From: Bacteroides fragilis
Lineage (GTDB): Bacteria > Bacteroidota > Bacteroidia > Bacteroidales > DTGW01
DNA length: 64,000 nucleotides
Direction of reading: 5' to 3'
Assembly: GCA_945889005.1 (NCBI GenBank)
Contig: CAMDBI010000001.1
Location: forward strand, 1 to 64,000
Positions 1 through 64,000 of the stretch are shown one piece after another. Within the stretch, counting starts at the first letter, position 1. Each line of letters starts with the position of its first letter. Position numbers and translations under genes: made by a program. The notes beneath the pieces were generated by a model, which searched no databases, was not told the origin of the DNA, and was given only the letters and a program-made list of their open reading frames with translations.

Positions 1-1212
1 ATATTACATGTTCCGGCGCTTACGGCTGTTACTAATCCTGTTAATGCATTTACTGTCGCTATAGCGGGGTTGCTACTGGTCCAGCCTCCTGATCCTCCAC
101 CCAATACGGTGCCGGCTACTGTATAGGTTGTGGTACTTCCTATACATTGTGGTGTGGTTCCCGCTGTTACGGTTCCTGAAACTGCATTGGCAGTTACTGT
201 ATAAGATTTTGAATCGGATTTATTACCGCCGCAACCACCTGTTACGGTGTATATGATATTACATGTTCCGGCGCTTACGGCCGTTACTACTCCTGTTAAT
301 GCATTTACTGTCGCTATAGCGGGGTTGCTACTAGTCCAGCCTCCTGATCCTCCGCCCAATACTGTACCGGCTACTGTATAGGTTGTGGTATTTCCGATAC
401 ATTGTGGTGTGGTACCTGCTGTTACTGTGCCAGCTACTGCCGTTGATGTTACAGTATATGCCTTTGAATCCGATACATTGCCGCCGCATCCACCTGTTAC
501 GGTGTATATGATATTACATGTTCCGGCGCTTACGGCGGTTACTACTCCTGTTAATGCATTTACTGTGGCTACTGCAGGGTTGCTACTGGTCCAACCGCCT
601 GTGCCTCCACTTAATACGGTACCAGCTACTGTATAGGTTGTGGTACTTCCTATACATTGTGGTGTGGTTCCTGCTGTTACAGTTCCTGAAACTGCATTGG
701 CAGTTACTGTATAAGATTTTGAATCGGATTTATTACCTCCGCAACCACCTGTTACAGTATATATGATATTACATGTTCCGGCGCTTACGGCTGTTACTAA
801 TCCTGTTAATGCATTTACTGTCGCTATAGCGGGGTTGCTACTGGTCCAGCCTCCTGATCCTCCGCCCAAAACTGTACCGGCTACTGTATAGGTTGTGGTA
901 TTTCCGATACATTGTGGTGTGGTACCTGCTGTTACTGTGCCTGAAACTGCATTGGCAGTTACTGTATAAGATTTTGAATCGGATACATTACCTCCGCAAC
1001 CACCTGTTACGGTATAAATAATATTACATGTACCTGCGCTTACGGCTGTTACTAATCCTGTAGTGGCATTTACTGTGGCTACTGCTGGGTTGCTGCTTGT
1101 CCAACCACCTGTACCTCCACTTAATACGGTGCCAGCTACTGTATAGGTTGTGGTACTTCCGATACATTGTGGTGTGGTACCTGCTGTTACTGTTCCTGAA
1201 ACTGCTGTTGGT
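1..1212 (-). repeat. 255-bp (85-aa) tandem repeats, about 5 units, inside the surface protein
   Basis: 'atattacatg' anchor recurs at 1, 256, 511, 766 and 1021: exact 255-bp spacing, in frame. Confidence 0.95.
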
Positions 1213-2282
1213 GTAACAATAATTGTTGTACTCGCAGTATTCTGACACAAATTTACATCAGTACCTATTACTGTATAGGTTGTTGTTGTAGGTGGAGATA
1301 CTGAGTGACTTGCACCAGCACCCACTCCATTATCCCATGTAAATGAAGTAGCAGTTCCGCCGGCATTTAATGTAGAATTGCTACCAAAACAAATAGGAGA
1401 TACTGTTGCACTTGCTGTAACAGTTGGTAAATCGTGAACAGCTACAGCTAAACTTGCATCGGCGGCTGCATAACAACCCGACGAATTTTTATAATTGACT
1501 TGTACGGTTCTGTTTCCGACATTCGTCCAAGTAACATCTATAGAACTGTTTCCCTGACCTGTGAATGTTCCTCCTGTAACTGTCCAGTTCCAGCTGTTTT
1601 CGCCAGAACCCGATTGAGTTGAGTATGTCTCCAAAGAATTTAAACAGACGCTATTAGATCCAATTATACTGGGAGTTGGTAGTGAGTTGACAATTACAGT
1701 TGCCGATTTTGTAGCAGGACAACCGTTTCCATCAACAACATCCATTTTTAATGTCGATGAAGTAGCAGCAGTATGAGTATAAGTAACCGTTGAATCGTTT
1801 ACAGGATTAATTGTACCAAAACCTGTTAAACTCCATGTAAAACTAGCAAAAGGTCGTTTACCTCCACCATATACAGGCACTATTGATTTTAATTCGTTAA
1901 CACATACGCTAATAGGGTTGTTGGGGTAAGTTATTGTAATAGTTTTAGCTGAATCTATTCTAAATGAAGATGTATTGTCTAATGGAGTTAAATCAGAACT
2001 ATAGACTGTAACATAATATCTTCCTGGAGCAATATTTTCGAACTTCCATGTTTCATTGCTTGTTGAACCTGAATTGTCAATTTGAGTTAAGCCTTGATAT
2101 AAGATATAAGTTAGAGGTTTATCAACAGGGTCAATACCTGAAACAAAAACAGTAACAGTTCCGTCATCGTAGTCAACACATGTTTCAGGTTCACTTTCAT
2201 CTACATCTATTGTCTGTGATAATAAAATGTTAGTGAAAAAAAAACTTAACAAAACTAATTGGAATATTTTAACTCGTTTCAT
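1..2282 (-). CDS. Large secreted/surface protein with tandem Ig-like (Big/SprB-type) repeats; partial, continues past the left window edge
   Basis: Minus-strand frame is open from ATG at 2282 (MKRVKIFQLVLLSFFFTNILLSQTIDVDESEPETCVDYDDG..., signal peptide) to base 1. Absent from the ORF track because no stop lies in the window. Repeats of the type GTVTAGTTPQCIGSTTTYTVAGTVLSGGTGGWTSSNPAVATVNATTGLVTAVSAGTCNIIYTVTGGCGG. Confidence 0.88.
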   Translation of the reverse strand, partial: MKRVKIFQLVLLSFFFTNILLSQTIDVDESEPETCVDYDDGTVTVFVSGIDPVDKPLTYILYQGLTQIDNSGSTSNETWKFENIAPGRYYVTVYSSDLTPLDNTSSFRIDSAKTITITYPNNPISVCVNELKSIVPVYGGGKRPFASFTWSLTGFGTINPVNDSTVTYTHTAATSSTLKMDVVDGNGCPATKSATVIVNSLPTPSIIGSNSVCLNSLETYSTQSGSGENSWNWTVTGGTFTGQGNSSIDVTWTNVGNRTVQVNYKNSSGCYAAADASLAVAVHDLPTVTASATVSPICFGSNSTLNAGGTATSFTWDNGVGAGASHSVSPPTTTTYTVIGTDVNLCQNTASTTIIVTPTAVSGTVTAGTTPQCIGSTTTYTVAGTVLSGGTGGWTSSNPAVATVNATTGLVTAVSAGTCNIIYTVTGGCGGNVSDSKSYTVTANAVSGTVTAGTTPQCIGNTTTYTVAGTVLGGGSGGWTSSNPAIATVNALTGLVTAVSAGTCNIIYTVTGGCGGNKSDSKSYTVTANAVSGTVTAGTTPQCIGSTTTYTVAGTVLSGGTGGWTSSNPAVATVNALTGVVTAVSAGTCNIIYTVTGGCGGNVSDSKAYTVTSTAVAGTVTAGTTPQCIGNTTTYTVAGTVLGGGSGGWTSSNPAIATVNALTGVVTAVSAGTCNIIYTVTGGCGGNKSDSKSYTVTANAVSGTVTAGTTPQCIGSTTTYTVAGTVLGGGSGGWTSSNPAIATVNALTGLVTAVSAGTCN

Positions 2283-2287
2283 TTCAA

Positions 2288-2617
2288 TTATTTTAATATT
2301 ACAGGGTTCTTTTTATAAAATATAATAGAATCTTTTTGATTAGGTAAATGTATGATAATATTATATTTTCCTGATTTTAAATTTTTAAACTCAAATTCAG
2401 AATTATATAATTTATCACTAGAAAAAGAATTGTCTAATTTATATTGTAAACCAATAATATATGGATATTCAATATCTTTTACTTTTATTGAAATAATACC
2501 ATTAGTATTATCTTTGTTTGTTGTATTCTTTGTTTTTATATCTATTACAACAGCACTTAAATAATTATTTATATTAAAAATTAAAAAAAGCAGTAATAAA
2601 GTTTTTAATGTTTTCAT
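2288..2617 (-). CDS. Small secreted hypothetical protein
   Basis: ORF 2288..2659; likely start is MKTLKTLLLLFLIFNINNYLSAVV (signal peptide) at 2617. Confidence 0.6.
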   Translation of the reverse strand: MKTLKTLLLLFLIFNINNYLSAVVIDIKTKNTTNKDNTNGIISIKVKDIEYPYIIGLQYKLDNSFSSDKLYNSEFEFKNLKSGKYNIIIHLPNQKDSIIFYKKNPVILK

Positions 2618-2656
2618 TTGTATTTTTTTATCAACAATTTTACGCCGGAAAGTTAA

Positions 2657-2740
2657 CAACTTTTACGCTTCATTTCCAAATAGGTTACAGCTTTTTGATT
2701 AACAATTAGTGTTCAGATACAGGCATTTCGTCACACAAAT
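2657..2740. repeat. Copy 1 of ~80-bp imperfect direct repeat
   Basis: 'ttttacgcttcatttccaaatag..acagctttttgattaa..tgttcagatacaggcatttcgtcac' compare 3378-3456. Confidence 0.75.
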
Positions 2741-2998
2741 CATGAGATTGCCCTGTAAAATTGAGCATTTAGTGTAATAGATTAATTTTCAACTATGTTA
2801 ATAAATTGTTGGATGAATACACTTATATAAGGGACGAATTTACTAACTTTTAGAAGTTGGATGATTTTCATCACCTGATAAAACAATGGGAAAATGGGGA
2901 AATGGGAGAATGTGAAAATGGGAAAATGAATAAACTATCAATATATCTATAAATTATTAAAAAGTGAAAATGCGTTTTAGCAAATTAAAATTATTTAT

Positions 2999-3136
2999 TC
3001 AAGTAAATACCCCGAAACATGATTGTTTGTAATGTATCGAATAAGATAACGATAAACCAAAATACTCTTTTTCGTATAATGTAAATGCGAGCTGATCTAA
3101 ATAATCGATAACCGAAGGATGAAATGCAACATTCAT
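2999..3136 (-). pseudogene. Putative truncated RelE/ParE-like toxin (45 aa), coupled to upstream antitoxin-like gene
   Basis: Reads MNVAFHPSVIDYLDQLAFTLYEKEYFGLSLSYSIHYKQSCFGVFT*. Start overlaps the stop of the 72-aa ORF (TAATG). The first ~25 aa resemble N-termini of RelE/ParE-type toxins from memory; the rest is missing. Confidence 0.45.
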
Positions 3137-3354
3137 TAAGCAAACCAGTTTTTAATTCGTTTATGCATTTGATCTTTAAATTGATTGGGAGTAAGGCTAT
3201 TTTCCCAATCTTTTTCAAATTGCTCATCAAAATCACTACTATGTTTAATTGAGGATGGTTCTATTTCATTGCCATATTTACGAAGATCAATTCTTACATA
3301 ACGATTATTACCTTTGCTATCTTTTTCAAATTTAATGCCCGATAATTGCGCCAT
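3136..3354 (-). CDS. Small antitoxin-like protein
   Basis: 72 aa MAQLSGIKFEKDSKGNNRYVRIDLRKYGNEIEP...; translationally coupled to the short toxin-like ORF. Confidence 0.5.
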   Translation of the reverse strand: MAQLSGIKFEKDSKGNNRYVRIDLRKYGNEIEPSSIKHSSDFDEQFEKDWENSLTPNQFKDQMHKRIKNWFA

Positions 3355-3377
3355 AAAAAGTTGTTTTTTACAAAATT

Positions 3378-3456
3378 ACAACTTATACGCTTCATTTCCA
3401 AATACGCTTCAGCTTTTTAATTAAGTTTAGGTGTTCATATACTGACATTTAGTCAC
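3378..3456. repeat. Copy 2 of ~80-bp imperfect direct repeat
   Basis: 'cttatacgcttcatttccaaatacgcttcagctttttaattaa..gtgttcatatactgacatttagtcac' matches 2657-2740. Confidence 0.75.
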
Positions 3457-3511
3457 GAACTCCCATTGAACGTAGTGGGGAATCTCATTTGTTTCAAAAC
3501 AAGTTATTGAT

Positions 3512-3745
3512 TTATGACTTCATAAATACTTCAAAATCGTTTTTTTCTACAGATAATGCTCTTAATACCTGTTTTACAATAAACTCGGGCACGGGCGTAA
3601 TGTGGGTTTGAATAGTAACGGGACGGGTTAGGTCACTTCTCGACCATATTTCGTGACCGCCACTGGTGCGTATACACTTTAAGCCTTTCCACTCTAAATA
3701 TTGTCTGAAGGTCTTTAAAGGTATATTTTTAAGATTGGCAGCCAT
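3512..3745 (-). CDS. hicA: HicA-family (YcfA-like) mRNA interferase toxin
   Basis: 77 aa with ...YLEWKGLKCIRTSGGHEIWSRSDLTRPVTIQTHITPVPEFIVKQVLRAL; GGHEIW motif and basic C-terminus. Confidence 0.82.
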   Translation of the reverse strand: MAANLKNIPLKTFRQYLEWKGLKCIRTSGGHEIWSRSDLTRPVTIQTHITPVPEFIVKQVLRALSVEKNDFEVFMKS

Positions 3746-4122
3746 TATAAAGGCAACTCTATAGATTTATCAATTTTACGAAATGGATAATTGTTGAAAA
3801 TATTACTAAAATTTTCGTTTTTTTCAAGCAAATGTCCCATTGTAGGAGGAATTCGTTTTTTATTACTCTTAATAGTCCAACCCAATCGACGTAAATCTTT
3901 ATCTAAAGTTTTTTTATGAGTTGTGAATAACAAATATTCACCAAGTACTATTTTAAACGATTCTTCGGCTTCGGTCTCAGAAACACCATATCCGCTAATG
4001 TCAAGAGCCGGACAGTATACTATTTGCGAGCCACTATCTTCGAACAAAATTACAGGTAATGACATATTCATTTTGTGAAAACCACTCTCCCATGTGCCAC
4101 TAAAATGTCCGTATGGATTCAT
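3745..4122 (-). CDS. hicB: HicB-like antitoxin
   Basis: 125 aa, LPVILFEDSGSQIVYCPALDISGYGVSETEAEESFKIVLGEYL; overlaps hicA start (TAATG). True start may be internal (MNMSLPV). Confidence 0.75.
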   Translation of the reverse strand: MNPYGHFSGTWESGFHKMNMSLPVILFEDSGSQIVYCPALDISGYGVSETEAEESFKIVLGEYLLFTTHKKTLDKDLRRLGWTIKSNKKRIPPTMGHLLEKNENFSNIFNNYPFRKIDKSIELPL

Positions 4123-4348
4123 ATAAAAACATTTTGTAATGTTATTGAACGTTAGTAATGTATTTAAGTTAACAAAAATGCACGTTTTTTTGTTAAATAC
4201 AATTACTTAAAGATAATTTATTATTTTTATAAATAAAAAAACATCCATTTATCAAAAATGAAAAAAAATTGTGTTTTAAAGATATATTCAAAAACATTAC
4301 TTCTTTTTTAATTTTCACATTCGCACATTATCTCATTTGCACATTTGT

Positions 4349-5581
4349 TTATTCTTCCCTCGTTTCGAAATATTTTTCGGAAATAAGCCTTACGGGCAAC
4401 CAGGTTGTAAGAAAACCGATAAATGCAATGGTGGCAAATACCAAAAATATATCGCTAAACTGAACCAGTACGGGATAACTGTCGACAATAAACGAACCGC
4501 TTCCGCCTAGCTTGATAATGCCAAAGTACATTTGAACAAAGCTAATGCTAAGACCTAAAACCAAACCTATAATGGCTCCAATGGCTGTTACCATCCAACC
4601 TTCGAACATAAATACTTTGCGAATGGTAGCCCAGTCGGCTCCCAGGTGATTGAGTATTGATATGTCGCGTTTTTTGTCGATAATGACCATGGTAAGCGAA
4701 CTAATAATATTGAACGAGGCTACAATAAGGATAAATGTAAGAATAAAAAATATAGCCCATTTCTCAGATTGCATAATTTTGTACAAGAGAGCTTCTTGTT
4801 GGTAACGGTCTTGTACCAGAAAGCGCTGCCCAAGAATTTGCTGTATCGAGTTTTGAATGTCTTTTACATTGGCTTTTGGATGTAGTTTAATATCGATACT
4901 GCTCACTTCGTGGGTATAATCGAGCAAATCGGCTGCAAACGAGATGGGAACAATAAAATATTTCGAATCGAAATCTTGCTCAATGGCAAATGCTCCCGAA
5001 GGGTAAATATATTTTCGCTTAAAAGCTTCTTCGGGATTGAACGAAACATCTCCGGTTCTTCGAGGAACCCACACGGTAACAGGTTCGGCCGACCCGAGGT
5101 AATAGCCCAACGAATATCCGACACCTTGCCCAATAATGCCATAATTGATTTCTCCGGCTTCGATTTTGAACTGTCCTTGTACTAGGGTTTTCTGTATGCC
5201 CGAAACTTTTGTATAATTGTCCGATACGCCTTTTACAACGCCTATAAATTGTTTTTCGCCATATTGAAAAAGGGCATTTTCTTCGAGACTAAATGCATAA
5301 GCGCTAACGCCTTGTATCGAATCTATTTGCTGGAGCTGAAGCGAGTCGGGGGTAAACACTTTGGCATCGACTACCGTAATTTTTATATCGGGGTCGAAAG
5401 AGTTGAAAAGGCTTTTGATGAGATGATCGAAACCATTGAACACCGACAATACCACAATGAGTGCCATAGTGCCAACAGCCACACCTGCCATCGATAGGTA
5501 CGATATGATATTGATGGCCGAAACCGATTTTTTCGACCTAAAATACCGACGTGCTATGAACCATGGGAAACTCTTCAACAT
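4349..5581 (-). CDS. FtsX-like/LolC-LolE family ABC transporter permease
   Basis: 410 aa, FIARRYFRSKKSVSAINIISYLSMAGVAVGTMALIVVLSVFNGF; MacB-PCD/FtsX layout. Confidence 0.9.
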   Translation of the reverse strand: MLKSFPWFIARRYFRSKKSVSAINIISYLSMAGVAVGTMALIVVLSVFNGFDHLIKSLFNSFDPDIKITVVDAKVFTPDSLQLQQIDSIQGVSAYAFSLEENALFQYGEKQFIGVVKGVSDNYTKVSGIQKTLVQGQFKIEAGEINYGIIGQGVGYSLGYYLGSAEPVTVWVPRRTGDVSFNPEEAFKRKYIYPSGAFAIEQDFDSKYFIVPISFAADLLDYTHEVSSIDIKLHPKANVKDIQNSIQQILGQRFLVQDRYQQEALLYKIMQSEKWAIFFILTFILIVASFNIISSLTMVIIDKKRDISILNHLGADWATIRKVFMFEGWMVTAIGAIIGLVLGLSISFVQMYFGIIKLGGSGSFIVDSYPVLVQFSDIFLVFATIAFIGFLTTWLPVRLISEKYFETREE

Positions 5582-5584
5582 CGC

Positions 5585-6394
5585 TTATTTCCATGCTTTA
5601 ACAATCAGACCTGTACCCGATAAATGTTTCCCATGCAAATCGAAATAATTTAAAATCAAACAAAACGGGAAAACAATGAGGTAATAAAAAGGCAATATCA
5701 ATGCAAACAACTTGCTTTTGTTCAACATCGTGATGGGGTATTTCATAGACCAACGCCACGAAATTTGTCCGGGTTTGCCATACGAGTACTTTGCCTCAAC
5801 TTTTTGGAAACCGGCATTGCTTAATTTTTTTCGAATATCATCTATATTATAGCCATCGCGAACATGTTCGTCGATAAACGAATGCTCGTCGTTGTCGTGC
5901 ACATCGGATCCTCCTTGGTCAGATGGGGTAGAAACAAGCAATACTCCCCCCATGCGAAGAGAGTCATAAAAATTTTTGAATACCTGATCGTCGTCTTCGA
6001 TATGCTCCATTACATCGACCGAAATAATAAGGTTGTAGGAGTTTTCTTCTTTAAACTTGGTCAAATCGGCTACTTCGAATTGCACCTGTTCGCCTTTGCC
6101 CAATCTGTTAAAGAACTGCTGGCTATCGTCGACGTGTACTTGCTGAATATCGACACCTTTAATTTTCCACTGGCGCGAAAGGCACGACATATAATAATCG
6201 TACTGGCCCATGCCCATACCGCCATCGAGTACCCTGGCTTCTGAACCAATTGTTTTGCGAATCGAACGTAATTCTTTCTTGATATGCCATGCTCTGAGCA
6301 ACAACAAATCGATGAGTTTGTAAAAAACAATTTGCACCGTAGTGCTTTTCTTAACTATTGCCGAAAGCGAATGTTTTATAGGCTCGTATTTCAT
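5585..6394 (-). CDS. Class I SAM-dependent methyltransferase
   Basis: 269 aa, VLDGGMGMGQYDYYMS ... YNLIISVDVMEHIEDDDQVFKNFYDSLRMGGVLLVSTPS. Confidence 0.88.
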   Translation of the reverse strand: MKYEPIKHSLSAIVKKSTTVQIVFYKLIDLLLLRAWHIKKELRSIRKTIGSEARVLDGGMGMGQYDYYMSCLSRQWKIKGVDIQQVHVDDSQQFFNRLGKGEQVQFEVADLTKFKEENSYNLIISVDVMEHIEDDDQVFKNFYDSLRMGGVLLVSTPSDQGGSDVHDNDEHSFIDEHVRDGYNIDDIRKKLSNAGFQKVEAKYSYGKPGQISWRWSMKYPITMLNKSKLFALILPFYYLIVFPFCLILNYFDLHGKHLSGTGLIVKAWK

Positions 6395-6400
6395 AAAATT

Positions 6401-6432
6401 AGTTGAAAGTTGAAAGTTGAAAGTTGAAAGTT
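6401..6432. repeat. 7-bp tandem repeat (AGTTGAA)x4+
   Basis: agttgaaagttgaaagttgaaagttgaaagtt, directly upstream of the methyltransferase start at 6394. Confidence 0.9.
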
Positions 6433-6570
6433 AATAGTGGACAGTGAATAGTGAATAGGAAAAAAGTTGAAAATATAAAAAAGTTTCTCATTAAAATTTC
6501 CAAAAGAGCTACATGTTTACTATTTCCGATTTTATTTAATTTGCATATTTTCACATTTGTCATTTTCACA

Positions 6571-6909
6571 TTATTTCTTTAGTAAATTATCAATTTTCTC
6601 GATATAATCTAAGCTATCGTCGATAAAAAATTCCAAATTTGGGACTATTCGCAGCTGATTGCGTACATTGTTACCCAATAAATGACGAAAATGTTTGGTT
6701 TGTGCTTTCACCAATTTCAAAACATCTTTCACATCGTTGGTTGGAAATATGCTTATGTTGACCCGAGCAATTCCCAAATCGGGGGTTACACGTACGCTGG
6801 TTACGGTTATCATTTTGCCGGGACAAATAGTAATTGCTTCGCGCTGAAGCAAATTGCCCAATTCTTTTTGAAGCAAACGTGATACCTTTTCTAATCGATT
6901 CGATTCCAT
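6571..6909 (-). CDS. rbfA: Ribosome-binding factor A
   Basis: 112 aa, ESNRLEKVSRLLQKELGNLLQRE...ITVTSVRVTPDLGIARVNISIFP. Confidence 0.93.
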   Translation of the reverse strand: MESNRLEKVSRLLQKELGNLLQREAITICPGKMITVTSVRVTPDLGIARVNISIFPTNDVKDVLKLVKAQTKHFRHLLGNNVRNQLRIVPNLEFFIDDSLDYIEKIDNLLKK

Positions 6910-6952
6910 TTTTATTAAATAAATTACAAAGTCGTTTTACTTAGCTTTATAA

Positions 6953-7055
6953 ACCTCCCCTGCCCCTCCTTTACTTCGACTAAGCTCAGTAACCAAGGAG
7001 GGGAAACAGCCGCACTAAATTGTTATTGCCCCTTCTCAAGGGGTTGGGGTTTTAT
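6953..7055. repeat. Intergenic inverted repeats (cccctcctt...aaggagggg; ccccttctcaagggg) between rbfA and trpS
   Basis: Complementary arms 'cccctccttta..' and 'aaggagggg', plus 'gccccttctcaaggggttggggtttt'. Confidence 0.7.
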
Positions 7056-7107
7056 TAATTTCTAAACTAAACAAATTAAAATAAGCCACAAAGTTACGAT
7101 TTTTTTT

Positions 7108-7115
7108 TAGTTTTG
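7108..7115 (+). promoter_or_regulatory. Candidate Bacteroidota -7 element TAnnTTTG (TAGTTTTG) upstream of trpS
   Basis: Matches TAnnTTTG; ATG at 7133. Confidence 0.4.
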
Positions 7116-7132
7116 CGGTTCAAACATCAGAT

Positions 7133-8122
7133 ATGGAAACAGTACTCAGCGGTATACGATCGACAGGCAATCTACACCTTGGAAATTATTTTGGGGCACT
7201 CAAAAATTTTGTAAAAATGCAACACGATTACAAGTGCTTTTTCTTTATAGCCGATTACCATTCGCTTACCACGCACCCCCATCCCGACAACCTTCATGTA
7301 AGTGTACGAAAAATAGTATCCGAATACTTAGCAGCCGGTATCGACCCCGAAGCAGCTACCATCTATATCCAGAGCGATGTTCCCGAAGTGTGCGAGTTGT
7401 ACCTGCTTTTCAATATGATCTCGTATGTAGGTGAGCTCGAACGTACCACTACTTTCAAAGAAAAAGTACGCAAACAACCCGACAATGTCAATGCCGGTTT
7501 GCTTACCTACCCGGTTCTGCAGGCTGCCGATATATTGATACACCGTGCCAACCATGTTCCTATTGGCAAAGACCAAATTCCTCACCTCGAAATGACCCGC
7601 AACATAGCCAATCGTTTCAACAATATGTTTGGAGTGCAGTATTTTCCTGAACCCGGTGCTTTTAACTTTGGTGCCGCACCGGTAAAAGTTCCCGGACTCG
7701 ATGGCTCAGGCAAAATGGGCAAATCGGAAGGAAATGGCATTTACCTGATCGATACAGCAGAAGATATCCGCAAAAAAGTGATGCGTGCCGTTACCGATAG
7801 TGGTCCAACAGAACCTAACCAAGCAAAACCCGAAGCCATCGACAACCTGTTTACCATTATGAAACTGGTTTCCTCAACAGATACTGTAACTTTTTTCGAA
7901 GAGAAATACAACACCTGCCAAATTCGCTATGGCGATATGAAAAAACAATTGGCCGAAGACATCAACGCCTATATTGCACCTATTCGCGACAAAATCAACG
8001 ATATTTACAACGATAGTGCCTATCTGCAAAAAGTGGTTTCACGAGGAGCCGAGAAAGCAAGGGCAAGTGCTTCGAAAACGGTAAAAGAAGTTAGAGAGAT
8101 TATTGGGTTTAAATCATTTTAA
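7133..8122 (+). CDS. trpS: Tryptophanyl-tRNA synthetase
   Basis: 329 aa; SGIRSTGNLHLGNYFGALKN (HIGH-like) and GSGKMGKSEGN (KMSKS). Confidence 0.97.
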   Translation: METVLSGIRSTGNLHLGNYFGALKNFVKMQHDYKCFFFIADYHSLTTHPHPDNLHVSVRKIVSEYLAAGIDPEAATIYIQSDVPEVCELYLLFNMISYVGELERTTTFKEKVRKQPDNVNAGLLTYPVLQAADILIHRANHVPIGKDQIPHLEMTRNIANRFNNMFGVQYFPEPGAFNFGAAPVKVPGLDGSGKMGKSEGNGIYLIDTAEDIRKKVMRAVTDSGPTEPNQAKPEAIDNLFTIMKLVSSTDTVTFFEEKYNTCQIRYGDMKKQLAEDINAYIAPIRDKINDIYNDSAYLQKVVSRGAEKARASASKTVKEVREIIGFKSF

Positions 8123-9559
8123 CTTCAAATTCTTCCATCCTGCGCCGAGCGACGAACTGTAATTGGTTTGCGGGTTTTGTATTTTGCCATCGATAGCCGA
8201 TTGTTGACGAACATTTTGCTGGATATATTCCGAAATTTCTGCCAAACTAGCATCTCCTTTAGTTTCTTGTAGTTTTTTTAGTAAATAATACGAAAAAAGT
8301 CCATGTTGCTTTTCTTTATACGGATAAGCAGTTTCGTCGCCTGTACATGCCGAAAGTATAACCATATTGCCGGGTACAATATCGGTTTTAGCCATTACTT
8401 TTACTCCGCGCCCACTTGCAATCATCCCATCGCGGCTATCGCCACTAAAACAAGCATCGAGAAACACCGAGGTCGATAGTGTTGGATGTTCAGTCAATTG
8501 TGCATACAGGTATTCGAGTTTCACAGCTGTTGCAGTATTGGTCGAGTTGCCATCGACCGGTAGCAAAAATGCACTATGCGACTTATCGGGCATACCATGT
8601 CCGGCATAATAAAATATAAGGCGTGCTTTTCCATTAAATGCTTTTGCAATACCATTAATCCATGTTATTTCATCAAGTAACTGCCCGTATGTTCCATTCA
8701 AAAGCAAATGAACATTCTTTTCGGGCAATCCGAGCGTCTTTTTGCAATATTCACTAAATATTTGTGCATCGTTCTTTGCAAAATTTACTTTTATTTCTTT
8801 GTTATAATCTTCATTTCCAATAATTAAAGCAAATGTATTAGTATTGCTGATACGTGTCGATGGAATTGATATATCTACATCTTCAGGCAATTCTACTTGT
8901 TGTAGATTATATGAATTTACAATAGTTTCGACCTTAGAATTGTTTATATTATTATTCGCTAGATTATTAATAGGTCTAATAATATCTTGCTTCACGATAT
9001 AATTATCTTTTTCAAACTCAAAATTTGCCAATTTATTATTTAGATCTGCATAAGCCTTGCTGTAAGTATCTGTAATAACACTACCAGCTTTATAGTATGG
9101 ATAGAATAATATTGTATAATCTTGTTTTGAATAAAGATTGTAATTATTGGTCGAAATATTAGGTATTTTTAATGAAATTTGAGTTGAAAGCTGAGCTTCG
9201 CCCCACCATGGCGAAAAAGGCCAATAACCCGAACAAGGATAAAAAAATAATGCATCCAAAAGCCATGTTCTATTCTTAGTTTCAGTAGGTAAAATATCGA
9301 TCTGAACTTTTGTATCGGGATATCTTTTTATAATTTCATTTAAAGTATTATTATTTTCTAAACTTGATACTATTCTACGTTTAACTGTAGCCAAATTCTC
9401 GTAGTGGTCTTTCTCTGTAAGTGAGTTAACATTAACAGTAATATTATTATTTTCTTTCTTATCGCCAAAATCGGGCATATAACCCCTTATTCCCAGACGA
9501 CTAGGAGTGGTACAAGCTGAAAAAATTATAAAAATAAATACTGGTATTACTTTTTTCAT
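8114..9559 (-). CDS. Caspase-family (C14) peptidase, predicted lipoprotein
   Basis: MKKVIPVFIFIIFSACTTPSR (lipobox); catalytic motifs IFYYAGHG and FLDACFSG. Convergent 9-nt overlap with trpS. Confidence 0.88.
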   Translation of the reverse strand: MKKVIPVFIFIIFSACTTPSRLGIRGYMPDFGDKKENNNITVNVNSLTEKDHYENLATVKRRIVSSLENNNTLNEIIKRYPDTKVQIDILPTETKNRTWLLDALFFYPCSGYWPFSPWWGEAQLSTQISLKIPNISTNNYNLYSKQDYTILFYPYYKAGSVITDTYSKAYADLNNKLANFEFEKDNYIVKQDIIRPINNLANNNINNSKVETIVNSYNLQQVELPEDVDISIPSTRISNTNTFALIIGNEDYNKEIKVNFAKNDAQIFSEYCKKTLGLPEKNVHLLLNGTYGQLLDEITWINGIAKAFNGKARLIFYYAGHGMPDKSHSAFLLPVDGNSTNTATAVKLEYLYAQLTEHPTLSTSVFLDACFSGDSRDGMIASGRGVKVMAKTDIVPGNMVILSACTGDETAYPYKEKQHGLFSYYLLKKLQETKGDASLAEISEYIQQNVRQQSAIDGKIQNPQTNYSSSLGAGWKNLKLK

Positions 9560-9632
9560 TTTTTGAATTATTTTTTTGAGAAAAGTAAAAATAAATATTT
9601 TTTGAGAAAAAATTTGAATCTTATTCAGATTT

Positions 9633-10010
9633 TTACCCAAACAATCCCTCGTCTCTAATCAACATCAATATCGACGAATTAGATACAATGTAATATTTCT
9701 CTTTGTCGAGCTCTATTTCGTAAGCATTTTTTTGTAGAAAAACGGCTACATCGCCTTCCATGGGTTGCACAGGTACATATTTAACCTGATCGGTGTCGCT
9801 TTTCCACGATTGGTCTTCGTCGTAATTGGCGGGTATGGGGTAACCCGGACCAACTTTTATTACAAATCCTTGCTGAATATTTTCTTTTTCCTGAACTCCG
9901 GGAGGCAAAAACAATCCCGTATTGGTTCTATCGTTTGTCGACTTTGGTTTTAACAAAACCCTGTCACCTATCATTATTACTTTCGAAAGATCTGTTTTTG
10001 AAATATCCAT
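9633..10010 (-). CDS. GroES-like co-chaperonin family protein
   Basis: MDISKTDLSKVIMIGDRVLLKPKSTNDRTNTGLFLPPGVQEKENIQQGFVIKVGPG; start at 10010 chosen over 10082. Confidence 0.8.
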   Translation of the reverse strand: MDISKTDLSKVIMIGDRVLLKPKSTNDRTNTGLFLPPGVQEKENIQQGFVIKVGPGYPIPANYDEDQSWKSDTDQVKYVPVQPMEGDVAVFLQKNAYEIELDKEKYYIVSNSSILMLIRDEGLFG

Positions 10011-10101
10011 TGAAAAAATGTGAAAATTTGGTAATGTGCAAATGTGCAAATTATTTCTCATTTCATTTGCAAATTTTCTCATTCGTCATTTTCAAATTAT
10101 A

Positions 10102-10989
10102 CTAGGTATACCGAATTCTCTGGCCTGGTCTTATGATTTTACCTTTTCTCAATTTGTTGAGTTTGTATATCTGCGAAAGTGGTATGCCGTAGCGGTATGC
10201 TATATGTGAAAGTGTTTCGCCTTTACGAACAACATGATAACGGATTTTACGAATTTCCAATACATAATCATAAGTTGCTTTAGAAAGAGTAAATGAAGTA
10301 CTTTTTAGGGGTTGTCCTTCGGATTTGTAATCGACAATATCGTGAGGATTGATGGGTTGTCCTAAATATCGAAATTCTAAATGTAAGTGTGGCCCGGTAC
10401 TTCGACCTGTATTGCCGCCCAAAGCAACTACTTCGCCTGCCTTGACCATTTGATTGGGAATCACTAGATTTTTGTGTAAATGACCATAAACAGTCTCTAA
10501 ACCATTGTAATGTCGAACTACTATGTAATATCCAAATCGCTTGCCTCTAGTTGCCATTCGTACCATTCCGTCAAATGCCGAACGGATCGAATCGCCTGTT
10601 TCTATATCGATATCGATTCCGTAGTGAAATTTCCAACGGCGAAAACCAAAATCGGAATTTATTTTGTTGACTATTGGAGGTACATAACCCGACAAATCGA
10701 GCACGCTGGTATCGGGCTTGGTAGTTAAATCGACATTGTAAGGGTTTATAAGATTGTTGAGCCAAATCTGATATAAACTATGAAGTGGCACAACTGCTGC
10801 AGTATCAAAACCACAATTCGAAACACATGGCAATTCTACAACTGTATCAATATCGATCTCGCCATTGTATTCCAGTGAATCAATTACTGCCGAACGCTTA
10901 ATCTCCTCTTCAATACTAAGAGCTTGCGAATAAAGTGGCGATGCTACGACCAAAAGTCCAATTGCAATAATAGTTTTTAATATATTCAT
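10102..10989 (-). CDS. M23 metallopeptidase with C-terminal LysM domain
   Basis: 295 aa, HYGIDIDIETGDSIRSAFDG...YGHLHKN...GPHLHLEF; LysM YHVVRKGETLSHIAYRYGIPLSQIYKLNKL. Confidence 0.93.
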   Translation of the reverse strand: MNILKTIIAIGLLVVASPLYSQALSIEEEIKRSAVIDSLEYNGEIDIDTVVELPCVSNCGFDTAAVVPLHSLYQIWLNNLINPYNVDLTTKPDTSVLDLSGYVPPIVNKINSDFGFRRWKFHYGIDIDIETGDSIRSAFDGMVRMATRGKRFGYYIVVRHYNGLETVYGHLHKNLVIPNQMVKAGEVVALGGNTGRSTGPHLHLEFRYLGQPINPHDIVDYKSEGQPLKSTSFTLSKATYDYVLEIRKIRYHVVRKGETLSHIAYRYGIPLSQIYKLNKLRKGKIIRPGQRIRYT

Positions 10990-11259
10990 AATCTATATAT
11001 TATGATAAAATAGCAAAAAAAAAATTAATTAATCATTGTTGTCCAATAAAATAATGAGATTCTTCGCTTCGCTCAGATTTACGTGCTTTTATAGATTCTT
11101 GAGTTAAAATAAGGTTGTTTGGCGACTGTGCAACCAAACAATCTCGACTCAAAATCCTATATTACTGATAGTCACTTCAAACAACCTATGCTGAATGCAC
11201 TGGAAGTAAGTGAAAAATCTTATTTTAAAAAATTTTATCGAACAAGAGTGATACTTTTT

Positions 11260-11577
11260 TTAATAAACCAATTCCATGTTATCGATTTCGGTCGTACAAT
11301 ATTCGCGTGCAGCTCTATATTGACCATTTTCCATCAATACAAATTGAGCCATATCTTGTACTTCCGACAATGTAATAACTTTCATAGATTTCTTGCACAA
11401 AAGCAAACGATCCATAAGCTTGTCGCATATGTTTAATGCCAATAATCTGTTGGGGTTTTCGGCTACTTTGAGCGACTGAAATATCGAATGAGTCAATAAA
11501 TCTTGATTAATATCCATCAATGTACCATTGCTCAAACATAATTTTGGAAGATTCTTAGTTTCGTTTATTGTATACAT
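11260..11577 (-). CDS. Small protein resembling a stand-alone ATP-cone domain
   Basis: 105 aa; ...LLTHSIFQSLKVAENPNRLLALNICDKLMD...ITLSEVQDMAQFVLMENGQYRAAREY resembles the ATP-cone C-terminal half. Confidence 0.55.
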   Translation of the reverse strand: MYTINETKNLPKLCLSNGTLMDINQDLLTHSIFQSLKVAENPNRLLALNICDKLMDRLLLCKKSMKVITLSEVQDMAQFVLMENGQYRAAREYCTTEIDNMELVY

Positions 11578-11695
11578 TTAGTTGTTGTTTTTGGCAATAA
11601 TACATAATTGCCAAAGAAAAAGATACATATCTTATTAACAATTGCATGTTTAAACCACTAAAATATCTTTATAATAAGCATAAAAGCTGTTGATA

Positions 11696-11998
11696 TTAAT
11701 ATTCATAATCGACACAAGCCCGATCGACTCTTATACTTTTAACCAATTCTACTACTTTCAAATGCTCTGGATGTTCCTGGTATATATCCAAATCTTCGAA
11801 CGATGCAAAATCGCTAATCAATACAATATCGAAATTGTTTTGTGGTGCTTTACTTGAATTTATTCCTACTTCGAGGTATACTATCTGTGGAATAAAAGTC
11901 TTCAAGGCTTTCAACTGATTGGCCAACAATTCAATATTTTCTTGTTTTGATTGTCCATTTGCTTCTTTAATTGTCCAAGTTACTATGTGTCTAACCAT
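11696..11998 (-). CDS. Dabb (stress-responsive A/B barrel) family protein
   Basis: 100 aa MVRHIVTWTIKEANGQ...LKALKTFIPQIVYLEVGINSSKAP.NNFDIVLISDFASFEDLDIYQEHPEH. Confidence 0.9.
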   Translation of the reverse strand: MVRHIVTWTIKEANGQSKQENIELLANQLKALKTFIPQIVYLEVGINSSKAPQNNFDIVLISDFASFEDLDIYQEHPEHLKVVELVKSIRVDRACVDYEY

Positions 11999-12113
11999 AA
12001 TTCAAGTTTTTTTTCAAATATAAAAATCTTTATGTTAAAGACTTCAATTCATATTCACTTTTTGTTGATTATCTTATAAATCTTACATATTTTTACTGCT
12101 TATATTTATAAAC

Positions 12114-12989
12114 ATGGAAAAGCTTACACCTTCTGAAATAAGGATTATTGAACGTTTTCAGAAAAACGAAATTACAGAATATCATATTTATCTCAAATTG
12201 GCAGCCATTGAAAAAGATGCGGCAAATAGTGCCATACTTACTCAGATAGCCAATGAAGAAAAGGCCCACAGTGAATATTGGAAAAAATATACTCAATTAG
12301 ACATTAAACCCGATTGGCTCAAAATATTTTGGTTTTATTGGATTGCTCGTATTCTAGGCCTTACCTTTGGCATAAAGCTTATGGAAAAAGGCGAAAGCAA
12401 TGCTCAAGTTTCGTACGATACGGTATTGAAAAAAATACCTGAAGCAAAACAAATTATGGAAGATGAGCATGAACACGAAAACAAACTCATTACCATGATC
12501 AACGAAGAACGCCTACAATATGTTGGTTCGGTTGTACTGGGTCTCAACGATGCATTGGTCGAACTTACCGGAGCATTGGCTGGTCTATCGCTAGCTTTTC
12601 AAAATACAAAACTTATTGCAATGGCAGGTTTAATTACAGGTATCGCGGCTTCGTTCTCGATGGCTGCTTCCGATTATCTGTCCAAAAAAGCCGATGGTGG
12701 CGACATTAATCCTGCACGATCGGCAACATATACTGGCTTTGCCTATATTATGACAGTTGCTCTGTTGGTTGCTCCCTACTTCATTTTTACCAACTACTTA
12801 GTATGTTTAGTTGTTACGCTTTGTATTGCAATTCTTATAATTTTATTCTTCAATTATTATATCTCTGTTGCAAAAGACCTCAACTTCAAACGTCGTTTTA
12901 CCGAAATGGCACTTATCAGTTTAGGTGTTTCGGCACTTACTTTTGTAATAGGTTATTTTGTTAAAAATGCCTTGGGGATTGAAGTATAA
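12114..12989 (+). CDS. Ferritin-like domain fused to VIT1/CCC1-type transporter (MbfA-like)
   Basis: 291 aa; N-term EYHIYLKLAAIEKDAANSAILTQIANEEKAHSEYWKKY, then VLGLNDALVELTGALAGLSLAF and GDINPARSATYTGFAYI. Confidence 0.88.
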   Translation: MEKLTPSEIRIIERFQKNEITEYHIYLKLAAIEKDAANSAILTQIANEEKAHSEYWKKYTQLDIKPDWLKIFWFYWIARILGLTFGIKLMEKGESNAQVSYDTVLKKIPEAKQIMEDEHEHENKLITMINEERLQYVGSVVLGLNDALVELTGALAGLSLAFQNTKLIAMAGLITGIAASFSMAASDYLSKKADGGDINPARSATYTGFAYIMTVALLVAPYFIFTNYLVCLVVTLCIAILIILFFNYYISVAKDLNFKRRFTEMALISLGVSALTFVIGYFVKNALGIEV

Positions 12990-13001
12990 GAATATATTAA
13001 A

Positions 13002-13823
13002 CTAAAAAAGATTTAGTTGTTCAGTCTTTTTTGGATGAAAGGTTCCGATAATTATAAATGGGTTGGGGGCTATTAAATGAAAGTTTCGGGTAGTACCAAG
13101 AAAGAAATGCAAATCTTTGGTTTTAGCAAAATCATAAAAATATTTCTTTTTTACATCAGCACATGCTTTCTGTTCGTCACCATCATGACTTTTTTTACAA
13201 TTCCAAAACAATTGGCCTGTTTCCCAATCTTCAATCATAAGTGTACTTTCACGACCCATATCATCTAAAAATACAAAGGAAAATTTATATGGTAACTTGT
13301 TTACTACTTCAAATGGATTGTCGGAATTGGCAAATAAATTGAGTTGTTGAGCCTTTACTTTTAAATTAGCCAGTTTATCTTTGTCCCATTCTCTTTCAAC
13401 TGGTTCAGCAATAAAATTAAGTATTTGAGTTGGCTTAAAAACTGCTAAAGAAGTACGTTTGGTGTCGTTTTTTGCATCGGCAATTAATGAATCGAGGTTT
13501 GTGTAAACGTTCTTTAAAACAATTTCTTTGCGAAGCTGCCAATTATTGGTGGTATCAATATGTCCAACGATATCGATACAATTATCAATAGAATATGGTC
13601 GATAACTCTCTGGGCGGAAATCGGAATCATTTCGAATTAAATCAATTTCAACCCAATCGTATTTCTTGTATTGCTTGTCGTAATCGAGTTTACGAAATGG
13701 AATAGGATAAATACGAACCCACGTACCATCTTCACGAAAACCAGCTGTACAAACTAACTCGTCGTATTTTGATGCAAAGGTTGGATAGGTTTTAACGGCT
13801 ATTAGTACACGTATTTTGGGCAT
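13002..13823 (-). CDS. Uncharacterised protein of the 'VRIYPIPFR' type, coupled to DUF488 partner
   Basis: 273 aa MPKIRVLIAVKTYPTFASKYDELVCTAGFREDGTWVRIYPIPFRKLDYDKQYKKYDWVEIDL; 1-nt overlap with upstream gene. Confidence 0.8.
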   Translation of the reverse strand: MPKIRVLIAVKTYPTFASKYDELVCTAGFREDGTWVRIYPIPFRKLDYDKQYKKYDWVEIDLIRNDSDFRPESYRPYSIDNCIDIVGHIDTTNNWQLRKEIVLKNVYTNLDSLIADAKNDTKRTSLAVFKPTQILNFIAEPVEREWDKDKLANLKVKAQQLNLFANSDNPFEVVNKLPYKFSFVFLDDMGRESTLMIEDWETGQLFWNCKKSHDGDEQKACADVKKKYFYDFAKTKDLHFFLGTTRNFHLIAPNPFIIIGTFHPKKTEQLNLF

Positions 13824-14707
13824 TATATGTGTTTCAATTCGTAACTAAACGATGGATGATTTACTATTGCTTCTGCTAAATGTTTGCGGTGGCATTGGCA
13901 AATATTTGCTTCAAAACAGGTAAGTGCAATTCGCTTGTTTTTACTTAATAAATCAATTAATTTATCTTGATAAGCCTGCGTTTGAGTTAATACATCGGAA
14001 CGATAATGCGAAAAAAGTTTATCGTAATCGGCTTGTGTGTTTAATTCTTGTCGTTTATCGGAATCGATACCCAGTTGCGGAATATGCACAAATTCAATAC
14101 CTACCCCTGAACAAGCAGTTTGCAATTGCGATTTACTAAAGCCAAATTTCATACTGTATGAATTCTTACGAACATCGCACAATACTTTTACATCGTTAAC
14201 AATTAATTTATTTATATATTCTTCGAGGCTCACTCCTTCGTAACCTATTGTAAAAAGTACAGTTTTATTGGATTGTGGCTTTACATCTAATACTTTTTTG
14301 TATTCTTCGGCTGTAAGCTTTTCTTTTGCCACAACGCTATTAATAGCCAATTGAGGATATTTAAGATAAGTAATACGGATAAGTTCGTCTCTTGTTTTGG
14401 TTCCATACATTTGTTTTACATAACGTATGGCTTGTCGATCTCTTTCTTTAAGGTTTAACAAATATTTTTCGTTATCTGTTTTGACCCAATCGTTACATTG
14501 CAAAGCTACCTGACTGTACTTGGTCATAGTTTGCAAATCGGCAGTTGCTTGAAACGAATAACAACCATATTTGTATGGCACGAAATGAAAATCGGGTTTA
14601 AGTTGTTGTTTACTTACAAGCATTAATAGCTTTTGCAGACTTATTTTGTCAAGCTTATTATCAAATGCTTCTAAAAGTGCTAATAATATTTTTCGACGGT
14701 AATACAT
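13823..14707 (-). CDS. Panacea/DUF4065-like N-terminus fused to DUF488 domain
   Basis: 294 aa; N-term KISLQKLLMLVSKQQ...FVPYKYGCYSFQ; C-term LFTIGYEGVSLEEYINKLIVNDVKVLCDVRKNSYSMKFGFSKSQL...ALTCFEANICQCHRKHLAEAI. Confidence 0.82.
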   Translation of the reverse strand: MYYRRKILLALLEAFDNKLDKISLQKLLMLVSKQQLKPDFHFVPYKYGCYSFQATADLQTMTKYSQVALQCNDWVKTDNEKYLLNLKERDRQAIRYVKQMYGTKTRDELIRITYLKYPQLAINSVVAKEKLTAEEYKKVLDVKPQSNKTVLFTIGYEGVSLEEYINKLIVNDVKVLCDVRKNSYSMKFGFSKSQLQTACSGVGIEFVHIPQLGIDSDKRQELNTQADYDKLFSHYRSDVLTQTQAYQDKLIDLLSKNKRIALTCFEANICQCHRKHLAEAIVNHPSFSYELKHI

Positions 14708-14730
14708 GGTGTTATTAACTTCTTATCAAC

Positions 14731-15750
14731 TCAATACGCACTAGCAAACTGCCTCAAAAACCGCACATCGTTTTCGAAGTACAAGCGCAAGTCTTTAACC
14801 TGATAACGAAGCATTGAAGTACGCTCAATACCCATACCAAATGCAAAGCCCGAATATATCTCGGGGTCAATACCGCAATTCTTAAGAACATTGGGATGAA
14901 CCATACCACATCCCATTATTTCGAGCCATCCGCTATACTTGCATACATTGCAACCTTTGCCTCCACATATACTGCACGATACATCCATTTCGGCCGAAGG
15001 TTCGGTAAACGGAAAATACGATGGACGTAGTCTAATCTGTGTTTTTTCTCCAAAAAATTCTTTGGCAAAATGCAATAAGGTCTGCTTCAAATCAGCAAAC
15101 GAAACATTTTTGTCGATATACAATCCTTCTATTTGATGAAAAATACAATGTGCTCTGTACGATATAGCCTCGTTTCGAAATACGCGTCCGGGCATAATAA
15201 TTCGAAGTGGTGGTTTTTGGGCATTCATAGCTCGAACTTGCACCGACGAGGTATGGGTGCGTAACAATATATCGGGTGTTTTTTCGATAAAAAATGTATC
15301 CTGCATATCGCGTGCCGGATGCTCGGGAGGAAAATTCAATGCCGAAAATACATGCCAGTCGTCTTCTATCTCGGGACCTTCGCTTATGCTGAAGCCTAAT
15401 TTGGCAAATATGCTGCAAATTTCGTTTTTTACAATATTAACCGGGTGACGCGAACCCAACACTATTGGCTCTGAAGGAGCCGATAAATCGATTTTGGAAA
15501 CCTCTCCTTCTTCGTTCTCAAATTTTTCTGTACCTTCCAACAATATGGTTTCTAACAATACCTTTAAATCGTTTATACGCTTTCCTGTTTCTTTTTTCTG
15601 TTCGCTTGGCACGTTTTTAAACTGTGCAAATAGTTCGTTCAAAACGCCTTTTTTGCTCAAATATTTCAATCGAAACTGCTCTAAAGCTTCTTTTGTCTCA
15701 ATTTTGAAGCCTTGAGCTTCTAACACTAATTGTTCTATCTGCTCTTTCAT
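14731..15750 (-). CDS. pheS: Phenylalanyl-tRNA synthetase alpha subunit
   Basis: MKEQIEQLVLEAQ...; HPARDMQDTFFIE, RTHTSSVQVRAM, FAFGMGIERTSMLRY. Confidence 0.97.
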   Translation of the reverse strand: MKEQIEQLVLEAQGFKIETKEALEQFRLKYLSKKGVLNELFAQFKNVPSEQKKETGKRINDLKVLLETILLEGTEKFENEEGEVSKIDLSAPSEPIVLGSRHPVNIVKNEICSIFAKLGFSISEGPEIEDDWHVFSALNFPPEHPARDMQDTFFIEKTPDILLRTHTSSVQVRAMNAQKPPLRIIMPGRVFRNEAISYRAHCIFHQIEGLYIDKNVSFADLKQTLLHFAKEFFGEKTQIRLRPSYFPFTEPSAEMDVSCSICGGKGCNVCKYSGWLEIMGCGMVHPNVLKNCGIDPEIYSGFAFGMGIERTSMLRYQVKDLRLYFENDVRFLRQFASAY

Positions 15751-15792
15751 ATTTTTTATTATTTGCACATTCGCACATTTGTCATTTTCACA

Positions 15793-16557
15793 TTATTTTA
15801 TTCTCAATCTCATTTTATGCTCCTGTATTGGGCGACTTCCTCTACCTACAGCTACAGTAGCAATTTTATCGACCACTTCAATGCCCTCAACCACTTCGCC
15901 AAACACAGTATATTGGCCATCGAGATGTGGCGCTCCGCCAATACTATTATATATCTCACGCTGCTTTGCGTTAAATTTATAAGGCTTATAACTTGCACGC
16001 GCTTTCTCTATGGTAAGTTGCTGAAGTGTAGAATCGGCTATTTGAAGATTCGCATTTTTAAACGAATCTATCAGTTGAATATATATTTTATTGACATACA
16101 AACTAAAATTTGAATTATTGATATTATTTTCGACCATAAATAACTGTCCGTCGGTCAATTTTTTTCCTTGAACAATATAAAATTCCACTGGCGACGACAT
16201 TCGCTCTGGATTAACCTGATCGCCAGTTCGAGCTGCACACAATGCACCTCGTTTGTTATATATAGTATCTACAATTTCAGAAGAAATCAATTCGTTGTTT
16301 TTATATGTACTTTGATTTTCAGAACTTTCTCCCCCTTGTATCATAAAATCTTTTATTACTCGGTGAAAAATTGCTTTCTCATAATATCCTTCTTTGATTA
16401 CTTTCAAAAAATTCTTCTTATGTAGTGGCGTTTCATCATAAAGTTTGACTACTATAGTACCCGAATCGGTTAAAATATCGATATATGTAGGCATTGATTG
16501 CGTATAGACTTTAAAAACTATAGTAAGTCCTATAAATATGATTAAAAATCTTTTCAT
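15793..16557 (-). CDS. Cyclophilin-type peptidylprolyl isomerase, secreted
   Basis: MKRFLIIFIGLTIVFKVYTQ signal; AIFHRVIKDFMIQGGES...LDGQYTVFGEVVEGIEVVDKIA. Confidence 0.93.
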   Translation of the reverse strand: MKRFLIIFIGLTIVFKVYTQSMPTYIDILTDSGTIVVKLYDETPLHKKNFLKVIKEGYYEKAIFHRVIKDFMIQGGESSENQSTYKNNELISSEIVDTIYNKRGALCAARTGDQVNPERMSSPVEFYIVQGKKLTDGQLFMVENNINNSNFSLYVNKIYIQLIDSFKNANLQIADSTLQQLTIEKARASYKPYKFNAKQREIYNSIGGAPHLDGQYTVFGEVVEGIEVVDKIATVAVGRGSRPIQEHKMRLRIK

Positions 16558-16684
16558 TACAGTTCTTTTCTTTGGCAATTATTTTCAAACGACAAAACTA
16601 TTTATTTTTTGTCTTGTTTGAAATAACCCTAAGCTTTTTTATCTAAACTTCATAAGGTTTATTATTTAATGCGCAGATAATATA

Positions 16685-16692
16685 TATATTTG
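16685..16692 (+). promoter_or_regulatory. Candidate Bacteroidota -7 element (TATATTTG) upstream of ThiF-family gene
   Basis: TAnnTTTG match 36 bp before the ATG. Confidence 0.4.
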
Positions 16693-16727
16693 CACAATTC
16701 AATTTGAGTATATTAATACTTCATTAA

Positions 16728-17453
16728 ATGGAAAGCAAACAATTAACCGATATCGAAATGCGCCGTTATTCGCGTCAAATTATGCTCGACGAATTAGGCA
16801 AAGTGGGTCAAAAAAAACTTAAAAATGCCCGGGTATTAGTTGTTGGCGTTGGCGGTACAGGCTCTCCTGTACTTACGTACCTTTCGGCTGCTGGTATTGG
16901 CACTATTGGCATTTGCGACAACGACTTGGTTGTCGAAAACAATTTTCAACGTCAAATCATTTATGGTTTGAGCGATTTGGGCAAGCAAAAAGCTATTGTT
17001 GCCAAACAAAAACTCCAAAATTTCAACTCAATCAACGAATACAACATTCACAATATTTTTATTACCGACGAAAACGCCGATTTTCTTTTAAAAAACTACG
17101 ATATTGTGGTCGATTGTACTGACAATATTGCTGCTCGTTTCGTTATTAACGATGCCTGCAAACGCAAAGGCATACCTATGGTTTTTGGTGGAATATACAA
17201 ATACGAAGGACAAGTAAGTGTTTTCAATTATAATGGGGGTCCCGATATTTATGCCATTTATCCCGAACGTATTAATGATAACGACCTCCCCAAAGCCTCA
17301 TCTACTGGGGTTCTTGGTATGATACCCGGTGTTGTTGGGTGCCTTCAAGCCAACGAAGTAATCAAAATTATTGCCGGCATTGGACAAGTTCTTTCTGGCA
17401 AAATGATCGTATTCAATATGCTCTTTCCAAAATTTGAAATTGTAGAGTTTTAA
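16728..17453 (+). CDS. ThiF/MoeB/HesA-family E1-like adenylyltransferase
   Basis: 241 aa; RYSRQIMLDELGKVGQKKLKNARVLVVGVGGTGSPVLTYLSAAGIGTIGICDND, NFQRQIIY, D(C)TDN. Confidence 0.93.
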   Translation: MESKQLTDIEMRRYSRQIMLDELGKVGQKKLKNARVLVVGVGGTGSPVLTYLSAAGIGTIGICDNDLVVENNFQRQIIYGLSDLGKQKAIVAKQKLQNFNSINEYNIHNIFITDENADFLLKNYDIVVDCTDNIAARFVINDACKRKGIPMVFGGIYKYEGQVSVFNYNGGPDIYAIYPERINDNDLPKASSTGVLGMIPGVVGCLQANEVIKIIAGIGQVLSGKMIVFNMLFPKFEIVEF

Positions 17454-17456
17454 ATT

Positions 17457-17464
17457 TACCTTTG
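17457..17464 (+). promoter_or_regulatory. Candidate -7 element (TACCTTTG) upstream of terC-like gene
   Basis: TAnnTTTG match 25 bp before ATG at 17489. Confidence 0.4.
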
Positions 17465-17488
17465 CAAAAAATTTTAAAAATTGCCAAT

Positions 17489-18538
17489 ATGAATCTCTCT
17501 CCCGAAACACTATTCTTTATATGGTTTTCAGTTTTTATTTTAATTATTCTTATGATCGACTTAGTATTTGTTGGTCGCAACAGCCATGTACTTACTGTAA
17601 AGGAATCGGCTATTTGGACAAGTATTTGGGTGGGCTGTGCAATAGGTTTTTATTTTGTTATCAGACATTATGGCGATGTATTACACGGCATTAATAGTTT
17701 CGAAGAACTAAAAATAGCACAACAACTCTATGCGCCACACCTTACATTGCCTTTGAATTTTAGTGAAGCTCTCGATATGTACCGTAGCAACATGGCTACC
17801 GAATATCTTACCGGTTACTTTATGGAATACACCTTGTCGATGGACAATGTATTCGTTATTATGATGATTTTGGTTGGTTTTAGTGTCGAAAAGCGTCATT
17901 ACAAAAAGGTTTTGTTTTGGGGAATTCTCGGTGCTATTATCCTTCGTTTTATATTTATTTTTATTGGATCGGCTCTTATTCAACGCTTCGAATGGATTCT
18001 TTTTGTTTTTGGGGCATTTCTACTTTATACAGGTATCAAAATGTTTATCGATCGAAACAAAGAAGAAGCGGTCGAAATACACGAACATTGGTTAGTCAAA
18101 TACTTGGGCAAACACTTTAGAGTTACCAATACATTCGAAGGTGGAAAGTTTTTTGTTCGTCGCGACCATAAAACATGGATGACTCCTTTGTTTGTAGTAC
18201 TTATTCTTATTGAATTTACCGACTTAATTTTTGCACTCGATTCTATACCTGCCATTTTTTCTATAACTCGCGACCCTTATATTGTTTTCTTCTCCAATAT
18301 ATTTGCTATTATTGGTTTACGCTCGTTGTTCTTCTTCTTGGTCAAACTGGTTCAATACTTCCGCTTTTTGAAAATCGGTATTGCATTCTTGTTGGCATTT
18401 ATTGGAGTAAAACTACTTGCTGTTAAATATTTGCACGATATTGGTTACGAAAGCGTATACTCACTGTATATTATTTTGGCAACACTCACTATTAGTATTG
18501 TAGCATCGGCAATGTTTCCCGAGAAAAAAGATGCTTAA
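17489..18538 (+). CDS. TerC family integral membrane protein
   Basis: [25 protein letters not shown]...[15 protein letters not shown]...[43 protein letters not shown]. Confidence 0.95.
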
Positions 18539-18768
18539 GGCACTGGATCATAACCATGTCCTCCCCACGGATGACACGACAATATTCGCTTTATGGTTAA
18601 CCATGCTCCTTTGAATGGACCATGTTTTTTCAAAGCTTCTATACCATATTGCGAACAAGTGGGATTGTAGCGACAAGCCATGGGCAAAACTGGCGAAATA
18701 AAATATCGGTATAAGTATATCGGTATTAATAATATATACACAAATATTTTACGTATTATTTTAAACAT
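18535..18768 (-). CDS. yidD: Membrane protein insertion efficiency factor YidD
   Basis: 77 aa, [58 protein letters not shown]. Confidence 0.96.
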
Positions 18769-19153
18769 TTTCAGTCGATTTTTTCGTTTGAACTATGCGC
18801 TTTTTGATGGTTTCAAATCCTTTAATTACTTGCTCCTCTATCTTCGAAAAGTCTTCTATTTGTTTTCCAATATAATTTATCGCAAATGTCAAATCCTTAA
18901 AATCGTGTAAAGAATGCTTATGAAGACGATATGCTTCTCTAATACGGCGTTTAATGAGGTTTCGGTCAACTGCTCTTTTAAACGTTTTCTTCGAAGCTGT
19001 TATCAATACTTGATTATTGTCTTTTGATTCACTTTCCAATTTAATATAAACAAAACGCAAAGGATAACTCAAAAAAGAGCTTCCTTCTTTGTATAGCTTT
19101 TCAATGATAATTTTGCTACAAAGTCGTTCCGATTTCTTAAATGTTAACTCCAA
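18761..19153 (-). CDS. rnpA: Ribonuclease P protein component
   Basis: 130 aa, [11 protein letters not shown]...FVYIKL...[29 protein letters not shown]. Confidence 0.94.
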
Positions 19154-19165
19154 TTGTTTTTGTAT

Positions 19166-19207
19166 AAAAAAAGCGTAATCAAAGGATTACGCTTTAAAAT
19201 ATATTTT
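19166..19207 (-). terminator. Intrinsic terminator-like hairpin between hemD and rnpA
   Basis: aaagcgtaatc-aaag-gattacgcttt stem with flanking A and T tracts. Confidence 0.75.
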
Positions 19208-19309
19208 TTTTCTAAAAACTTATTCAAAACACCGGTTGTTGAGCAAAGTCGAAACAAGTCGAAGCACGGTTATTGAGCTGCTTGTGCTGAGCGGAGCCGA
19301 AGCAAAATA

Positions 19310-20068
19310 CTATTTTTTACAATTCTTATTAAACTCTTTAATATATTGCTCCAAAGCCATGGTCATCGATGGTGCTTCGGGTATAGGAGCTTTAATATCG
19401 AGCCTTAAACCTGCTTCGGTAACTGCTTTGGCTGTCGCTTCTCCAAACGATGCTATTTTTATTTCTTTTTGTTCAAAGTTCGGGAAATTCTGAATAAGCG
19501 ATTTCACTCCCGCCGGACTATAAAAAACCACTACATCGTAATCGATATTGTTGAGATCCGACAAATTTGAATATACTGTCTTATAAATGACAGCTTTGGT
19601 ATATGCAATCTTTAACTTATCTAATAAAGCCGAGATATCGGGTTTCGAGGTATCAGATAGGGTCAACAGATACTTATCGTCTTTATGCTTTATCAACGAA
19701 TCGCTTATGTCGTTGAGCGATGTTTTTCCATAAAAAATCTTACGTTTTCTGTACACAATGTACTTTTGTAAATAAAAAGCTACCGATTCAGTTGTGCAAA
19801 AATATTTCATAGTTTCAGAAATCGTAATTCTCATTTCTTCACATAGTCTGAAAAAATGATCGATAGCTGTTTTACTGCTAAATATAATGGCTGTATGCTC
19901 CAGTACATCGATTCGCGATTGCCTAAAATCTTTCGACGACAATCCTTCGACCTGAATAAAAGGCCTAAAATCAATCTTCACATTAGTTTTCTCAGCCAGT
20001 TGTTGGTAAGGTGACTTTTCGCTTGTATCTGGTTCTGGTTGAGATACAAGAATTTTCTTTATCTTCAA
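19310..20068 (-). CDS. hemD: Uroporphyrinogen-III synthase
   Basis: 252 aa; KKILVSQPEPDTSEKSPYQQLAEK...IIFSSKTAIDHFF...VVFYSPAGVKSL...IASFGEATAKAVTEAGLRLDIKAPIPEAPSMTMAL; sits next to a DUF4271 gene. Confidence 0.9.
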   Translation of the reverse strand: MKIKKILVSQPEPDTSEKSPYQQLAEKTNVKIDFRPFIQVEGLSSKDFRQSRIDVLEHTAIIFSSKTAIDHFFRLCEEMRITISETMKYFCTTESVAFYLQKYIVYRKRKIFYGKTSLNDISDSLIKHKDDKYLLTLSDTSKPDISALLDKLKIAYTKAVIYKTVYSNLSDLNNIDYDVVVFYSPAGVKSLIQNFPNFEQKEIKIASFGEATAKAVTEAGLRLDIKAPIPEAPSMTMALEQYIKEFNKNCKK

Positions 20069-20104
20069 GGCGCTTTTATTTTTTGGTTAAAACATCTTGT
20101 TTAA

Positions 20105-21079
20105 CTACTTGCTAATTAGCTTTATAACTATTAACAAGGGTAAAATTTCGATTATGCAAAGGTATAACATTGTATAAAAAAAAGAAAAGCCTTTTGAAAT
20201 AAAAATTCGAATACTTCTATATAATATTAATATTGTGGATGTTAAAAATAAAATTATACTACTTACTATTAATATATTTTTGAGTGGATCGCTTACAAAA
20301 AAAACAATTGAAACTACCGGTAGTATTAGTATTGATAATACTTTTAAATATAATAATGATGAATGTATAATCTCTTCTATTAATGTTTGCTTTTGCAATA
20401 AAAATCCTAAAAACCTCGATAATAATGTTTTGTATAAATAATATAGCACCAATATTAAAATTCCAATACTTAAATACCAGTAACCGGTCAAACCAAAAAC
20501 TTCTACATTGTATAATTTTAGGGCAATACTAATATAAAAACCTATAATTATAAAAGATAAAAAATTGAGTAAGTAATATAATCGTATCAATAAAGCATTG
20601 TTAGATTTAAACAAACGCGACGACTCGTGATAATTGATTGATGATAAAATAATTTGATTAAGAAACTTTCCATAAAATACTCTAATCCATGCATATATTG
20701 CTACCACTACTAACATACACGATATAGTAATATCTTTATATTCATTTATTACCGTCGATTGAAAATGATTTTTTTCAATCGGCTGTATCGTAATGCTTTT
20801 TTGTTTATTGGTATCGTTTTTAAATATCGATTGTTCCTTATATTCTTTTGATGAATTGGTTTTAATTAAAAATAAAAAATTTTGTGGCTCGGGATTAAAT
20901 GTGTCTAAATAGGATGAGTCGCTATATTTCACAATTGTTTTAACTTGCTTTTTAGGAGCATTCCAAACGCTCAAAGATTTAACAAATCCAGCACTTTTCA
21001 ATGTATCTGTTGTCGCACTCGCAATGGTAGCAACTTCTGTAGATGTTTGTGACGATATGTTAGCTGAATCCTGATACAA
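20105..21079 (-). CDS. DUF4271-type multi-pass membrane protein
   Basis: 324 aa, multiple TM segments, adjacent to hemD as is common in Bacteroidota. Confidence 0.75.
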   Translation of the reverse strand: MYQDSANISSQTSTEVATIASATTDTLKSAGFVKSLSVWNAPKKQVKTIVKYSDSSYLDTFNPEPQNFLFLIKTNSSKEYKEQSIFKNDTNKQKSITIQPIEKNHFQSTVINEYKDITISCMLVVVAIYAWIRVFYGKFLNQIILSSINYHESSRLFKSNNALLIRLYYLLNFLSFIIIGFYISIALKLYNVEVFGLTGYWYLSIGILILVLYYLYKTLLSRFLGFLLQKQTLIEEIIHSSLLYLKVLSILILPVVSIVFFVSDPLKNILIVSSIILFLTSTILILYRSIRIFISKGFSFFYTMLYLCIIEILPLLIVIKLISK

Positions 21080-21116
21080 TGTTAATCTTATTATAATGCA
21101 ACAAATGTAAGAAAAA

Positions 21117-21446
21117 TTAGTATTTTAATTTTTCATTTGTATTATGTCTTTCACTATCGCGTTGTGTTTTTTTTTCGATGTTTTGCTCAATTGCTTTATT
21201 TAAATCTATTCCTGTTTGATTGGCAATACAAGTAATCACAAATAAAACATCGGCCAATTCATCGGCTAGCTTATTTTTCAAATCGCTATCCTTGGTCGAT
21301 TGTTCTCCATATACACGTGCCATAATACGTGCTACCTCTCCTACTTCTTCGGTTAATATGGCCATATTGGTCAGTTCATTAAAATACCGAACCCCATATT
21401 GCTTAATCCAGCTATCTACTGTTAACTGCAATTGTTCTATGTTCAT
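21117..21446 (-). CDS. MazG-like nucleotide pyrophosphohydrolase
   Basis: 109 aa; YFNELTNMAILTEEVGEVARIMARVYGEQ...LADELADVLFVITCIANQTGIDL. Confidence 0.92.
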   Translation of the reverse strand: MNIEQLQLTVDSWIKQYGVRYFNELTNMAILTEEVGEVARIMARVYGEQSTKDSDLKNKLADELADVLFVITCIANQTGIDLNKAIEQNIEKKTQRDSERHNTNEKLKY

Positions 21447-21898
21447 TATTCTTTATTTTTTGTATCAAAAAGTATGGTTACCGGTCCATCATTATTTAAT
21501 TCAACTTGCATATCGGCTCCAAATTCGCCACTTTTTACATTTCCATGTATATGTTTTTTTATTTCATTCAAAAAACTTTCGTATATGGGTTTTGCTACAT
21601 CGGGTTTCGATGCTCTTATGTACGATGGTCTATTACCTTTTTTAGTACTGGCAAACAGGGTAAACTGACTTACTACCAATACATCTCCATCAATTTGATT
21701 TACATCTAAATTCATTATACAATCTTGATCTGGAAATATTCTAATTCGAGCTATTTTTCCGCAAAGCCATTCGATATCATCAACCGTATCTATGTCCTCA
21801 ATACCGAGTAATACTAAAATACCTTTACCAATTTTTTCTTCTCTTTCGCCATTTATTGTAACTTTGGCGTAGCTTACTCGTTGCAAAACGACCCTCAT
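21446..21898 (-). CDS. dtd: D-aminoacyl-tRNA deacylase
   Basis: 150 aa; MRVVLQRVSYAKVTING...VLLGIEDIDT...DVLVVSQFTLFASTKKGNRPSY...GADMQVELNNDGPVTILFDT. Confidence 0.96.
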   Translation of the reverse strand: MRVVLQRVSYAKVTINGEREEKIGKGILVLLGIEDIDTVDDIEWLCGKIARIRIFPDQDCIMNLDVNQIDGDVLVVSQFTLFASTKKGNRPSYIRASKPDVAKPIYESFLNEIKKHIHGNVKSGEFGADMQVELNNDGPVTILFDTKNKE

Positions 21899-21916
21899 TT
21901 TTCACAATTTTATATA

Positions 21917-22528
21917 ATGAATGTAAAACTTTTAAAATATTGTTTTATTGGTATTATTTATTTTACTATTACTTTCAATATAAAGGCCCAATTTGTTAAT
22001 AATAAATATCGTAATGCATTTTCTAATGCACTAAGATATTACCCTGAAATTGACTCAAATTCAATTGAAATTAAGAATAAAAAATTATGTGCTTCTATGA
22101 TGGCACGCCCTCAAATATCGTATTTTTTTTGTAAAAATCGAAAATATTCAATTTATATCAATACTTCTTTAAAAAAAACCGGGTTCTTGCCATATTACAT
22201 GCCCGACAGTGCTCTTGCCGGACTATTTGGTCACGAATTGGCTCATATTTACTTTTACCAAAATATCTCACGTACCAATATGATTAAATTTACGTTTCAA
22301 TATTTAAGAAAATCTCAAATTAAAAGAATTGAACGGGAAACAGATTCAATTACTATAAGTAAAGGTTTAGGTAATGAATTGTTTATATTTCGTAATTATA
22401 TAGATACTTGCTCTACTATTAATTCAAAATATAAAACTAAAAAAGAAGAACTCTATTTAAATAAAACTGAATTATTAATATTGATTGACGAACATAATAA
22501 AATATCATGCGACTCATTAAAAAACTGA
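21917..22528 (+). CDS. Small secreted/membrane metallopeptidase-like protein (HExxH)
   Basis: MNVKLLKYCFIGIIYFTITF...; LAGLFGHELAHIYFYQN and downstream ERETDSITISKGLG. Confidence 0.7.
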   Translation: MNVKLLKYCFIGIIYFTITFNIKAQFVNNKYRNAFSNALRYYPEIDSNSIEIKNKKLCASMMARPQISYFFCKNRKYSIYINTSLKKTGFLPYYMPDSALAGLFGHELAHIYFYQNISRTNMIKFTFQYLRKSQIKRIERETDSITISKGLGNELFIFRNYIDTCSTINSKYKTKKEELYLNKTELLILIDEHNKISCDSLKN

Positions 22529-25083
22529 TTATTGGAATTTTAATTTTTATTATTATTATTTGCGCTGCATTATTTAGCTTTTCGTGGCTTTATGGCGACT
22601 TCATTGCTCAAACCGTAATAAAAAAACTAAATAACAATTTACAAACTCAAATAACAGTCGAAAAAGTCAAATTTTCAATTTTTTCTAAATTTCCAAACGC
22701 AACAATTCGACTAAGCAAAGTAACTGCAAAAAATAAAAAATCATTTTTTACTTTAAAAAAAGAGGTAAATATTAGCGATACACTTTTTTATGCAGATAAC
22801 ATCTATTTAAATCTAAATCTGAAAAATTTATTTTTTAAACAGTATATTATTAATGAATTTGAACTTAACTATTCTAATTTAAATATTTACTTTAATGAAT
22901 TTGACGACAATAATTTCAGTATTTTTAATACTTCTGCCGATTCATCTCAAAACTCATACTTACAACTCCATAAAATAAAAATAAACAATTGTAATATCAA
23001 TTATTTAGATCTAAAATCTGGGAATAAATTTAATAGTACAATTGACGAATCGTTAATTTCTGGCATTAACAAAAACGAAGAACTGAAACTAAAAATTATC
23101 TCAGATCTTACGTTGAATCATATAAATACAAAAAACTTTAACTATCGAACTCGTACCAAACTTACGCTAAATACGAGTTGTGAATTTAACAACGATACCA
23201 TTATTATTAATGTCGGTTCTATTTCGGTAAACGATAATAATCTCATACTATTTGGAAAATATTATCCAGGGTACATCGATTTGTCTGCCTCTTCAGATAA
23301 AATGAATTTTAAGCATCTTACAAAAATTCTACCTTCAAATCTAATTGAAAAAATAACTTTCGAAGGAATCGGAAAAATTAATTTAATTATTAAAGGAAAA
23401 TATAACAAAAATATGAATCCCAACTTATATTTGTCGCTCAAGTCAAATAAAATAACAATTAATTATAAACCAACTAAAAATGCCTTAAACTTAAATAATA
23501 TCAATTTCGACATATCTATTAAAAAATCTGTATTAAATCTAAATCTCAAAGAATGTATAGCAAATTTTCTAAATAGCAATATAAATATATCTGCTTTTGC
23601 AAATTACAACGATAGCTTAAAGTATACATGTAAGTTAAATGGATTAATAAATATTGCAGATTTTAAAAGCTTAACTTTACCAAAAGAAATATTAGATCTA
23701 TCGGGTAAAATTAATACTCAATTAAGCATTAATGGTTATTGTAATAAAACCGACTCTTCAATACAACGTATTCTTGAAAAATCTAATATTAGTGGCGATG
23801 TTTCATTCAATAATATATTATTTAAACACTTATATAACAATTATTCATTTAACGATTTAAATGGTCATATACATATATCAGATTATATTACATCTAAAGA
23901 TATAGAAATACTCTACAAAAACAATTCTCTAAAAGGAAGTATTGCAATTCCATACTTAAGTGTTATTAATCAAACATTCAATTATTTCAATATTGCTTGT
24001 TATAGTAACAATTTAAATATCGATAGTCTTATTTCATCCAATAATAATACAACAAGTGCTCTTTTCGATGCCAATTCTTTGAACGGGAAAATACGTTTAA
24101 CAGCCAACAAAATGCTTTATCAAAACTTAGTTCTACAAAATCTAAAATCAAATATTACATTTTCAAAAAATGGTATTCATTTTGAAAATATTGACTTTAG
24201 TACGCTAAATGGCAGTATCGATGCCGAAGCTAGTATTATTCAAAATGGGTATACTCAGAAATATTCATTATCATGTAATTTACTCAGTGTTGATATTAAT
24301 CAATTACTAAAATCATTTAACAATTTTGGACAAAATACTTTAAAATACTCTCATTTAAAAGGCCTTTTTAATGGTTCTGTTTTTATGAAATTTTCGATAG
24401 ACAGCTTATTAAATATTTCTGATAAAAGTATAGAAGTCGAAAGTAATATTGAAATAAAAAACGGCGAACTCATAGGTTTTGATCCAATATTGGAACTTTC
24501 AAAATTTATTAAAATCGACGATTTAAAACATATCAAATTTGCAACCTTAAAGAATAAGATTCAAATTAAAAACAGAAATATATTAATTCCTTCAATGGAT
24601 ATTTCGTCTAATGCTTTAAATTTAAACTTATACGGCAATCACGATTTCGACAATAACTTCGAATATCATATTAGACTTTCTCTCTCGGAGGTACTATTTA
24701 ATAAATTCAAAACAAATGCAAGCAATAAAAATGCAAATTTCAATGAAAAAGATGGCAAAGCTCAATTATTTCTTTTTTACGTTATCAAAGGCAACTTCGA
24801 CAATTTTAAAGTTTCTTTCGATTCGCGTAACGCAAAAGAACAATTCAAAAATAATCTTTTGAATGAAAAAAATCTTTTAAAAAACATCATTAAATCGGAA
24901 TTTAGTGGATTGAAAAATGATTCAACATTTATACATAAAACGAGTGAAAAAATTATAATTGAACAGGATGAGTTAATCGAAACTCCCTACTCTAATAATA
25001 AAACTGTTGGGAAACCAATTATTCAGGAAAAAACGACAAATAAAAAAAATTCTAAACCCATTATTGAATGGAAAGACGAATAA
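22507..25083 (+). CDS. AsmA-like large protein
   Basis: 858 aa; N-term TM, then VEKVKFSIFSKFPNATIRLSKVTAKNK; AsmA-like architecture. Confidence 0.8.
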   Translation: MRLIKKLIIGILIFIIIICAALFSFSWLYGDFIAQTVIKKLNNNLQTQITVEKVKFSIFSKFPNATIRLSKVTAKNKKSFFTLKKEVNISDTLFYADNIYLNLNLKNLFFKQYIINEFELNYSNLNIYFNEFDDNNFSIFNTSADSSQNSYLQLHKIKINNCNINYLDLKSGNKFNSTIDESLISGINKNEELKLKIISDLTLNHINTKNFNYRTRTKLTLNTSCEFNNDTIIINVGSISVNDNNLILFGKYYPGYIDLSASSDKMNFKHLTKILPSNLIEKITFEGIGKINLIIKGKYNKNMNPNLYLSLKSNKITINYKPTKNALNLNNINFDISIKKSVLNLNLKECIANFLNSNINISAFANYNDSLKYTCKLNGLINIADFKSLTLPKEILDLSGKINTQLSINGYCNKTDSSIQRILEKSNISGDVSFNNILFKHLYNNYSFNDLNGHIHISDYITSKDIEILYKNNSLKGSIAIPYLSVINQTFNYFNIACYSNNLNIDSLISSNNNTTSALFDANSLNGKIRLTANKMLYQNLVLQNLKSNITFSKNGIHFENIDFSTLNGSIDAEASIIQNGYTQKYSLSCNLLSVDINQLLKSFNNFGQNTLKYSHLKGLFNGSVFMKFSIDSLLNISDKSIEVESNIEIKNGELIGFDPILELSKFIKIDDLKHIKFATLKNKIQIKNRNILIPSMDISSNALNLNLYGNHDFDNNFEYHIRLSLSEVLFNKFKTNASNKNANFNEKDGKAQLFLFYVIKGNFDNFKVSFDSRNAKEQFKNNLLNEKNLLKNIIKSEFSGLKNDSTFIHKTSEKIIIEQDELIETPYSNNKTVGKPIIQEKTTNKKNSKPIIEWKDE

Positions 25084-25094
25084 ATAAAAATAGT

Positions 25095-26249
25095 ATGAAA
25101 CTTCAACTTAAAAATATCCGAAATGGGAAAATTATTCTTTTTTTAATAGCAATAATTATTGCCTTTTCGTCGCTATACTTTGCCAATCGACTCGTAAAGC
25201 AATTGTCCGATGAAGAAAAAAAGAAAATTGAACTATGGTCTGAAGCCATTCGTCAAATTTCTATTAACAATCTCGAAGATAAAGATTTTACACTCGTACT
25301 TCAGGTAATACAGAACAATTCTACAATTCCAGTAATTTTAACAGATACTGCAAATAATATTATTTCATATAGAAATGTTGGAAATGAAAATAAAATAACT
25401 AATGAATTCTTAAACAGTAGCTTGCAAGAAATGAAATTGAAAAATTACATAATTACAATTGATCTTGGCAATGGAAATAAAAACTATGTATTTTACAACG
25501 AATCTATAATACTAAAGAAATTAAAATATTTTCCTTATGTTCAATTAAGTATTATATTCATTTTCATAGTTTTGGCATACTTTATTTTCAGTTCATCGCG
25601 CAAAGCCGAACAAAACAAGGTCTGGGTTGGTCTTAGTAAAGAAACAGCTCATCAATTGGGTACACCGACTTCATCTCTTTTAGGTTGGAGCGAATTAATT
25701 AAAGAAAAACTTAAAGACGACCCTATTGCCTTTGAACTAGAAAATGATGTGAAACGTCTCGAAAAAATAACTGATCGATTTTCAAAAATTGGGTCAAAAC
25801 CTGTTCTAATTCCAGAAAATATAGACGAAACAATTATTTCAGTAGTTAATTATTTTAAAAAACGTACTTCAGATAAAATTGCTTTTAATATTAATTCTTC
25901 ATTAGTCAACAATCAATTGTCAATTTCAAAAACATTATTTGAATGGGTAATTGAAAATTTACTGAAAAATGCAATCGATGCTATGGAAGGAATAGGTTCG
26001 ATAAGCATACATATATATCAAGTAAACAAATATATAAATATTGATATATCTGATACAGGTAAAGGTATAGCAAAAGCAAAATTTAAAACAATTTTTAAAC
26101 CGGGTTATACAACAAAAACACGTGGCTGGGGTTTAGGTTTATCGCTTTCTAAACGTATTATTGAAGAATATCATCATGGTAAAATATTTGTAAGCGAATC
26201 TGAAATAGACAAAGGAACTTGTTTTAGAATTTCGATGAAAAAAAAATAA
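25095..26249 (+). CDS. Sensor histidine kinase
   Basis: GLSKETAHQLGTPTSSLLGWSELIKEKL (H box), NLLKNAIDAMEG, DTGKGIAKAKFKTIFKPGYTTKTRGWGLGLSLSKRIIEEYHHGKI. Confidence 0.93.
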   Translation: MKLQLKNIRNGKIILFLIAIIIAFSSLYFANRLVKQLSDEEKKKIELWSEAIRQISINNLEDKDFTLVLQVIQNNSTIPVILTDTANNIISYRNVGNENKITNEFLNSSLQEMKLKNYIITIDLGNGNKNYVFYNESIILKKLKYFPYVQLSIIFIFIVLAYFIFSSSRKAEQNKVWVGLSKETAHQLGTPTSSLLGWSELIKEKLKDDPIAFELENDVKRLEKITDRFSKIGSKPVLIPENIDETIISVVNYFKKRTSDKIAFNINSSLVNNQLSISKTLFEWVIENLLKNAIDAMEGIGSISIHIYQVNKYINIDISDTGKGIAKAKFKTIFKPGYTTKTRGWGLGLSLSKRIIEEYHHGKIFVSESEIDKGTCFRISMKKK

Positions 26250-26253
26250 AAAA

Positions 26254-27495
26254 ATGCAACGATCCGACATAGAAATAATGGCGCCTGTAGGCTCATACGA
26301 AACACTGATGGCTGCCATACAGGGCAATGCCAATGCTGTATATTTTGGAATTGGAAAACTCAATATGCGAGCCAAATCTACGCTCAACTTTACCGAAAAT
26401 GACCTGAAAAACATTGTTCAGATTTGTCGCGATAATAATCTGCGTTCTTATGTAACGCTCAATACGGTAATGTACGATGGCGATATAGATGAAATGCATC
26501 ATGTAATCGATGTTGTTAAAGACTCGGGTGTCGATGCTATTATTGCTTCAGACCATGCAGCTCTTATGTATGCACGAGAAAAAGGGGTCGAAATTCACAT
26601 CTCAACACAACAAAATATCAGTAATTTCGAGGCTGTTCGATTTTTTAGCCAGTTTGCCGATGTTATGGTTCTTGCTCGTGAGCTCAACTTAGACCAAATG
26701 GCCGAAATTGCCCGAAAAATTGACGAACATAACATCACAGGTCCATCTGGAAATAAGGTCAAACTCGAAATTTTTACCCACGGGGCTTTATGTATGGCTG
26801 TTTCGGGCAAATGTTACTTGAGCCTGCACGAATACAATTACTCTGCCAACCGTGGTGCCTGCCTTCAAATTTGTAGGCGTGCATATAATGTTACCGACAA
26901 AGAAACCGGCGCTCAACTCGAAATCGACAACGAATACATTATGTCTCCCAAAGATTTATGCACCATCGACTTTCTCGACCGTATTATTGGCGCAGGAATC
27001 AAAATTCTAAAAATTGAAGGGCGTGCTCGCTCCGGCGAATATGTAAAAACAGTTTGCCAATGCTACAACGAGGCTGTGCATTCAATCGTCGATCAATCTT
27101 TTTCCAAAGAAAAAATCGATGCCTGGAAATCGCGCCTTTCGACTGTATATAATCGTGGTTTTTGGGATGGCTATTACCTCGGTCGCAAAATGGGCGAATG
27201 GAGCGAAATATATGGCTCAAAAGCTACTAAAACGAAAGAATATCTGGCCAAAGTAACAAATTTCTATTCTAATATAGGTGTAGGCGAATTTCAAATGGAA
27301 ACTGGGTCTCTCAAAATTGGTGACGAAGTTCTTATTCTTGGTCCTACAACAGGTGTTGTAGAAATTGCCATAGTCGAAGAAATTCGTGTCGACCTTAAAC
27401 CGGTTAACGAAACCATAAAAGGTCAACTTTTCTCAATGAAAGTAAATACCACCATTCGCCGAAACGACAAGCTTTATAAACTAAAACAAAATTAA
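26254..27495 (+). CDS. U32 family peptidase (YegQ/RlhA/TrhP type)
   Basis: 413 aa; EIMAPVGSYETLMAAIQGNANAVYFGIGKLNMRA...IEIFTHGALCMAVSGKCYLS...SANRGACLQICRRAY. Confidence 0.94.
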   Translation: MQRSDIEIMAPVGSYETLMAAIQGNANAVYFGIGKLNMRAKSTLNFTENDLKNIVQICRDNNLRSYVTLNTVMYDGDIDEMHHVIDVVKDSGVDAIIASDHAALMYAREKGVEIHISTQQNISNFEAVRFFSQFADVMVLARELNLDQMAEIARKIDEHNITGPSGNKVKLEIFTHGALCMAVSGKCYLSLHEYNYSANRGACLQICRRAYNVTDKETGAQLEIDNEYIMSPKDLCTIDFLDRIIGAGIKILKIEGRARSGEYVKTVCQCYNEAVHSIVDQSFSKEKIDAWKSRLSTVYNRGFWDGYYLGRKMGEWSEIYGSKATKTKEYLAKVTNFYSNIGVGEFQMETGSLKIGDEVLILGPTTGVVEIAIVEEIRVDLKPVNETIKGQLFSMKVNTTIRRNDKLYKLKQN

Positions 27496-27688
27496 ATTAT
27501 ATATGGTTAAGTGAATAATTTGCACATTTATTTTTCTTTTCCTCAAACTTCAACTATTCATTGACGAATGCTTCAATTATCTTAATTAAAAATGCAACCT
27601 TTTTAATAATTTTAGGTATACATAAATTGAATTAGAGAAATATTTTTTTTCTAACTTAATTTCCTATCAACCTAATATCCTTAATGTC

Positions 27689-28063
27689 ATGGCTAAAACC
27701 ATTTTCTTTGTCGACGACGACAAAATGATTATTAACTTACTTGAATATACATTCAACAAAAATGAATATAATATTCGGTCTTTTAAAACTGGTGAAGATT
27801 GTATTGCTGCAATCGCTAATGAAATTCCCGATTTGGTTGTATTAGATCATATTTACGACAATTCAAAAAGTGTCCTTAGTGGTCTTGACACCTTAAAAGA
27901 AATAAAGTCAATAAATGACTCTATTTCTGTTGTTATTCTTACAAGCCAAGAAGATAAAAATCTGATACCTATTTTCTTAAATGCTGGAGCATCTAAATAC
28001 ATCAATAAAGATGCATTTTTTATCGACTCTCTTTCCGAAACCTTTCAAACTTTGCTGCAATAA
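27689..28063 (+). CDS. Single-domain response regulator
   Basis: 124 aa; KTIFFVDDDKMIINLLEYTF...DLVVLDHIYD...VVILTSQED. Confidence 0.9.
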   Translation: MAKTIFFVDDDKMIINLLEYTFNKNEYNIRSFKTGEDCIAAIANEIPDLVVLDHIYDNSKSVLSGLDTLKEIKSINDSISVVILTSQEDKNLIPIFLNAGASKYINKDAFFIDSLSETFQTLLQ

Positions 28064-28064
28064 A

Positions 28065-29861
28065 CTATTTAGATCTGCGTTTACGCTCGTTTTCGTCTAA
28101 GTATATCTTTCTTAATCGAATCGATTGTGGGGTAAGTTCTACATATTCATCTTCTTGAATATATTCAAGTGCCTCTTCCAAACTAAATTTTATGGCTGGA
28201 GCAATATGCATTTTCTCATCGGTACCGGTAGCACGCATATTGGTAAGCTTTTTTGATTTTGTAAGATTGATACACAAATCGTCTTGTCTCGAATTTTCTC
28301 CAACAACCATTCCGGTATATATTTCCGCTCCTGGATCAATAAAAAACTTTCCTCTATCCTGAAGTTTATCTATTGCATAAGCAATTGCTTGACCGGTTTC
28401 CATCGCAACCAACGAACCATTAATACGACCTTCAATGTTTCCTTTCCAAGGTTCAAATCCTTTTACACGATGTGCCATAATAGCTTCGCCGGCAGTTGCA
28501 GTAAGCATATTGCTTCGTAAACCCATAATACCTCTCGAAGGTATTTCGAATTCCAAATGTATACGCTCTCCTTTACGTTCCATGTTTTTCATCATGCCTT
28601 TTCGCTTCGAAACCAATTCAATAGCTTTACCCGACACTTCTTCAGGCAAATCAATGGTTAGAAACTCAACTGGTTCACACTTTTCTCCAGCTATTTCTTT
28701 TACAATTACTTGTGGTTGTCCAACTTGCAATTCATAACCTTCACGACGCATCGTTTCTATCAATACCGACAAATGCAAAACGCCTCGTCCAAATACCATA
28801 AATGAATCTGAAGTATCTCCAGGTTCAACACGTAAAGCAAGATTTTTTTCTAATTCTTTATCTAAGCGGTCTTTTAAATGACGCGAAGTGACAAATTTTC
28901 CTTCTTTTCCAAAAAATGGAGAATCGTTTATTGTAAACAACATACTCATGGTTGGCTCATCGATCGAAATCGGATCCAATGCTTCCGGAAATTCGTAATC
29001 TGCAACGGTATCGCCAATATCAAATCCTTCTATTCCAACAAGTGCACATATTTCGCCCGACAAAACATTGCTAACCTTCTTCTTGCTCATACCTTCAAAT
29101 ACGTACAACTCTTTTACTCTGGTACGTTTAATACTGCCATCGCGTTTGCACAACGATACGTTCTGCCCTTCTTTCAATTCACCTCGGTGCAAGCGACCAA
29201 CAGCTATTCGACCAACATATGACGAATATTCTAATGAAGTTATAAGCAACTGAGGTGTTCCCTTAAGTTGATCGGGCGAAGGAATATGTTTTAATATGGT
29301 ATCGAGCAATGGAATAATATCTGTCGATGTATTCTTCAAATCGTCGGTCATCCAGCCTTGTTTTGCCGAACCATATACTGTTGGAAAATCGAGCTGGTTT
29401 TCAGTAGCATCGAGGCTAAACATAAGTTCAAACACTTCTTCGTGAACCTCTTCGGGTCTACAATTAGGTTTGTCGACTTTATTGATCACAACAATGGGCT
29501 TTTTACCAAGATCTAATGCTTTTTGAAGCACAAAACGTGTTTGAGGCATAGTACCTTCAAATGCATCGACCAACAATAGCACCCCGTCGGCCATGTTCAA
29601 TACTCGCTCTACTTCTCCTCCAAAATCGGCATGGCCAGGAGTATCTATAATATTTATTTTTGTGTCTTTGTAAGTTACCGACACATTTTTTGCCAAAATG
29701 GTAATTCCTCTCTCTCTTTCCAACTCATTGCTATCCATAATAAGATCGCCGGGGGTTTCATGGTCTTTAAATAGCTTCCCGGCCATAATCATTTTATCTA
29801 CCAAGGTAGTTTTTCCGTGGTCTACGTGAGCTATAATAGCAATGTTTCTGATTTTTTGCAT
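28065..29861 (-). CDS. typA: Translational GTPase TypA/BipA
   Basis: 598 aa; [21 protein letters not shown]...[12 protein letters not shown]...[16 protein letters not shown]...[12 protein letters not shown]. Confidence 0.97.
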
Positions 29862-30043
29862 ATCTATTTTAAAAATTAAGCCCGCAAAGATACACTAATT
29901 TAATTTATTCACCGACTGAATAAATTGCTTCAAATATTATTTTTAAGTGAATATTGTGTTAATAAAAGTTCACAAACACAAAAAATTATAGACCAATTAA
30001 CCCATTTATAAAAAAAACTTTTTTTTATTCTAAACACTTATTA

Positions 30044-30051
30044 TAAATTTG
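30044..30051 (+). promoter_or_regulatory. Candidate -7 element (TAAATTTG) upstream of DUF177-rpmF-plsX-fabH cluster
   Basis: TAnnTTTG match 23 bp before the ATG at 30074. Confidence 0.4.
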
Positions 30052-30073
30052 CGGATTAAATTTTGATAAAGAT

Positions 30074-30607
30074 TTGAAAACCAGTAATCATATCAAAATA
30101 CCGTGGAAAGACCTTTCCGAAGGTATTCACGAATTCCAATTTAATATTGGAAATACGTTCTTTGCAGATATAGAATATAGTGAGTATAAAGAAGGTGAGC
30201 TCGAAATTAGTATCGAACTCATTCGAAAAACACAAATAATGTCGCTCAACTTCTTAATCGAAGGTTCGGTCAATGTTATTTGCGACCGCTGTCTCGAACC
30301 TTTCGACCTAGATATTTATTTCGAATCTGACTTATTGGTTAAAGTAGGAACAGAAAATGAAGAAATAGACGATAATATAATAAGTATTGCCGAAAATGAA
30401 GAAATATTAGATTTAACTCATTATGTTTACGAAAGTATTGTGTTGAGCATTCCTTTTAAAAAAGTACATCCCGACAATGAAAACGACGAAAGTACTTGCG
30501 ATCAAAAAATGCTTGCTAAAATTAAAAAACCAACCAACAGTAAATCGGCTAAAAAGGAAACTGATTCACGATGGGATGTTTTAAAAAAATTGAAAAACAA
30601 CAAATAA
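30074..30607 (+). CDS. DUF177 (YceD-like) protein
   Basis: 177 aa, LIEGSVNVICDRCLEPFDLDI; directly upstream of rpmF. Confidence 0.88.
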   Translation: MKTSNHIKIPWKDLSEGIHEFQFNIGNTFFADIEYSEYKEGELEISIELIRKTQIMSLNFLIEGSVNVICDRCLEPFDLDIYFESDLLVKVGTENEEIDDNIISIAENEEILDLTHYVYESIVLSIPFKKVHPDNENDESTCDQKMLAKIKKPTNSKSAKKETDSRWDVLKKLKNNK

Positions 30608-30636
30608 TTATTTATTAATATTTTAAATTTAACAAA

Positions 30637-30822
30637 ATGCCAAATCCAAAGCATAGACACTCGAGAACCAGACGCGACAAGCGCAGAACACACGATAAAG
30701 CAATTGCTCCTACTATTGCAAAATGCTCAAATTGCAATTCAACAGTTCAATATCACAGGGTTTGTCCTGAGTGTGGATTTTATCGCGGAAAATTAGCCAT
30801 TGCGAAAGAAGTAGCTGCATAA
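30637..30822 (+). CDS. rpmF: 50S ribosomal protein L32
   Basis: 61 aa MPNPKHRHSRTRRDKRRTHDKA...CSNCNSTVQYHRVCPECGFYRGK. Confidence 0.98.
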   Translation: MPNPKHRHSRTRRDKRRTHDKAIAPTIAKCSNCNSTVQYHRVCPECGFYRGKLAIAKEVAA

Positions 30823-30855
30823 GTAATTCTTAACTAAACTATATCTTTTCAACTA

Positions 30856-31797
30856 ATGAGAATTGGAATCGATATTATGGGCGGGGACTTTGCTCCAGAA
30901 GCAACAGTCCTCGGTTCTATATTGGCTTTTCGCGAACTTGGACAAGAAGATAAAATTGTTTTAATAGGCGACGAAAGTAAAATTAAAGAAATTTGTACCC
31001 GTGAAAAATTCGATTATTCGGTGTTTGAAATCGTTCATACTACCGAATGTATTGCCATGGGAGAGCATCCGGCTAAAGCATTACAACAAAAACCAAATTC
31101 AAGTATAGCTATTGGGTTCAATATGCTTAAAAACCAACAAATAGATGGTTTTTCAAGTGCAGGAAATACAGGTGCTATGATGGTTGGTGCATTGTTTACA
31201 GTGAAACAAATCGAAGGCGTTCTTCGACCTGTTATTGGTTCATTGATACCAAATGGTACCGACAAACCAACTTATCTGCTCGATGTGGGTATTAATCCCG
31301 ATGCTAAACCTGAAGTGTTAGCTCAATACGCTCTTTTGGGGAGTACCTATTATAAATATATGTTCGATATCCAAAATCCTCGTGTTGCATTACTCAACCT
31401 GGGCGAAGAAGAAGAAAAAGGAAATTTGCTCGTTAAAGCAGTTTATCCTCTTCTCAAAGAATCGAAAAATATCAATTTTGTAGGAAATGTTGAAGGAAAC
31501 GATTTCTTTAACAACAAAAAAGCCGATGTAGTTGTATGCGACGGTTTTGTCGGAAACATTGTACTGAAAGAAGCCGAAGCTTTTTATAAACTTTTAATCA
31601 ACAGAGGGATTCACGACGAGTTTTTCGAATCATTCAATTACGAAAACTTTGGTGGTGCACCAATATTAGGTGTTAATGCCCCTGCAATTATTGGTCATGG
31701 AGTATCTACCGATATAGCCATTAAAAACATGATTTTACAAACCCGACACATAATAAAGGCCGGTCTTACACAACACATTAAAGAAGCATTTAAATAA
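30856..31797 (+). CDS. plsX: Phosphate acyltransferase PlsX
   Basis: 313 aa; [24 protein letters not shown]...[14 protein letters not shown]. Confidence 0.97.
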
Positions 31798-32798
31798 TGA
31801 CACAAATAAGAGCTGCTATTACCGGCATTGAGGCTTACTTGCCCGATTATATTCTTACAAACGACGAACTAAGTCGAATGGTCGATACTTCCGACGAATG
31901 GATTATGCAACGAATCGGTATAAAAGAAAGACGAATACTTAAGGGAGAAGGAAAAGCTACATCAGATATGGCTGCTGAGGCTATGAAAAGACTTATGGTT
32001 AAAAAAAACCTTAAGAACGAAGATATTGAGCTAGTAATATGTGCTACTATAACCAGCGATATGATTTTCCCGGCTACTGCCTGTGTGGTTTGCGACAAAC
32101 TTGGTATTAGAGACAATGTTATTGCATTCGACATCAATGCAGCATGTTCTGGATTTATTTACGCTTTAGAAACTGCAAATGCATTCTTACAATCGGGTCG
32201 TTATAAAAGAGTTATAATACTTGCTGCCGATAAAATGTCGGCCATTACAAACTATACCGATCGCACTACTTGCCCATTGTTTGGCGATGCTGCAGCTGCT
32301 ATTTTAGTCGAACCGTCTACTGAAGAAGTTGGTGTTGTTGATGCAATACTTCGATCCGATGGCATTGGGGGCAAATACCTCCACATGAAATCAGGAGGTT
32401 CATTACATCCTGCATCTCACGATTCGGTCGATAACCACGAACATACTGTATACCAAGAAGGTCAAACAGTTTTTAAATATGCTGTTTCGCGCATGGCCGA
32501 TGTTTCGGTAGAAATTATGGAAAGAAATAATCTATCTCATAACGATATTAATTGGTTAGTTCCTCATCAGGCAAATAATCGAATTATCGAAGCAGTTGCT
32601 AACCGCATGGGTATCGACAAGTCGAAAGTGATGATCAATATCGAAAAATATGGCAATACTACCGCTGCAACTATTCCTCTTTGCTTATGGGAATGGGAAA
32701 AACAATTGAAAAAAGGCGATAATATTATACTTTCTGCATTTGGCGGTGGCTTTACATGGGGTTCAATATTTTTGAAATGGGCATACGATACTAAATAA
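31797..32798 (+). CDS. fabH: 3-oxoacyl-ACP synthase III
   Basis: 333 aa; [19 protein letters not shown]...[16 protein letters not shown]...[11 protein letters not shown]...[12 protein letters not shown]...[11 protein letters not shown]. Confidence 0.97.
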
Positions 32799-32815
32799 TA
32801 TAATTGATAATTATT

Positions 32816-32872
32816 AAAAGCAAAGACGCTAAGTTGCATAAAACATTTTACAGCTTAGCGTCTTTGCTTTTT
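32816..32872. terminator. Strong (possibly bidirectional) intrinsic terminator after fabH
   Basis: aaaagcaaagacgctaag ... cttagcgtctttgctttttt; near-perfect ~18-bp stem with T-tract. Confidence 0.88.
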
Positions 32873-32956
32873 TTATATTATTTTGTTTCATTTGAATTTT
32901 TAATATTGAAAAAAAACATTTAGGTTTGTCATTAAGACAAATTAATAAATTGAATA

Positions 32957-33325
32957 ATGGGTAAAAATAATTCTGAAATCGACAGCACAACCATAAACCT
33001 AATAAGTACAGGTACTAATATTAATGGCGATATTACTTCTAATAGCGATATTCGAATCGATGGCATTCTCGATGGCAATTTAACAACCAAAGGTCGTTTG
33101 GTAATTGGTGAAAGTGGACGTATAAAAGGTGAAATTTCTTGTAAAAATGCCGACATTTCGGGAATAATTGAAGGAAAAATTACAGTATCCGAATTACTTT
33201 CACTTAAAGCAACATCGATGATTACTGGCGAAATCGTTACCGGTCGACTTGCTGTAGAACCTGGTTGTAAATTCAACGGAACATGCAAAATTGAAGATAG
33301 TTCTATTAAACCCCTTGATAAATAA
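32957..33325 (+). CDS. Bactofilin (polymer-forming cytoskeletal) family protein
   Basis: 122 aa; LISTGTNINGDITSNSDIRIDGILDGNLTTKGRLVIGESGRIKGEI. Confidence 0.93.
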   Translation: MGKNNSEIDSTTINLISTGTNINGDITSNSDIRIDGILDGNLTTKGRLVIGESGRIKGEISCKNADISGIIEGKITVSELLSLKATSMITGEIVTGRLAVEPGCKFNGTCKIEDSSIKPLDK

Positions 33326-33551
33326 ATTGAGTAATCAAAATAATAGATTCAATCAATTCGGGCGCGTATACTCATTGGTGTCGCAAATGTTTATTACCAT
33401 TGCAGTAGGTGTTTTGGTTGGTTTTGTTCTCGATCTGGTATTCAATACAGTTGTTCCCTGGCTAACAATTCTTTTTAGTTTTACATTTTTTGCCTTATCT
33501 CTTTACAATCTCAACAATCAATTAAAACAAAATGATGGAAAAAAAGAATAA
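33291..33551 (+). CDS. AtpZ/AtpI-like small membrane protein
   Basis: 86 aa; FGRVYSLVSQMFITIAVGVLVGFVLDLVFNTVVPWLTILFSFTFFALSLYNL; precedes atp genes. Start may be internal to the listed ORF. Confidence 0.78.
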   Translation: MKIVLLNPLINKLSNQNNRFNQFGRVYSLVSQMFITIAVGVLVGFVLDLVFNTVVPWLTILFSFTFFALSLYNLNNQLKQNDGKKE

Positions 33552-33936
33552 AACCGCAAATTATTATTTACGCTATTTCGCAATACTGTTTATTTTTTAT
33601 GCTGTCATTCTTTTTGCCGGATCATTTATTTTCAAAAATAAACCCAGTGTACTCTATTATTCTTTTCTAATCATTCTTACCGGAGAATTTATAATTACTT
33701 ATGGAATTCACTTTCTCACAACATGGGCATCCGAACGATCGGTTCAATTCTTTGGCAGAATATATATGGTACTATCTTTTCTAAAAATTTTACTTTATAT
33801 TTCTTTAATATTTGGTTTGCTTATGACCTTTAAACAATACCTGTTTCCTATTGTCGTTACATTCTTTTCAGTATATTTTCTTTTCAGAATTTTTGATCTC
33901 ATAATTTTATTTAAATTTTTTAAAGAAAAAAAATAA
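33532..33936 (+). CDS. Small membrane protein in AtpI position
   Basis: 134 aa, four hydrophobic segments, between AtpZ-like gene and atpB. Confidence 0.6.
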   Translation: MMEKKNKTANYYLRYFAILFIFYAVILFAGSFIFKNKPSVLYYSFLIILTGEFIITYGIHFLTTWASERSVQFFGRIYMVLSFLKILLYISLIFGLLMTFKQYLFPIVVTFFSVYFLFRIFDLIILFKFFKEKK

Positions 33937-33998
33937 TCAAATCCAATTTCTTTTATTATCTTTAATATTAGCATTTACACCATATATACGTTTCTATT

Positions 33999-35090
33999 AT
34001 GAGATTGTATTTCAAGCTAATAATAATTGCTACGGCACTATTCGGATCTCTAAATTGTAAAGCATCTGAAGTAATTCTCGATTCTGCACATGTTGCAAAC
34101 GATGGACATATTAAAAAAGCCTTCAATGCAGGTGATTTTGTATTCGATCATATTATGGATTCTTATTCGTGGCATATAGTTGCCGATATAGCTATGCCAT
34201 TGCCAGTTATATTAATAAATCAACAAAACCAATTTGTTGTTTTCATGTCGAACAAACTTGATCATGGTCATGCAGTATACAATGGATATAAACTCATTCT
34301 CGAAGGGAAAAACAAAGGGAAAATTGTACAAATAAGCAAGTCGGGCGAAGAAGTTCTTCCAAAAATTGATATTTCTATTACTAAAAATACAGCTGCCCTA
34401 ATGATTGGAGCCTTTATTATTTTGTTTATATTTCTTTCAGTTGCCAAAGCATACAAAAGAAATCCAAACAAAGCTCCTCATGGTTTACAAAATGTAGTAG
34501 AACCATTCATTATGTTTGTCCGCGACGATATTGCCAAATCTAACATAGGTCCAAAATACGAAAGATTTGTTCCATTTTTGTTGACCATATTTTTCTTTAT
34601 TTGGATCAACAACATGATGGGACTCATACCTATTATTCCCGGAGGAGCCAATCTTACAGGCAACATTGCATTTACAGGTGTACTGGCATTATTTACCTTT
34701 GTAATTGTAGTAACTAATGGTAATAAACATTTTTGGTTAGAAATAATTGATCCACCAGGCGTACCAAACTGGTTAAAATATTATTTCCCATTGCTTCCTG
34801 TATTGGAAATCGTTGGATTTTTCAATAAACCCATCATTTTAATGATACGACTATTTGCAAACATTACTGCAGGTCACGTAATCATTCTAGGATTTGTAAG
34901 CTTAATCTTTATATTTGGCGACAAGAGTGTTATTGGAGGATATGCAGTTTCGCCACTTACAGTAGCATTTGGTATTTTCATGACTTTTTTGGAGCTTTTA
35001 GTTGCGCTCATTCAAGCTTATGTATTTGCACTTTTATCAGCAATTTATATTGGTATGGCAATTGCCGAACCACATCATAGTAATCATTAA
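33999..35090 (+). CDS. atpB: F-type ATP synthase subunit a
   Basis: 363 aa; NMMGLIPIIPGGANLTGNIAFTGVLALFTF...IRLFANITAGHVIILGF...ELLVALIQAYVFALLSAIYIGMA. Confidence 0.97.
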   Translation: MRLYFKLIIIATALFGSLNCKASEVILDSAHVANDGHIKKAFNAGDFVFDHIMDSYSWHIVADIAMPLPVILINQQNQFVVFMSNKLDHGHAVYNGYKLILEGKNKGKIVQISKSGEEVLPKIDISITKNTAALMIGAFIILFIFLSVAKAYKRNPNKAPHGLQNVVEPFIMFVRDDIAKSNIGPKYERFVPFLLTIFFFIWINNMMGLIPIIPGGANLTGNIAFTGVLALFTFVIVVTNGNKHFWLEIIDPPGVPNWLKYYFPLLPVLEIVGFFNKPIILMIRLFANITAGHVIILGFVSLIFIFGDKSVIGGYAVSPLTVAFGIFMTFLELLVALIQAYVFALLSAIYIGMAIAEPHHSNH

Positions 35091-35102
35091 TACTATACAA
35101 TT

Positions 35103-35357
35103 ATGTCAATGACAACAACAATTTTACTCGAAGCAACCAATGCAGTAGCCAAAGCTGGTGCAGGTATTGGTGCAGGATTAGCAGCAACCGGAGCCGGTAT
35201 CGGTATCGGGTTAAGCGGTCAGGGAATGTTAGAAGCAATCGCTCGTCAGCCTGAGGCAATCGGCGATATACGATCTAACTTCATTTTGGCAGCAGCATTG
35301 GTAGAAGGGGTTGCCCTTTTTGCCGTGGTGCTTTGCTTCCTTATCGTTTTTTCTTAG
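35103..35357 (+). CDS. atpE: F-type ATP synthase subunit c
   Basis: 84 aa; AGAGIGAGLAATGAGIGIGLSGQGMLEAIARQPEAIGDIRSNFILAAALVEGVALFAVVLCFLIVF. Confidence 0.98.
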   Translation: MSMTTTILLEATNAVAKAGAGIGAGLAATGAGIGIGLSGQGMLEAIARQPEAIGDIRSNFILAAALVEGVALFAVVLCFLIVFS

Positions 35358-35362
35358 AAAAC

Positions 35363-35404
35363 AAAAAACACTGTTCATTGCGGTTGGCAATAACAGTGTT
35401 TTTT
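35363..35404 (+). terminator. Hairpin (attenuator/partial terminator candidate) between atpE and atpF
   Basis: AAAAAACACTGTT-c-ATTGC-ggttg-GCAAT-AACAGTGTTTTTT. Confidence 0.8.
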
Positions 35405-35438
35405 AAAAATTGAATTTCAATTAAATAAAATTTAATAT

Positions 35439-35930
35439 ATGGAACTAATTACCCCTCATATAGGTTTATTGTTCTGGATGTTGCTTATCTTTACCAGTGT
35501 AGTATTCATCCTCAAGAAATTTGCATGGAAACCAATTCTTAATGCACTTAAGGAACGTGAGCGCTCGATCGAAAATGCGCTCTCTACAGCCGAGAAAGCA
35601 AAAACCGAAATTGCAAAACTCAATGCCGACAACGAAGCACTGTTAGCCAAATCGCGTCAGGAACGCGAATTGATAATGAAAGAAGCGCAACAACTGAAAG
35701 AAAAAATATTGAGCGATGCTCGTGACAAAGCTCACGAAGAAGCTCAAAATCTTATTAAATCGGCACGTGAAAGTATTGAAAACGAGAAAAAAGCAGCAAT
35801 TGAAGAAATAAAAGTTCAAATTGCAAGCCTATCGGTTCTAATTGCTGAAAAAATTATTAAGCAAAATCTCGATAGCAAACAGCAAGAAGAATATGTAAAA
35901 AATCTTTTGCTCGATATTAAAACTAATTGA
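35439..35930 (+). CDS. atpF: F-type ATP synthase subunit b
   Basis: 163 aa; LITPHIGLLFWMLLIFTSVVFILKKFAWKPILNALKERERSIENALSTAEKAKTEIAKL. Confidence 0.96.
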   Translation: MELITPHIGLLFWMLLIFTSVVFILKKFAWKPILNALKERERSIENALSTAEKAKTEIAKLNADNEALLAKSRQERELIMKEAQQLKEKILSDARDKAHEEAQNLIKSARESIENEKKAAIEEIKVQIASLSVLIAEKIIKQNLDSKQQEEYVKNLLLDIKTN

Positions 35931-35947
35931 TATAAATCTCTTTTACA

Positions 35948-36496
35948 ATGAATGAGAGTATTATTGCTGTTCGATATGCCAAGGCATTACACCAATTGGC
36001 TCAAGAAAAAAACGTCTTGCAAGAGGTATATAAGGATATGTCAAATATTTTGGATATATCTTCCGAAATAAAAGAATTACAATCTTTTTTAGATAGTCCA
36101 ATTATTAAACCATCTAAAAAAATTGAAATTTCTAGTAGCATTTTTTCTTCGTACAACAATTTAACTACCACATTTCTCAATACACTCTACACAAACCGAC
36201 GAGAAAGTATACTTACAGACGTAGCTCGTAAATATACTTCTATGATCAACAACGAAAGAAGTATAACTGTTGCAACGGTTATTACTACTACTAGTTTACA
36301 AAACGATACCAAAGAGAAAATTATTAAACTCATTGGTCATAAATACCATTCCAATACCGTTGAATTGAATGAAAAAATTGACGAAAAAATTATTGGAGGC
36401 TTTATAATTAAAGTCAACGATGAACAATTCGATGCATCCATTTCAACTCAACTAAGTTCAGTTAAAAGAAAATTATTGAAAACACCCGTTAAATAA
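35948..36496 (+). CDS. atpH: F-type ATP synthase subunit delta
   Basis: 182 aa; [17 protein letters not shown]...[32 protein letters not shown]. Confidence 0.94.
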
Positions 36497-36507
36497 TCAT
36501 TACAGAT

Positions 36508-38085
36508 ATGGCAACCATTAAACCATCTGAAATTTCAGCGATTCTAAAAAAACAAATAGAAGGTATTTCTATCGATAGCAAATTTGAAGAAGTCGGAACA
36601 GTACTTCAAGTCGGTGACGGGATAGCTCGTATACATGGACTTTCGAACGTTCAATCGAACGAAATGATCGAATTTCAAAACGGCATAAAAGGGATTGTTC
36701 TTAATCTCGAAGAAGACAATGTTGGAGCTGTTTTACTTGGTTCTTCCCAAGGTATTCGAGAAGGCGATACCGTAAAACGTACCCGAATGATTGCATCAAT
36801 AATGGCGGGCGATGGTTTACTTGGTCGTGTAATTAACACCATTGGCGAACCAATCGATGGCAAAGGTCCCATTCCGGGACAATTGTTTGATATGCCGCTA
36901 GAACGTAAAGCTCCAGGTGTTATCTATCGTCAACCCGTTAAAGAACCATTACAAACTGGTATTAAAGCTATTGATGCTATGATTCCTATTGGTCGTGGTC
37001 AACGCGAACTTATTATTGGCGATCGTCAAACCGGCAAAACAACCATTGCAATCGATACAATTCTGAATCAAAAAGAATTTTACGACAAAGGAAAAACAGT
37101 ATATTGTATTTACGTAGCCATTGGACAAAAAGGCTCAACCATTGCCAACATAGCCAAAACATTGGAACAATACGGAGCTATGAGCTATACCGTTATTGTA
37201 GCTGCAACAGCATCAGATCCTGCTGCAATGCAATTTTACGCTCCATTTGCGGGCTGTGCTATTGGCGAATACTTTAGAGATAGAGGATTTCCTGCATTAA
37301 TAATTTACGACGATTTATCTAAACAAGCTGTTTCGTATCGCGAAGTATCACTGTTGTTGCGTCGCCCTCCTGGTCGTGAAGCATATCCTGGCGATGTTTT
37401 TTATCTTCACTCTCGATTACTCGAACGTGCAGCTAAGGTTATTGACTCAGATGATATAGCATCGCAAATGAACGATTTACCTGCTTCCATGAAAGGCCAT
37501 GTTAAAGGAGGAGGCTCATTAACGGCATTACCAATAATCGAGACACAAGCAGGCGACGTATCGGCATATATTCCAACCAATGTTATTTCAATTACAGATG
37601 GTCAAATTTTCCTCGAATCCAACTTATTCAACTCAGGGGTTCGTCCGGCTATCAACGTTGGTATTTCGGTATCGCGTGTGGGTGGAAATGCACAGATCAA
37701 ATCGATGAAGAAGGTATCGGGTACCTTAAAACTCGACCAAGCTCAATACCGTGAACTTGAAGCCTTCTCGAAATTTGGTTCGGACCTCGATGCTGCTACT
37801 CTTGCTATTATCGACAAAGGATCGAAAAACGTTGAAATATTAAAACAAGGCTTACATGAGCCTCTTACAGTAGAAAAACAAACTGCTATAATTTATTGTG
37901 GCACAAAAGGCTTGCTTCGCGATATTCCAAAAAATAAAATCAAAGATTTTGAAACAGAGCTTTTGCACACGCTTGATGTTAAGCACAAAAATGTGCTGAA
38001 CGATATTCGCGATGGAAAAATATCTAACGATATTACTGATGTAATCGAATCTGTAGCAAAAGATATTACAAAAAATTATAAATAA
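36508..38085 (+). CDS. atpA: F-type ATP synthase subunit alpha
   Basis: 525 aa; [18 protein letters not shown]; full-length alpha subunit. Confidence 0.99.
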
Positions 38086-38120
38086 TTTATTTGTAGCATT
38101 AGAAATTTGAATTATTACCA

Positions 38121-39005
38121 ATGGCTAATTTAAAAGAAATACGTACACGTATAGCATCTGTTGGAACCACCAAACAGATTACAAGTGCCATGAAAATGGT
38201 TTCGGCAGCAAAGCTTAAAAAAGCCCAGGATGCTATACTTCAATTTAGACCTTACGCATCGAAAATGAACGAAATTATTGGTAGCTTAAGTTCCAATTCG
38301 AGTTTAGATGCAAGTAGTGTGTTGGTAAAAGAACGAACCGTAAAAAAGGTTTTGATTGTTGTATATACTTCGAACAGAGGTTTGTGTGGCGCTTTCAATA
38401 ACAATGTAATAAAAGCTTCATTACAATTATGTTTCGACAAATTCGAAAAACAATTGAATGCCGGCAATGTACATTTTATATCTATTGGTAAAAAAGGCAG
38501 TGAATTTCTAAGATCAAAAAAATTTGAAGTAATAGAAACTCATAATGAATTGTTCGAATCGCCCAAATACGACAATGTAGTACCCATTGCTGAGCATATT
38601 ATCGATTTATTTAGCAAGGGTTCGTACGATCATGTAGCATTGATTTACAATCAATTTAAAAATGCCGGGGTTCAAATTTTAACAGAAGAACAATTTTTGC
38701 CAGTTAAACCTAAAAAGAAAAAAGACGAATTTTTAAAACAATCCGACGATTTTATATTTGAACCATCAATTAATACAATATATGATGAACTGGTTCCAAA
38801 GTCGCTTAAAATTCAAATGTATAAAGCCCTGCTCGATTCTTTTGCATCGGAACACGGTGCTCGAATGACGGCAATGCACAAAGCAACAGACAATGCAACT
38901 GAAATGATTAAGGATCTTACTTTAGTATATAACAAAGCTCGTCAGGCTGCTATTACCGGCGAAATATTAGAGATTGTTGGGGGTGCAGAAGCATTAAAAG
39001 GTTAA
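38121..39005 (+). CDS. atpG: F-type ATP synthase subunit gamma
   Basis: 294 aa; MANLKEIRTRIASVGTTKQITSAMKMVSAAKLKKAQ...SEHGARMTAMHKATDNATEMIKDLTLVYNKARQAAITGEILEIVGGAEAL. Confidence 0.98.
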   Translation: MANLKEIRTRIASVGTTKQITSAMKMVSAAKLKKAQDAILQFRPYASKMNEIIGSLSSNSSLDASSVLVKERTVKKVLIVVYTSNRGLCGAFNNNVIKASLQLCFDKFEKQLNAGNVHFISIGKKGSEFLRSKKFEVIETHNELFESPKYDNVVPIAEHIIDLFSKGSYDHVALIYNQFKNAGVQILTEEQFLPVKPKKKKDEFLKQSDDFIFEPSINTIYDELVPKSLKIQMYKALLDSFASEHGARMTAMHKATDNATEMIKDLTLVYNKARQAAITGEILEIVGGAEALKG

Positions 39006-39409
39006 AGGTCTTTTTTTAAGTTTTGTAATTCTTCTAAAGCCTTTTTCCACTCTAGTATAAGCTTTACTTTTGTAATTATTTCGACCTTTTCAAATGGTTT
39101 TCTAATAAATTCTATTGCACCATTGTTATAAGCTTCTTCTAAATTGTCCTGACCAGTCAACATAACAACTGGTATTTCTTTTGTTTTATTGTTTCTTTTA
39201 AGAGCTATTAGGGTATCTATACCATTTTTAACAGGCATTTGCCAATCGAGCAATATTAAATCTGGTAATTCATGTATGGTTTTATCATAAGCCTCTTTGC
39301 CATCCTGTGCATTAATTATTATGAATGACTCATCCATCTTTCGCAAAATATTATTAATAAGCGAAACAACCAATTTAGAATCATCTGCTACCATTATTTT
39401 AATAGCCAT
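39002..39409 (-). CDS. Single-domain response regulator
   Basis: 135 aa; IKIMVADDSKLVVSLINNIL...LILLDWQMPVKNGIDTL...VVMLTGQDN; 4-nt convergent overlap with atpG. Confidence 0.93.
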   Translation of the reverse strand: MAIKIMVADDSKLVVSLINNILRKMDESFIIINAQDGKEAYDKTIHELPDLILLDWQMPVKNGIDTLIALKRNNKTKEIPVVMLTGQDNLEEAYNNGAIEFIRKPFEKVEIITKVKLILEWKKALEELQNLKKDL

Positions 39410-39494
39410 ACTTTAGTTTTCCTTAATTATTATTTAAAATTTTTGTTTTACTAATTTACTCAAAAAATTTTAGATTTAATAGTAATTATGAATT

Positions 39495-39617
39495 CAATGT
39501 CGTTTAGTTTAGAAAAAATGTTTGACCCCTCAGGGGTCCTAATGTTAATAGGATGTTATATTTTCTATAAACAAACGACCCTAGCCGGGGTCGAATTGAA
39601 CTTAACTAAACGACATT
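39495..39617. mobile_element. MITE-like ~123-bp element with 14-bp TIRs and 12-bp flanking direct repeat
   Basis: TIR AATGTCGTTTAGTT (39496-39509)/AACTAAACGACATT (39604-39617); TAATTATGAATT at 39483-39494 and 39617-39628; internal palindrome GACCCCTCAGGGGTC. Confidence 0.75.
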
Positions 39618-39619
39618 AA

Positions 39620-40498
39620 TTATGAATTTATAACTTTGTTTAATAAATTATCTAAACTTAAAATATATTCTAATGATTTTTGTTCTCCAAAAAGTTCACA
39701 AAATTCGATTTGAAGAGATGCTTTAATATTTGTTTGCCAATCGAGAAACGATAATGTAGAAATACGTCCGGCTTCTCTTCTCTCAAACAATCTGTTGAGA
39801 ATATTAATTTTTGATTTATATGCCAGAAAAGCTTTGATCGATATACGTAATTCGTTGGATAATAAATTTTCTATAGATTTTAATGATTGAGGCATAACCT
39901 CAAATGTAGATTCATAAAAGTTACTAAAAGTATTATTCCAATTAATAAAATGAATAAAATAATTGGTGTATCTAAAAATTTCGTCTTTATCTTGATGATC
40001 TATTGTTCTAAGAAATATTTCGCGCAATTCGCGTTGATATATTTCTTTAATACTGTCGTCTAAAATTTTTGTTATTTCAGTAGTATGCAATTGATACTCG
40101 TGTCCAAAATTAACAAGTGTAAAATTTTCATTATTAAATGGTCTAAGATATATTAGTATCCTTTTTAAAATATTAACTTCATCGTTTAATAAATTATAGA
40201 GGGGAAAAATTTTCTTTTTAATAATATTTGATAATAATTTCTCAGAAAAATAACCTTGTGTAATTGTTTCAAAAAGTTTTTCATTACTTTCTGTTAGTCG
40301 CTCAATATCTATACGATATATGTTTAAAAATTCATTGATACGACTTTTTATTTGAGCTTTTTTACCATTTACAATAATTTGAATGTATAAAGGATAAAAT
40401 TTTTCTTTCCCAACTAAATCGGCTTTTGCTCGTGTATTTAAATAGTGCTTTACTGTAATTTTTCTTTTTTCAATAATAGTATCAGAAATTGCATTCAT
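39620..40498 (-). CDS. Hypothetical protein with integrase arm-DNA-binding-like N-terminus, no visible catalytic domain
   Basis: MNAISDTIIEKRKITVKHYLNTRAKADLVGKEKFYPLYIQIIVNGKKAQIKSRI resembles the arm-DBD of Bacteroidota tyrosine integrases; no R..HxxR..Y seen. Confidence 0.6.
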   Translation of the reverse strand: MNAISDTIIEKRKITVKHYLNTRAKADLVGKEKFYPLYIQIIVNGKKAQIKSRINEFLNIYRIDIERLTESNEKLFETITQGYFSEKLLSNIIKKKIFPLYNLLNDEVNILKRILIYLRPFNNENFTLVNFGHEYQLHTTEITKILDDSIKEIYQRELREIFLRTIDHQDKDEIFRYTNYFIHFINWNNTFSNFYESTFEVMPQSLKSIENLLSNELRISIKAFLAYKSKINILNRLFERREAGRISTLSFLDWQTNIKASLQIEFCELFGEQKSLEYILSLDNLLNKVINS

Positions 40499-40724
40499 TT
40501 TTTTTATTTTTCTAATTGTTTCAAAGCTAATAACAAAATTGCTAAAAATCAAATATAATTAATTTTATCTAACAAATATATCCATTCTATTGTTTTACTG
40601 AATATTAAAAAAATAATATTTGAGAATTATCTTTTAGCTAAGAATAAATAAAAATTTGAGTTTATTGTTTATCTTTAACTGATTAAAAGAAAAATAAAAA
40701 ACAAATATTCTATTAAAAAATAAT

Positions 40725-43064
40725 ATGATCAATTTTAAATTATTACTAGGTCTTTATACATCGACAGATAAAATAGAATCGAGTGAAAATGCTCTTTTAC
40801 TTGAATATAACAATTTACTATCTTTTGCTGACTCCGATGAACTGGCACATTTTTTTCAATTAAAAAAAACAATTGAATCTGATACATTTATTGAAAAAAA
40901 GGAATCAATTAAAAAAATTTCATATAAGGAATCCAATGAATTTTTAAAAGAATCTGAATATTTGAAATTGTCAAAATCAAACGATATAATTAATTATTAT
41001 AAATTGTTGAAAACTGATTTATATAATAACTATATAAGCATTTTAGATTCAAATATTTTGAAAAGATACAATGAACTTGAAAAGATTGTAAAAAGTCAAG
41101 ATTTTATACAGAAAAAAGCTGAGCTTATGGCTCTAAAATATTCTATAACTGAAGAATACAATATTGAAAAAGAGTTTATTGCTCTTGATAATGACAAAGC
41201 TCTAAAACTGTATTTTAAAACAATAAGATCTGAAAACTACAAAAATTATACAGAGAATTTATCGAATCCAGAAATTGAACTTTTTCAGAAACTAAAAAAG
41301 AAAACTTCGAGCAATGAATTTAAAGAACTAAAAGAAAACTTAAAAAAATTAAACTATAAAACCAGCGAATACTATTCGCTTGAAAATGAATACCAAATAC
41401 TCTTAAAATCAGCTGAAATTAAAAAATATCAAAAATTTGTAACTTCAGATGATTTTTCACTTTATAATACTTTATACAATTCAGAATCAATAACTAAATA
41501 TGAGGAATTAAAAGTAATTGTTCAATCTAAAGAATTTGAAACTGCACTTGCCGATAAAGAAACATTTTCGGGTTCGACTTATGAATTAAAACACAGTGAA
41601 TATCTCGAAATTGAAAAAAAATATGATCTTAAGCGATATTATAAAATTTTATCTTCTAAAGAATTAATCAATTATAATGAAATAATAACTTCAGGTAAAA
41701 TTAACAAACTCAAAGAACTTGAATTAAAAATAAATTCAGAAGATTTTCAGACAAAGAAAAACTACCTCTTATTAAGTTTTAATGAAAAATGGAAATCAAC
41801 AGAGGAATATGAAATTGATAATCAGCACAAAGAATTAAGCAATAAATCAGAAATAATTCAATATTTTAAATTTATTGATACTAAGGAGTTTATAAATTTT
41901 CAGGACATTGCCTCATCGGGAAAAGTTGAAAGATATGAAGAACTAAAACAAAAAGTACAAACTGAAGAATTCATATCATTCAAAAAATACCATCTATTAG
42001 CACCCAAAGTCAGATGGGAACAATCTAATGAATATAAAACAGAGTTCGAATTTGAATCATTGAGCAAACAAAAAGAAATAGTTGATTATTTTAAATTATT
42101 AAATTCCAAAGAATTTAAATTGTTTACCGAAACTATGAATTCAGGTATTGTACCACAATATGAAGAATTAGAAATATTTGTTAATAGCGAAGAATTTAAA
42201 CAATCAAAATCATATATGTCCCTCAGTTTTGAGAAGAAATGGGAACAAACAGAGGAATATTCCTTTGAAAATGAATATAATACTCTTATAAAATCTGATA
42301 AAATAAAGTGGTATAATTCGGTATGTAATTCACCAAAATTTAATAAAATAAAAAAATGGAAAATCACCTTTTCCGAAGAATTTGAAGAAAACAAACTTGA
42401 TAAAGAAAAATGGTTGACTCGTTATTACTGGGGCGATACTCTTTTAAACGATACATATTCATTGTCGGACGACAAACACTTTATTACCGATGGTAAAAAT
42501 ATTGAAATAGAAAATAGTGTTTTGAGCATTGTTAGCAAAAAAGAAGATGTTATGGGTAAATCGTGGCATCCGTTTTTTGGATTTAGTCCAAAAGAATTTA
42601 ATTATACTTCGGGCTTGATCAATACCGGAAAAAGCTTCAGACAGAAATACGGTAAATTCAGAGCTAAAATAAAAATTTCTGACAATTCGGATATTACAAA
42701 TGCATTTTGGTTGGTAGGCGAAAAAATTCTACCACAAGTAGATATAATAAAATACAATGGCAAAACAAACTTTAATAGTTTTTGGGGCAATATAAGCGAA
42801 AAGAATGGGGTAAAAAGAAGTACAGATTCAGCATTGTTTTTCAATCCAAAAGGAAAGTTTTTAATTTTCGAATTGGAATGGAACGAAAATGCATTAATTT
42901 GGAGAATCAACAATGAAGAAGTAAGACGAATTACAGAGGGCGTTCCCCAAGAAGAAATGTATCTATCTTTAAGCAGCGGTATATATAACGAACCTACTAA
43001 AAACGATTTCCCATCGACCATGCAAATCGATTGGGTAAGAGCATATAGCCTTACAGAGGTTTAA
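40725..43064 (+). CDS. Repeat protein with C-terminal GH16/concanavalin-like domain
   Basis: 779 aa; about seven 'EEYxxExEYxxLxKSxxIxxYYK' repeats, then WKITFSEEFEENKLDKEKWLTRYYWGD...TSGLINTGKSFRQKYGKFRAKIKIS...MQIDWVRAY. Confidence 0.82.
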   Translation: MINFKLLLGLYTSTDKIESSENALLLEYNNLLSFADSDELAHFFQLKKTIESDTFIEKKESIKKISYKESNEFLKESEYLKLSKSNDIINYYKLLKTDLYNNYISILDSNILKRYNELEKIVKSQDFIQKKAELMALKYSITEEYNIEKEFIALDNDKALKLYFKTIRSENYKNYTENLSNPEIELFQKLKKKTSSNEFKELKENLKKLNYKTSEYYSLENEYQILLKSAEIKKYQKFVTSDDFSLYNTLYNSESITKYEELKVIVQSKEFETALADKETFSGSTYELKHSEYLEIEKKYDLKRYYKILSSKELINYNEIITSGKINKLKELELKINSEDFQTKKNYLLLSFNEKWKSTEEYEIDNQHKELSNKSEIIQYFKFIDTKEFINFQDIASSGKVERYEELKQKVQTEEFISFKKYHLLAPKVRWEQSNEYKTEFEFESLSKQKEIVDYFKLLNSKEFKLFTETMNSGIVPQYEELEIFVNSEEFKQSKSYMSLSFEKKWEQTEEYSFENEYNTLIKSDKIKWYNSVCNSPKFNKIKKWKITFSEEFEENKLDKEKWLTRYYWGDTLLNDTYSLSDDKHFITDGKNIEIENSVLSIVSKKEDVMGKSWHPFFGFSPKEFNYTSGLINTGKSFRQKYGKFRAKIKISDNSDITNAFWLVGEKILPQVDIIKYNGKTNFNSFWGNISEKNGVKRSTDSALFFNPKGKFLIFELEWNENALIWRINNEEVRRITEGVPQEEMYLSLSSGIYNEPTKNDFPSTMQIDWVRAYSLTEV

Positions 43065-43070
43065 AAATTA

Positions 43071-43119
43071 AATACAGATTCATCAAATGATATGTTTAAA
43101 ATTTTGCTGAATCTGTATT
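43071..43119. terminator. Inverted repeat downstream of GH16-like gene
   Basis: AATACAGATTCA ... TGAATCTGTATT, perfect 12-bp stem; no clear T-tract. Confidence 0.55.
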
Positions 43120-43184
43120 GATATAAATTGTATTAAAACTCTTCAATTACGATATCGTTTCATATACTTCTGTGATCTCATTAT

Positions 43185-45986
43185 CTAAGAAAAATATTTG
43201 ATTAATATTTTTTTAATAGAATCTATTTTAACTGGTTTAATAATATAATCTGACATTCCGATTGAAATAGCACTCATTTTATCTTCTTTATTAGCATTGG
43301 CGGTCATGGCTATTATTGGTAGGCTGAATCCTTGATTGCGAAGCTCAATAGTAGATTGATGACCATCCATAACCGGCATCATCACATCCATAAAAATAAT
43401 ATCGTATTTAATAGAATTTGCCATATCAACAGCTTCTTTACCATCTTTAGCAATATCGATATCGTAACCTATGTTTTTGAATATGGTTCGAGCAACTTTT
43501 TGGTTTATAAGATTGTCTTCGGCAACAAGAATTTTTAACTCTTTACTTATTTGTGTAAAAGTTGGTTTTTGTGTTTCAGTAACATAATCGATTTCGACAA
43601 ATGAATCTGAAATAATATTGTATAACTCTGACGATTCGAAAGGCAAAACTAAATAATAATCGACTCCCAAACGTTTTGATTTTGCATAATTTCCGTTTTT
43701 GTCATTTGAACTAATAAGAAGTATATTGAATAAATTGGTTAAACGCGCATCCAAAATTTGGTTTAATACTTTAAATCCATCAAATTGTGCAGAATCTTTA
43801 ATTATTAAGAAATTATAACGTGATTCGAATACACTTTCAGAGTTTAATTTTAGAAAATCGATGGTGCTTTTTGTATATTGTTGTTGATCGACCTGTATCC
43901 CAAAGTATTTAAGAGTTTCCTCAATATTCTTTTCTTCTATTTTATTTTCGCCAATAATAAGAACTTTAACACTTTTAAAAGAGTCGACTAAATTATTTTC
44001 GACATTTTTCTTTGTTTTTTCGTTCGAATATAGATCAATAATAAAAGAAAATGAAGTTCCGGGATTTTTAGGATCGTCGGACAAATCCGAAGGACTTTGA
44101 ACAGAAATTTCTCCATTCATAAGTTCGACCAATTGCTTAGATATAGAGGTTCCTAATCCGGTACCTCCATATTTGCGTGTTGTACTATGATCGGCCTGAG
44201 TAAAGGAATTGAAAATAGTTCCAATTTTCTCTTTTGGAATACCAATGCCTGTATCTTCAACCGAAAATTTTAAAGAAATTACCCTATTATATTCCTCTAT
44301 CTTTTTAACTCCTACTACTATTTTGCCTTCGTGGGTAAATTTTACGGCATTACTGATCAAATTATTTAATATTTGTCTAATTCTAAAAGGATCGCCAATA
44401 TAATTATTATCGACAGCATCATCTATTTCAGTTAAAATTTTTAAGTTTTTTTCTTGAGTAAGGGGTTTAAAAAGTTCGACAGATAAATTTATTTCATCTC
44501 TAAGCTTAAATGGTATTTCTTCTAAAATCATTTTGCCAGCTTCAATTTTCGAAAAATCGAGAATGTCGTTAATAATAGACAGCAACATATCGGCAGAGCG
44601 ACGAATAATGGTTATTTGTTCGAGTTGCTCTTGATTAAAATTCTTAGTATTAATAGAATCGGCCATACCAATGATGCCATTCATTGGAGTTCTAATTTCG
44701 TGGCTCATACGAGCTAAAAATTCAGATTTAGCCATATTAGCAGAAATCTCACGTTTTCTTGATTTTTCTATTGAAGTAACGTCGAGAAAAGATTGAATAA
44801 CAAAATCTTTATTGTCGATTACAGTTGGTATATCTTTTTTATAAATAAAAACTTCTTTTCCATCTTTTTCATATTGAAAAAAATGATTGCTATCGTAAGC
44901 TGGCATATAATCGGTCGATATATTCAAAGACTTTCCGAGAAAAAAACGATGACTTATATCTGATCCAACTATATCTTCGTCTTCATCGATAAAAAGCATT
45001 TTTTTTGCAGAACGATTTATTAATTCAATTCGTTTAAAATCGTTTAATATAATAATACCAATAGGCATCAACTCCATAATACGAGTAAAAGATTTGTGTG
45101 CATTGGCATTTATATCTAATTGTTTTTTATATATTTTATATTGAGTTATCTTAACCTTTATTACAATTATAATTAGTAATATAAATATAGTTAAATATAT
45201 TATCAATCGATAATTTATTAAATTATAATATTTTGATTCACTAACAGAAAAAAATACTGTTAAATCTTCATTTAAGAAATGAATAGGAAAATATAAAATA
45301 CATTGATCATCCTCTCTATCTAATACACCATGATGATCAACACTAGCATAATTTATTAATGTAGAATCTATTACCTGCTTTTTACTATAAGATAGAAATT
45401 TTTGTTTATTAATATTATAAATATTTTGATCAATTATTTTATCAATAAAGTATTTGCTAATTTTATTTTCGATATAATGTTTAATATCAATAGTAATGGT
45501 AATATTAACTATAGTATTATTTACTTTATTAAAATCTACGAAAGTATAGGTTGCGTTTTCATTTTCATAAATAAATTGTTCTTTATCGTGCAATTTCTTT
45601 TGCCATTGTAACTGGTATAAATCTGTAATAAAATTATCGTTTTTGTCTTTGTAAATACTTAATACATTTTGATTATTGTCGTAAACAGCAATATTTGCAA
45701 TTAAATTTGAATATTTTGAATAAATTACCTGAAGTTTAGAGGAAATAGCAAATCGGTTATCGTCCCAGAATGCTTCGTCGATATTTTCGTTATACAATAA
45801 ATTGTTAATGTCGTTAAATAGTTTTAAACCTTCATTTTCTATATCGTTACTAACAATACTTAATTGCTGAAATAAACTTTTTCGATGATAATTACTTTGA
45901 ATTGTTTTTATATCAATGTATGAAATAACTATTGTTATCAATATTAATGACAATATAATATAAAATAATAATTGTTTGTTTTTCAC
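43185..45986 (-). CDS. Hybrid sensor histidine kinase/response regulator
   Basis: 933 aa; two TM segments, PAS-like region, FLARMSHEIRTPMNGIIGMADSI, HATPase, C-terminal receiver DIIFMDVMMPVMDGHQSTIEL. Confidence 0.96.
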   Translation of the reverse strand: MKNKQLLFYIILSLILITIVISYIDIKTIQSNYHRKSLFQQLSIVSNDIENEGLKLFNDINNLLYNENIDEAFWDDNRFAISSKLQVIYSKYSNLIANIAVYDNNQNVLSIYKDKNDNFITDLYQLQWQKKLHDKEQFIYENENATYTFVDFNKVNNTIVNITITIDIKHYIENKISKYFIDKIIDQNIYNINKQKFLSYSKKQVIDSTLINYASVDHHGVLDREDDQCILYFPIHFLNEDLTVFFSVSESKYYNLINYRLIIYLTIFILLIIIVIKVKITQYKIYKKQLDINANAHKSFTRIMELMPIGIIILNDFKRIELINRSAKKMLFIDEDEDIVGSDISHRFFLGKSLNISTDYMPAYDSNHFFQYEKDGKEVFIYKKDIPTVIDNKDFVIQSFLDVTSIEKSRKREISANMAKSEFLARMSHEIRTPMNGIIGMADSINTKNFNQEQLEQITIIRRSADMLLSIINDILDFSKIEAGKMILEEIPFKLRDEINLSVELFKPLTQEKNLKILTEIDDAVDNNYIGDPFRIRQILNNLISNAVKFTHEGKIVVGVKKIEEYNRVISLKFSVEDTGIGIPKEKIGTIFNSFTQADHSTTRKYGGTGLGTSISKQLVELMNGEISVQSPSDLSDDPKNPGTSFSFIIDLYSNEKTKKNVENNLVDSFKSVKVLIIGENKIEEKNIEETLKYFGIQVDQQQYTKSTIDFLKLNSESVFESRYNFLIIKDSAQFDGFKVLNQILDARLTNLFNILLISSNDKNGNYAKSKRLGVDYYLVLPFESSELYNIISDSFVEIDYVTETQKPTFTQISKELKILVAEDNLINQKVARTIFKNIGYDIDIAKDGKEAVDMANSIKYDIIFMDVMMPVMDGHQSTIELRNQGFSLPIIAMTANANKEDKMSAISIGMSDYIIKPVKIDSIKKILIKYFS

Positions 45987-46051
45987 AGAATGGAATTTTT
46001 ATATGGTTAGTAAAATAAAATTAATCAAACATAAATATTTAACACCTTAAT

Positions 46052-46981
46052 TTACTTTATTTTTTGTCTATATTTTTCATTTTCATCAAAAAATAATTTT
46101 AAATATGTATTATATCTCGATAATGAAATATATCCAGACTCAACAGCTTTTTTTACATTACAATCGGGCTCGTTGGTATGCAAACAATTATAGAATTTAC
46201 AATCAACAGCATAATTAAATATTTCGGGAAAATAATGATACAGTTCACTTTTTGCGATATTTATGACTCCAAAGGCTTTTAAACCTGGTGTATCAATAAC
46301 ATAAGATTTATTAGGCAATTCGTACATCTCTGAATATGAAGTTGTATGCATACCAGTATTGTGATATTGCGATATAGAGGCTGTTTTAGTTATTTCTTTT
46401 GAAGCAAGTTTATTAATTATAGTCGATTTCCCAACTCCAGAGTTACCCGAAATTAAAGAAATTTTATTTTGCATTAGATTTGCAACTTCATTTATAGAAT
46501 TAGAATTGTTAATTGAAGTATTAATAACTTTATAATTAATATCAGAATAGATTTTTGTGTATTGCTTTAAAGTATCAAGATCGTATTCGTTGTACAAATC
46601 GTATTTGTTAAAAACAATTATTACCGGAATGCGAAAAGTTTGTGCAGAAACTAAAAATCGATCAATAAATTCGAGTGTAGTTTCGGGATTTTTAATGGTA
46701 CAAATTAAAAAACACTGATCGATATTGGCTGCAATAATATGAACCTGTTTTGACCAATTAGAAGGTTTTCGAATTAAATAGTTTTTTCGATCGTCGATAT
46801 CGATAATATAACCAATATTACCAGAATATTCGACAGTAACCATGTCGCCAATAGCAACCGGATTTGACGATTGCAATCCCTTAGTTCGGTATTTGCCTTT
46901 GAGCATACAGTTAATAGTATCGCCGTTGTCGCATCGGACTGTATATAAATTGCCTGTTGTTTTTATTACAATTGCTTTCAA
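46052..46981 (-). CDS. rsgA: Ribosome small subunit-dependent GTPase A
   Basis: 309 aa; LISGNSGVGKSTIINKL (circularly permuted GTPase), IDTPGLKAFGV, CKFYNCLHTNEPDCNVKKAVESG. Confidence 0.96.
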   Translation of the reverse strand: MKAIVIKTTGNLYTVRCDNGDTINCMLKGKYRTKGLQSSNPVAIGDMVTVEYSGNIGYIIDIDDRKNYLIRKPSNWSKQVHIIAANIDQCFLICTIKNPETTLEFIDRFLVSAQTFRIPVIIVFNKYDLYNEYDLDTLKQYTKIYSDINYKVINTSINNSNSINEVANLMQNKISLISGNSGVGKSTIINKLASKEITKTASISQYHNTGMHTTSYSEMYELPNKSYVIDTPGLKAFGVINIAKSELYHYFPEIFNYAVDCKFYNCLHTNEPDCNVKKAVESGYISLSRYNTYLKLFFDENEKYRQKIK

Positions 46982-47940
46982 ATAATTAAATATTTATTGA
47001 CTAAATATATGATATACGGAATCGTAAAAATAGAAATAATAGTAGTTACAAGCATATTTTCTGTAGCTTGTTCGTAATCGCCATTAAATTCCTTTGCTAA
47101 AATGACTAAAACTGTGTTAGCTGGCATAGCAACTTGAATAATAACAATAGACAATGCCTGAAAATCTACTTTTATATTAAATAGTTGAAGCACTGCATTT
47201 ATTATAAATATCATTATAACAGGGGCTAACAACAACTTATTAAAAGCTAAAATATATAAATTGTAATGCTTAAAGATATGATGTACTTTAATAAAAGAAA
47301 GCATTGCTCCAATATATAACATAGATAATGTGATAGTTATATGACCTAAATCAACTATTGGACTAAGCAAAGTTACAGGGATTTTGATTTCATAAATCAT
47401 TCCAATAATTCCTAAAAAAAATGATATTGTAATGGGATTTACTAAATTTAATAAACCCTTTTTAATACTTGAGTTGTTTTTATAATTGAGTAAAAAAATA
47501 CTCAATGACCAAAGAATAGATTCGTTTGCTAAAATAAAAATAGTTGCATATAACATACCTTCAGATCCAAAAATTGATCCAATTATGGGTAAACCTACAA
47601 AAGCGATATTTCCATGTGTTGTATGAAGTATATGAACAATTGCTTTAGATGGTTCCATTTTTTGTAACTTAGATGAAATATAACCAGTTAAGTAAAGAAC
47701 TATTAAAGCTAAAAAAGAAAATAATAAAACAAATAAAGAATTATTAAGAATCTGATAACTAAATTCTTTTGAAATAAACGTAGTAAAAATTAATAATGGA
47801 AACGTTATATTAAATAGCAATCTCGATAGACCTTTATTGGCTTCCTCGTTTATTACCTTTAATTTAGCTGCAATAAAACCAACTAGCATAATAATAAACA
47901 AGTACGAAATTTTCTCGACAATTATATTTTCTAAATTCAT
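46978..47940 (-). CDS. AEC (auxin efflux carrier) family transporter
   Basis: 320 aa, about 10 TM; HGNIAFVGLPIIGSIFGSEGMLYATIF...QVAMPANTVLVILAKEF. Confidence 0.92.
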   Translation of the reverse strand: MNLENIIVEKISYLFIIMLVGFIAAKLKVINEEANKGLSRLLFNITFPLLIFTTFISKEFSYQILNNSLFVLLFSFLALIVLYLTGYISSKLQKMEPSKAIVHILHTTHGNIAFVGLPIIGSIFGSEGMLYATIFILANESILWSLSIFLLNYKNNSSIKKGLLNLVNPITISFFLGIIGMIYEIKIPVTLLSPIVDLGHITITLSMLYIGAMLSFIKVHHIFKHYNLYILAFNKLLLAPVIMIFIINAVLQLFNIKVDFQALSIVIIQVAMPANTVLVILAKEFNGDYEQATENMLVTTIISIFTIPYIIYLVNKYLII

Positions 47941-47994
47941 ATTTTTAAATTATATTTATTACTTGAGTCATATAGACTTCCAATTGTATAAAAA

Positions 47995-48137
47995 GGCTTC
48001 TATAAAAACTCGATTTTTGGAGGCGAGCGATTTTTAAAAACCGGAGTTTACTAGTGTAAATGGGGTTTTTAAAAAAGAAGCTCAACAAAGAACCCCGAAG
48101 GGCTCAGCGTAGCTAAAAAGCAGTTTTTCGAAATACC
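47995..48137 (-). mobile_element. Copy 1 (inverted, internally deleted) of three-copy TIR element
   Basis: Reverse complement GGTATTTCGAAAAACTGCTTTTTAGCTACGCTGAGCCCTTCGGGGTTC...TCGAGTTTTTATAGAAGCC matches copies at 50027 and 59901. Confidence 0.8.
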
Positions 48138-48243
48138 TTAAAAATTGTTTTAACATCAATTAGTAAAAGACATGCAAAAATATGAGTTATTTATTCATAA
48201 TTTTGTTTTATTATAAATTAAGTATTTAAAGTAAAAAAAACAG

Positions 48244-49950
48244 ATGAATAAAGGATTAAAAAAAATATTAATAGTAGGTAGTATTGTTATTTTATTCATT
48301 ACATCGGCAGGTTTTATAGTAGAAAAGGAATTTAAGATTGCCAAAAATCTCGATATATTCTTTTCATTGTTTCGCGAATTAAATTTGTTCTATGTAGACG
48401 AGACCAATCCTGAAAAGATGATTAAAGATGCAATAGATTCAATGCTGGACGAACTAGATCCTTATACTAATTTTATTCCTGAGTCGGATGCCGACGATTT
48501 TAAATTTCAAACAACCGGTCAATATGGTGGAATAGGAGCACTTATTCGAAAAAATGGCAAAACTTGTATTATTTCAGAACCATACGAAGGTCTTCCGGCA
48601 AATAAAGCTGGTATAAAAGCCGGCGACGAAATAATAACTATTGATGGGATAAGTGTCGATGAAAACGAAATTTCAAAAGTAAGTGAAAGATTAAAAGGTG
48701 TACCGGGTACAAAAGTTTCGCTTGAAATAAAACGATTTGGTATTAATGATTTACTAAAAATTGTAATCGTTCGGCAACAAATAACAATTCCTAATGTGCC
48801 ATACTATGGAATGCTGACCGATAGTATTGGTTATATTAAGCTCAACAATTTTACGACCGATGCTGGTAAAGAAGTAAAACAAGCAGTTATAGAATTGAAA
48901 AAGAAAAATGCAAATTCAATTATTTTCGATTTACGAGGAAATCCAGGAGGTTTACTTAACGAAGCTGTGAATGTAACCAATGTTTTTGTTGGCAAAAATC
49001 AAGAAATTGTAAGCACAAAAGGGAAAATAAAAAAATTTGACAATTTATATAAAACTAGTTCTGCAGCAGTCGATACCAGCGTTAGACTTATTGTTTTGGT
49101 CGATAGAGGTTCAGCATCGGCTTCTGAAATTGTTGCTGGTTCGTTACAAGACCTCGATAGAGCAGTATTGATTGGCCAAAGAACCTTTGGCAAGGGTTTG
49201 GTACAAACTACCCGACCTTTGAGTTACAATACTCAATTGAAAGTTACAACTGCAAAGTACTATATTCCAAGTGGGCGATGTATACAAGCATTGGATTATA
49301 CACATCGAAACGATGACGGTAGTGTTGGAAAAGTTCCAGATTCATTAATTACCGAATTTAAAACAAAAAAAGGAAGAAGTGTTTATGACGGCGGAGGTAT
49401 TAATCCCGATATTGTTACAGATATTGAGACACTTAGTAATGTTGCTTATGCATTATTAAATAAAAATATCATATTCGACTTTGCTACAACATTTGTTTCG
49501 AGTCATGATTCAATTAATATTATTGATAAATTTAAAATAGAGGACGATATATATTCCAATTTTATAAAATATGTTGAAAATAGAAATTTCGATTATAAAA
49601 CCAATACCGAGGAACAATTAAATAAATTAATAGAAACAGCAAAAAAAGAGAAATATTTTTCACTTTCAGAAATTGAATTTGAACAATTGAAAACCAAATT
49701 GTCGCACGACAAAAATAAAGATCTCGAGACCTTTAAAAAGGAAATAAGCGAGTTGCTTAGAGACGAAATCATTAGTCGTTACTACTTCCAGAAAGGAAGA
49801 ATAGCAGGTTCGTTAACGAGCGATCCAGAAATTTTGAAAGGTATAGAAATATTAAAAGCTCGAAAACAGTATTCCGATATACTAAATGGCAAAGATGGCG
49901 AATTGACAAAAATGAATGGGAAATACAAAAAGAATAATAGTATAGAATAA
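48244..49950 (+). CDS. S41 family C-terminal processing peptidase with PDZ domain
   Basis: 568 aa; GGIGALIRKNGKTCIISEPYEGLPANKAGIKAGDEIITIDG (PDZ); VDRGSASASEIVAGSLQDLDRAVLIGQRTFGKGLVQ (Ser/Lys dyad). Confidence 0.96.
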   Translation: MNKGLKKILIVGSIVILFITSAGFIVEKEFKIAKNLDIFFSLFRELNLFYVDETNPEKMIKDAIDSMLDELDPYTNFIPESDADDFKFQTTGQYGGIGALIRKNGKTCIISEPYEGLPANKAGIKAGDEIITIDGISVDENEISKVSERLKGVPGTKVSLEIKRFGINDLLKIVIVRQQITIPNVPYYGMLTDSIGYIKLNNFTTDAGKEVKQAVIELKKKNANSIIFDLRGNPGGLLNEAVNVTNVFVGKNQEIVSTKGKIKKFDNLYKTSSAAVDTSVRLIVLVDRGSASASEIVAGSLQDLDRAVLIGQRTFGKGLVQTTRPLSYNTQLKVTTAKYYIPSGRCIQALDYTHRNDDGSVGKVPDSLITEFKTKKGRSVYDGGGINPDIVTDIETLSNVAYALLNKNIIFDFATTFVSSHDSINIIDKFKIEDDIYSNFIKYVENRNFDYKTNTEEQLNKLIETAKKEKYFSLSEIEFEQLKTKLSHDKNKDLETFKKEISELLRDEIISRYYFQKGRIAGSLTSDPEILKGIEILKARKQYSDILNGKDGELTKMNGKYKKNNSIE

Positions 49951-49960
49951 GAATAAACAA

Positions 49961-50008
49961 AAAACACAGAGTATTAATCGTTGATTAATTTCTCTGTGTA
50001 TTTCTTTT
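49961..50008 (+). terminator. Intrinsic terminator-like hairpin after the S41 peptidase gene
   Basis: ACACAGAG-...attaatcgttgattaat...-CTCTGTGT followed by T-rich tract. Confidence 0.75.
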
Positions 50009-50026
50009 AAAAATTTAAAAAACTAA

Positions 50027-50196
50027 GGACATCTCTAAAAACTGCTTTTTAGCTACGCTGAACCCTTCGGGGTTCTTTTTTGGACTTCATTTTTAAACTC
50101 CTCACTTCGACTTTTGCTCAGTGTAACACATTTACAGTAGTAAACTATGGGTTTAAAAATTCGTCCGCCTCAAAAAATCGAGTTTTTAGAGACGCC
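50027..50196 (+). mobile_element. Copy 2 of three-copy ~170-bp TIR element
   Basis: GGACATCTCTAAAAACTG ... TCGAGTTTTTAGAGACGCC; internal GAACCC-TTCG-GGGTTC-TTTTTT. Confidence 0.82.
50060..50081 (+). terminator. UUCG-tetraloop hairpin with T6 tract inside copy 2
   Basis: GAACCC TTCG GGGTTC TTTTTT. Confidence 0.8.
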
Positions 50197-50232
50197 CATT
50201 ACTCAAAGTTAAACTCATAAAGTAGTTAGTTA

Positions 50233-50466
50233 TTATCCACCAATATAGAGGGGCATTATAGTTATTGAATCTCCTTCGTGCAATGGTTCGTTTCTGCTTA
50301 TTATTTTCTTATTAATGATTCGAATACTTTTATAATTCGAAAACTCATTATAATTCTTGTTGAAATGGTTCATAATATCTTCGACATTTAACACATTGTC
50401 AATAACAACTGCAGGTTGCTTAACAATTTCTGAAAATATTCCGCATAAATTAACTTCTATTTTCAT
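50233..50466 (-). CDS. MoaD/ThiS-family sulfur-carrier protein
   Basis: 77 aa ending ...DSITIMPLYIGG; MKIEVNLCGIFSEIV. Confidence 0.87.
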   Translation of the reverse strand: MKIEVNLCGIFSEIVKQPAVVIDNVLNVEDIMNHFNKNYNEFSNYKSIRIINKKIISRNEPLHEGDSITIMPLYIGG

Positions 50467-50519
50467 GGTATTAGTTTTTAGTAAATTATTTTATACAATG
50501 TAGCAAATATTATGCCATA

Positions 50520-53357
50520 CTAATGAGCATCTAACCAATTTTTCCCAAAACCCATCTCGACCAGTAAGGGAACACTAAGTTTTACGGCAGTTTCCATTTT
50601 GTTTTTAACAATTTCTTTCACTCTATCTAATTCGGTAACTAATACATCGAAAACCAACTCGTCGTGCACCTGCAAAAGTAATTTTGATTGTAATTGTTGA
50701 TTATTAAACTCATTAAAAATATTGACCATTGCTAGTTTAATAATATCGGCAGCGGAACCTTGGATAGGAGCATTAATGGCATTTCGTTCGGCCAATCCTC
50801 GAACAACAGCATTTTTTGAATTGATATCGGGCAAAAATCTTTTACGATGCATGATAGTTTCGACCCACCCAATATCTTTAGCTTTAACAATACATTGAGT
50901 CATGTATGAACGAACGCCGGGAAATGTTCTGAAATAGCCTTCAATCAAATCGTTAGCTTCTTTTCGAGGTATATTGAGTCGTTGAGACAAACCAAAAGTT
51001 GATATTCCGTATATTATTCCAAAATTTGCAGTTTTTGCGTTACGTCTTTGCTCCTTTGTAACTTGTTCTATTGGGATTCCATAAATCTTTGATGCCGTAA
51101 TATTATGAATATCCTCATTGTTCGAAAAAGCTTGAATCATGTTTTTGTCTCCACACAAATGAGCCATAATACGAAGTTCAATTTGTGAGTAATCGGCCGA
51201 TAATAAAATATGCACATCATCCGATGATTTAAAAGCTTTTCGCATCTCCTTTCCACGATCGTCGCGAATAGGAATGTTTTGCATATTCGGATTGTTAGAA
51301 CTTAAACGACCGGTAGCAGCAACAGTTTGATTGAATGAAGTATGAATACGACCGGTATTTTGATTGATTAACTTGGGTAAAGCTTCGACATAAGTTGAAA
51401 GTAGCTTTGTTAATGATCGATATTCTAGAATATTATTTACAATTGGATGTTCAGAAGCATAATTTTGTAATACATCTTCGGCAGTTGAAAACTGTTTTGT
51501 TTTGGTTTGTTTGGCATTGGGGTCGATTTGTAATTTAAGAAATAAGATATCGCCTAATTGTTTTGGAGAAGCAATATTAAATTTTTCACCGGCCTGACTG
51601 TATATTTCTTGTTCTGTTTTATCGATTTCAATTTTTAGCTTTTCGGCAAAAGTCGATAATGAATCGGCATCTAATAAGATGCCGGTTTGTTCCATATCAA
51701 TTAAAACTTTCAATAACTCCGATTCAATATTATAAAACAAATCTTTATAATCTGATACATCAATATTTTCTTTTAACAAATTTTTTAATTGAAGCGTAAT
51801 ATCGGCATCTTCACAAGCATAATCCTTAATAAGTTCGATAGGAACCTGAGACATCTTTTTTTGATGAATTCCTTTTGAACCTATAAGCTCCTCTATGTGA
51901 ATAGTTTTGTAATTTAGCATTTGCTCGGCAATAGAGTCCATTTTATGGCTCAATTCGGGATTAATGACATAGTGTGCTACCATTGTGTCGAACATCGATC
52001 CTTGAACGTTTAAACCATATTTCTGAAGCATTAAAATATCGAACTTTAGATTGTGTCCAATTTTTGAAATTTTTATGTTCGAAAAAATATGTTTAAATGA
52101 ATGTAAAAGTCTGAAAGCTTCATCTATGTTTAAAGAAATTGGCAAATACCATGCAGAATGTTCTTTGATGGCGAAAGAAATACCAATAACAAAATCGTTA
52201 TAAGTATCGAGACCGGTAGTTTCTGTATCGAAACAAAATTCATTGCAATCTTCAAGTTGTTTAATAAGATCGGCAATTAACTCGGGTGAATTACATAAAA
52301 TATAATCGTTTTTAAAAGATTTAATAGTATTAAAGTTTTCTTGAATAATAGAATTTTTAATAGTTTCAGAATTTATTTGCGTATTGTCCGATTCGAACAA
52401 ATTTGTTTGCGTTGAAAAGAGATTTGGAGCATCGGTTTTGGCTTTTTGTTTTTGAATTTTTGTTGCCGTAGACTGATTATCTAACTTTGATATAAATCTA
52501 TTAATTAATGATTTAAAATTGAGTTCTTGAAGTATTTCTGAAAGAGCTTCATCATTATAAGGTACAAACCTGCTTTCATCCTTAATAAAATCGACAGGAA
52601 CATCGATATCGATAGTCACTAGTTTTTTCGATAAATGAAGATTATCGATACTTTCAAGAATTTTATTTTTTTGAGCAGGTTTAATTTTATCTAGATTGTT
52701 CAATAGATTATCGATAGTACCATAGGTTGAAATTAGTTCAAGTGCTTGCTTCTCACCTATTCCTTTAACACCGGGTACATTGTCTGAACTATCGCCCCAA
52801 AGAGCTAAAATATCGATTACATGAATTGGATTTTGAATATTATATTTGTTATTAATTTCATTTACACCCAAGATTTCCGATTCATTACCACCTTTTTTGG
52901 GTTTATACATAAATATATGTTCGTCGACCAATTGCCCATAATCTTTGTCGGGAGTCATCATATATACATCAAAATCTTGTTGAGCCGCTTTTTTGGCAAG
53001 TGTACCAATTACATCGTCGGCCTCAAAACCTGTAACTTGGTATGTTTTAATGTTCATAGCATCTAACAAACGCTTAATGATGGGAACCGAAATTTTAATT
53101 TCTTCGGGCGTTTCGTCTCGATTGGCTTTATAGGCAGGATATAACTCGTGTCGAAAATTAGGACCACTAGGGTCAAATACAACAGCTATATTTTCGGGCT
53201 TTTCGTTGCGCAAAACCTCATCGAGCGTAAGTAAAAATCCATAAGCAGTTGAAGTATTTACACCCGATGTACTTCGCATTGAAGTATTGATAAAAGCATA
53301 ATACGAACGAAATATAAGTGCATACGCATCGAGAAGGAAAAGCTTTGTTCTTGGCAT
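50520..53357 (-). CDS. polA: DNA polymerase I
   Basis: MPRTKLFLLDAYALIFRSYYAF (5'-nuclease); FDTETTGLD (3'-5' exo); SADYSQIELRIMAHL, RRNAKTANFGIIYGIS, LLQVHDELVFD (polymerase). Confidence 0.98.
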   Translation of the reverse strand: MPRTKLFLLDAYALIFRSYYAFINTSMRSTSGVNTSTAYGFLLTLDEVLRNEKPENIAVVFDPSGPNFRHELYPAYKANRDETPEEIKISVPIIKRLLDAMNIKTYQVTGFEADDVIGTLAKKAAQQDFDVYMMTPDKDYGQLVDEHIFMYKPKKGGNESEILGVNEINNKYNIQNPIHVIDILALWGDSSDNVPGVKGIGEKQALELISTYGTIDNLLNNLDKIKPAQKNKILESIDNLHLSKKLVTIDIDVPVDFIKDESRFVPYNDEALSEILQELNFKSLINRFISKLDNQSTATKIQKQKAKTDAPNLFSTQTNLFESDNTQINSETIKNSIIQENFNTIKSFKNDYILCNSPELIADLIKQLEDCNEFCFDTETTGLDTYNDFVIGISFAIKEHSAWYLPISLNIDEAFRLLHSFKHIFSNIKISKIGHNLKFDILMLQKYGLNVQGSMFDTMVAHYVINPELSHKMDSIAEQMLNYKTIHIEELIGSKGIHQKKMSQVPIELIKDYACEDADITLQLKNLLKENIDVSDYKDLFYNIESELLKVLIDMEQTGILLDADSLSTFAEKLKIEIDKTEQEIYSQAGEKFNIASPKQLGDILFLKLQIDPNAKQTKTKQFSTAEDVLQNYASEHPIVNNILEYRSLTKLLSTYVEALPKLINQNTGRIHTSFNQTVAATGRLSSNNPNMQNIPIRDDRGKEMRKAFKSSDDVHILLSADYSQIELRIMAHLCGDKNMIQAFSNNEDIHNITASKIYGIPIEQVTKEQRRNAKTANFGIIYGISTFGLSQRLNIPRKEANDLIEGYFRTFPGVRSYMTQCIVKAKDIGWVETIMHRKRFLPDINSKNAVVRGLAERNAINAPIQGSAADIIKLAMVNIFNEFNNQQLQSKLLLQVHDELVFDVLVTELDRVKEIVKNKMETAVKLSVPLLVEMGFGKNWLDAH

Positions 53358-53630
53358 TTTTTTGTTTTTTTGTAAATTTATACATTTAAACGCTAAGCAA
53401 CAAAGTGACAAAAAGAAATGTATATTAAAGAAAATCTAAAATTTACAAAAATTTAATAACAGCAATAATAATAGTTACAATTGCAATAGCTTGCATAAAA
53501 ATTTTTTATAAAACAAAACTATCACTATATTAAATGAAAAAAAATTGAATCAATTCAAAATAAATTTATTTTTAAAAACAATAAAAAATTAAGTAAAACT
53601 GAGTATTTTAGTAAATTAGAGAAAAGTAAA

Positions 53631-54608
53631 TTGATGAGCGATTACAATCAAATTAAAAAACCCATTTCGAACGAGATAGAAATGTTCGAGAAACACTTTA
53701 GAAGTGCACTCAAAACTCCTGTTCCACTATTAGATATAATTTTTAATTATATAATCAGAAGAAAAGGAAAACAAATACGACCCATGTTTGTATTTCTTTC
53801 GGCACAAGCAGCAGGAGGAATTAACGATACAACATATACCGCCGCCACTATGATAGAATTGCTACACACAGCAACTCTTATACACGACGATGTAGTAGAT
53901 GAATCGTACGAAAGGCGGGGATATTTTTCGATCAATGCACTTTGGAAATCTAAAATAGCAGTATTGGTTGGAGATTATTTACTTTCGAAAGGATTATTGA
54001 TTGCCCTCGAAAATAAAAACTACGATTTGCTTCATACGGTATCTGATGCAGTAAAGAAACTTAGTGAAGGCGAATTGCAACAATTAAAATCGGCAAGAAA
54101 AAATATTATTGATCAGGACAATTATTTTGAAATAATTAATAAAAAAACAGCATCGCTCATAAAATCGTGTACTACAGCAGGAGCACAATCGGCTACAAAA
54201 GATCAAACGATAATTGAAAGTTTAGCCATCTATGGAGAACTTACCGGTATTGCTTTTCAAATAAAAGACGATTTGTTCGATTATCAAGAGAAAGGATTAA
54301 TTGGAAAACCAGTTGGAAACGATATAAAAGACAAAAAATTTACATTGCCACTTATACTTGCTTTAAAGAATTCGAATGAACAAGAAGCAAAAAAAATTAT
54401 TAAATTGGTAAACAATAACCACAAAAATCGAGAAACATTAAAATATATTATTGATTTTGTTGAAAGAAACAATGGTATTTCGATGGCAACATCGATGATG
54501 TATACGTACAGAGACAATGCAATAAAGGCATTAGATAGTATAATACAAAGTAATGCCAAACAATCTCTTATAGAATTAGTAAATTTTACAGTTGAACGAG
54601 AAAAATAA
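53631..54608 (+). CDS. Polyprenyl synthetase family protein
   Basis: 325 aa; RRKGKQIRPMFVFLSA...LLHTATLIHDDVVDES...IAFQIKDDLFDYQ. Confidence 0.95.
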   Translation: MMSDYNQIKKPISNEIEMFEKHFRSALKTPVPLLDIIFNYIIRRKGKQIRPMFVFLSAQAAGGINDTTYTAATMIELLHTATLIHDDVVDESYERRGYFSINALWKSKIAVLVGDYLLSKGLLIALENKNYDLLHTVSDAVKKLSEGELQQLKSARKNIIDQDNYFEIINKKTASLIKSCTTAGAQSATKDQTIIESLAIYGELTGIAFQIKDDLFDYQEKGLIGKPVGNDIKDKKFTLPLILALKNSNEQEAKKIIKLVNNNHKNRETLKYIIDFVERNNGISMATSMMYTYRDNAIKALDSIIQSNAKQSLIELVNFTVEREK

Positions 54609-54613
54609 AAAAT

Positions 54614-55030
54614 ATGAGAAAAGAAGTAAATATTGAATGGAAAGGTGATATGGCATTTAATGCACAAATTGGTACTCACAGTATAGTACTCGATGCAACA
54701 GAAGATAGTGGAGGCCATAATCTAGGACCTACTCCTAAACCATTAATTTTGGCAGCATTGGGTGGATGTACCGGTATGGATGTTATTTCAATTTTAAAGA
54801 AAATGCGGATAGTTCCCGACTACTTTAACGTTAAAACTGAAGCCGTAATGCGTGAAGAACATCCAAAACGTTATACACATATAAAAGTATGCTACGAGTT
54901 TAAAGGCCATAATCTTGAATTAGAAAAGCTTCAAAATGCCGTAAATCTATCGGTCGATAAATATTGTGGTGTAATAGCAACATTAGCTCCCTCGGTGAAA
55001 ATGGAATATGAGATAAAGATATTGGAATAG
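54614..55030 (+). CDS. OsmC/Ohr family protein
   Basis: 138 aa; GGHNLGPTPKPLILAALGGCTGMDVISILKKMR...VDKYCGVIATLAP. Confidence 0.93.
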   Translation: MRKEVNIEWKGDMAFNAQIGTHSIVLDATEDSGGHNLGPTPKPLILAALGGCTGMDVISILKKMRIVPDYFNVKTEAVMREEHPKRYTHIKVCYEFKGHNLELEKLQNAVNLSVDKYCGVIATLAPSVKMEYEIKILE

Positions 55031-55044
55031 GAGCAAAAATATAA

Positions 55045-57876
55045 CTAAACCAAATATTTAATAAGCTTGCTAAGTAATAATTCGCGTTTAGTTGGTTTAC
55101 TCAAATAATCGATACAACCAGCATCAATCGCTTTTTGAAATTCGTCTTGAGCAGCATAAGCTGTTTGTGCAATAACTTTAATTTTTGGATTAGATTTTTT
55201 TATAATTCTTGTAGCTTCATAACCATTCATTCCGGGAAGTCGGATATCCATTAAAATTAAATCAATATTTTGGTTTTCGACAACCGCAATTGCTTTTTCG
55301 GCATTTGCAACAGATATGATATTTAACCCTTTACCCGACAGTATTTCATTCAAAAATTGAGCATTATAAAAATCATCTTCAACAATTAGAATAGTTTTAT
55401 TAGTGAACCTTAACTCTGAGTCATTTACAACTTCAATTGGTTCAATTGGTAAAAATTCGGACAAAATTAAAGGTATGGTAAAGTAAAAAGTAGTTCCCTT
55501 ATCAGGTAAAGATGTGAGCCACAATTTGCCTCCCAATAAATTGGTTAAACCCTTTACAATAGGGAGCCCCAAGCCGGTTCCACCAATATTTTTCGGCGAA
55601 CTATTACTAACTTGAGAAAAACGCTCAAAAATAAAATCGTGATTGTCGGGTGAAATACCAACACCCGTATCTGAAACATAAAACTCAATATAATTGTCTA
55701 AGATTTTATATCCACAATCTACAGAACCGAATTCAGTAAATTTGAACGAATTGCTTATTAAATTGATTAAAATTTGTTTAAGTTTTATTTTATCAGTTTT
55801 AATAATATATTTTGGCTCATGTTCGGAAATATGCATATTAAAAGCTAAATGCTGCTTTCCAATTTTATTTTGATAGGCAATAAAAAACATATTAAGTTCG
55901 GAAAACAAATCCTCGAGCTTACAAACTTCAATATTTAAAGTTAATTGACCCGATTCAATTTTTGCAATATCGAGTATATCGTTAATAATATCGAGCAAAT
56001 CGCGACAACGCTGATTGATAATACTCGAAAATTGTTCTAACTTTTGATTGTTACCATAATTATCGATTAATAAACTAGAAAAACCCATAATAGCATTCAT
56101 AGGAGTGCGTATCTCGTGACTCATATTTTGCAAAAAAGCTGTTTTTAGACGATCGCTTTCTTCGGCATGCTCTTTAGCTTTTATTAGATCTGATTCTAGC
56201 TTTTTTTGATCAGTTATGTCAAAGATATAATGTAGATAAAATTGATCATTTAAGGGGATCCAAATACAGCGGTAATATCGATCTTTGACAAAAACTTCTT
56301 TTTCGCTTGTTTCTTTTTTATTCCAAGCATCGCTTGCTAAACAGTAATCGCAATTTTCTTGGTTATGAAAACATGTTAAATGACAAGTATGACCAACTAA
56401 AGCACCAAAGTCTTCGGCATATTTATTCATTTTAACTATTTCACGAGTTTCATTTTTAATAATTAAAGCAATACAAGGCAAATTATCGATTAAAATAGAT
56501 ATATATTTCTCATTTTCTTTTATTTGTGTTATATCTCTAACATTTACAACTACTGCATTTATAAGAGGGTTATCTAAATAATTCTGAGCAAATGCTTCAT
56601 ACCATATATATCCTTTTGTTTTATGTATATGTCGATATTGAACCCTAAATGATTTATCTTTATTTTCGAGAATTTTATTCCAAGTATCGTAAACTATGTT
56701 TAAATCGTCGGGATGAATTACCTTATTGACAGGACCTTTTAACTCGTCAATTTCAAAACCTGTATCGCGAACAGCTGCGTTGCTAATATAAATTTGTTCA
56801 GCATTACTATTGATTAATACAAAAGCATCGTTCGAATTATTGATCATTAAACTAAACTTTTTCTCGTTTGATTCTGCTTGTAGCTTGGATTCATACAATT
56901 GTGAATTTGTTTGAAGTAACTCTTCATTTAGTTGGCAATATTCTTCATTTTGAGTTTCTATTTCATCAGTTTTTTCTTTAAGTAATAATTCTGAAATTTT
57001 TTTCTCAGTAATATCGGTATGCATACCAAACAATCTAACAACTTCTCCATTACTATTCAATAATGAAGAAGCACTGTTGTGAATCCAGCGGTAGGTTCCT
57101 ATTTTATGTCGAAAGCGAAATTCAATTGTAAAACTAGATACAGGATGCTTAATATTTTCATTTAAAATATGTAATGATCGTTCTTTATCGTCTGGATGAA
57201 GATGATTGACCCAAGTATCAAAAACATTATCCAATTCATGTTCCTCGTAACCTATTTGCCTCTTCCAAAGTGGAGAAAAATAAACTTCATTTTTTTCTAA
57301 ACTCCAATCCCATATACCTTGTTCAGAGGCATTTACAACTAATTGAAATCTTTCCTCGCTAATTTTTAACAATTGCTCCGCATTCTTACGAGAAGTAATG
57401 TCGTTAAATACAACAACCATATTTCCTGGTACAGTCTGAAAAGCCTTTACTTCGAATGCCCCTGTAATTAGATTGTCACTATAAGAAATATGTTCAGTTG
57501 ACCAAGGAATACCTTTTTCTGCTGTTTCTTTGTATCTATATGGAACTTCTGTAAGTTGAAGTGAAGGAAATGCTTCAATAATAGTTTTTCCAATAAATTG
57601 AGAGTGATCAATTTTAAGCAGGTTATTTGCAGCCTTATTAAATCCCTGAAAAATTAATTGATCTTCGCTATTAAGAGAATAAAAATAAATTCCTGAAAGT
57701 GAATTTTCTATAAAGTTTCTAAAAAGTACTTCACTATCATTTAATGCTTCATCTGTTGGATTTCTTATTAGATTAAATGAATCGACTTTTTCCTTAAGGG
57801 AATTGTATTTTTTCTGCAATTCAGTTAATTCAGATATAAGTTCTTCTTTTGATTTTTCAATTTGGTTCATAATCAA
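55045..57876 (-). CDS. Multi-PAS hybrid sensor histidine kinase/response regulator
   Basis: 943 aa; several PAS/PAC modules, FLQNMSHEIRTPMNAIMGFSSLL, receiver LILMDIRLPGMNGYEATRII. Confidence 0.95.
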   Translation of the reverse strand: MIMNQIEKSKEELISELTELQKKYNSLKEKVDSFNLIRNPTDEALNDSEVLFRNFIENSLSGIYFYSLNSEDQLIFQGFNKAANNLLKIDHSQFIGKTIIEAFPSLQLTEVPYRYKETAEKGIPWSTEHISYSDNLITGAFEVKAFQTVPGNMVVVFNDITSRKNAEQLLKISEERFQLVVNASEQGIWDWSLEKNEVYFSPLWKRQIGYEEHELDNVFDTWVNHLHPDDKERSLHILNENIKHPVSSFTIEFRFRHKIGTYRWIHNSASSLLNSNGEVVRLFGMHTDITEKKISELLLKEKTDEIETQNEEYCQLNEELLQTNSQLYESKLQAESNEKKFSLMINNSNDAFVLINSNAEQIYISNAAVRDTGFEIDELKGPVNKVIHPDDLNIVYDTWNKILENKDKSFRVQYRHIHKTKGYIWYEAFAQNYLDNPLINAVVVNVRDITQIKENEKYISILIDNLPCIALIIKNETREIVKMNKYAEDFGALVGHTCHLTCFHNQENCDYCLASDAWNKKETSEKEVFVKDRYYRCIWIPLNDQFYLHYIFDITDQKKLESDLIKAKEHAEESDRLKTAFLQNMSHEIRTPMNAIMGFSSLLIDNYGNNQKLEQFSSIINQRCRDLLDIINDILDIAKIESGQLTLNIEVCKLEDLFSELNMFFIAYQNKIGKQHLAFNMHISEHEPKYIIKTDKIKLKQILINLISNSFKFTEFGSVDCGYKILDNYIEFYVSDTGVGISPDNHDFIFERFSQVSNSSPKNIGGTGLGLPIVKGLTNLLGGKLWLTSLPDKGTTFYFTIPLILSEFLPIEPIEVVNDSELRFTNKTILIVEDDFYNAQFLNEILSGKGLNIISVANAEKAIAVVENQNIDLILMDIRLPGMNGYEATRIIKKSNPKIKVIAQTAYAAQDEFQKAIDAGCIDYLSKPTKRELLLSKLIKYLV

Positions 57877-57923
57877 AAAAACTAGTTGTTAATTCAATAA
57901 AATTAAAATATAATTTAAAATAA

Positions 57924-59744
57924 TTACAATTTTTTTAAATTTTTATTAATCTTAAAATAATCAAATACTATTAATGCCTTTGATTCGCCTATTACATTAG
58001 ATAACGATTTATAACTTGCTATTTTAATGTTATCTATAGTATTGAAATGAACAAATAATGTTTTAATGGTCTTTTCTCCTATTCCTTTTATTTCCGACAA
58101 TTCGGATTTAATAAAATTATTTGATCTTTTTTGCCTATGAAAAGTAATTCCAAAACGGTGAGCTTCGTTACGAATATGTTGAATTATTCGGAGGGTTTCA
58201 GATTTTTTGTCGATATAGAGGGGAATAGGATCATTTGGAAAAAAAATTTCTTCGAGACGTTTAGCAATTCCAATAATTGTTAACTTATTTGCTATTCCAA
58301 GCTCTTCGAGTATTTTAACAGCTGCCGAAAGTTGACCCTTTCCTCCGTCGACAATAATTAATTGAGGAAGCTCCTCTCCTTCTTCTTTAAGTCTTTTATA
58401 ACGTCGATAAATAACTTCCTCCATCGAAGCAAAATCGTTCGGTCCTTCTACAGTTTTAATATTAAAGTGTCTATAATCGTTTTTAAAAGGTTTCGCATTT
58501 CGAAACACAACACAAGCGGCTACAGGATTTGTGCCTTGAATATTAGAATTGTCGAAACACTCAATATGAAACGGTTGAACAGACATACGTAAATCGATGC
58601 GCATTCTTTCCAAAGTAATAAATGCAGGGTTTTCTGAATTTTTTTCGGAAAGTTTTTTATTTCTATCGAGAATAAAATATTTGAGATTTCGTTCCGATAG
58701 CTCGAGCAATTTAAATTTATCGCCCAACTTTGGAATTGAATATTTAACACCCTTTAATTTAATGTCTGGATAAAAAGGCACAATGACTTCGTTAGAATTG
58801 CTAAATAACCTAGCACGCACATCTGATATTACAGTTGAAAAAATTTCGTCATTTTCTTCATCTAGTTGAGCATGAACCTCGACAGTATGAGATTGAACTA
58901 TTGATCCATTAACAATACGCAAATAATTAATAAAAACAATATTATTATCTTTCAAAAAACTAAAAACATCGACATTATTAATATCCGAATTTACGATAGT
59001 CGATTTACTTTGGTACTTCTCGAGTAAAACTATTTTTTCCTTAATTAAAGCAGCTTCTTCAAACTTAAGGTCGTTGGCATTTTTGTTCATTAAATCAATT
59101 AAAAAAGCTTTTAAACCCGACAAATTACCTTTAATAATACTTTTAATAAGATCAATATTAGTGTTATATTCACTTAAAGTAATACGTCCTTCGCAAGGAG
59201 CTTTACAATTTCCTATATGATACTCAAGACAAACCTTATATTTATTTGAATGTATATTATATTCTGTTAGATCATAATTACAAGTTCGAAGAGGAAATAA
59301 TTTGCGAATAAATTCCAAAAGAGTTTTAACCATAAGACCAGAAGTAAAAGGTCCAAAATAAAAAGATCCATCTTGAATCACATTTCGAGTAGAAAATACA
59401 CGAGGATAAAGTTCATTTTTTATACATATCCATGGAAAAGTCTTATCGTCTTTGAGTAAAATATTGTATCGGGGTTGGTATTTTTTAATTAAGTTGTTTT
59501 CAAGTAAAAGGGCATCGCTCTCGGAATCGACTACCAAAAATTTAATATCAACAATTTTAGACACTAAAATCCTTAATTTGCCGTTATCAAAATGTTCTTT
59601 ATTAAAGTAAGAAGAAACACGTTTTTTGAGATTTTTAGCTTTTCCAATATATATGATAGTACCTTCTTTGTCGAAATATTGGTAAATACCCGGCTTATCG
59701 GGAAGGTTGGATATAGTTGTTTTTATGTAATTTGATGTTGACAT
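57924..59744 (-). CDS. uvrC: Excinuclease ABC subunit C
   Basis: MSTSNYIKTTISNLPDKPGIYQYFDKEGTIIYIGKAKNLKKRVSSYF; IECFDNSNIQGTNPVAACVVF; C-terminal HhH. Confidence 0.97.
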   Translation of the reverse strand: MSTSNYIKTTISNLPDKPGIYQYFDKEGTIIYIGKAKNLKKRVSSYFNKEHFDNGKLRILVSKIVDIKFLVVDSESDALLLENNLIKKYQPRYNILLKDDKTFPWICIKNELYPRVFSTRNVIQDGSFYFGPFTSGLMVKTLLEFIRKLFPLRTCNYDLTEYNIHSNKYKVCLEYHIGNCKAPCEGRITLSEYNTNIDLIKSIIKGNLSGLKAFLIDLMNKNANDLKFEEAALIKEKIVLLEKYQSKSTIVNSDINNVDVFSFLKDNNIVFINYLRIVNGSIVQSHTVEVHAQLDEENDEIFSTVISDVRARLFSNSNEVIVPFYPDIKLKGVKYSIPKLGDKFKLLELSERNLKYFILDRNKKLSEKNSENPAFITLERMRIDLRMSVQPFHIECFDNSNIQGTNPVAACVVFRNAKPFKNDYRHFNIKTVEGPNDFASMEEVIYRRYKRLKEEGEELPQLIIVDGGKGQLSAAVKILEELGIANKLTIIGIAKRLEEIFFPNDPIPLYIDKKSETLRIIQHIRNEAHRFGITFHRQKRSNNFIKSELSEIKGIGEKTIKTLFVHFNTIDNIKIASYKSLSNVIGESKALIVFDYFKINKNLKKL

Positions 59745-59849
59745 ATAGAAAAAAATAAAACAAATATACATACTATTGACAACTACCTTAGCCTTTGAAT
59801 TCCATCTGTACACATTGGCTCCACAAGGTATGCGAAAGTGAATTCTTTG

Positions 59850-59889
59850 GTCACCAAGTGCCCTTCGGCTACGCTCAGGGAGAGTGAAA
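59850..59889. repeat. Partial palindromic repeat unit (GGTCACC..GCCCTTCGGCTACGCTCAGGGAGAG)
   Basis: Matches the short unit of the 60494-60897 array. Confidence 0.8.
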
Positions 59890-59900
59890 TATATACTCTA

Positions 59901-60070
59901 GGACATGTCTAAAAACTGCTTTTTAGCTACGTTGAGCCCTTCGGAGTTCTTTGTTGGACTTCATTTTTAAACTCCTCACTTCGACTTTAGCTCAGTGTAA
60001 CTCATTTACAGTAGTAAACTCCGGGTTTATAAAATCGTCCGCCTCAAAAAATTGAGTTTTTAGAGAAGCC
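59901..60070 (+). mobile_element. Copy 3 of three-copy ~170-bp TIR element
   Basis: GGACATGTCTAAAAACTG...TTGAGTTTTTAGAGAAGCC; possible 5-bp flanking duplication CTCTA (59896-59900, 60071-60075). Confidence 0.82.
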
Positions 60071-60072
60071 CT

Positions 60073-60402
60073 CTAAGGTAACCGAGCGGAGTCGAGGTAA
60101 ATATTTCTTTTTGAATTTGTATTATTTTCACATTGAGAAAATTCCTTAAGTTTATCGATACTTCCATTAATTAATGCTTGTTTTTTTTTATGGCTCCAAC
60201 CTTGAATTTGTTTTTCTCTTAGAAAAGCTTCATCAATTCTAAAAAATTCTTCTGAATAAACAAGCTTAACAGGCAAATTCTTTCTAGTAAAATTAGCGCC
60301 CTCTCCCATCATATGTTGTTGAAGTCGCAAATCGAGATTATTTGTACTACCTGTATAATAAGTTCCATTGGCACATTCGAGAATATAAATAAATGCTTTC
60401 AT
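60073..60402 (-). CDS. Small GIY-YIG nuclease superfamily protein (UPF0213/YhbQ-like) with repeat-derived C-terminus
   Basis: 109 aa; FIYILECANGTYYTGSTNNLDLRLQQHMMGEGANFTRKNLPVKLVYSEEF...EKQIQGWSHKKKQALI; last codons (LDSARLP*) lie in the GAGCGGAGTCGAG repeat. Confidence 0.92.
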   Translation of the reverse strand: MKAFIYILECANGTYYTGSTNNLDLRLQQHMMGEGANFTRKNLPVKLVYSEEFFRIDEAFLREKQIQGWSHKKKQALINGSIDKLKEFSQCENNTNSKRNIYLDSARLP

Positions 60403-60493
60403 ATAAATCTACAAATTACAAAACTAAAGTAAAAATTATTATTTAAAATTCTCACTTAGACAACACTCTGAAAACAGTTAAATCGAGTGTTTG

Positions 60494-60897
60494 GGTCACC
60501 GAGCGGAGTCGAGGTGATTTACTACAAAACCCTTCGACTGCGCTCAGGGTACGGATGATTCGAGCGTTACGGTCACCGAGCGCCCTTCGACTACGTTCAG
60601 GGTACAGACGATAAAGTGTCCGGTCACCGAGCGGAGTCGAGGTGATTTACTACAAAACCCTTCGGCTGCGCTCATGGAACGGATGATTAAATGTTCGGTC
60701 ACCGAGCGCCCTTCGGCTACGCTCAGGGAGCGGATGATTAAGTGTCCGGTCACCGAGCGCCCTTCGACTACGCTCAGGGTACAGACGATAAAGTGTCCGG
60801 TCACCGAGCGGAGTCGAGGTGACTTACTACAAAACCCTTCGACTGCGCTCAGGGAACAGATGACTCGAGCGTTTGGGACAGCGAGCGGATTCGAGGT
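60494..60897. repeat. Array of palindromic repeat units (A-B-A-B-B-A)
   Basis: GGTCACCGAGCG recurs at 60494, 60571, 60622, 60697, 60748 and 60799; ~76-bp A units and 51-bp B units; arms GAGCGGAGTCGAGG / CCCTTCGACTGCGCTC complementary. Confidence 0.92.
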
Positions 60898-60919
60898 GCC
60901 AGTTAAAGCATTACTTAAA

Positions 60920-60935
60920 TGTTCCACGTGGAACA
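60920..60935. promoter_or_regulatory. parS: parS-like ParB-binding site
   Basis: TGTTCCACGTGGAACA, perfect 16-bp palindrome fitting TGTTNCACGTGNAACA. Confidence 0.88.
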
Positions 60936-60957
60936 TAGTAAAAATAGCCATTTGGAG

Positions 60958-60973
60958 TGTTCCACGTGGAACA
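60958..60973. promoter_or_regulatory. parS: Second parS-like site, abutting the mnmG stop
   Basis: TGTTCCACGTGGAACA, identical to the first copy, 38 bp start to start. Confidence 0.88.
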
Positions 60974-62845
60974 TTATCGACCTAAATGAATGAGTAGAAC
61001 GTTTATATCTGATGGGGATACGCCGGGAATGCGAGATGCTTGTCCAATAGTTGTAGGTTTAATTTTTTTAAACTTTATTCTAGCTTCGGTTGAAAGTGAT
61101 TGTAAAGAACTAAAATCGAAACTATCGCTTATTTTAATTTCTTCTAATCTCAATAGTTTGTCGGCAATTAATTGCTCTTTATGTATGTATCCGCTGTATT
61201 TAATGTTAATTTCGATTGAATCTAAAACTTCACTTTGTAAGTCGCCATAACTTTTTAGAGGTGCTTGTAGTGACTTAAATTGATCGACCAACATTTGAAT
61301 ATTAATTTGTGGCCTCGATAATATATCGATTAGTTTTGATTTAGATTTTACGGTAGTTGTATTGGCACGTTCTAAAATAGGATTAATTCGTTCGGGTGTT
61401 GTGAATTTATTATTTAAAATAGTAAAATACTCATGAATAAACTTTTTCTTCGATAAAAACAATTCATATCGCTCTTTTTGAACCAATCCTATTTGATAAG
61501 CTTTTTCGGTTAATCGTTCGTCGGCATTGTCTTGTCTAAGTAAAATTCTATATTCAGCTCTAGAAGTAAACATACGGTATGGTTCATCTACTCCTTTAGT
61601 GACCAAATCGTCTATTAAAACTCCAATATAAGCTTCGTTTCTTTTTAAAATAAACTCATTTTTGCTATTAATTAACAAATGAGCATTAATACCAGCGATT
61701 AGACCTTGAGCTGCTGCTTCTTCGTATCCTGTTGTTCCGTTAATTTGTCCTGCAAAAAAAAGGTTTTGTACTAATTTAGTTTCTAAAGTATGTTTTAATT
61801 GCGTAGGTGGATAATAATCGTATTCGATAGCATAACCTGGACGAAATATCTTGACATATTCCAAACCTTTAATAGCTCGTAAAGCCTTGTATTGTATATC
61901 CCAAGGTAAAGAACTAGAAAAACCATTGATATAATATTCGTTTGTATTTTCGCCTTCTGGTTCTAGGAACAATTGATGGCTATCTTTAGAACTAAATGTT
62001 ACAATCTTATCTTCAATACTTGGACAATATCGTGGACCTACTCCTTTAATTATTCCTGCATAAAGTGGAGAGTCTTTAAAACCCCTTTCTAATATAGAAT
62101 GAACTGCAGAACTTGTATAAACAAAATGACAAGGTTTTTGGACAGTACTTACTCCGTGATTAAAAAGAAAAGAAAATTTTCCAGTTTCATCGGCACTTTG
62201 AGATTCGAGCAAAGAAAAATCGATAGATCGACCATCGAGACGAGCTGGAGTACCCGTTTTCATTCGACCTACTTCAAAACCATATATTTTTAATTGATCT
62301 GAAATACCAATTGAAGCAGGTTCTGAAATTCTGCCTCCTACAATAGTATTTCGTCCTATGTGCATTAATCCATTGTCGAAAGTTCCAGTTGTAAGTATAA
62401 CTGATTTGGCATAAAATGTAACACCTATTTGAGTAGTAACACCTTTTACAACATTGTCTTCTAAAACAAGTGAAACAACATTGTCTTGCCAAAAATCTAA
62501 ATTTTTAATTGATTCGAGTATATTACGCCACTCTATAGAAAATTTAACTCTATCGCATTGTGCTCTTGGACTCCACATTGCAGGACCTTTTGACAAATTG
62601 AGCATACGAAATTGAATCATCGAACGATCGGTAACTATACCGGTATATCCACCCATAGCATCAATTTCGCGAACAATCTGACCCTTTGCTATACCACCAA
62701 TAGCAGGATTGCATGACATTTGGCCAAATTTTGTCATATCCATTGTAATTAACAATGTATTTGATCCAAGATTTGCAGCAGCTGAAGCAGCTTCGCAACC
62801 TGCATGACCTCCACCTACAACAATTACATCATAATATTGAATCAT
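60974..62845 (-). CDS. mnmG: tRNA uridine-5-carboxymethylaminomethyl(34) synthesis enzyme MnmG
   Basis: 623 aa; YDVIVVGGGHAGCEAASAAANLG...SCNPAIGGIAKGQIVREIDAMGG...GLIAGINAHL. Confidence 0.98.
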   Translation of the reverse strand: MIQYYDVIVVGGGHAGCEAASAAANLGSNTLLITMDMTKFGQMSCNPAIGGIAKGQIVREIDAMGGYTGIVTDRSMIQFRMLNLSKGPAMWSPRAQCDRVKFSIEWRNILESIKNLDFWQDNVVSLVLEDNVVKGVTTQIGVTFYAKSVILTTGTFDNGLMHIGRNTIVGGRISEPASIGISDQLKIYGFEVGRMKTGTPARLDGRSIDFSLLESQSADETGKFSFLFNHGVSTVQKPCHFVYTSSAVHSILERGFKDSPLYAGIIKGVGPRYCPSIEDKIVTFSSKDSHQLFLEPEGENTNEYYINGFSSSLPWDIQYKALRAIKGLEYVKIFRPGYAIEYDYYPPTQLKHTLETKLVQNLFFAGQINGTTGYEEAAAQGLIAGINAHLLINSKNEFILKRNEAYIGVLIDDLVTKGVDEPYRMFTSRAEYRILLRQDNADERLTEKAYQIGLVQKERYELFLSKKKFIHEYFTILNNKFTTPERINPILERANTTTVKSKSKLIDILSRPQINIQMLVDQFKSLQAPLKSYGDLQSEVLDSIEINIKYSGYIHKEQLIADKLLRLEEIKISDSFDFSSLQSLSTEARIKFKKIKPTTIGQASRIPGVSPSDINVLLIHLGR

Positions 62846-62877
62846 ACAATAAATAAAAGTAATATTGATTAAATTAT

Positions 62878-63306
62878 TTAAAATTGAGAAGTTTTAAAAA
62901 TATTTAAAGCTTCATCTTCTTTAGAACGCATAATAAGCTGTTCTTGTTCACTAGAATCGTTGAAACCAATTAAATGAAGAATTCCATGAATAATAACTCG
63001 ATTCATTTCATCTTCTCTAGTGGTATTGTATAAAACACTATTTTTAAAAACAATTTCTGAACAAATAAAAATATCACCTGATATTATATTATTGGTACAA
63101 TAATCGAATGTAATGATATCTGTAGGATAATAGTGCTTAAGATATGTATTATTAATTTCAATAATTTCATTGATAGATACAAAAATAAAATTAATTGAAC
63201 CAGATTTCTTGGAATATAAATTAATAATTTTTATAATCCAGCTCCTAATTTTTAACTTGGACTTTAAAGTAAAATTTTGATCTTCTATATTAAAAGAAAT
63301 TGACAC
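62878..63306 (-). CDS. ybeY: rRNA maturation RNase YbeY
   Basis: 142 aa; TDIITFDY...GDIFICSEIV...VIIHGILHLIGFNDSSEQEQLIMRSKEDEAL. Confidence 0.95.
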   Translation of the reverse strand: MSISFNIEDQNFTLKSKLKIRSWIIKIINLYSKKSGSINFIFVSINEIIEINNTYLKHYYPTDIITFDYCTNNIISGDIFICSEIVFKNSVLYNTTREDEMNRVIIHGILHLIGFNDSSEQEQLIMRSKEDEALNIFKTSQF

Positions 63307-63701
63307 TAAAGCTTAAAATGAATTTCTACATAAGCTCCGTTTTTTTCGAAAATAACATTGTCTGATAATTTTCTCATTAAAAATACTCCACGACCTGAAA
63401 TATTTTCGATATTTTCGGGAGATGTAGGATCAGGTATATTAGAATAATCAAAACCTGGACCTTCGTCTTCCATCGATATTATTAAATGAGTATTATTAGA
63501 AATTGCTTTTATAATAACATTCTTTTTTTCATCTAATTTATTTCCATGAACTATTGCATTATTAGCGGCTTCTAACATTGCTATAAGAACATTTCCATAT
63601 AGTTCTGAGCTTAACTTTACATCAGAAGATATTTGATCGATAAACTTTTCAATGTGTCTAAGATTATCGATTTTTGCAGAAACTATTAGTTCTTTTTCCA
63701 T
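63306..63701 (-). CDS. Anti-sigma regulatory factor/serine kinase-like ATP-binding protein
   Basis: 131 aa; LIAMLEAANNAIVHGNKLDEKKNV...MEDEGPGFDYSNIPDPTSPENIENISGRGVFLMRKLSD. Confidence 0.92.
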   Translation of the reverse strand: MEKELIVSAKIDNLRHIEKFIDQISSDVKLSSELYGNVLIAMLEAANNAIVHGNKLDEKKNVIIKAISNNTHLIISMEDEGPGFDYSNIPDPTSPENIENISGRGVFLMRKLSDNVIFEKNGAYVEIHFKL

Positions 63702-63782
63702 TTTATTGAAATCTTATTTTTTTATAAAATTAATAAATTTTAATTTATACTGAAAATATTATAAAATAGTTTCTAAAAAATA

Positions 63783-64000
63783 TTATTTTATTAACCATTC
63801 GATTGGATTTAACTTATTAAAATTGTCCCATAACTCGAAGTGAATATGTGAAGAATTGTCGTCGGAATTTTCATCGGTTAAACCAATGATTTGTTTGGTC
63901 TGCACAACGTCTCCAATATTAACCTTAATATTTATCACATTTTGATAAACACTCATATAATTGCCATGACGAATTATAATTGTATAGTTAGTTCCTTTTA
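63783..64000 (-). CDS. M23-family peptidase, C-terminal part (runs off the right window edge)
   Basis: Minus-strand frame ...TIIIRHGNYMSVYQNVINIKVNIGDVVQTKQIIGLTDENSDDNSSHIHFELWDNFNKLNPIEWLIK*. Confidence 0.85.
   Translation of the reverse strand, partial: KGTNYTIIIRHGNYMSVYQNVINIKVNIGDVVQTKQIIGLTDENSDDNSSHIHFELWDNFNKLNPIEWLIK

Follow-up and report, generated by a model that had tools for sequence, protein, structure and literature searches.

The window, by which we mean the whole stretch of 64,000 nucleotides that was analysed, carries a small GIY-YIG nuclease gene between uvrC (57924-59813, minus strand) and mnmG (60974-62845, minus strand). As claimed in the preliminary description, the gene lies amid palindromic repeats; its open reading frame is intact and there are hairpins on both sides. 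The features of the locus are:

59849..59882, minus strand: outlying type A hairpin with arms CCC/GGG, between the nuclease gene and uvrC
59899..60072, no strand assigned: MITE-like element of about 174 bp with terminal inverted repeats GGGCnTCTCTAAAAAC, abutting the nuclease stop codon and dispersed in the genome
60073..60402, minus strand: GIY-YIG nuclease gene, 109 aa, catalytic residues conserved, with a C-x-N tail (SQCENN) followed by the repeat-encoded LDSARLP
60077..60098, plus strand: hairpin unit with a type A loop, overlapping the 3′ end of the nuclease gene
60494..60897, no strand assigned: upstream hairpin array A-B-A-B-B-A, with three 77-nt blocks (inverted hairpin pairs) and three 51-nt blocks (one hairpin each)
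60876-60897: degenerate unit of the upstream array
60920-60936 and 60958-60974, no strand assigned: two parS-like palindromes TGTTCCACGTGGAACA, beside mnmG and beyond the array

The protein matches PF01541 (Pfam, E 2.2e-17), which is the only domain found, the Y1/HUH domain (PF01797) being absent. In the alignment with its relatives, Y-I-L, Y16/G18/S19/T20, R26 and E63 are invariant, so the active site looks intact, and the protein has both the domain and the catalytic Tyr, Arg and Glu of the GIY-YIG superfamily. Its predicted structure resembles 1zg2, 1ywl and Slx1. The model for group I intron GIY-YIG homing endonucleases (TIGR01453) scores 22.7 bits, below its cut-off of 56.05, and an Rfam search of 59700-61100 returned zero family matches, so that neither an intron context nor a known RNA family is supported. 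None of the PADLOC anti-phage defence models matches the nuclease.

The block order and the bounds of the upstream array were as previously described, and the two other units already noted, one encoding LDSARLP at the 3′ end of the gene and a partial one at 59850, are present at 60077-60098 and 59849-59882. The block starts of the array are spaced by 77/51/75/51/51/77; block A (about 77 nt) consists of two hairpins in inverted orientation, and block B (51 nt) resembles A minus about 26 nt. The '+' units GGTCACCGAGCGGAGTCGAGGTGA and the '-' units CCCTGAGCGCAGTCGAAGGG are one hairpin with differing arms, in which C-G replaces the T-A pair at the core base. In the source genome there are 37 exact copies of GAGCGNAGTCGARG, compared to one of the reversed pattern, and 63 copies of TGAGCGNAGYCGAA against 0; of the 63 core copies, only 4 are exact tagged copies.

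Two neighbouring features were overlooked in the earlier account. The MITE-like element, which sits between the 3′ hairpin and the unit at 59849, is separate from the hairpin system. It belongs to a family of about 130-180 bp (L238, L242, L243, L245) with 68 end matches in the source genome against 3 for the control, and some of its copies (L242) enclose a nuclease hairpin pair. The parS-like pair is an ancestral feature of the mnmG flank that lies outside the nuclease element, and TGTTTCACGTGAAACA-type sites are found at the same place in order-level relatives; the conservation of these sites suggests a partition locus near the origin.

The spacer between mnmG and uvrC is about 1.2 kb in the window. 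In order-level relatives it is about 190 bp (L199) or about 60 bp (L200) and contains neither the nuclease nor the hairpins, while a different gene lies between mnmG and uvrC in L189 and L194. Since the relatives keep the pair without nuclease or repeats, the gene and its array were inserted between mnmG and uvrC.

Hairpin architecture and linkage to the nuclease

All units share one frame, consisting of a YGGT tag, an arm, TGAG, a loop, YCGAA and the complementary arm. Apart from type A, the loops are of type B (GAGCnYGYCGA), C (GAGGnnCYCGA), D (GAGT(A)-stem-loop-TAYCGA) or E (GAGCGnnAGYCGA). The sequence of the type A arms is free, but their pairing is kept, with a mean of 5.2 bp compared to 2.55 bp after dealing the right arms to other units, and the same outcome was obtained for types B and C. 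The G at -7, which lies outside the paired arm, is 97% conserved and the T at -5 is 84% conserved, which indicates a 5′ tag, YGGT, that is confined to one side. The core opens with either a T-A or a C-G pair. By comparing the loop types, we infer that the inner pairing would comprise tandem G.A, G-C, a bulged Y and then C-G (types A and B) or G-C (type C), a pairing (tandem G.A, bulged Y) that the folding program does not score. In a nearest-neighbour DNA model, the window's own units fold weakly (z -0.9 and -1.5) and a well-formed hairpin of a relative folds well (z -3.6). The nearest units point inwards from both sides of the gene (upstream, + in 50:12; downstream, - in 57:14).

Scanning 84,980 species genomes yielded 80 relatives of the nuclease with 56-71% identity, which are mostly from Bacteroidota and also include Spirochaetota, a cyanobacterium (Nodosilinea), Calditrichota, Fibrobacterota-like and proteobacterial records. 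A type A core is found at most 100 bp from the gene in 60 of these 80 loci, whereas 2000 random placements within the same loci gave 5.0 loci on average and never more than 14, and most of the remaining loci have hairpins with other loops (B-E). As control genes, we used 30 other GIY-YIG hits from eight genomes: 26 of them lack a unit within 600 bp, and these include each of the seven full-length UvrC-like ORFs; the four hits with units are other small GIY-YIG genes. A comparison of repeat number with nuclease presence, as proposed in the preliminary description, gave median core counts of 8, 5, 0 and 0 for genomes with a strong, middle, weak or no nuclease match (197 genomes of the class; strong and middle versus none, p 3e-9). 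Tagged copies are present in 10 of 21 strong-nuclease genomes and in 11 of the 176 others (p 3.5e-6); in most genomes they are few and mostly located at the nuclease gene. Several of the strong genomes that lack tagged A copies encode nucleases with B- or C-type tails, as expected from the tail-loop rule (see below). The partnership between nuclease and repeats that had been claimed is thus strongly supported by the enrichment, the clean control GIY-YIG genes, the genome-level association and the match between tail and loop.

Many repeats in the absence of the nuclease had been named as an observation that would speak against this partnership, and three nuclease-less genomes (G038, G045 and G017) do have many core copies. 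The outcome is mixed: the first two carry another tag, TTGTCAT, and zero YGGT-tagged copies, but G017 is a real orphan, with 72 tagged copies and a GIY-YIG complement consisting of UvrC only. This is either an orphan repeat population or a case where the nuclease locus is missing from the 230-contig assembly. The 14-mer core alone was rejected as a marker, because it mixes the GTCAT-tagged family (G038/G045) with the YGGT-tagged one, and counts of untagged copies mislead.

G038 (L210-L237) and G045 hold a second repeat family with a GTCAT tag that shares the TGAGCGnAGYCGAA core; in G038, there are about 195 copies of it, most of which form inverted pairs spaced by about 44 bp, and no GIY-YIG or Y1 partner for it was found. 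Elsewhere, tandem or near-identical small GIY-YIG genes lie within about 1 kb (G326:C18:37979-39162, G175:C1:1140644-1141338 and G057:C4:180189-181132), hinting at local duplication of gene and repeats.

The identity between nucleases from different phyla (about 60-70%) exceeds that of UvrC within the order (47-61%), which suggests that the nuclease has spread horizontally, although identity can be inflated in a short conserved domain and misbinning of some MAG contigs is possible. Carriage by phages or plasmids was discarded as a route, as plasmids and phages hold only distant relatives (<60% identity) and viral contigs only one (42%).

The C-terminal tail and the hairpin loop

The end of the nuclease varies together with the loop of its hairpins: C-x-N is paired with GnA, AYRD with nnC, LS[KR] with nYG and AKKx[WF] with a long loop. 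With tail classes that were partly defined by inspection (B and D after the fact, D being recognised only after the first pass), the tail agrees with the loop type in 100 of 103 loci, compared to at most 65 in 20,000 shuffles that ignore kinship among the loci. By class, agreement is 71/71 for C-x-N with loops A/E, 11/11 for AYRD/AYKD with loop C, 8/8 for AKKx[WF] with loop D and 10/12 for LS[KR]/xSK with loop B, and there is additionally one frameshifted tail among the 103 loci. When the rules fixed from the first 80 loci were applied to newly fetched loci, this first-pass prediction was correct for A in 9/9, for C in 4/4 and for B in 3/6, the three misses being an AYKD tail, a frameshift and a locus with mixed B and C units.

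On a tree of the catalytic domain without the tail, the loop types are scattered, with 18-22 changes, this tree having 78 columns only and being poorly resolved; there are 19 tail-loop contrasts on the best tree, of which one remains on strongly supported branches. The switches are therefore likely, though not proven, to be independent. We give even chances to a modular recognition code, in which a conserved catalytic domain would carry a tail of about ten residues that can be exchanged and that reads the DNA hairpin loop, the repeat type of the genome following the tail. Such a code, if true, would account for how the widespread TGAG...TCGAA bacterial repeats arose, and what may be new in this work is the rule relating tail to loop and the single frame uniting the hairpins.

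The residues that track the loop precede the repeat-encoded part of the nuclease. It had been supposed that tails like LDSARLP occur on other GIY-YIG proteins; this is true of 28 of the 80 ORFs, where the core lies inside the reading frame and the endings are FDSAQ-, ERSR- or LRSA-like, but most relatives stop before the repeat. As most family members end earlier, the repeat-encoded tail is probably a by-product, and we take LDSARLP as read-through rather than a functional module. In the window, the stop codon sits at the junction with the MITE (59899-60072).

In eight loci (L027, L029, L065, L069, L072, L073, L074 and L012), the nuclease ORF continues in frame into a downstream ORF, mostly through a hairpin; by inspection, these downstream ORFs are GHMP kinase-like (Flavobacteriaceae) or HsdS subunit-like (L012). 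The nucleases of L004 and L005 adjoin hsdS-like genes.

A probable site-specific nuclease with cognate hairpins, and competing explanations

Ssn, the subject of a 2025 Nature Communications study on Neisseria NTS repeats, is reportedly a GIY-YIG family that cuts single-stranded DNA site-specifically and has many homologues with cognate sequences. It is reported to be likewise a small GIY-YIG protein with a cognate repeat around its gene and in the genome, and to have widely distributed homologues with differing specificities. A cognate repeat around the gene is also what we found at the nuclease loci, and the window nuclease is probably a single-strand nuclease of this kind, with Ssn as its most likely family. 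The TGAG-loop-YCGAA frame, the tail-loop correspondence and the pattern of insertion and horizontal spread were derived here.

The analogy to REP elements and their RAYTs made in the preliminary description stands in part. As in REP/REPIN and RAYT (TnpA-REP) systems, tagged inverted palindromes flank the nuclease gene, with YGGT as the conserved 5′ tag where REPs have GTAG/CGTC, the hairpins have an internal mismatch or bulge and occur as inverted pairs, and orphan repeat populations exist. However, the enzyme is GIY-YIG instead of Y1/HUH, and the tagged copies are, unlike typical REPs, usually few and mostly at the gene, the nuclease being a candidate agent of their dispersal. The small GIY-YIG proteins of the UPF0213/YhbQ type, which have the same fold, are the closest solved structures (1zg2, 1ywl); we know of no specific tail or cognate repeats described for them. 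In our literature search, the hairpin core sequence occurred in no relevant paper and no link between GIY-YIG and REP was found.

The linkage, the shared frame, the arm complementarity, the tail-loop match and the insertion are observed; the cleavage, the single-stranded substrate, the fine pairing in the loop and the biological role are inferred. We consider it probable that the gene encodes a small site-specific nuclease with the surrounding repeats as its cognate sites, gained together and spread horizontally, whose tail reads the loop. Each site would be a single-stranded DNA hairpin with YGGT as its 5′ tag, a self-complementary arm whose sequence varies freely, and a core of T-A, tandem G.A mismatches (GA...GA), G-C and a bulged Y that ends in a closing pair and a small loop. 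A catalytic domain common to all relatives would be directed by the short C-terminal tail that reads this loop, and gene and sites would have been gained jointly between mnmG and uvrC, which are ancestral neighbours, before spreading as a unit. The nuclease would most likely nick or cut the hairpin when it is single-stranded, during replication, repair or DNA uptake, which may seed the copying of sites, shape DNA uptake or both. This would link a specific enzyme to palindromic repeats of a class that is very common in bacteria and so far unexplained, provide a second, unrelated type of enzyme in a RAYT/REP-like arrangement, and predict that a short protein tail and the loop of a hairpin are related by a rule that can be read.

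The target could instead be double-stranded, with an endonuclease of the homing or restriction type and palindromic sites that spread by break repair and gene conversion. Homing and restriction enzymes are among those with the GIY-YIG fold, and the inverted arrangement of the sites and the growth of a tandem array suit copying by break repair. However, the arms vary freely yet stay complementary, and the core is the asymmetric interior of a hairpin rather than a dyad, which is more in keeping with a folded single strand than with a duplex site; we regard a duplex target as unlikely. Still less probable is a role in RNA, where the nuclease or another factor would bind hairpins in the messenger of the nuclease gene and thereby act in regulation or termination: the hairpins are close to the ORF on both flanks and extend into it in 28 of 80 cases, but units are found on both strands, in inverted pairs and elsewhere in the genomes, with zero Rfam family matches in 59700-61100. 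That common GC-rich palindromes simply gather in the intergenic space beside any small gene, by coincidence or at an insertion hotspot, would fit the abundance of the 14-mer core in some nuclease-less genomes; it is contradicted by the random placements, by the control genes of the same genomes and by the tagged form tracking the nuclease, and is hardly credible.

We also give little credence, if somewhat more than to coincidence, to an ordinary transposase system (RAYT or MITE) that owns the repeats and has the nuclease as a passenger. The source genome has a Y1 transposase gene as well as the MITE touching the nuclease gene, and hairpin units lie inside some MITE copies. However, a RAYT was rejected as mobiliser, since the Y1 transposase of this genome (G000:C25) is surrounded by palindromes of another kind and there is no convincing unit near any of the seven Y1 hits of G045, and a transposase would leave the tail-loop match unexplained. 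This RAYT-like Y1 gene (L247, G000:C25:514-858) is embedded in an array of GGGACGGAGTCCC, GGCACTACGTGCC and AGCAACATGGTTGC, palindromes distinct from the nuclease hairpins.
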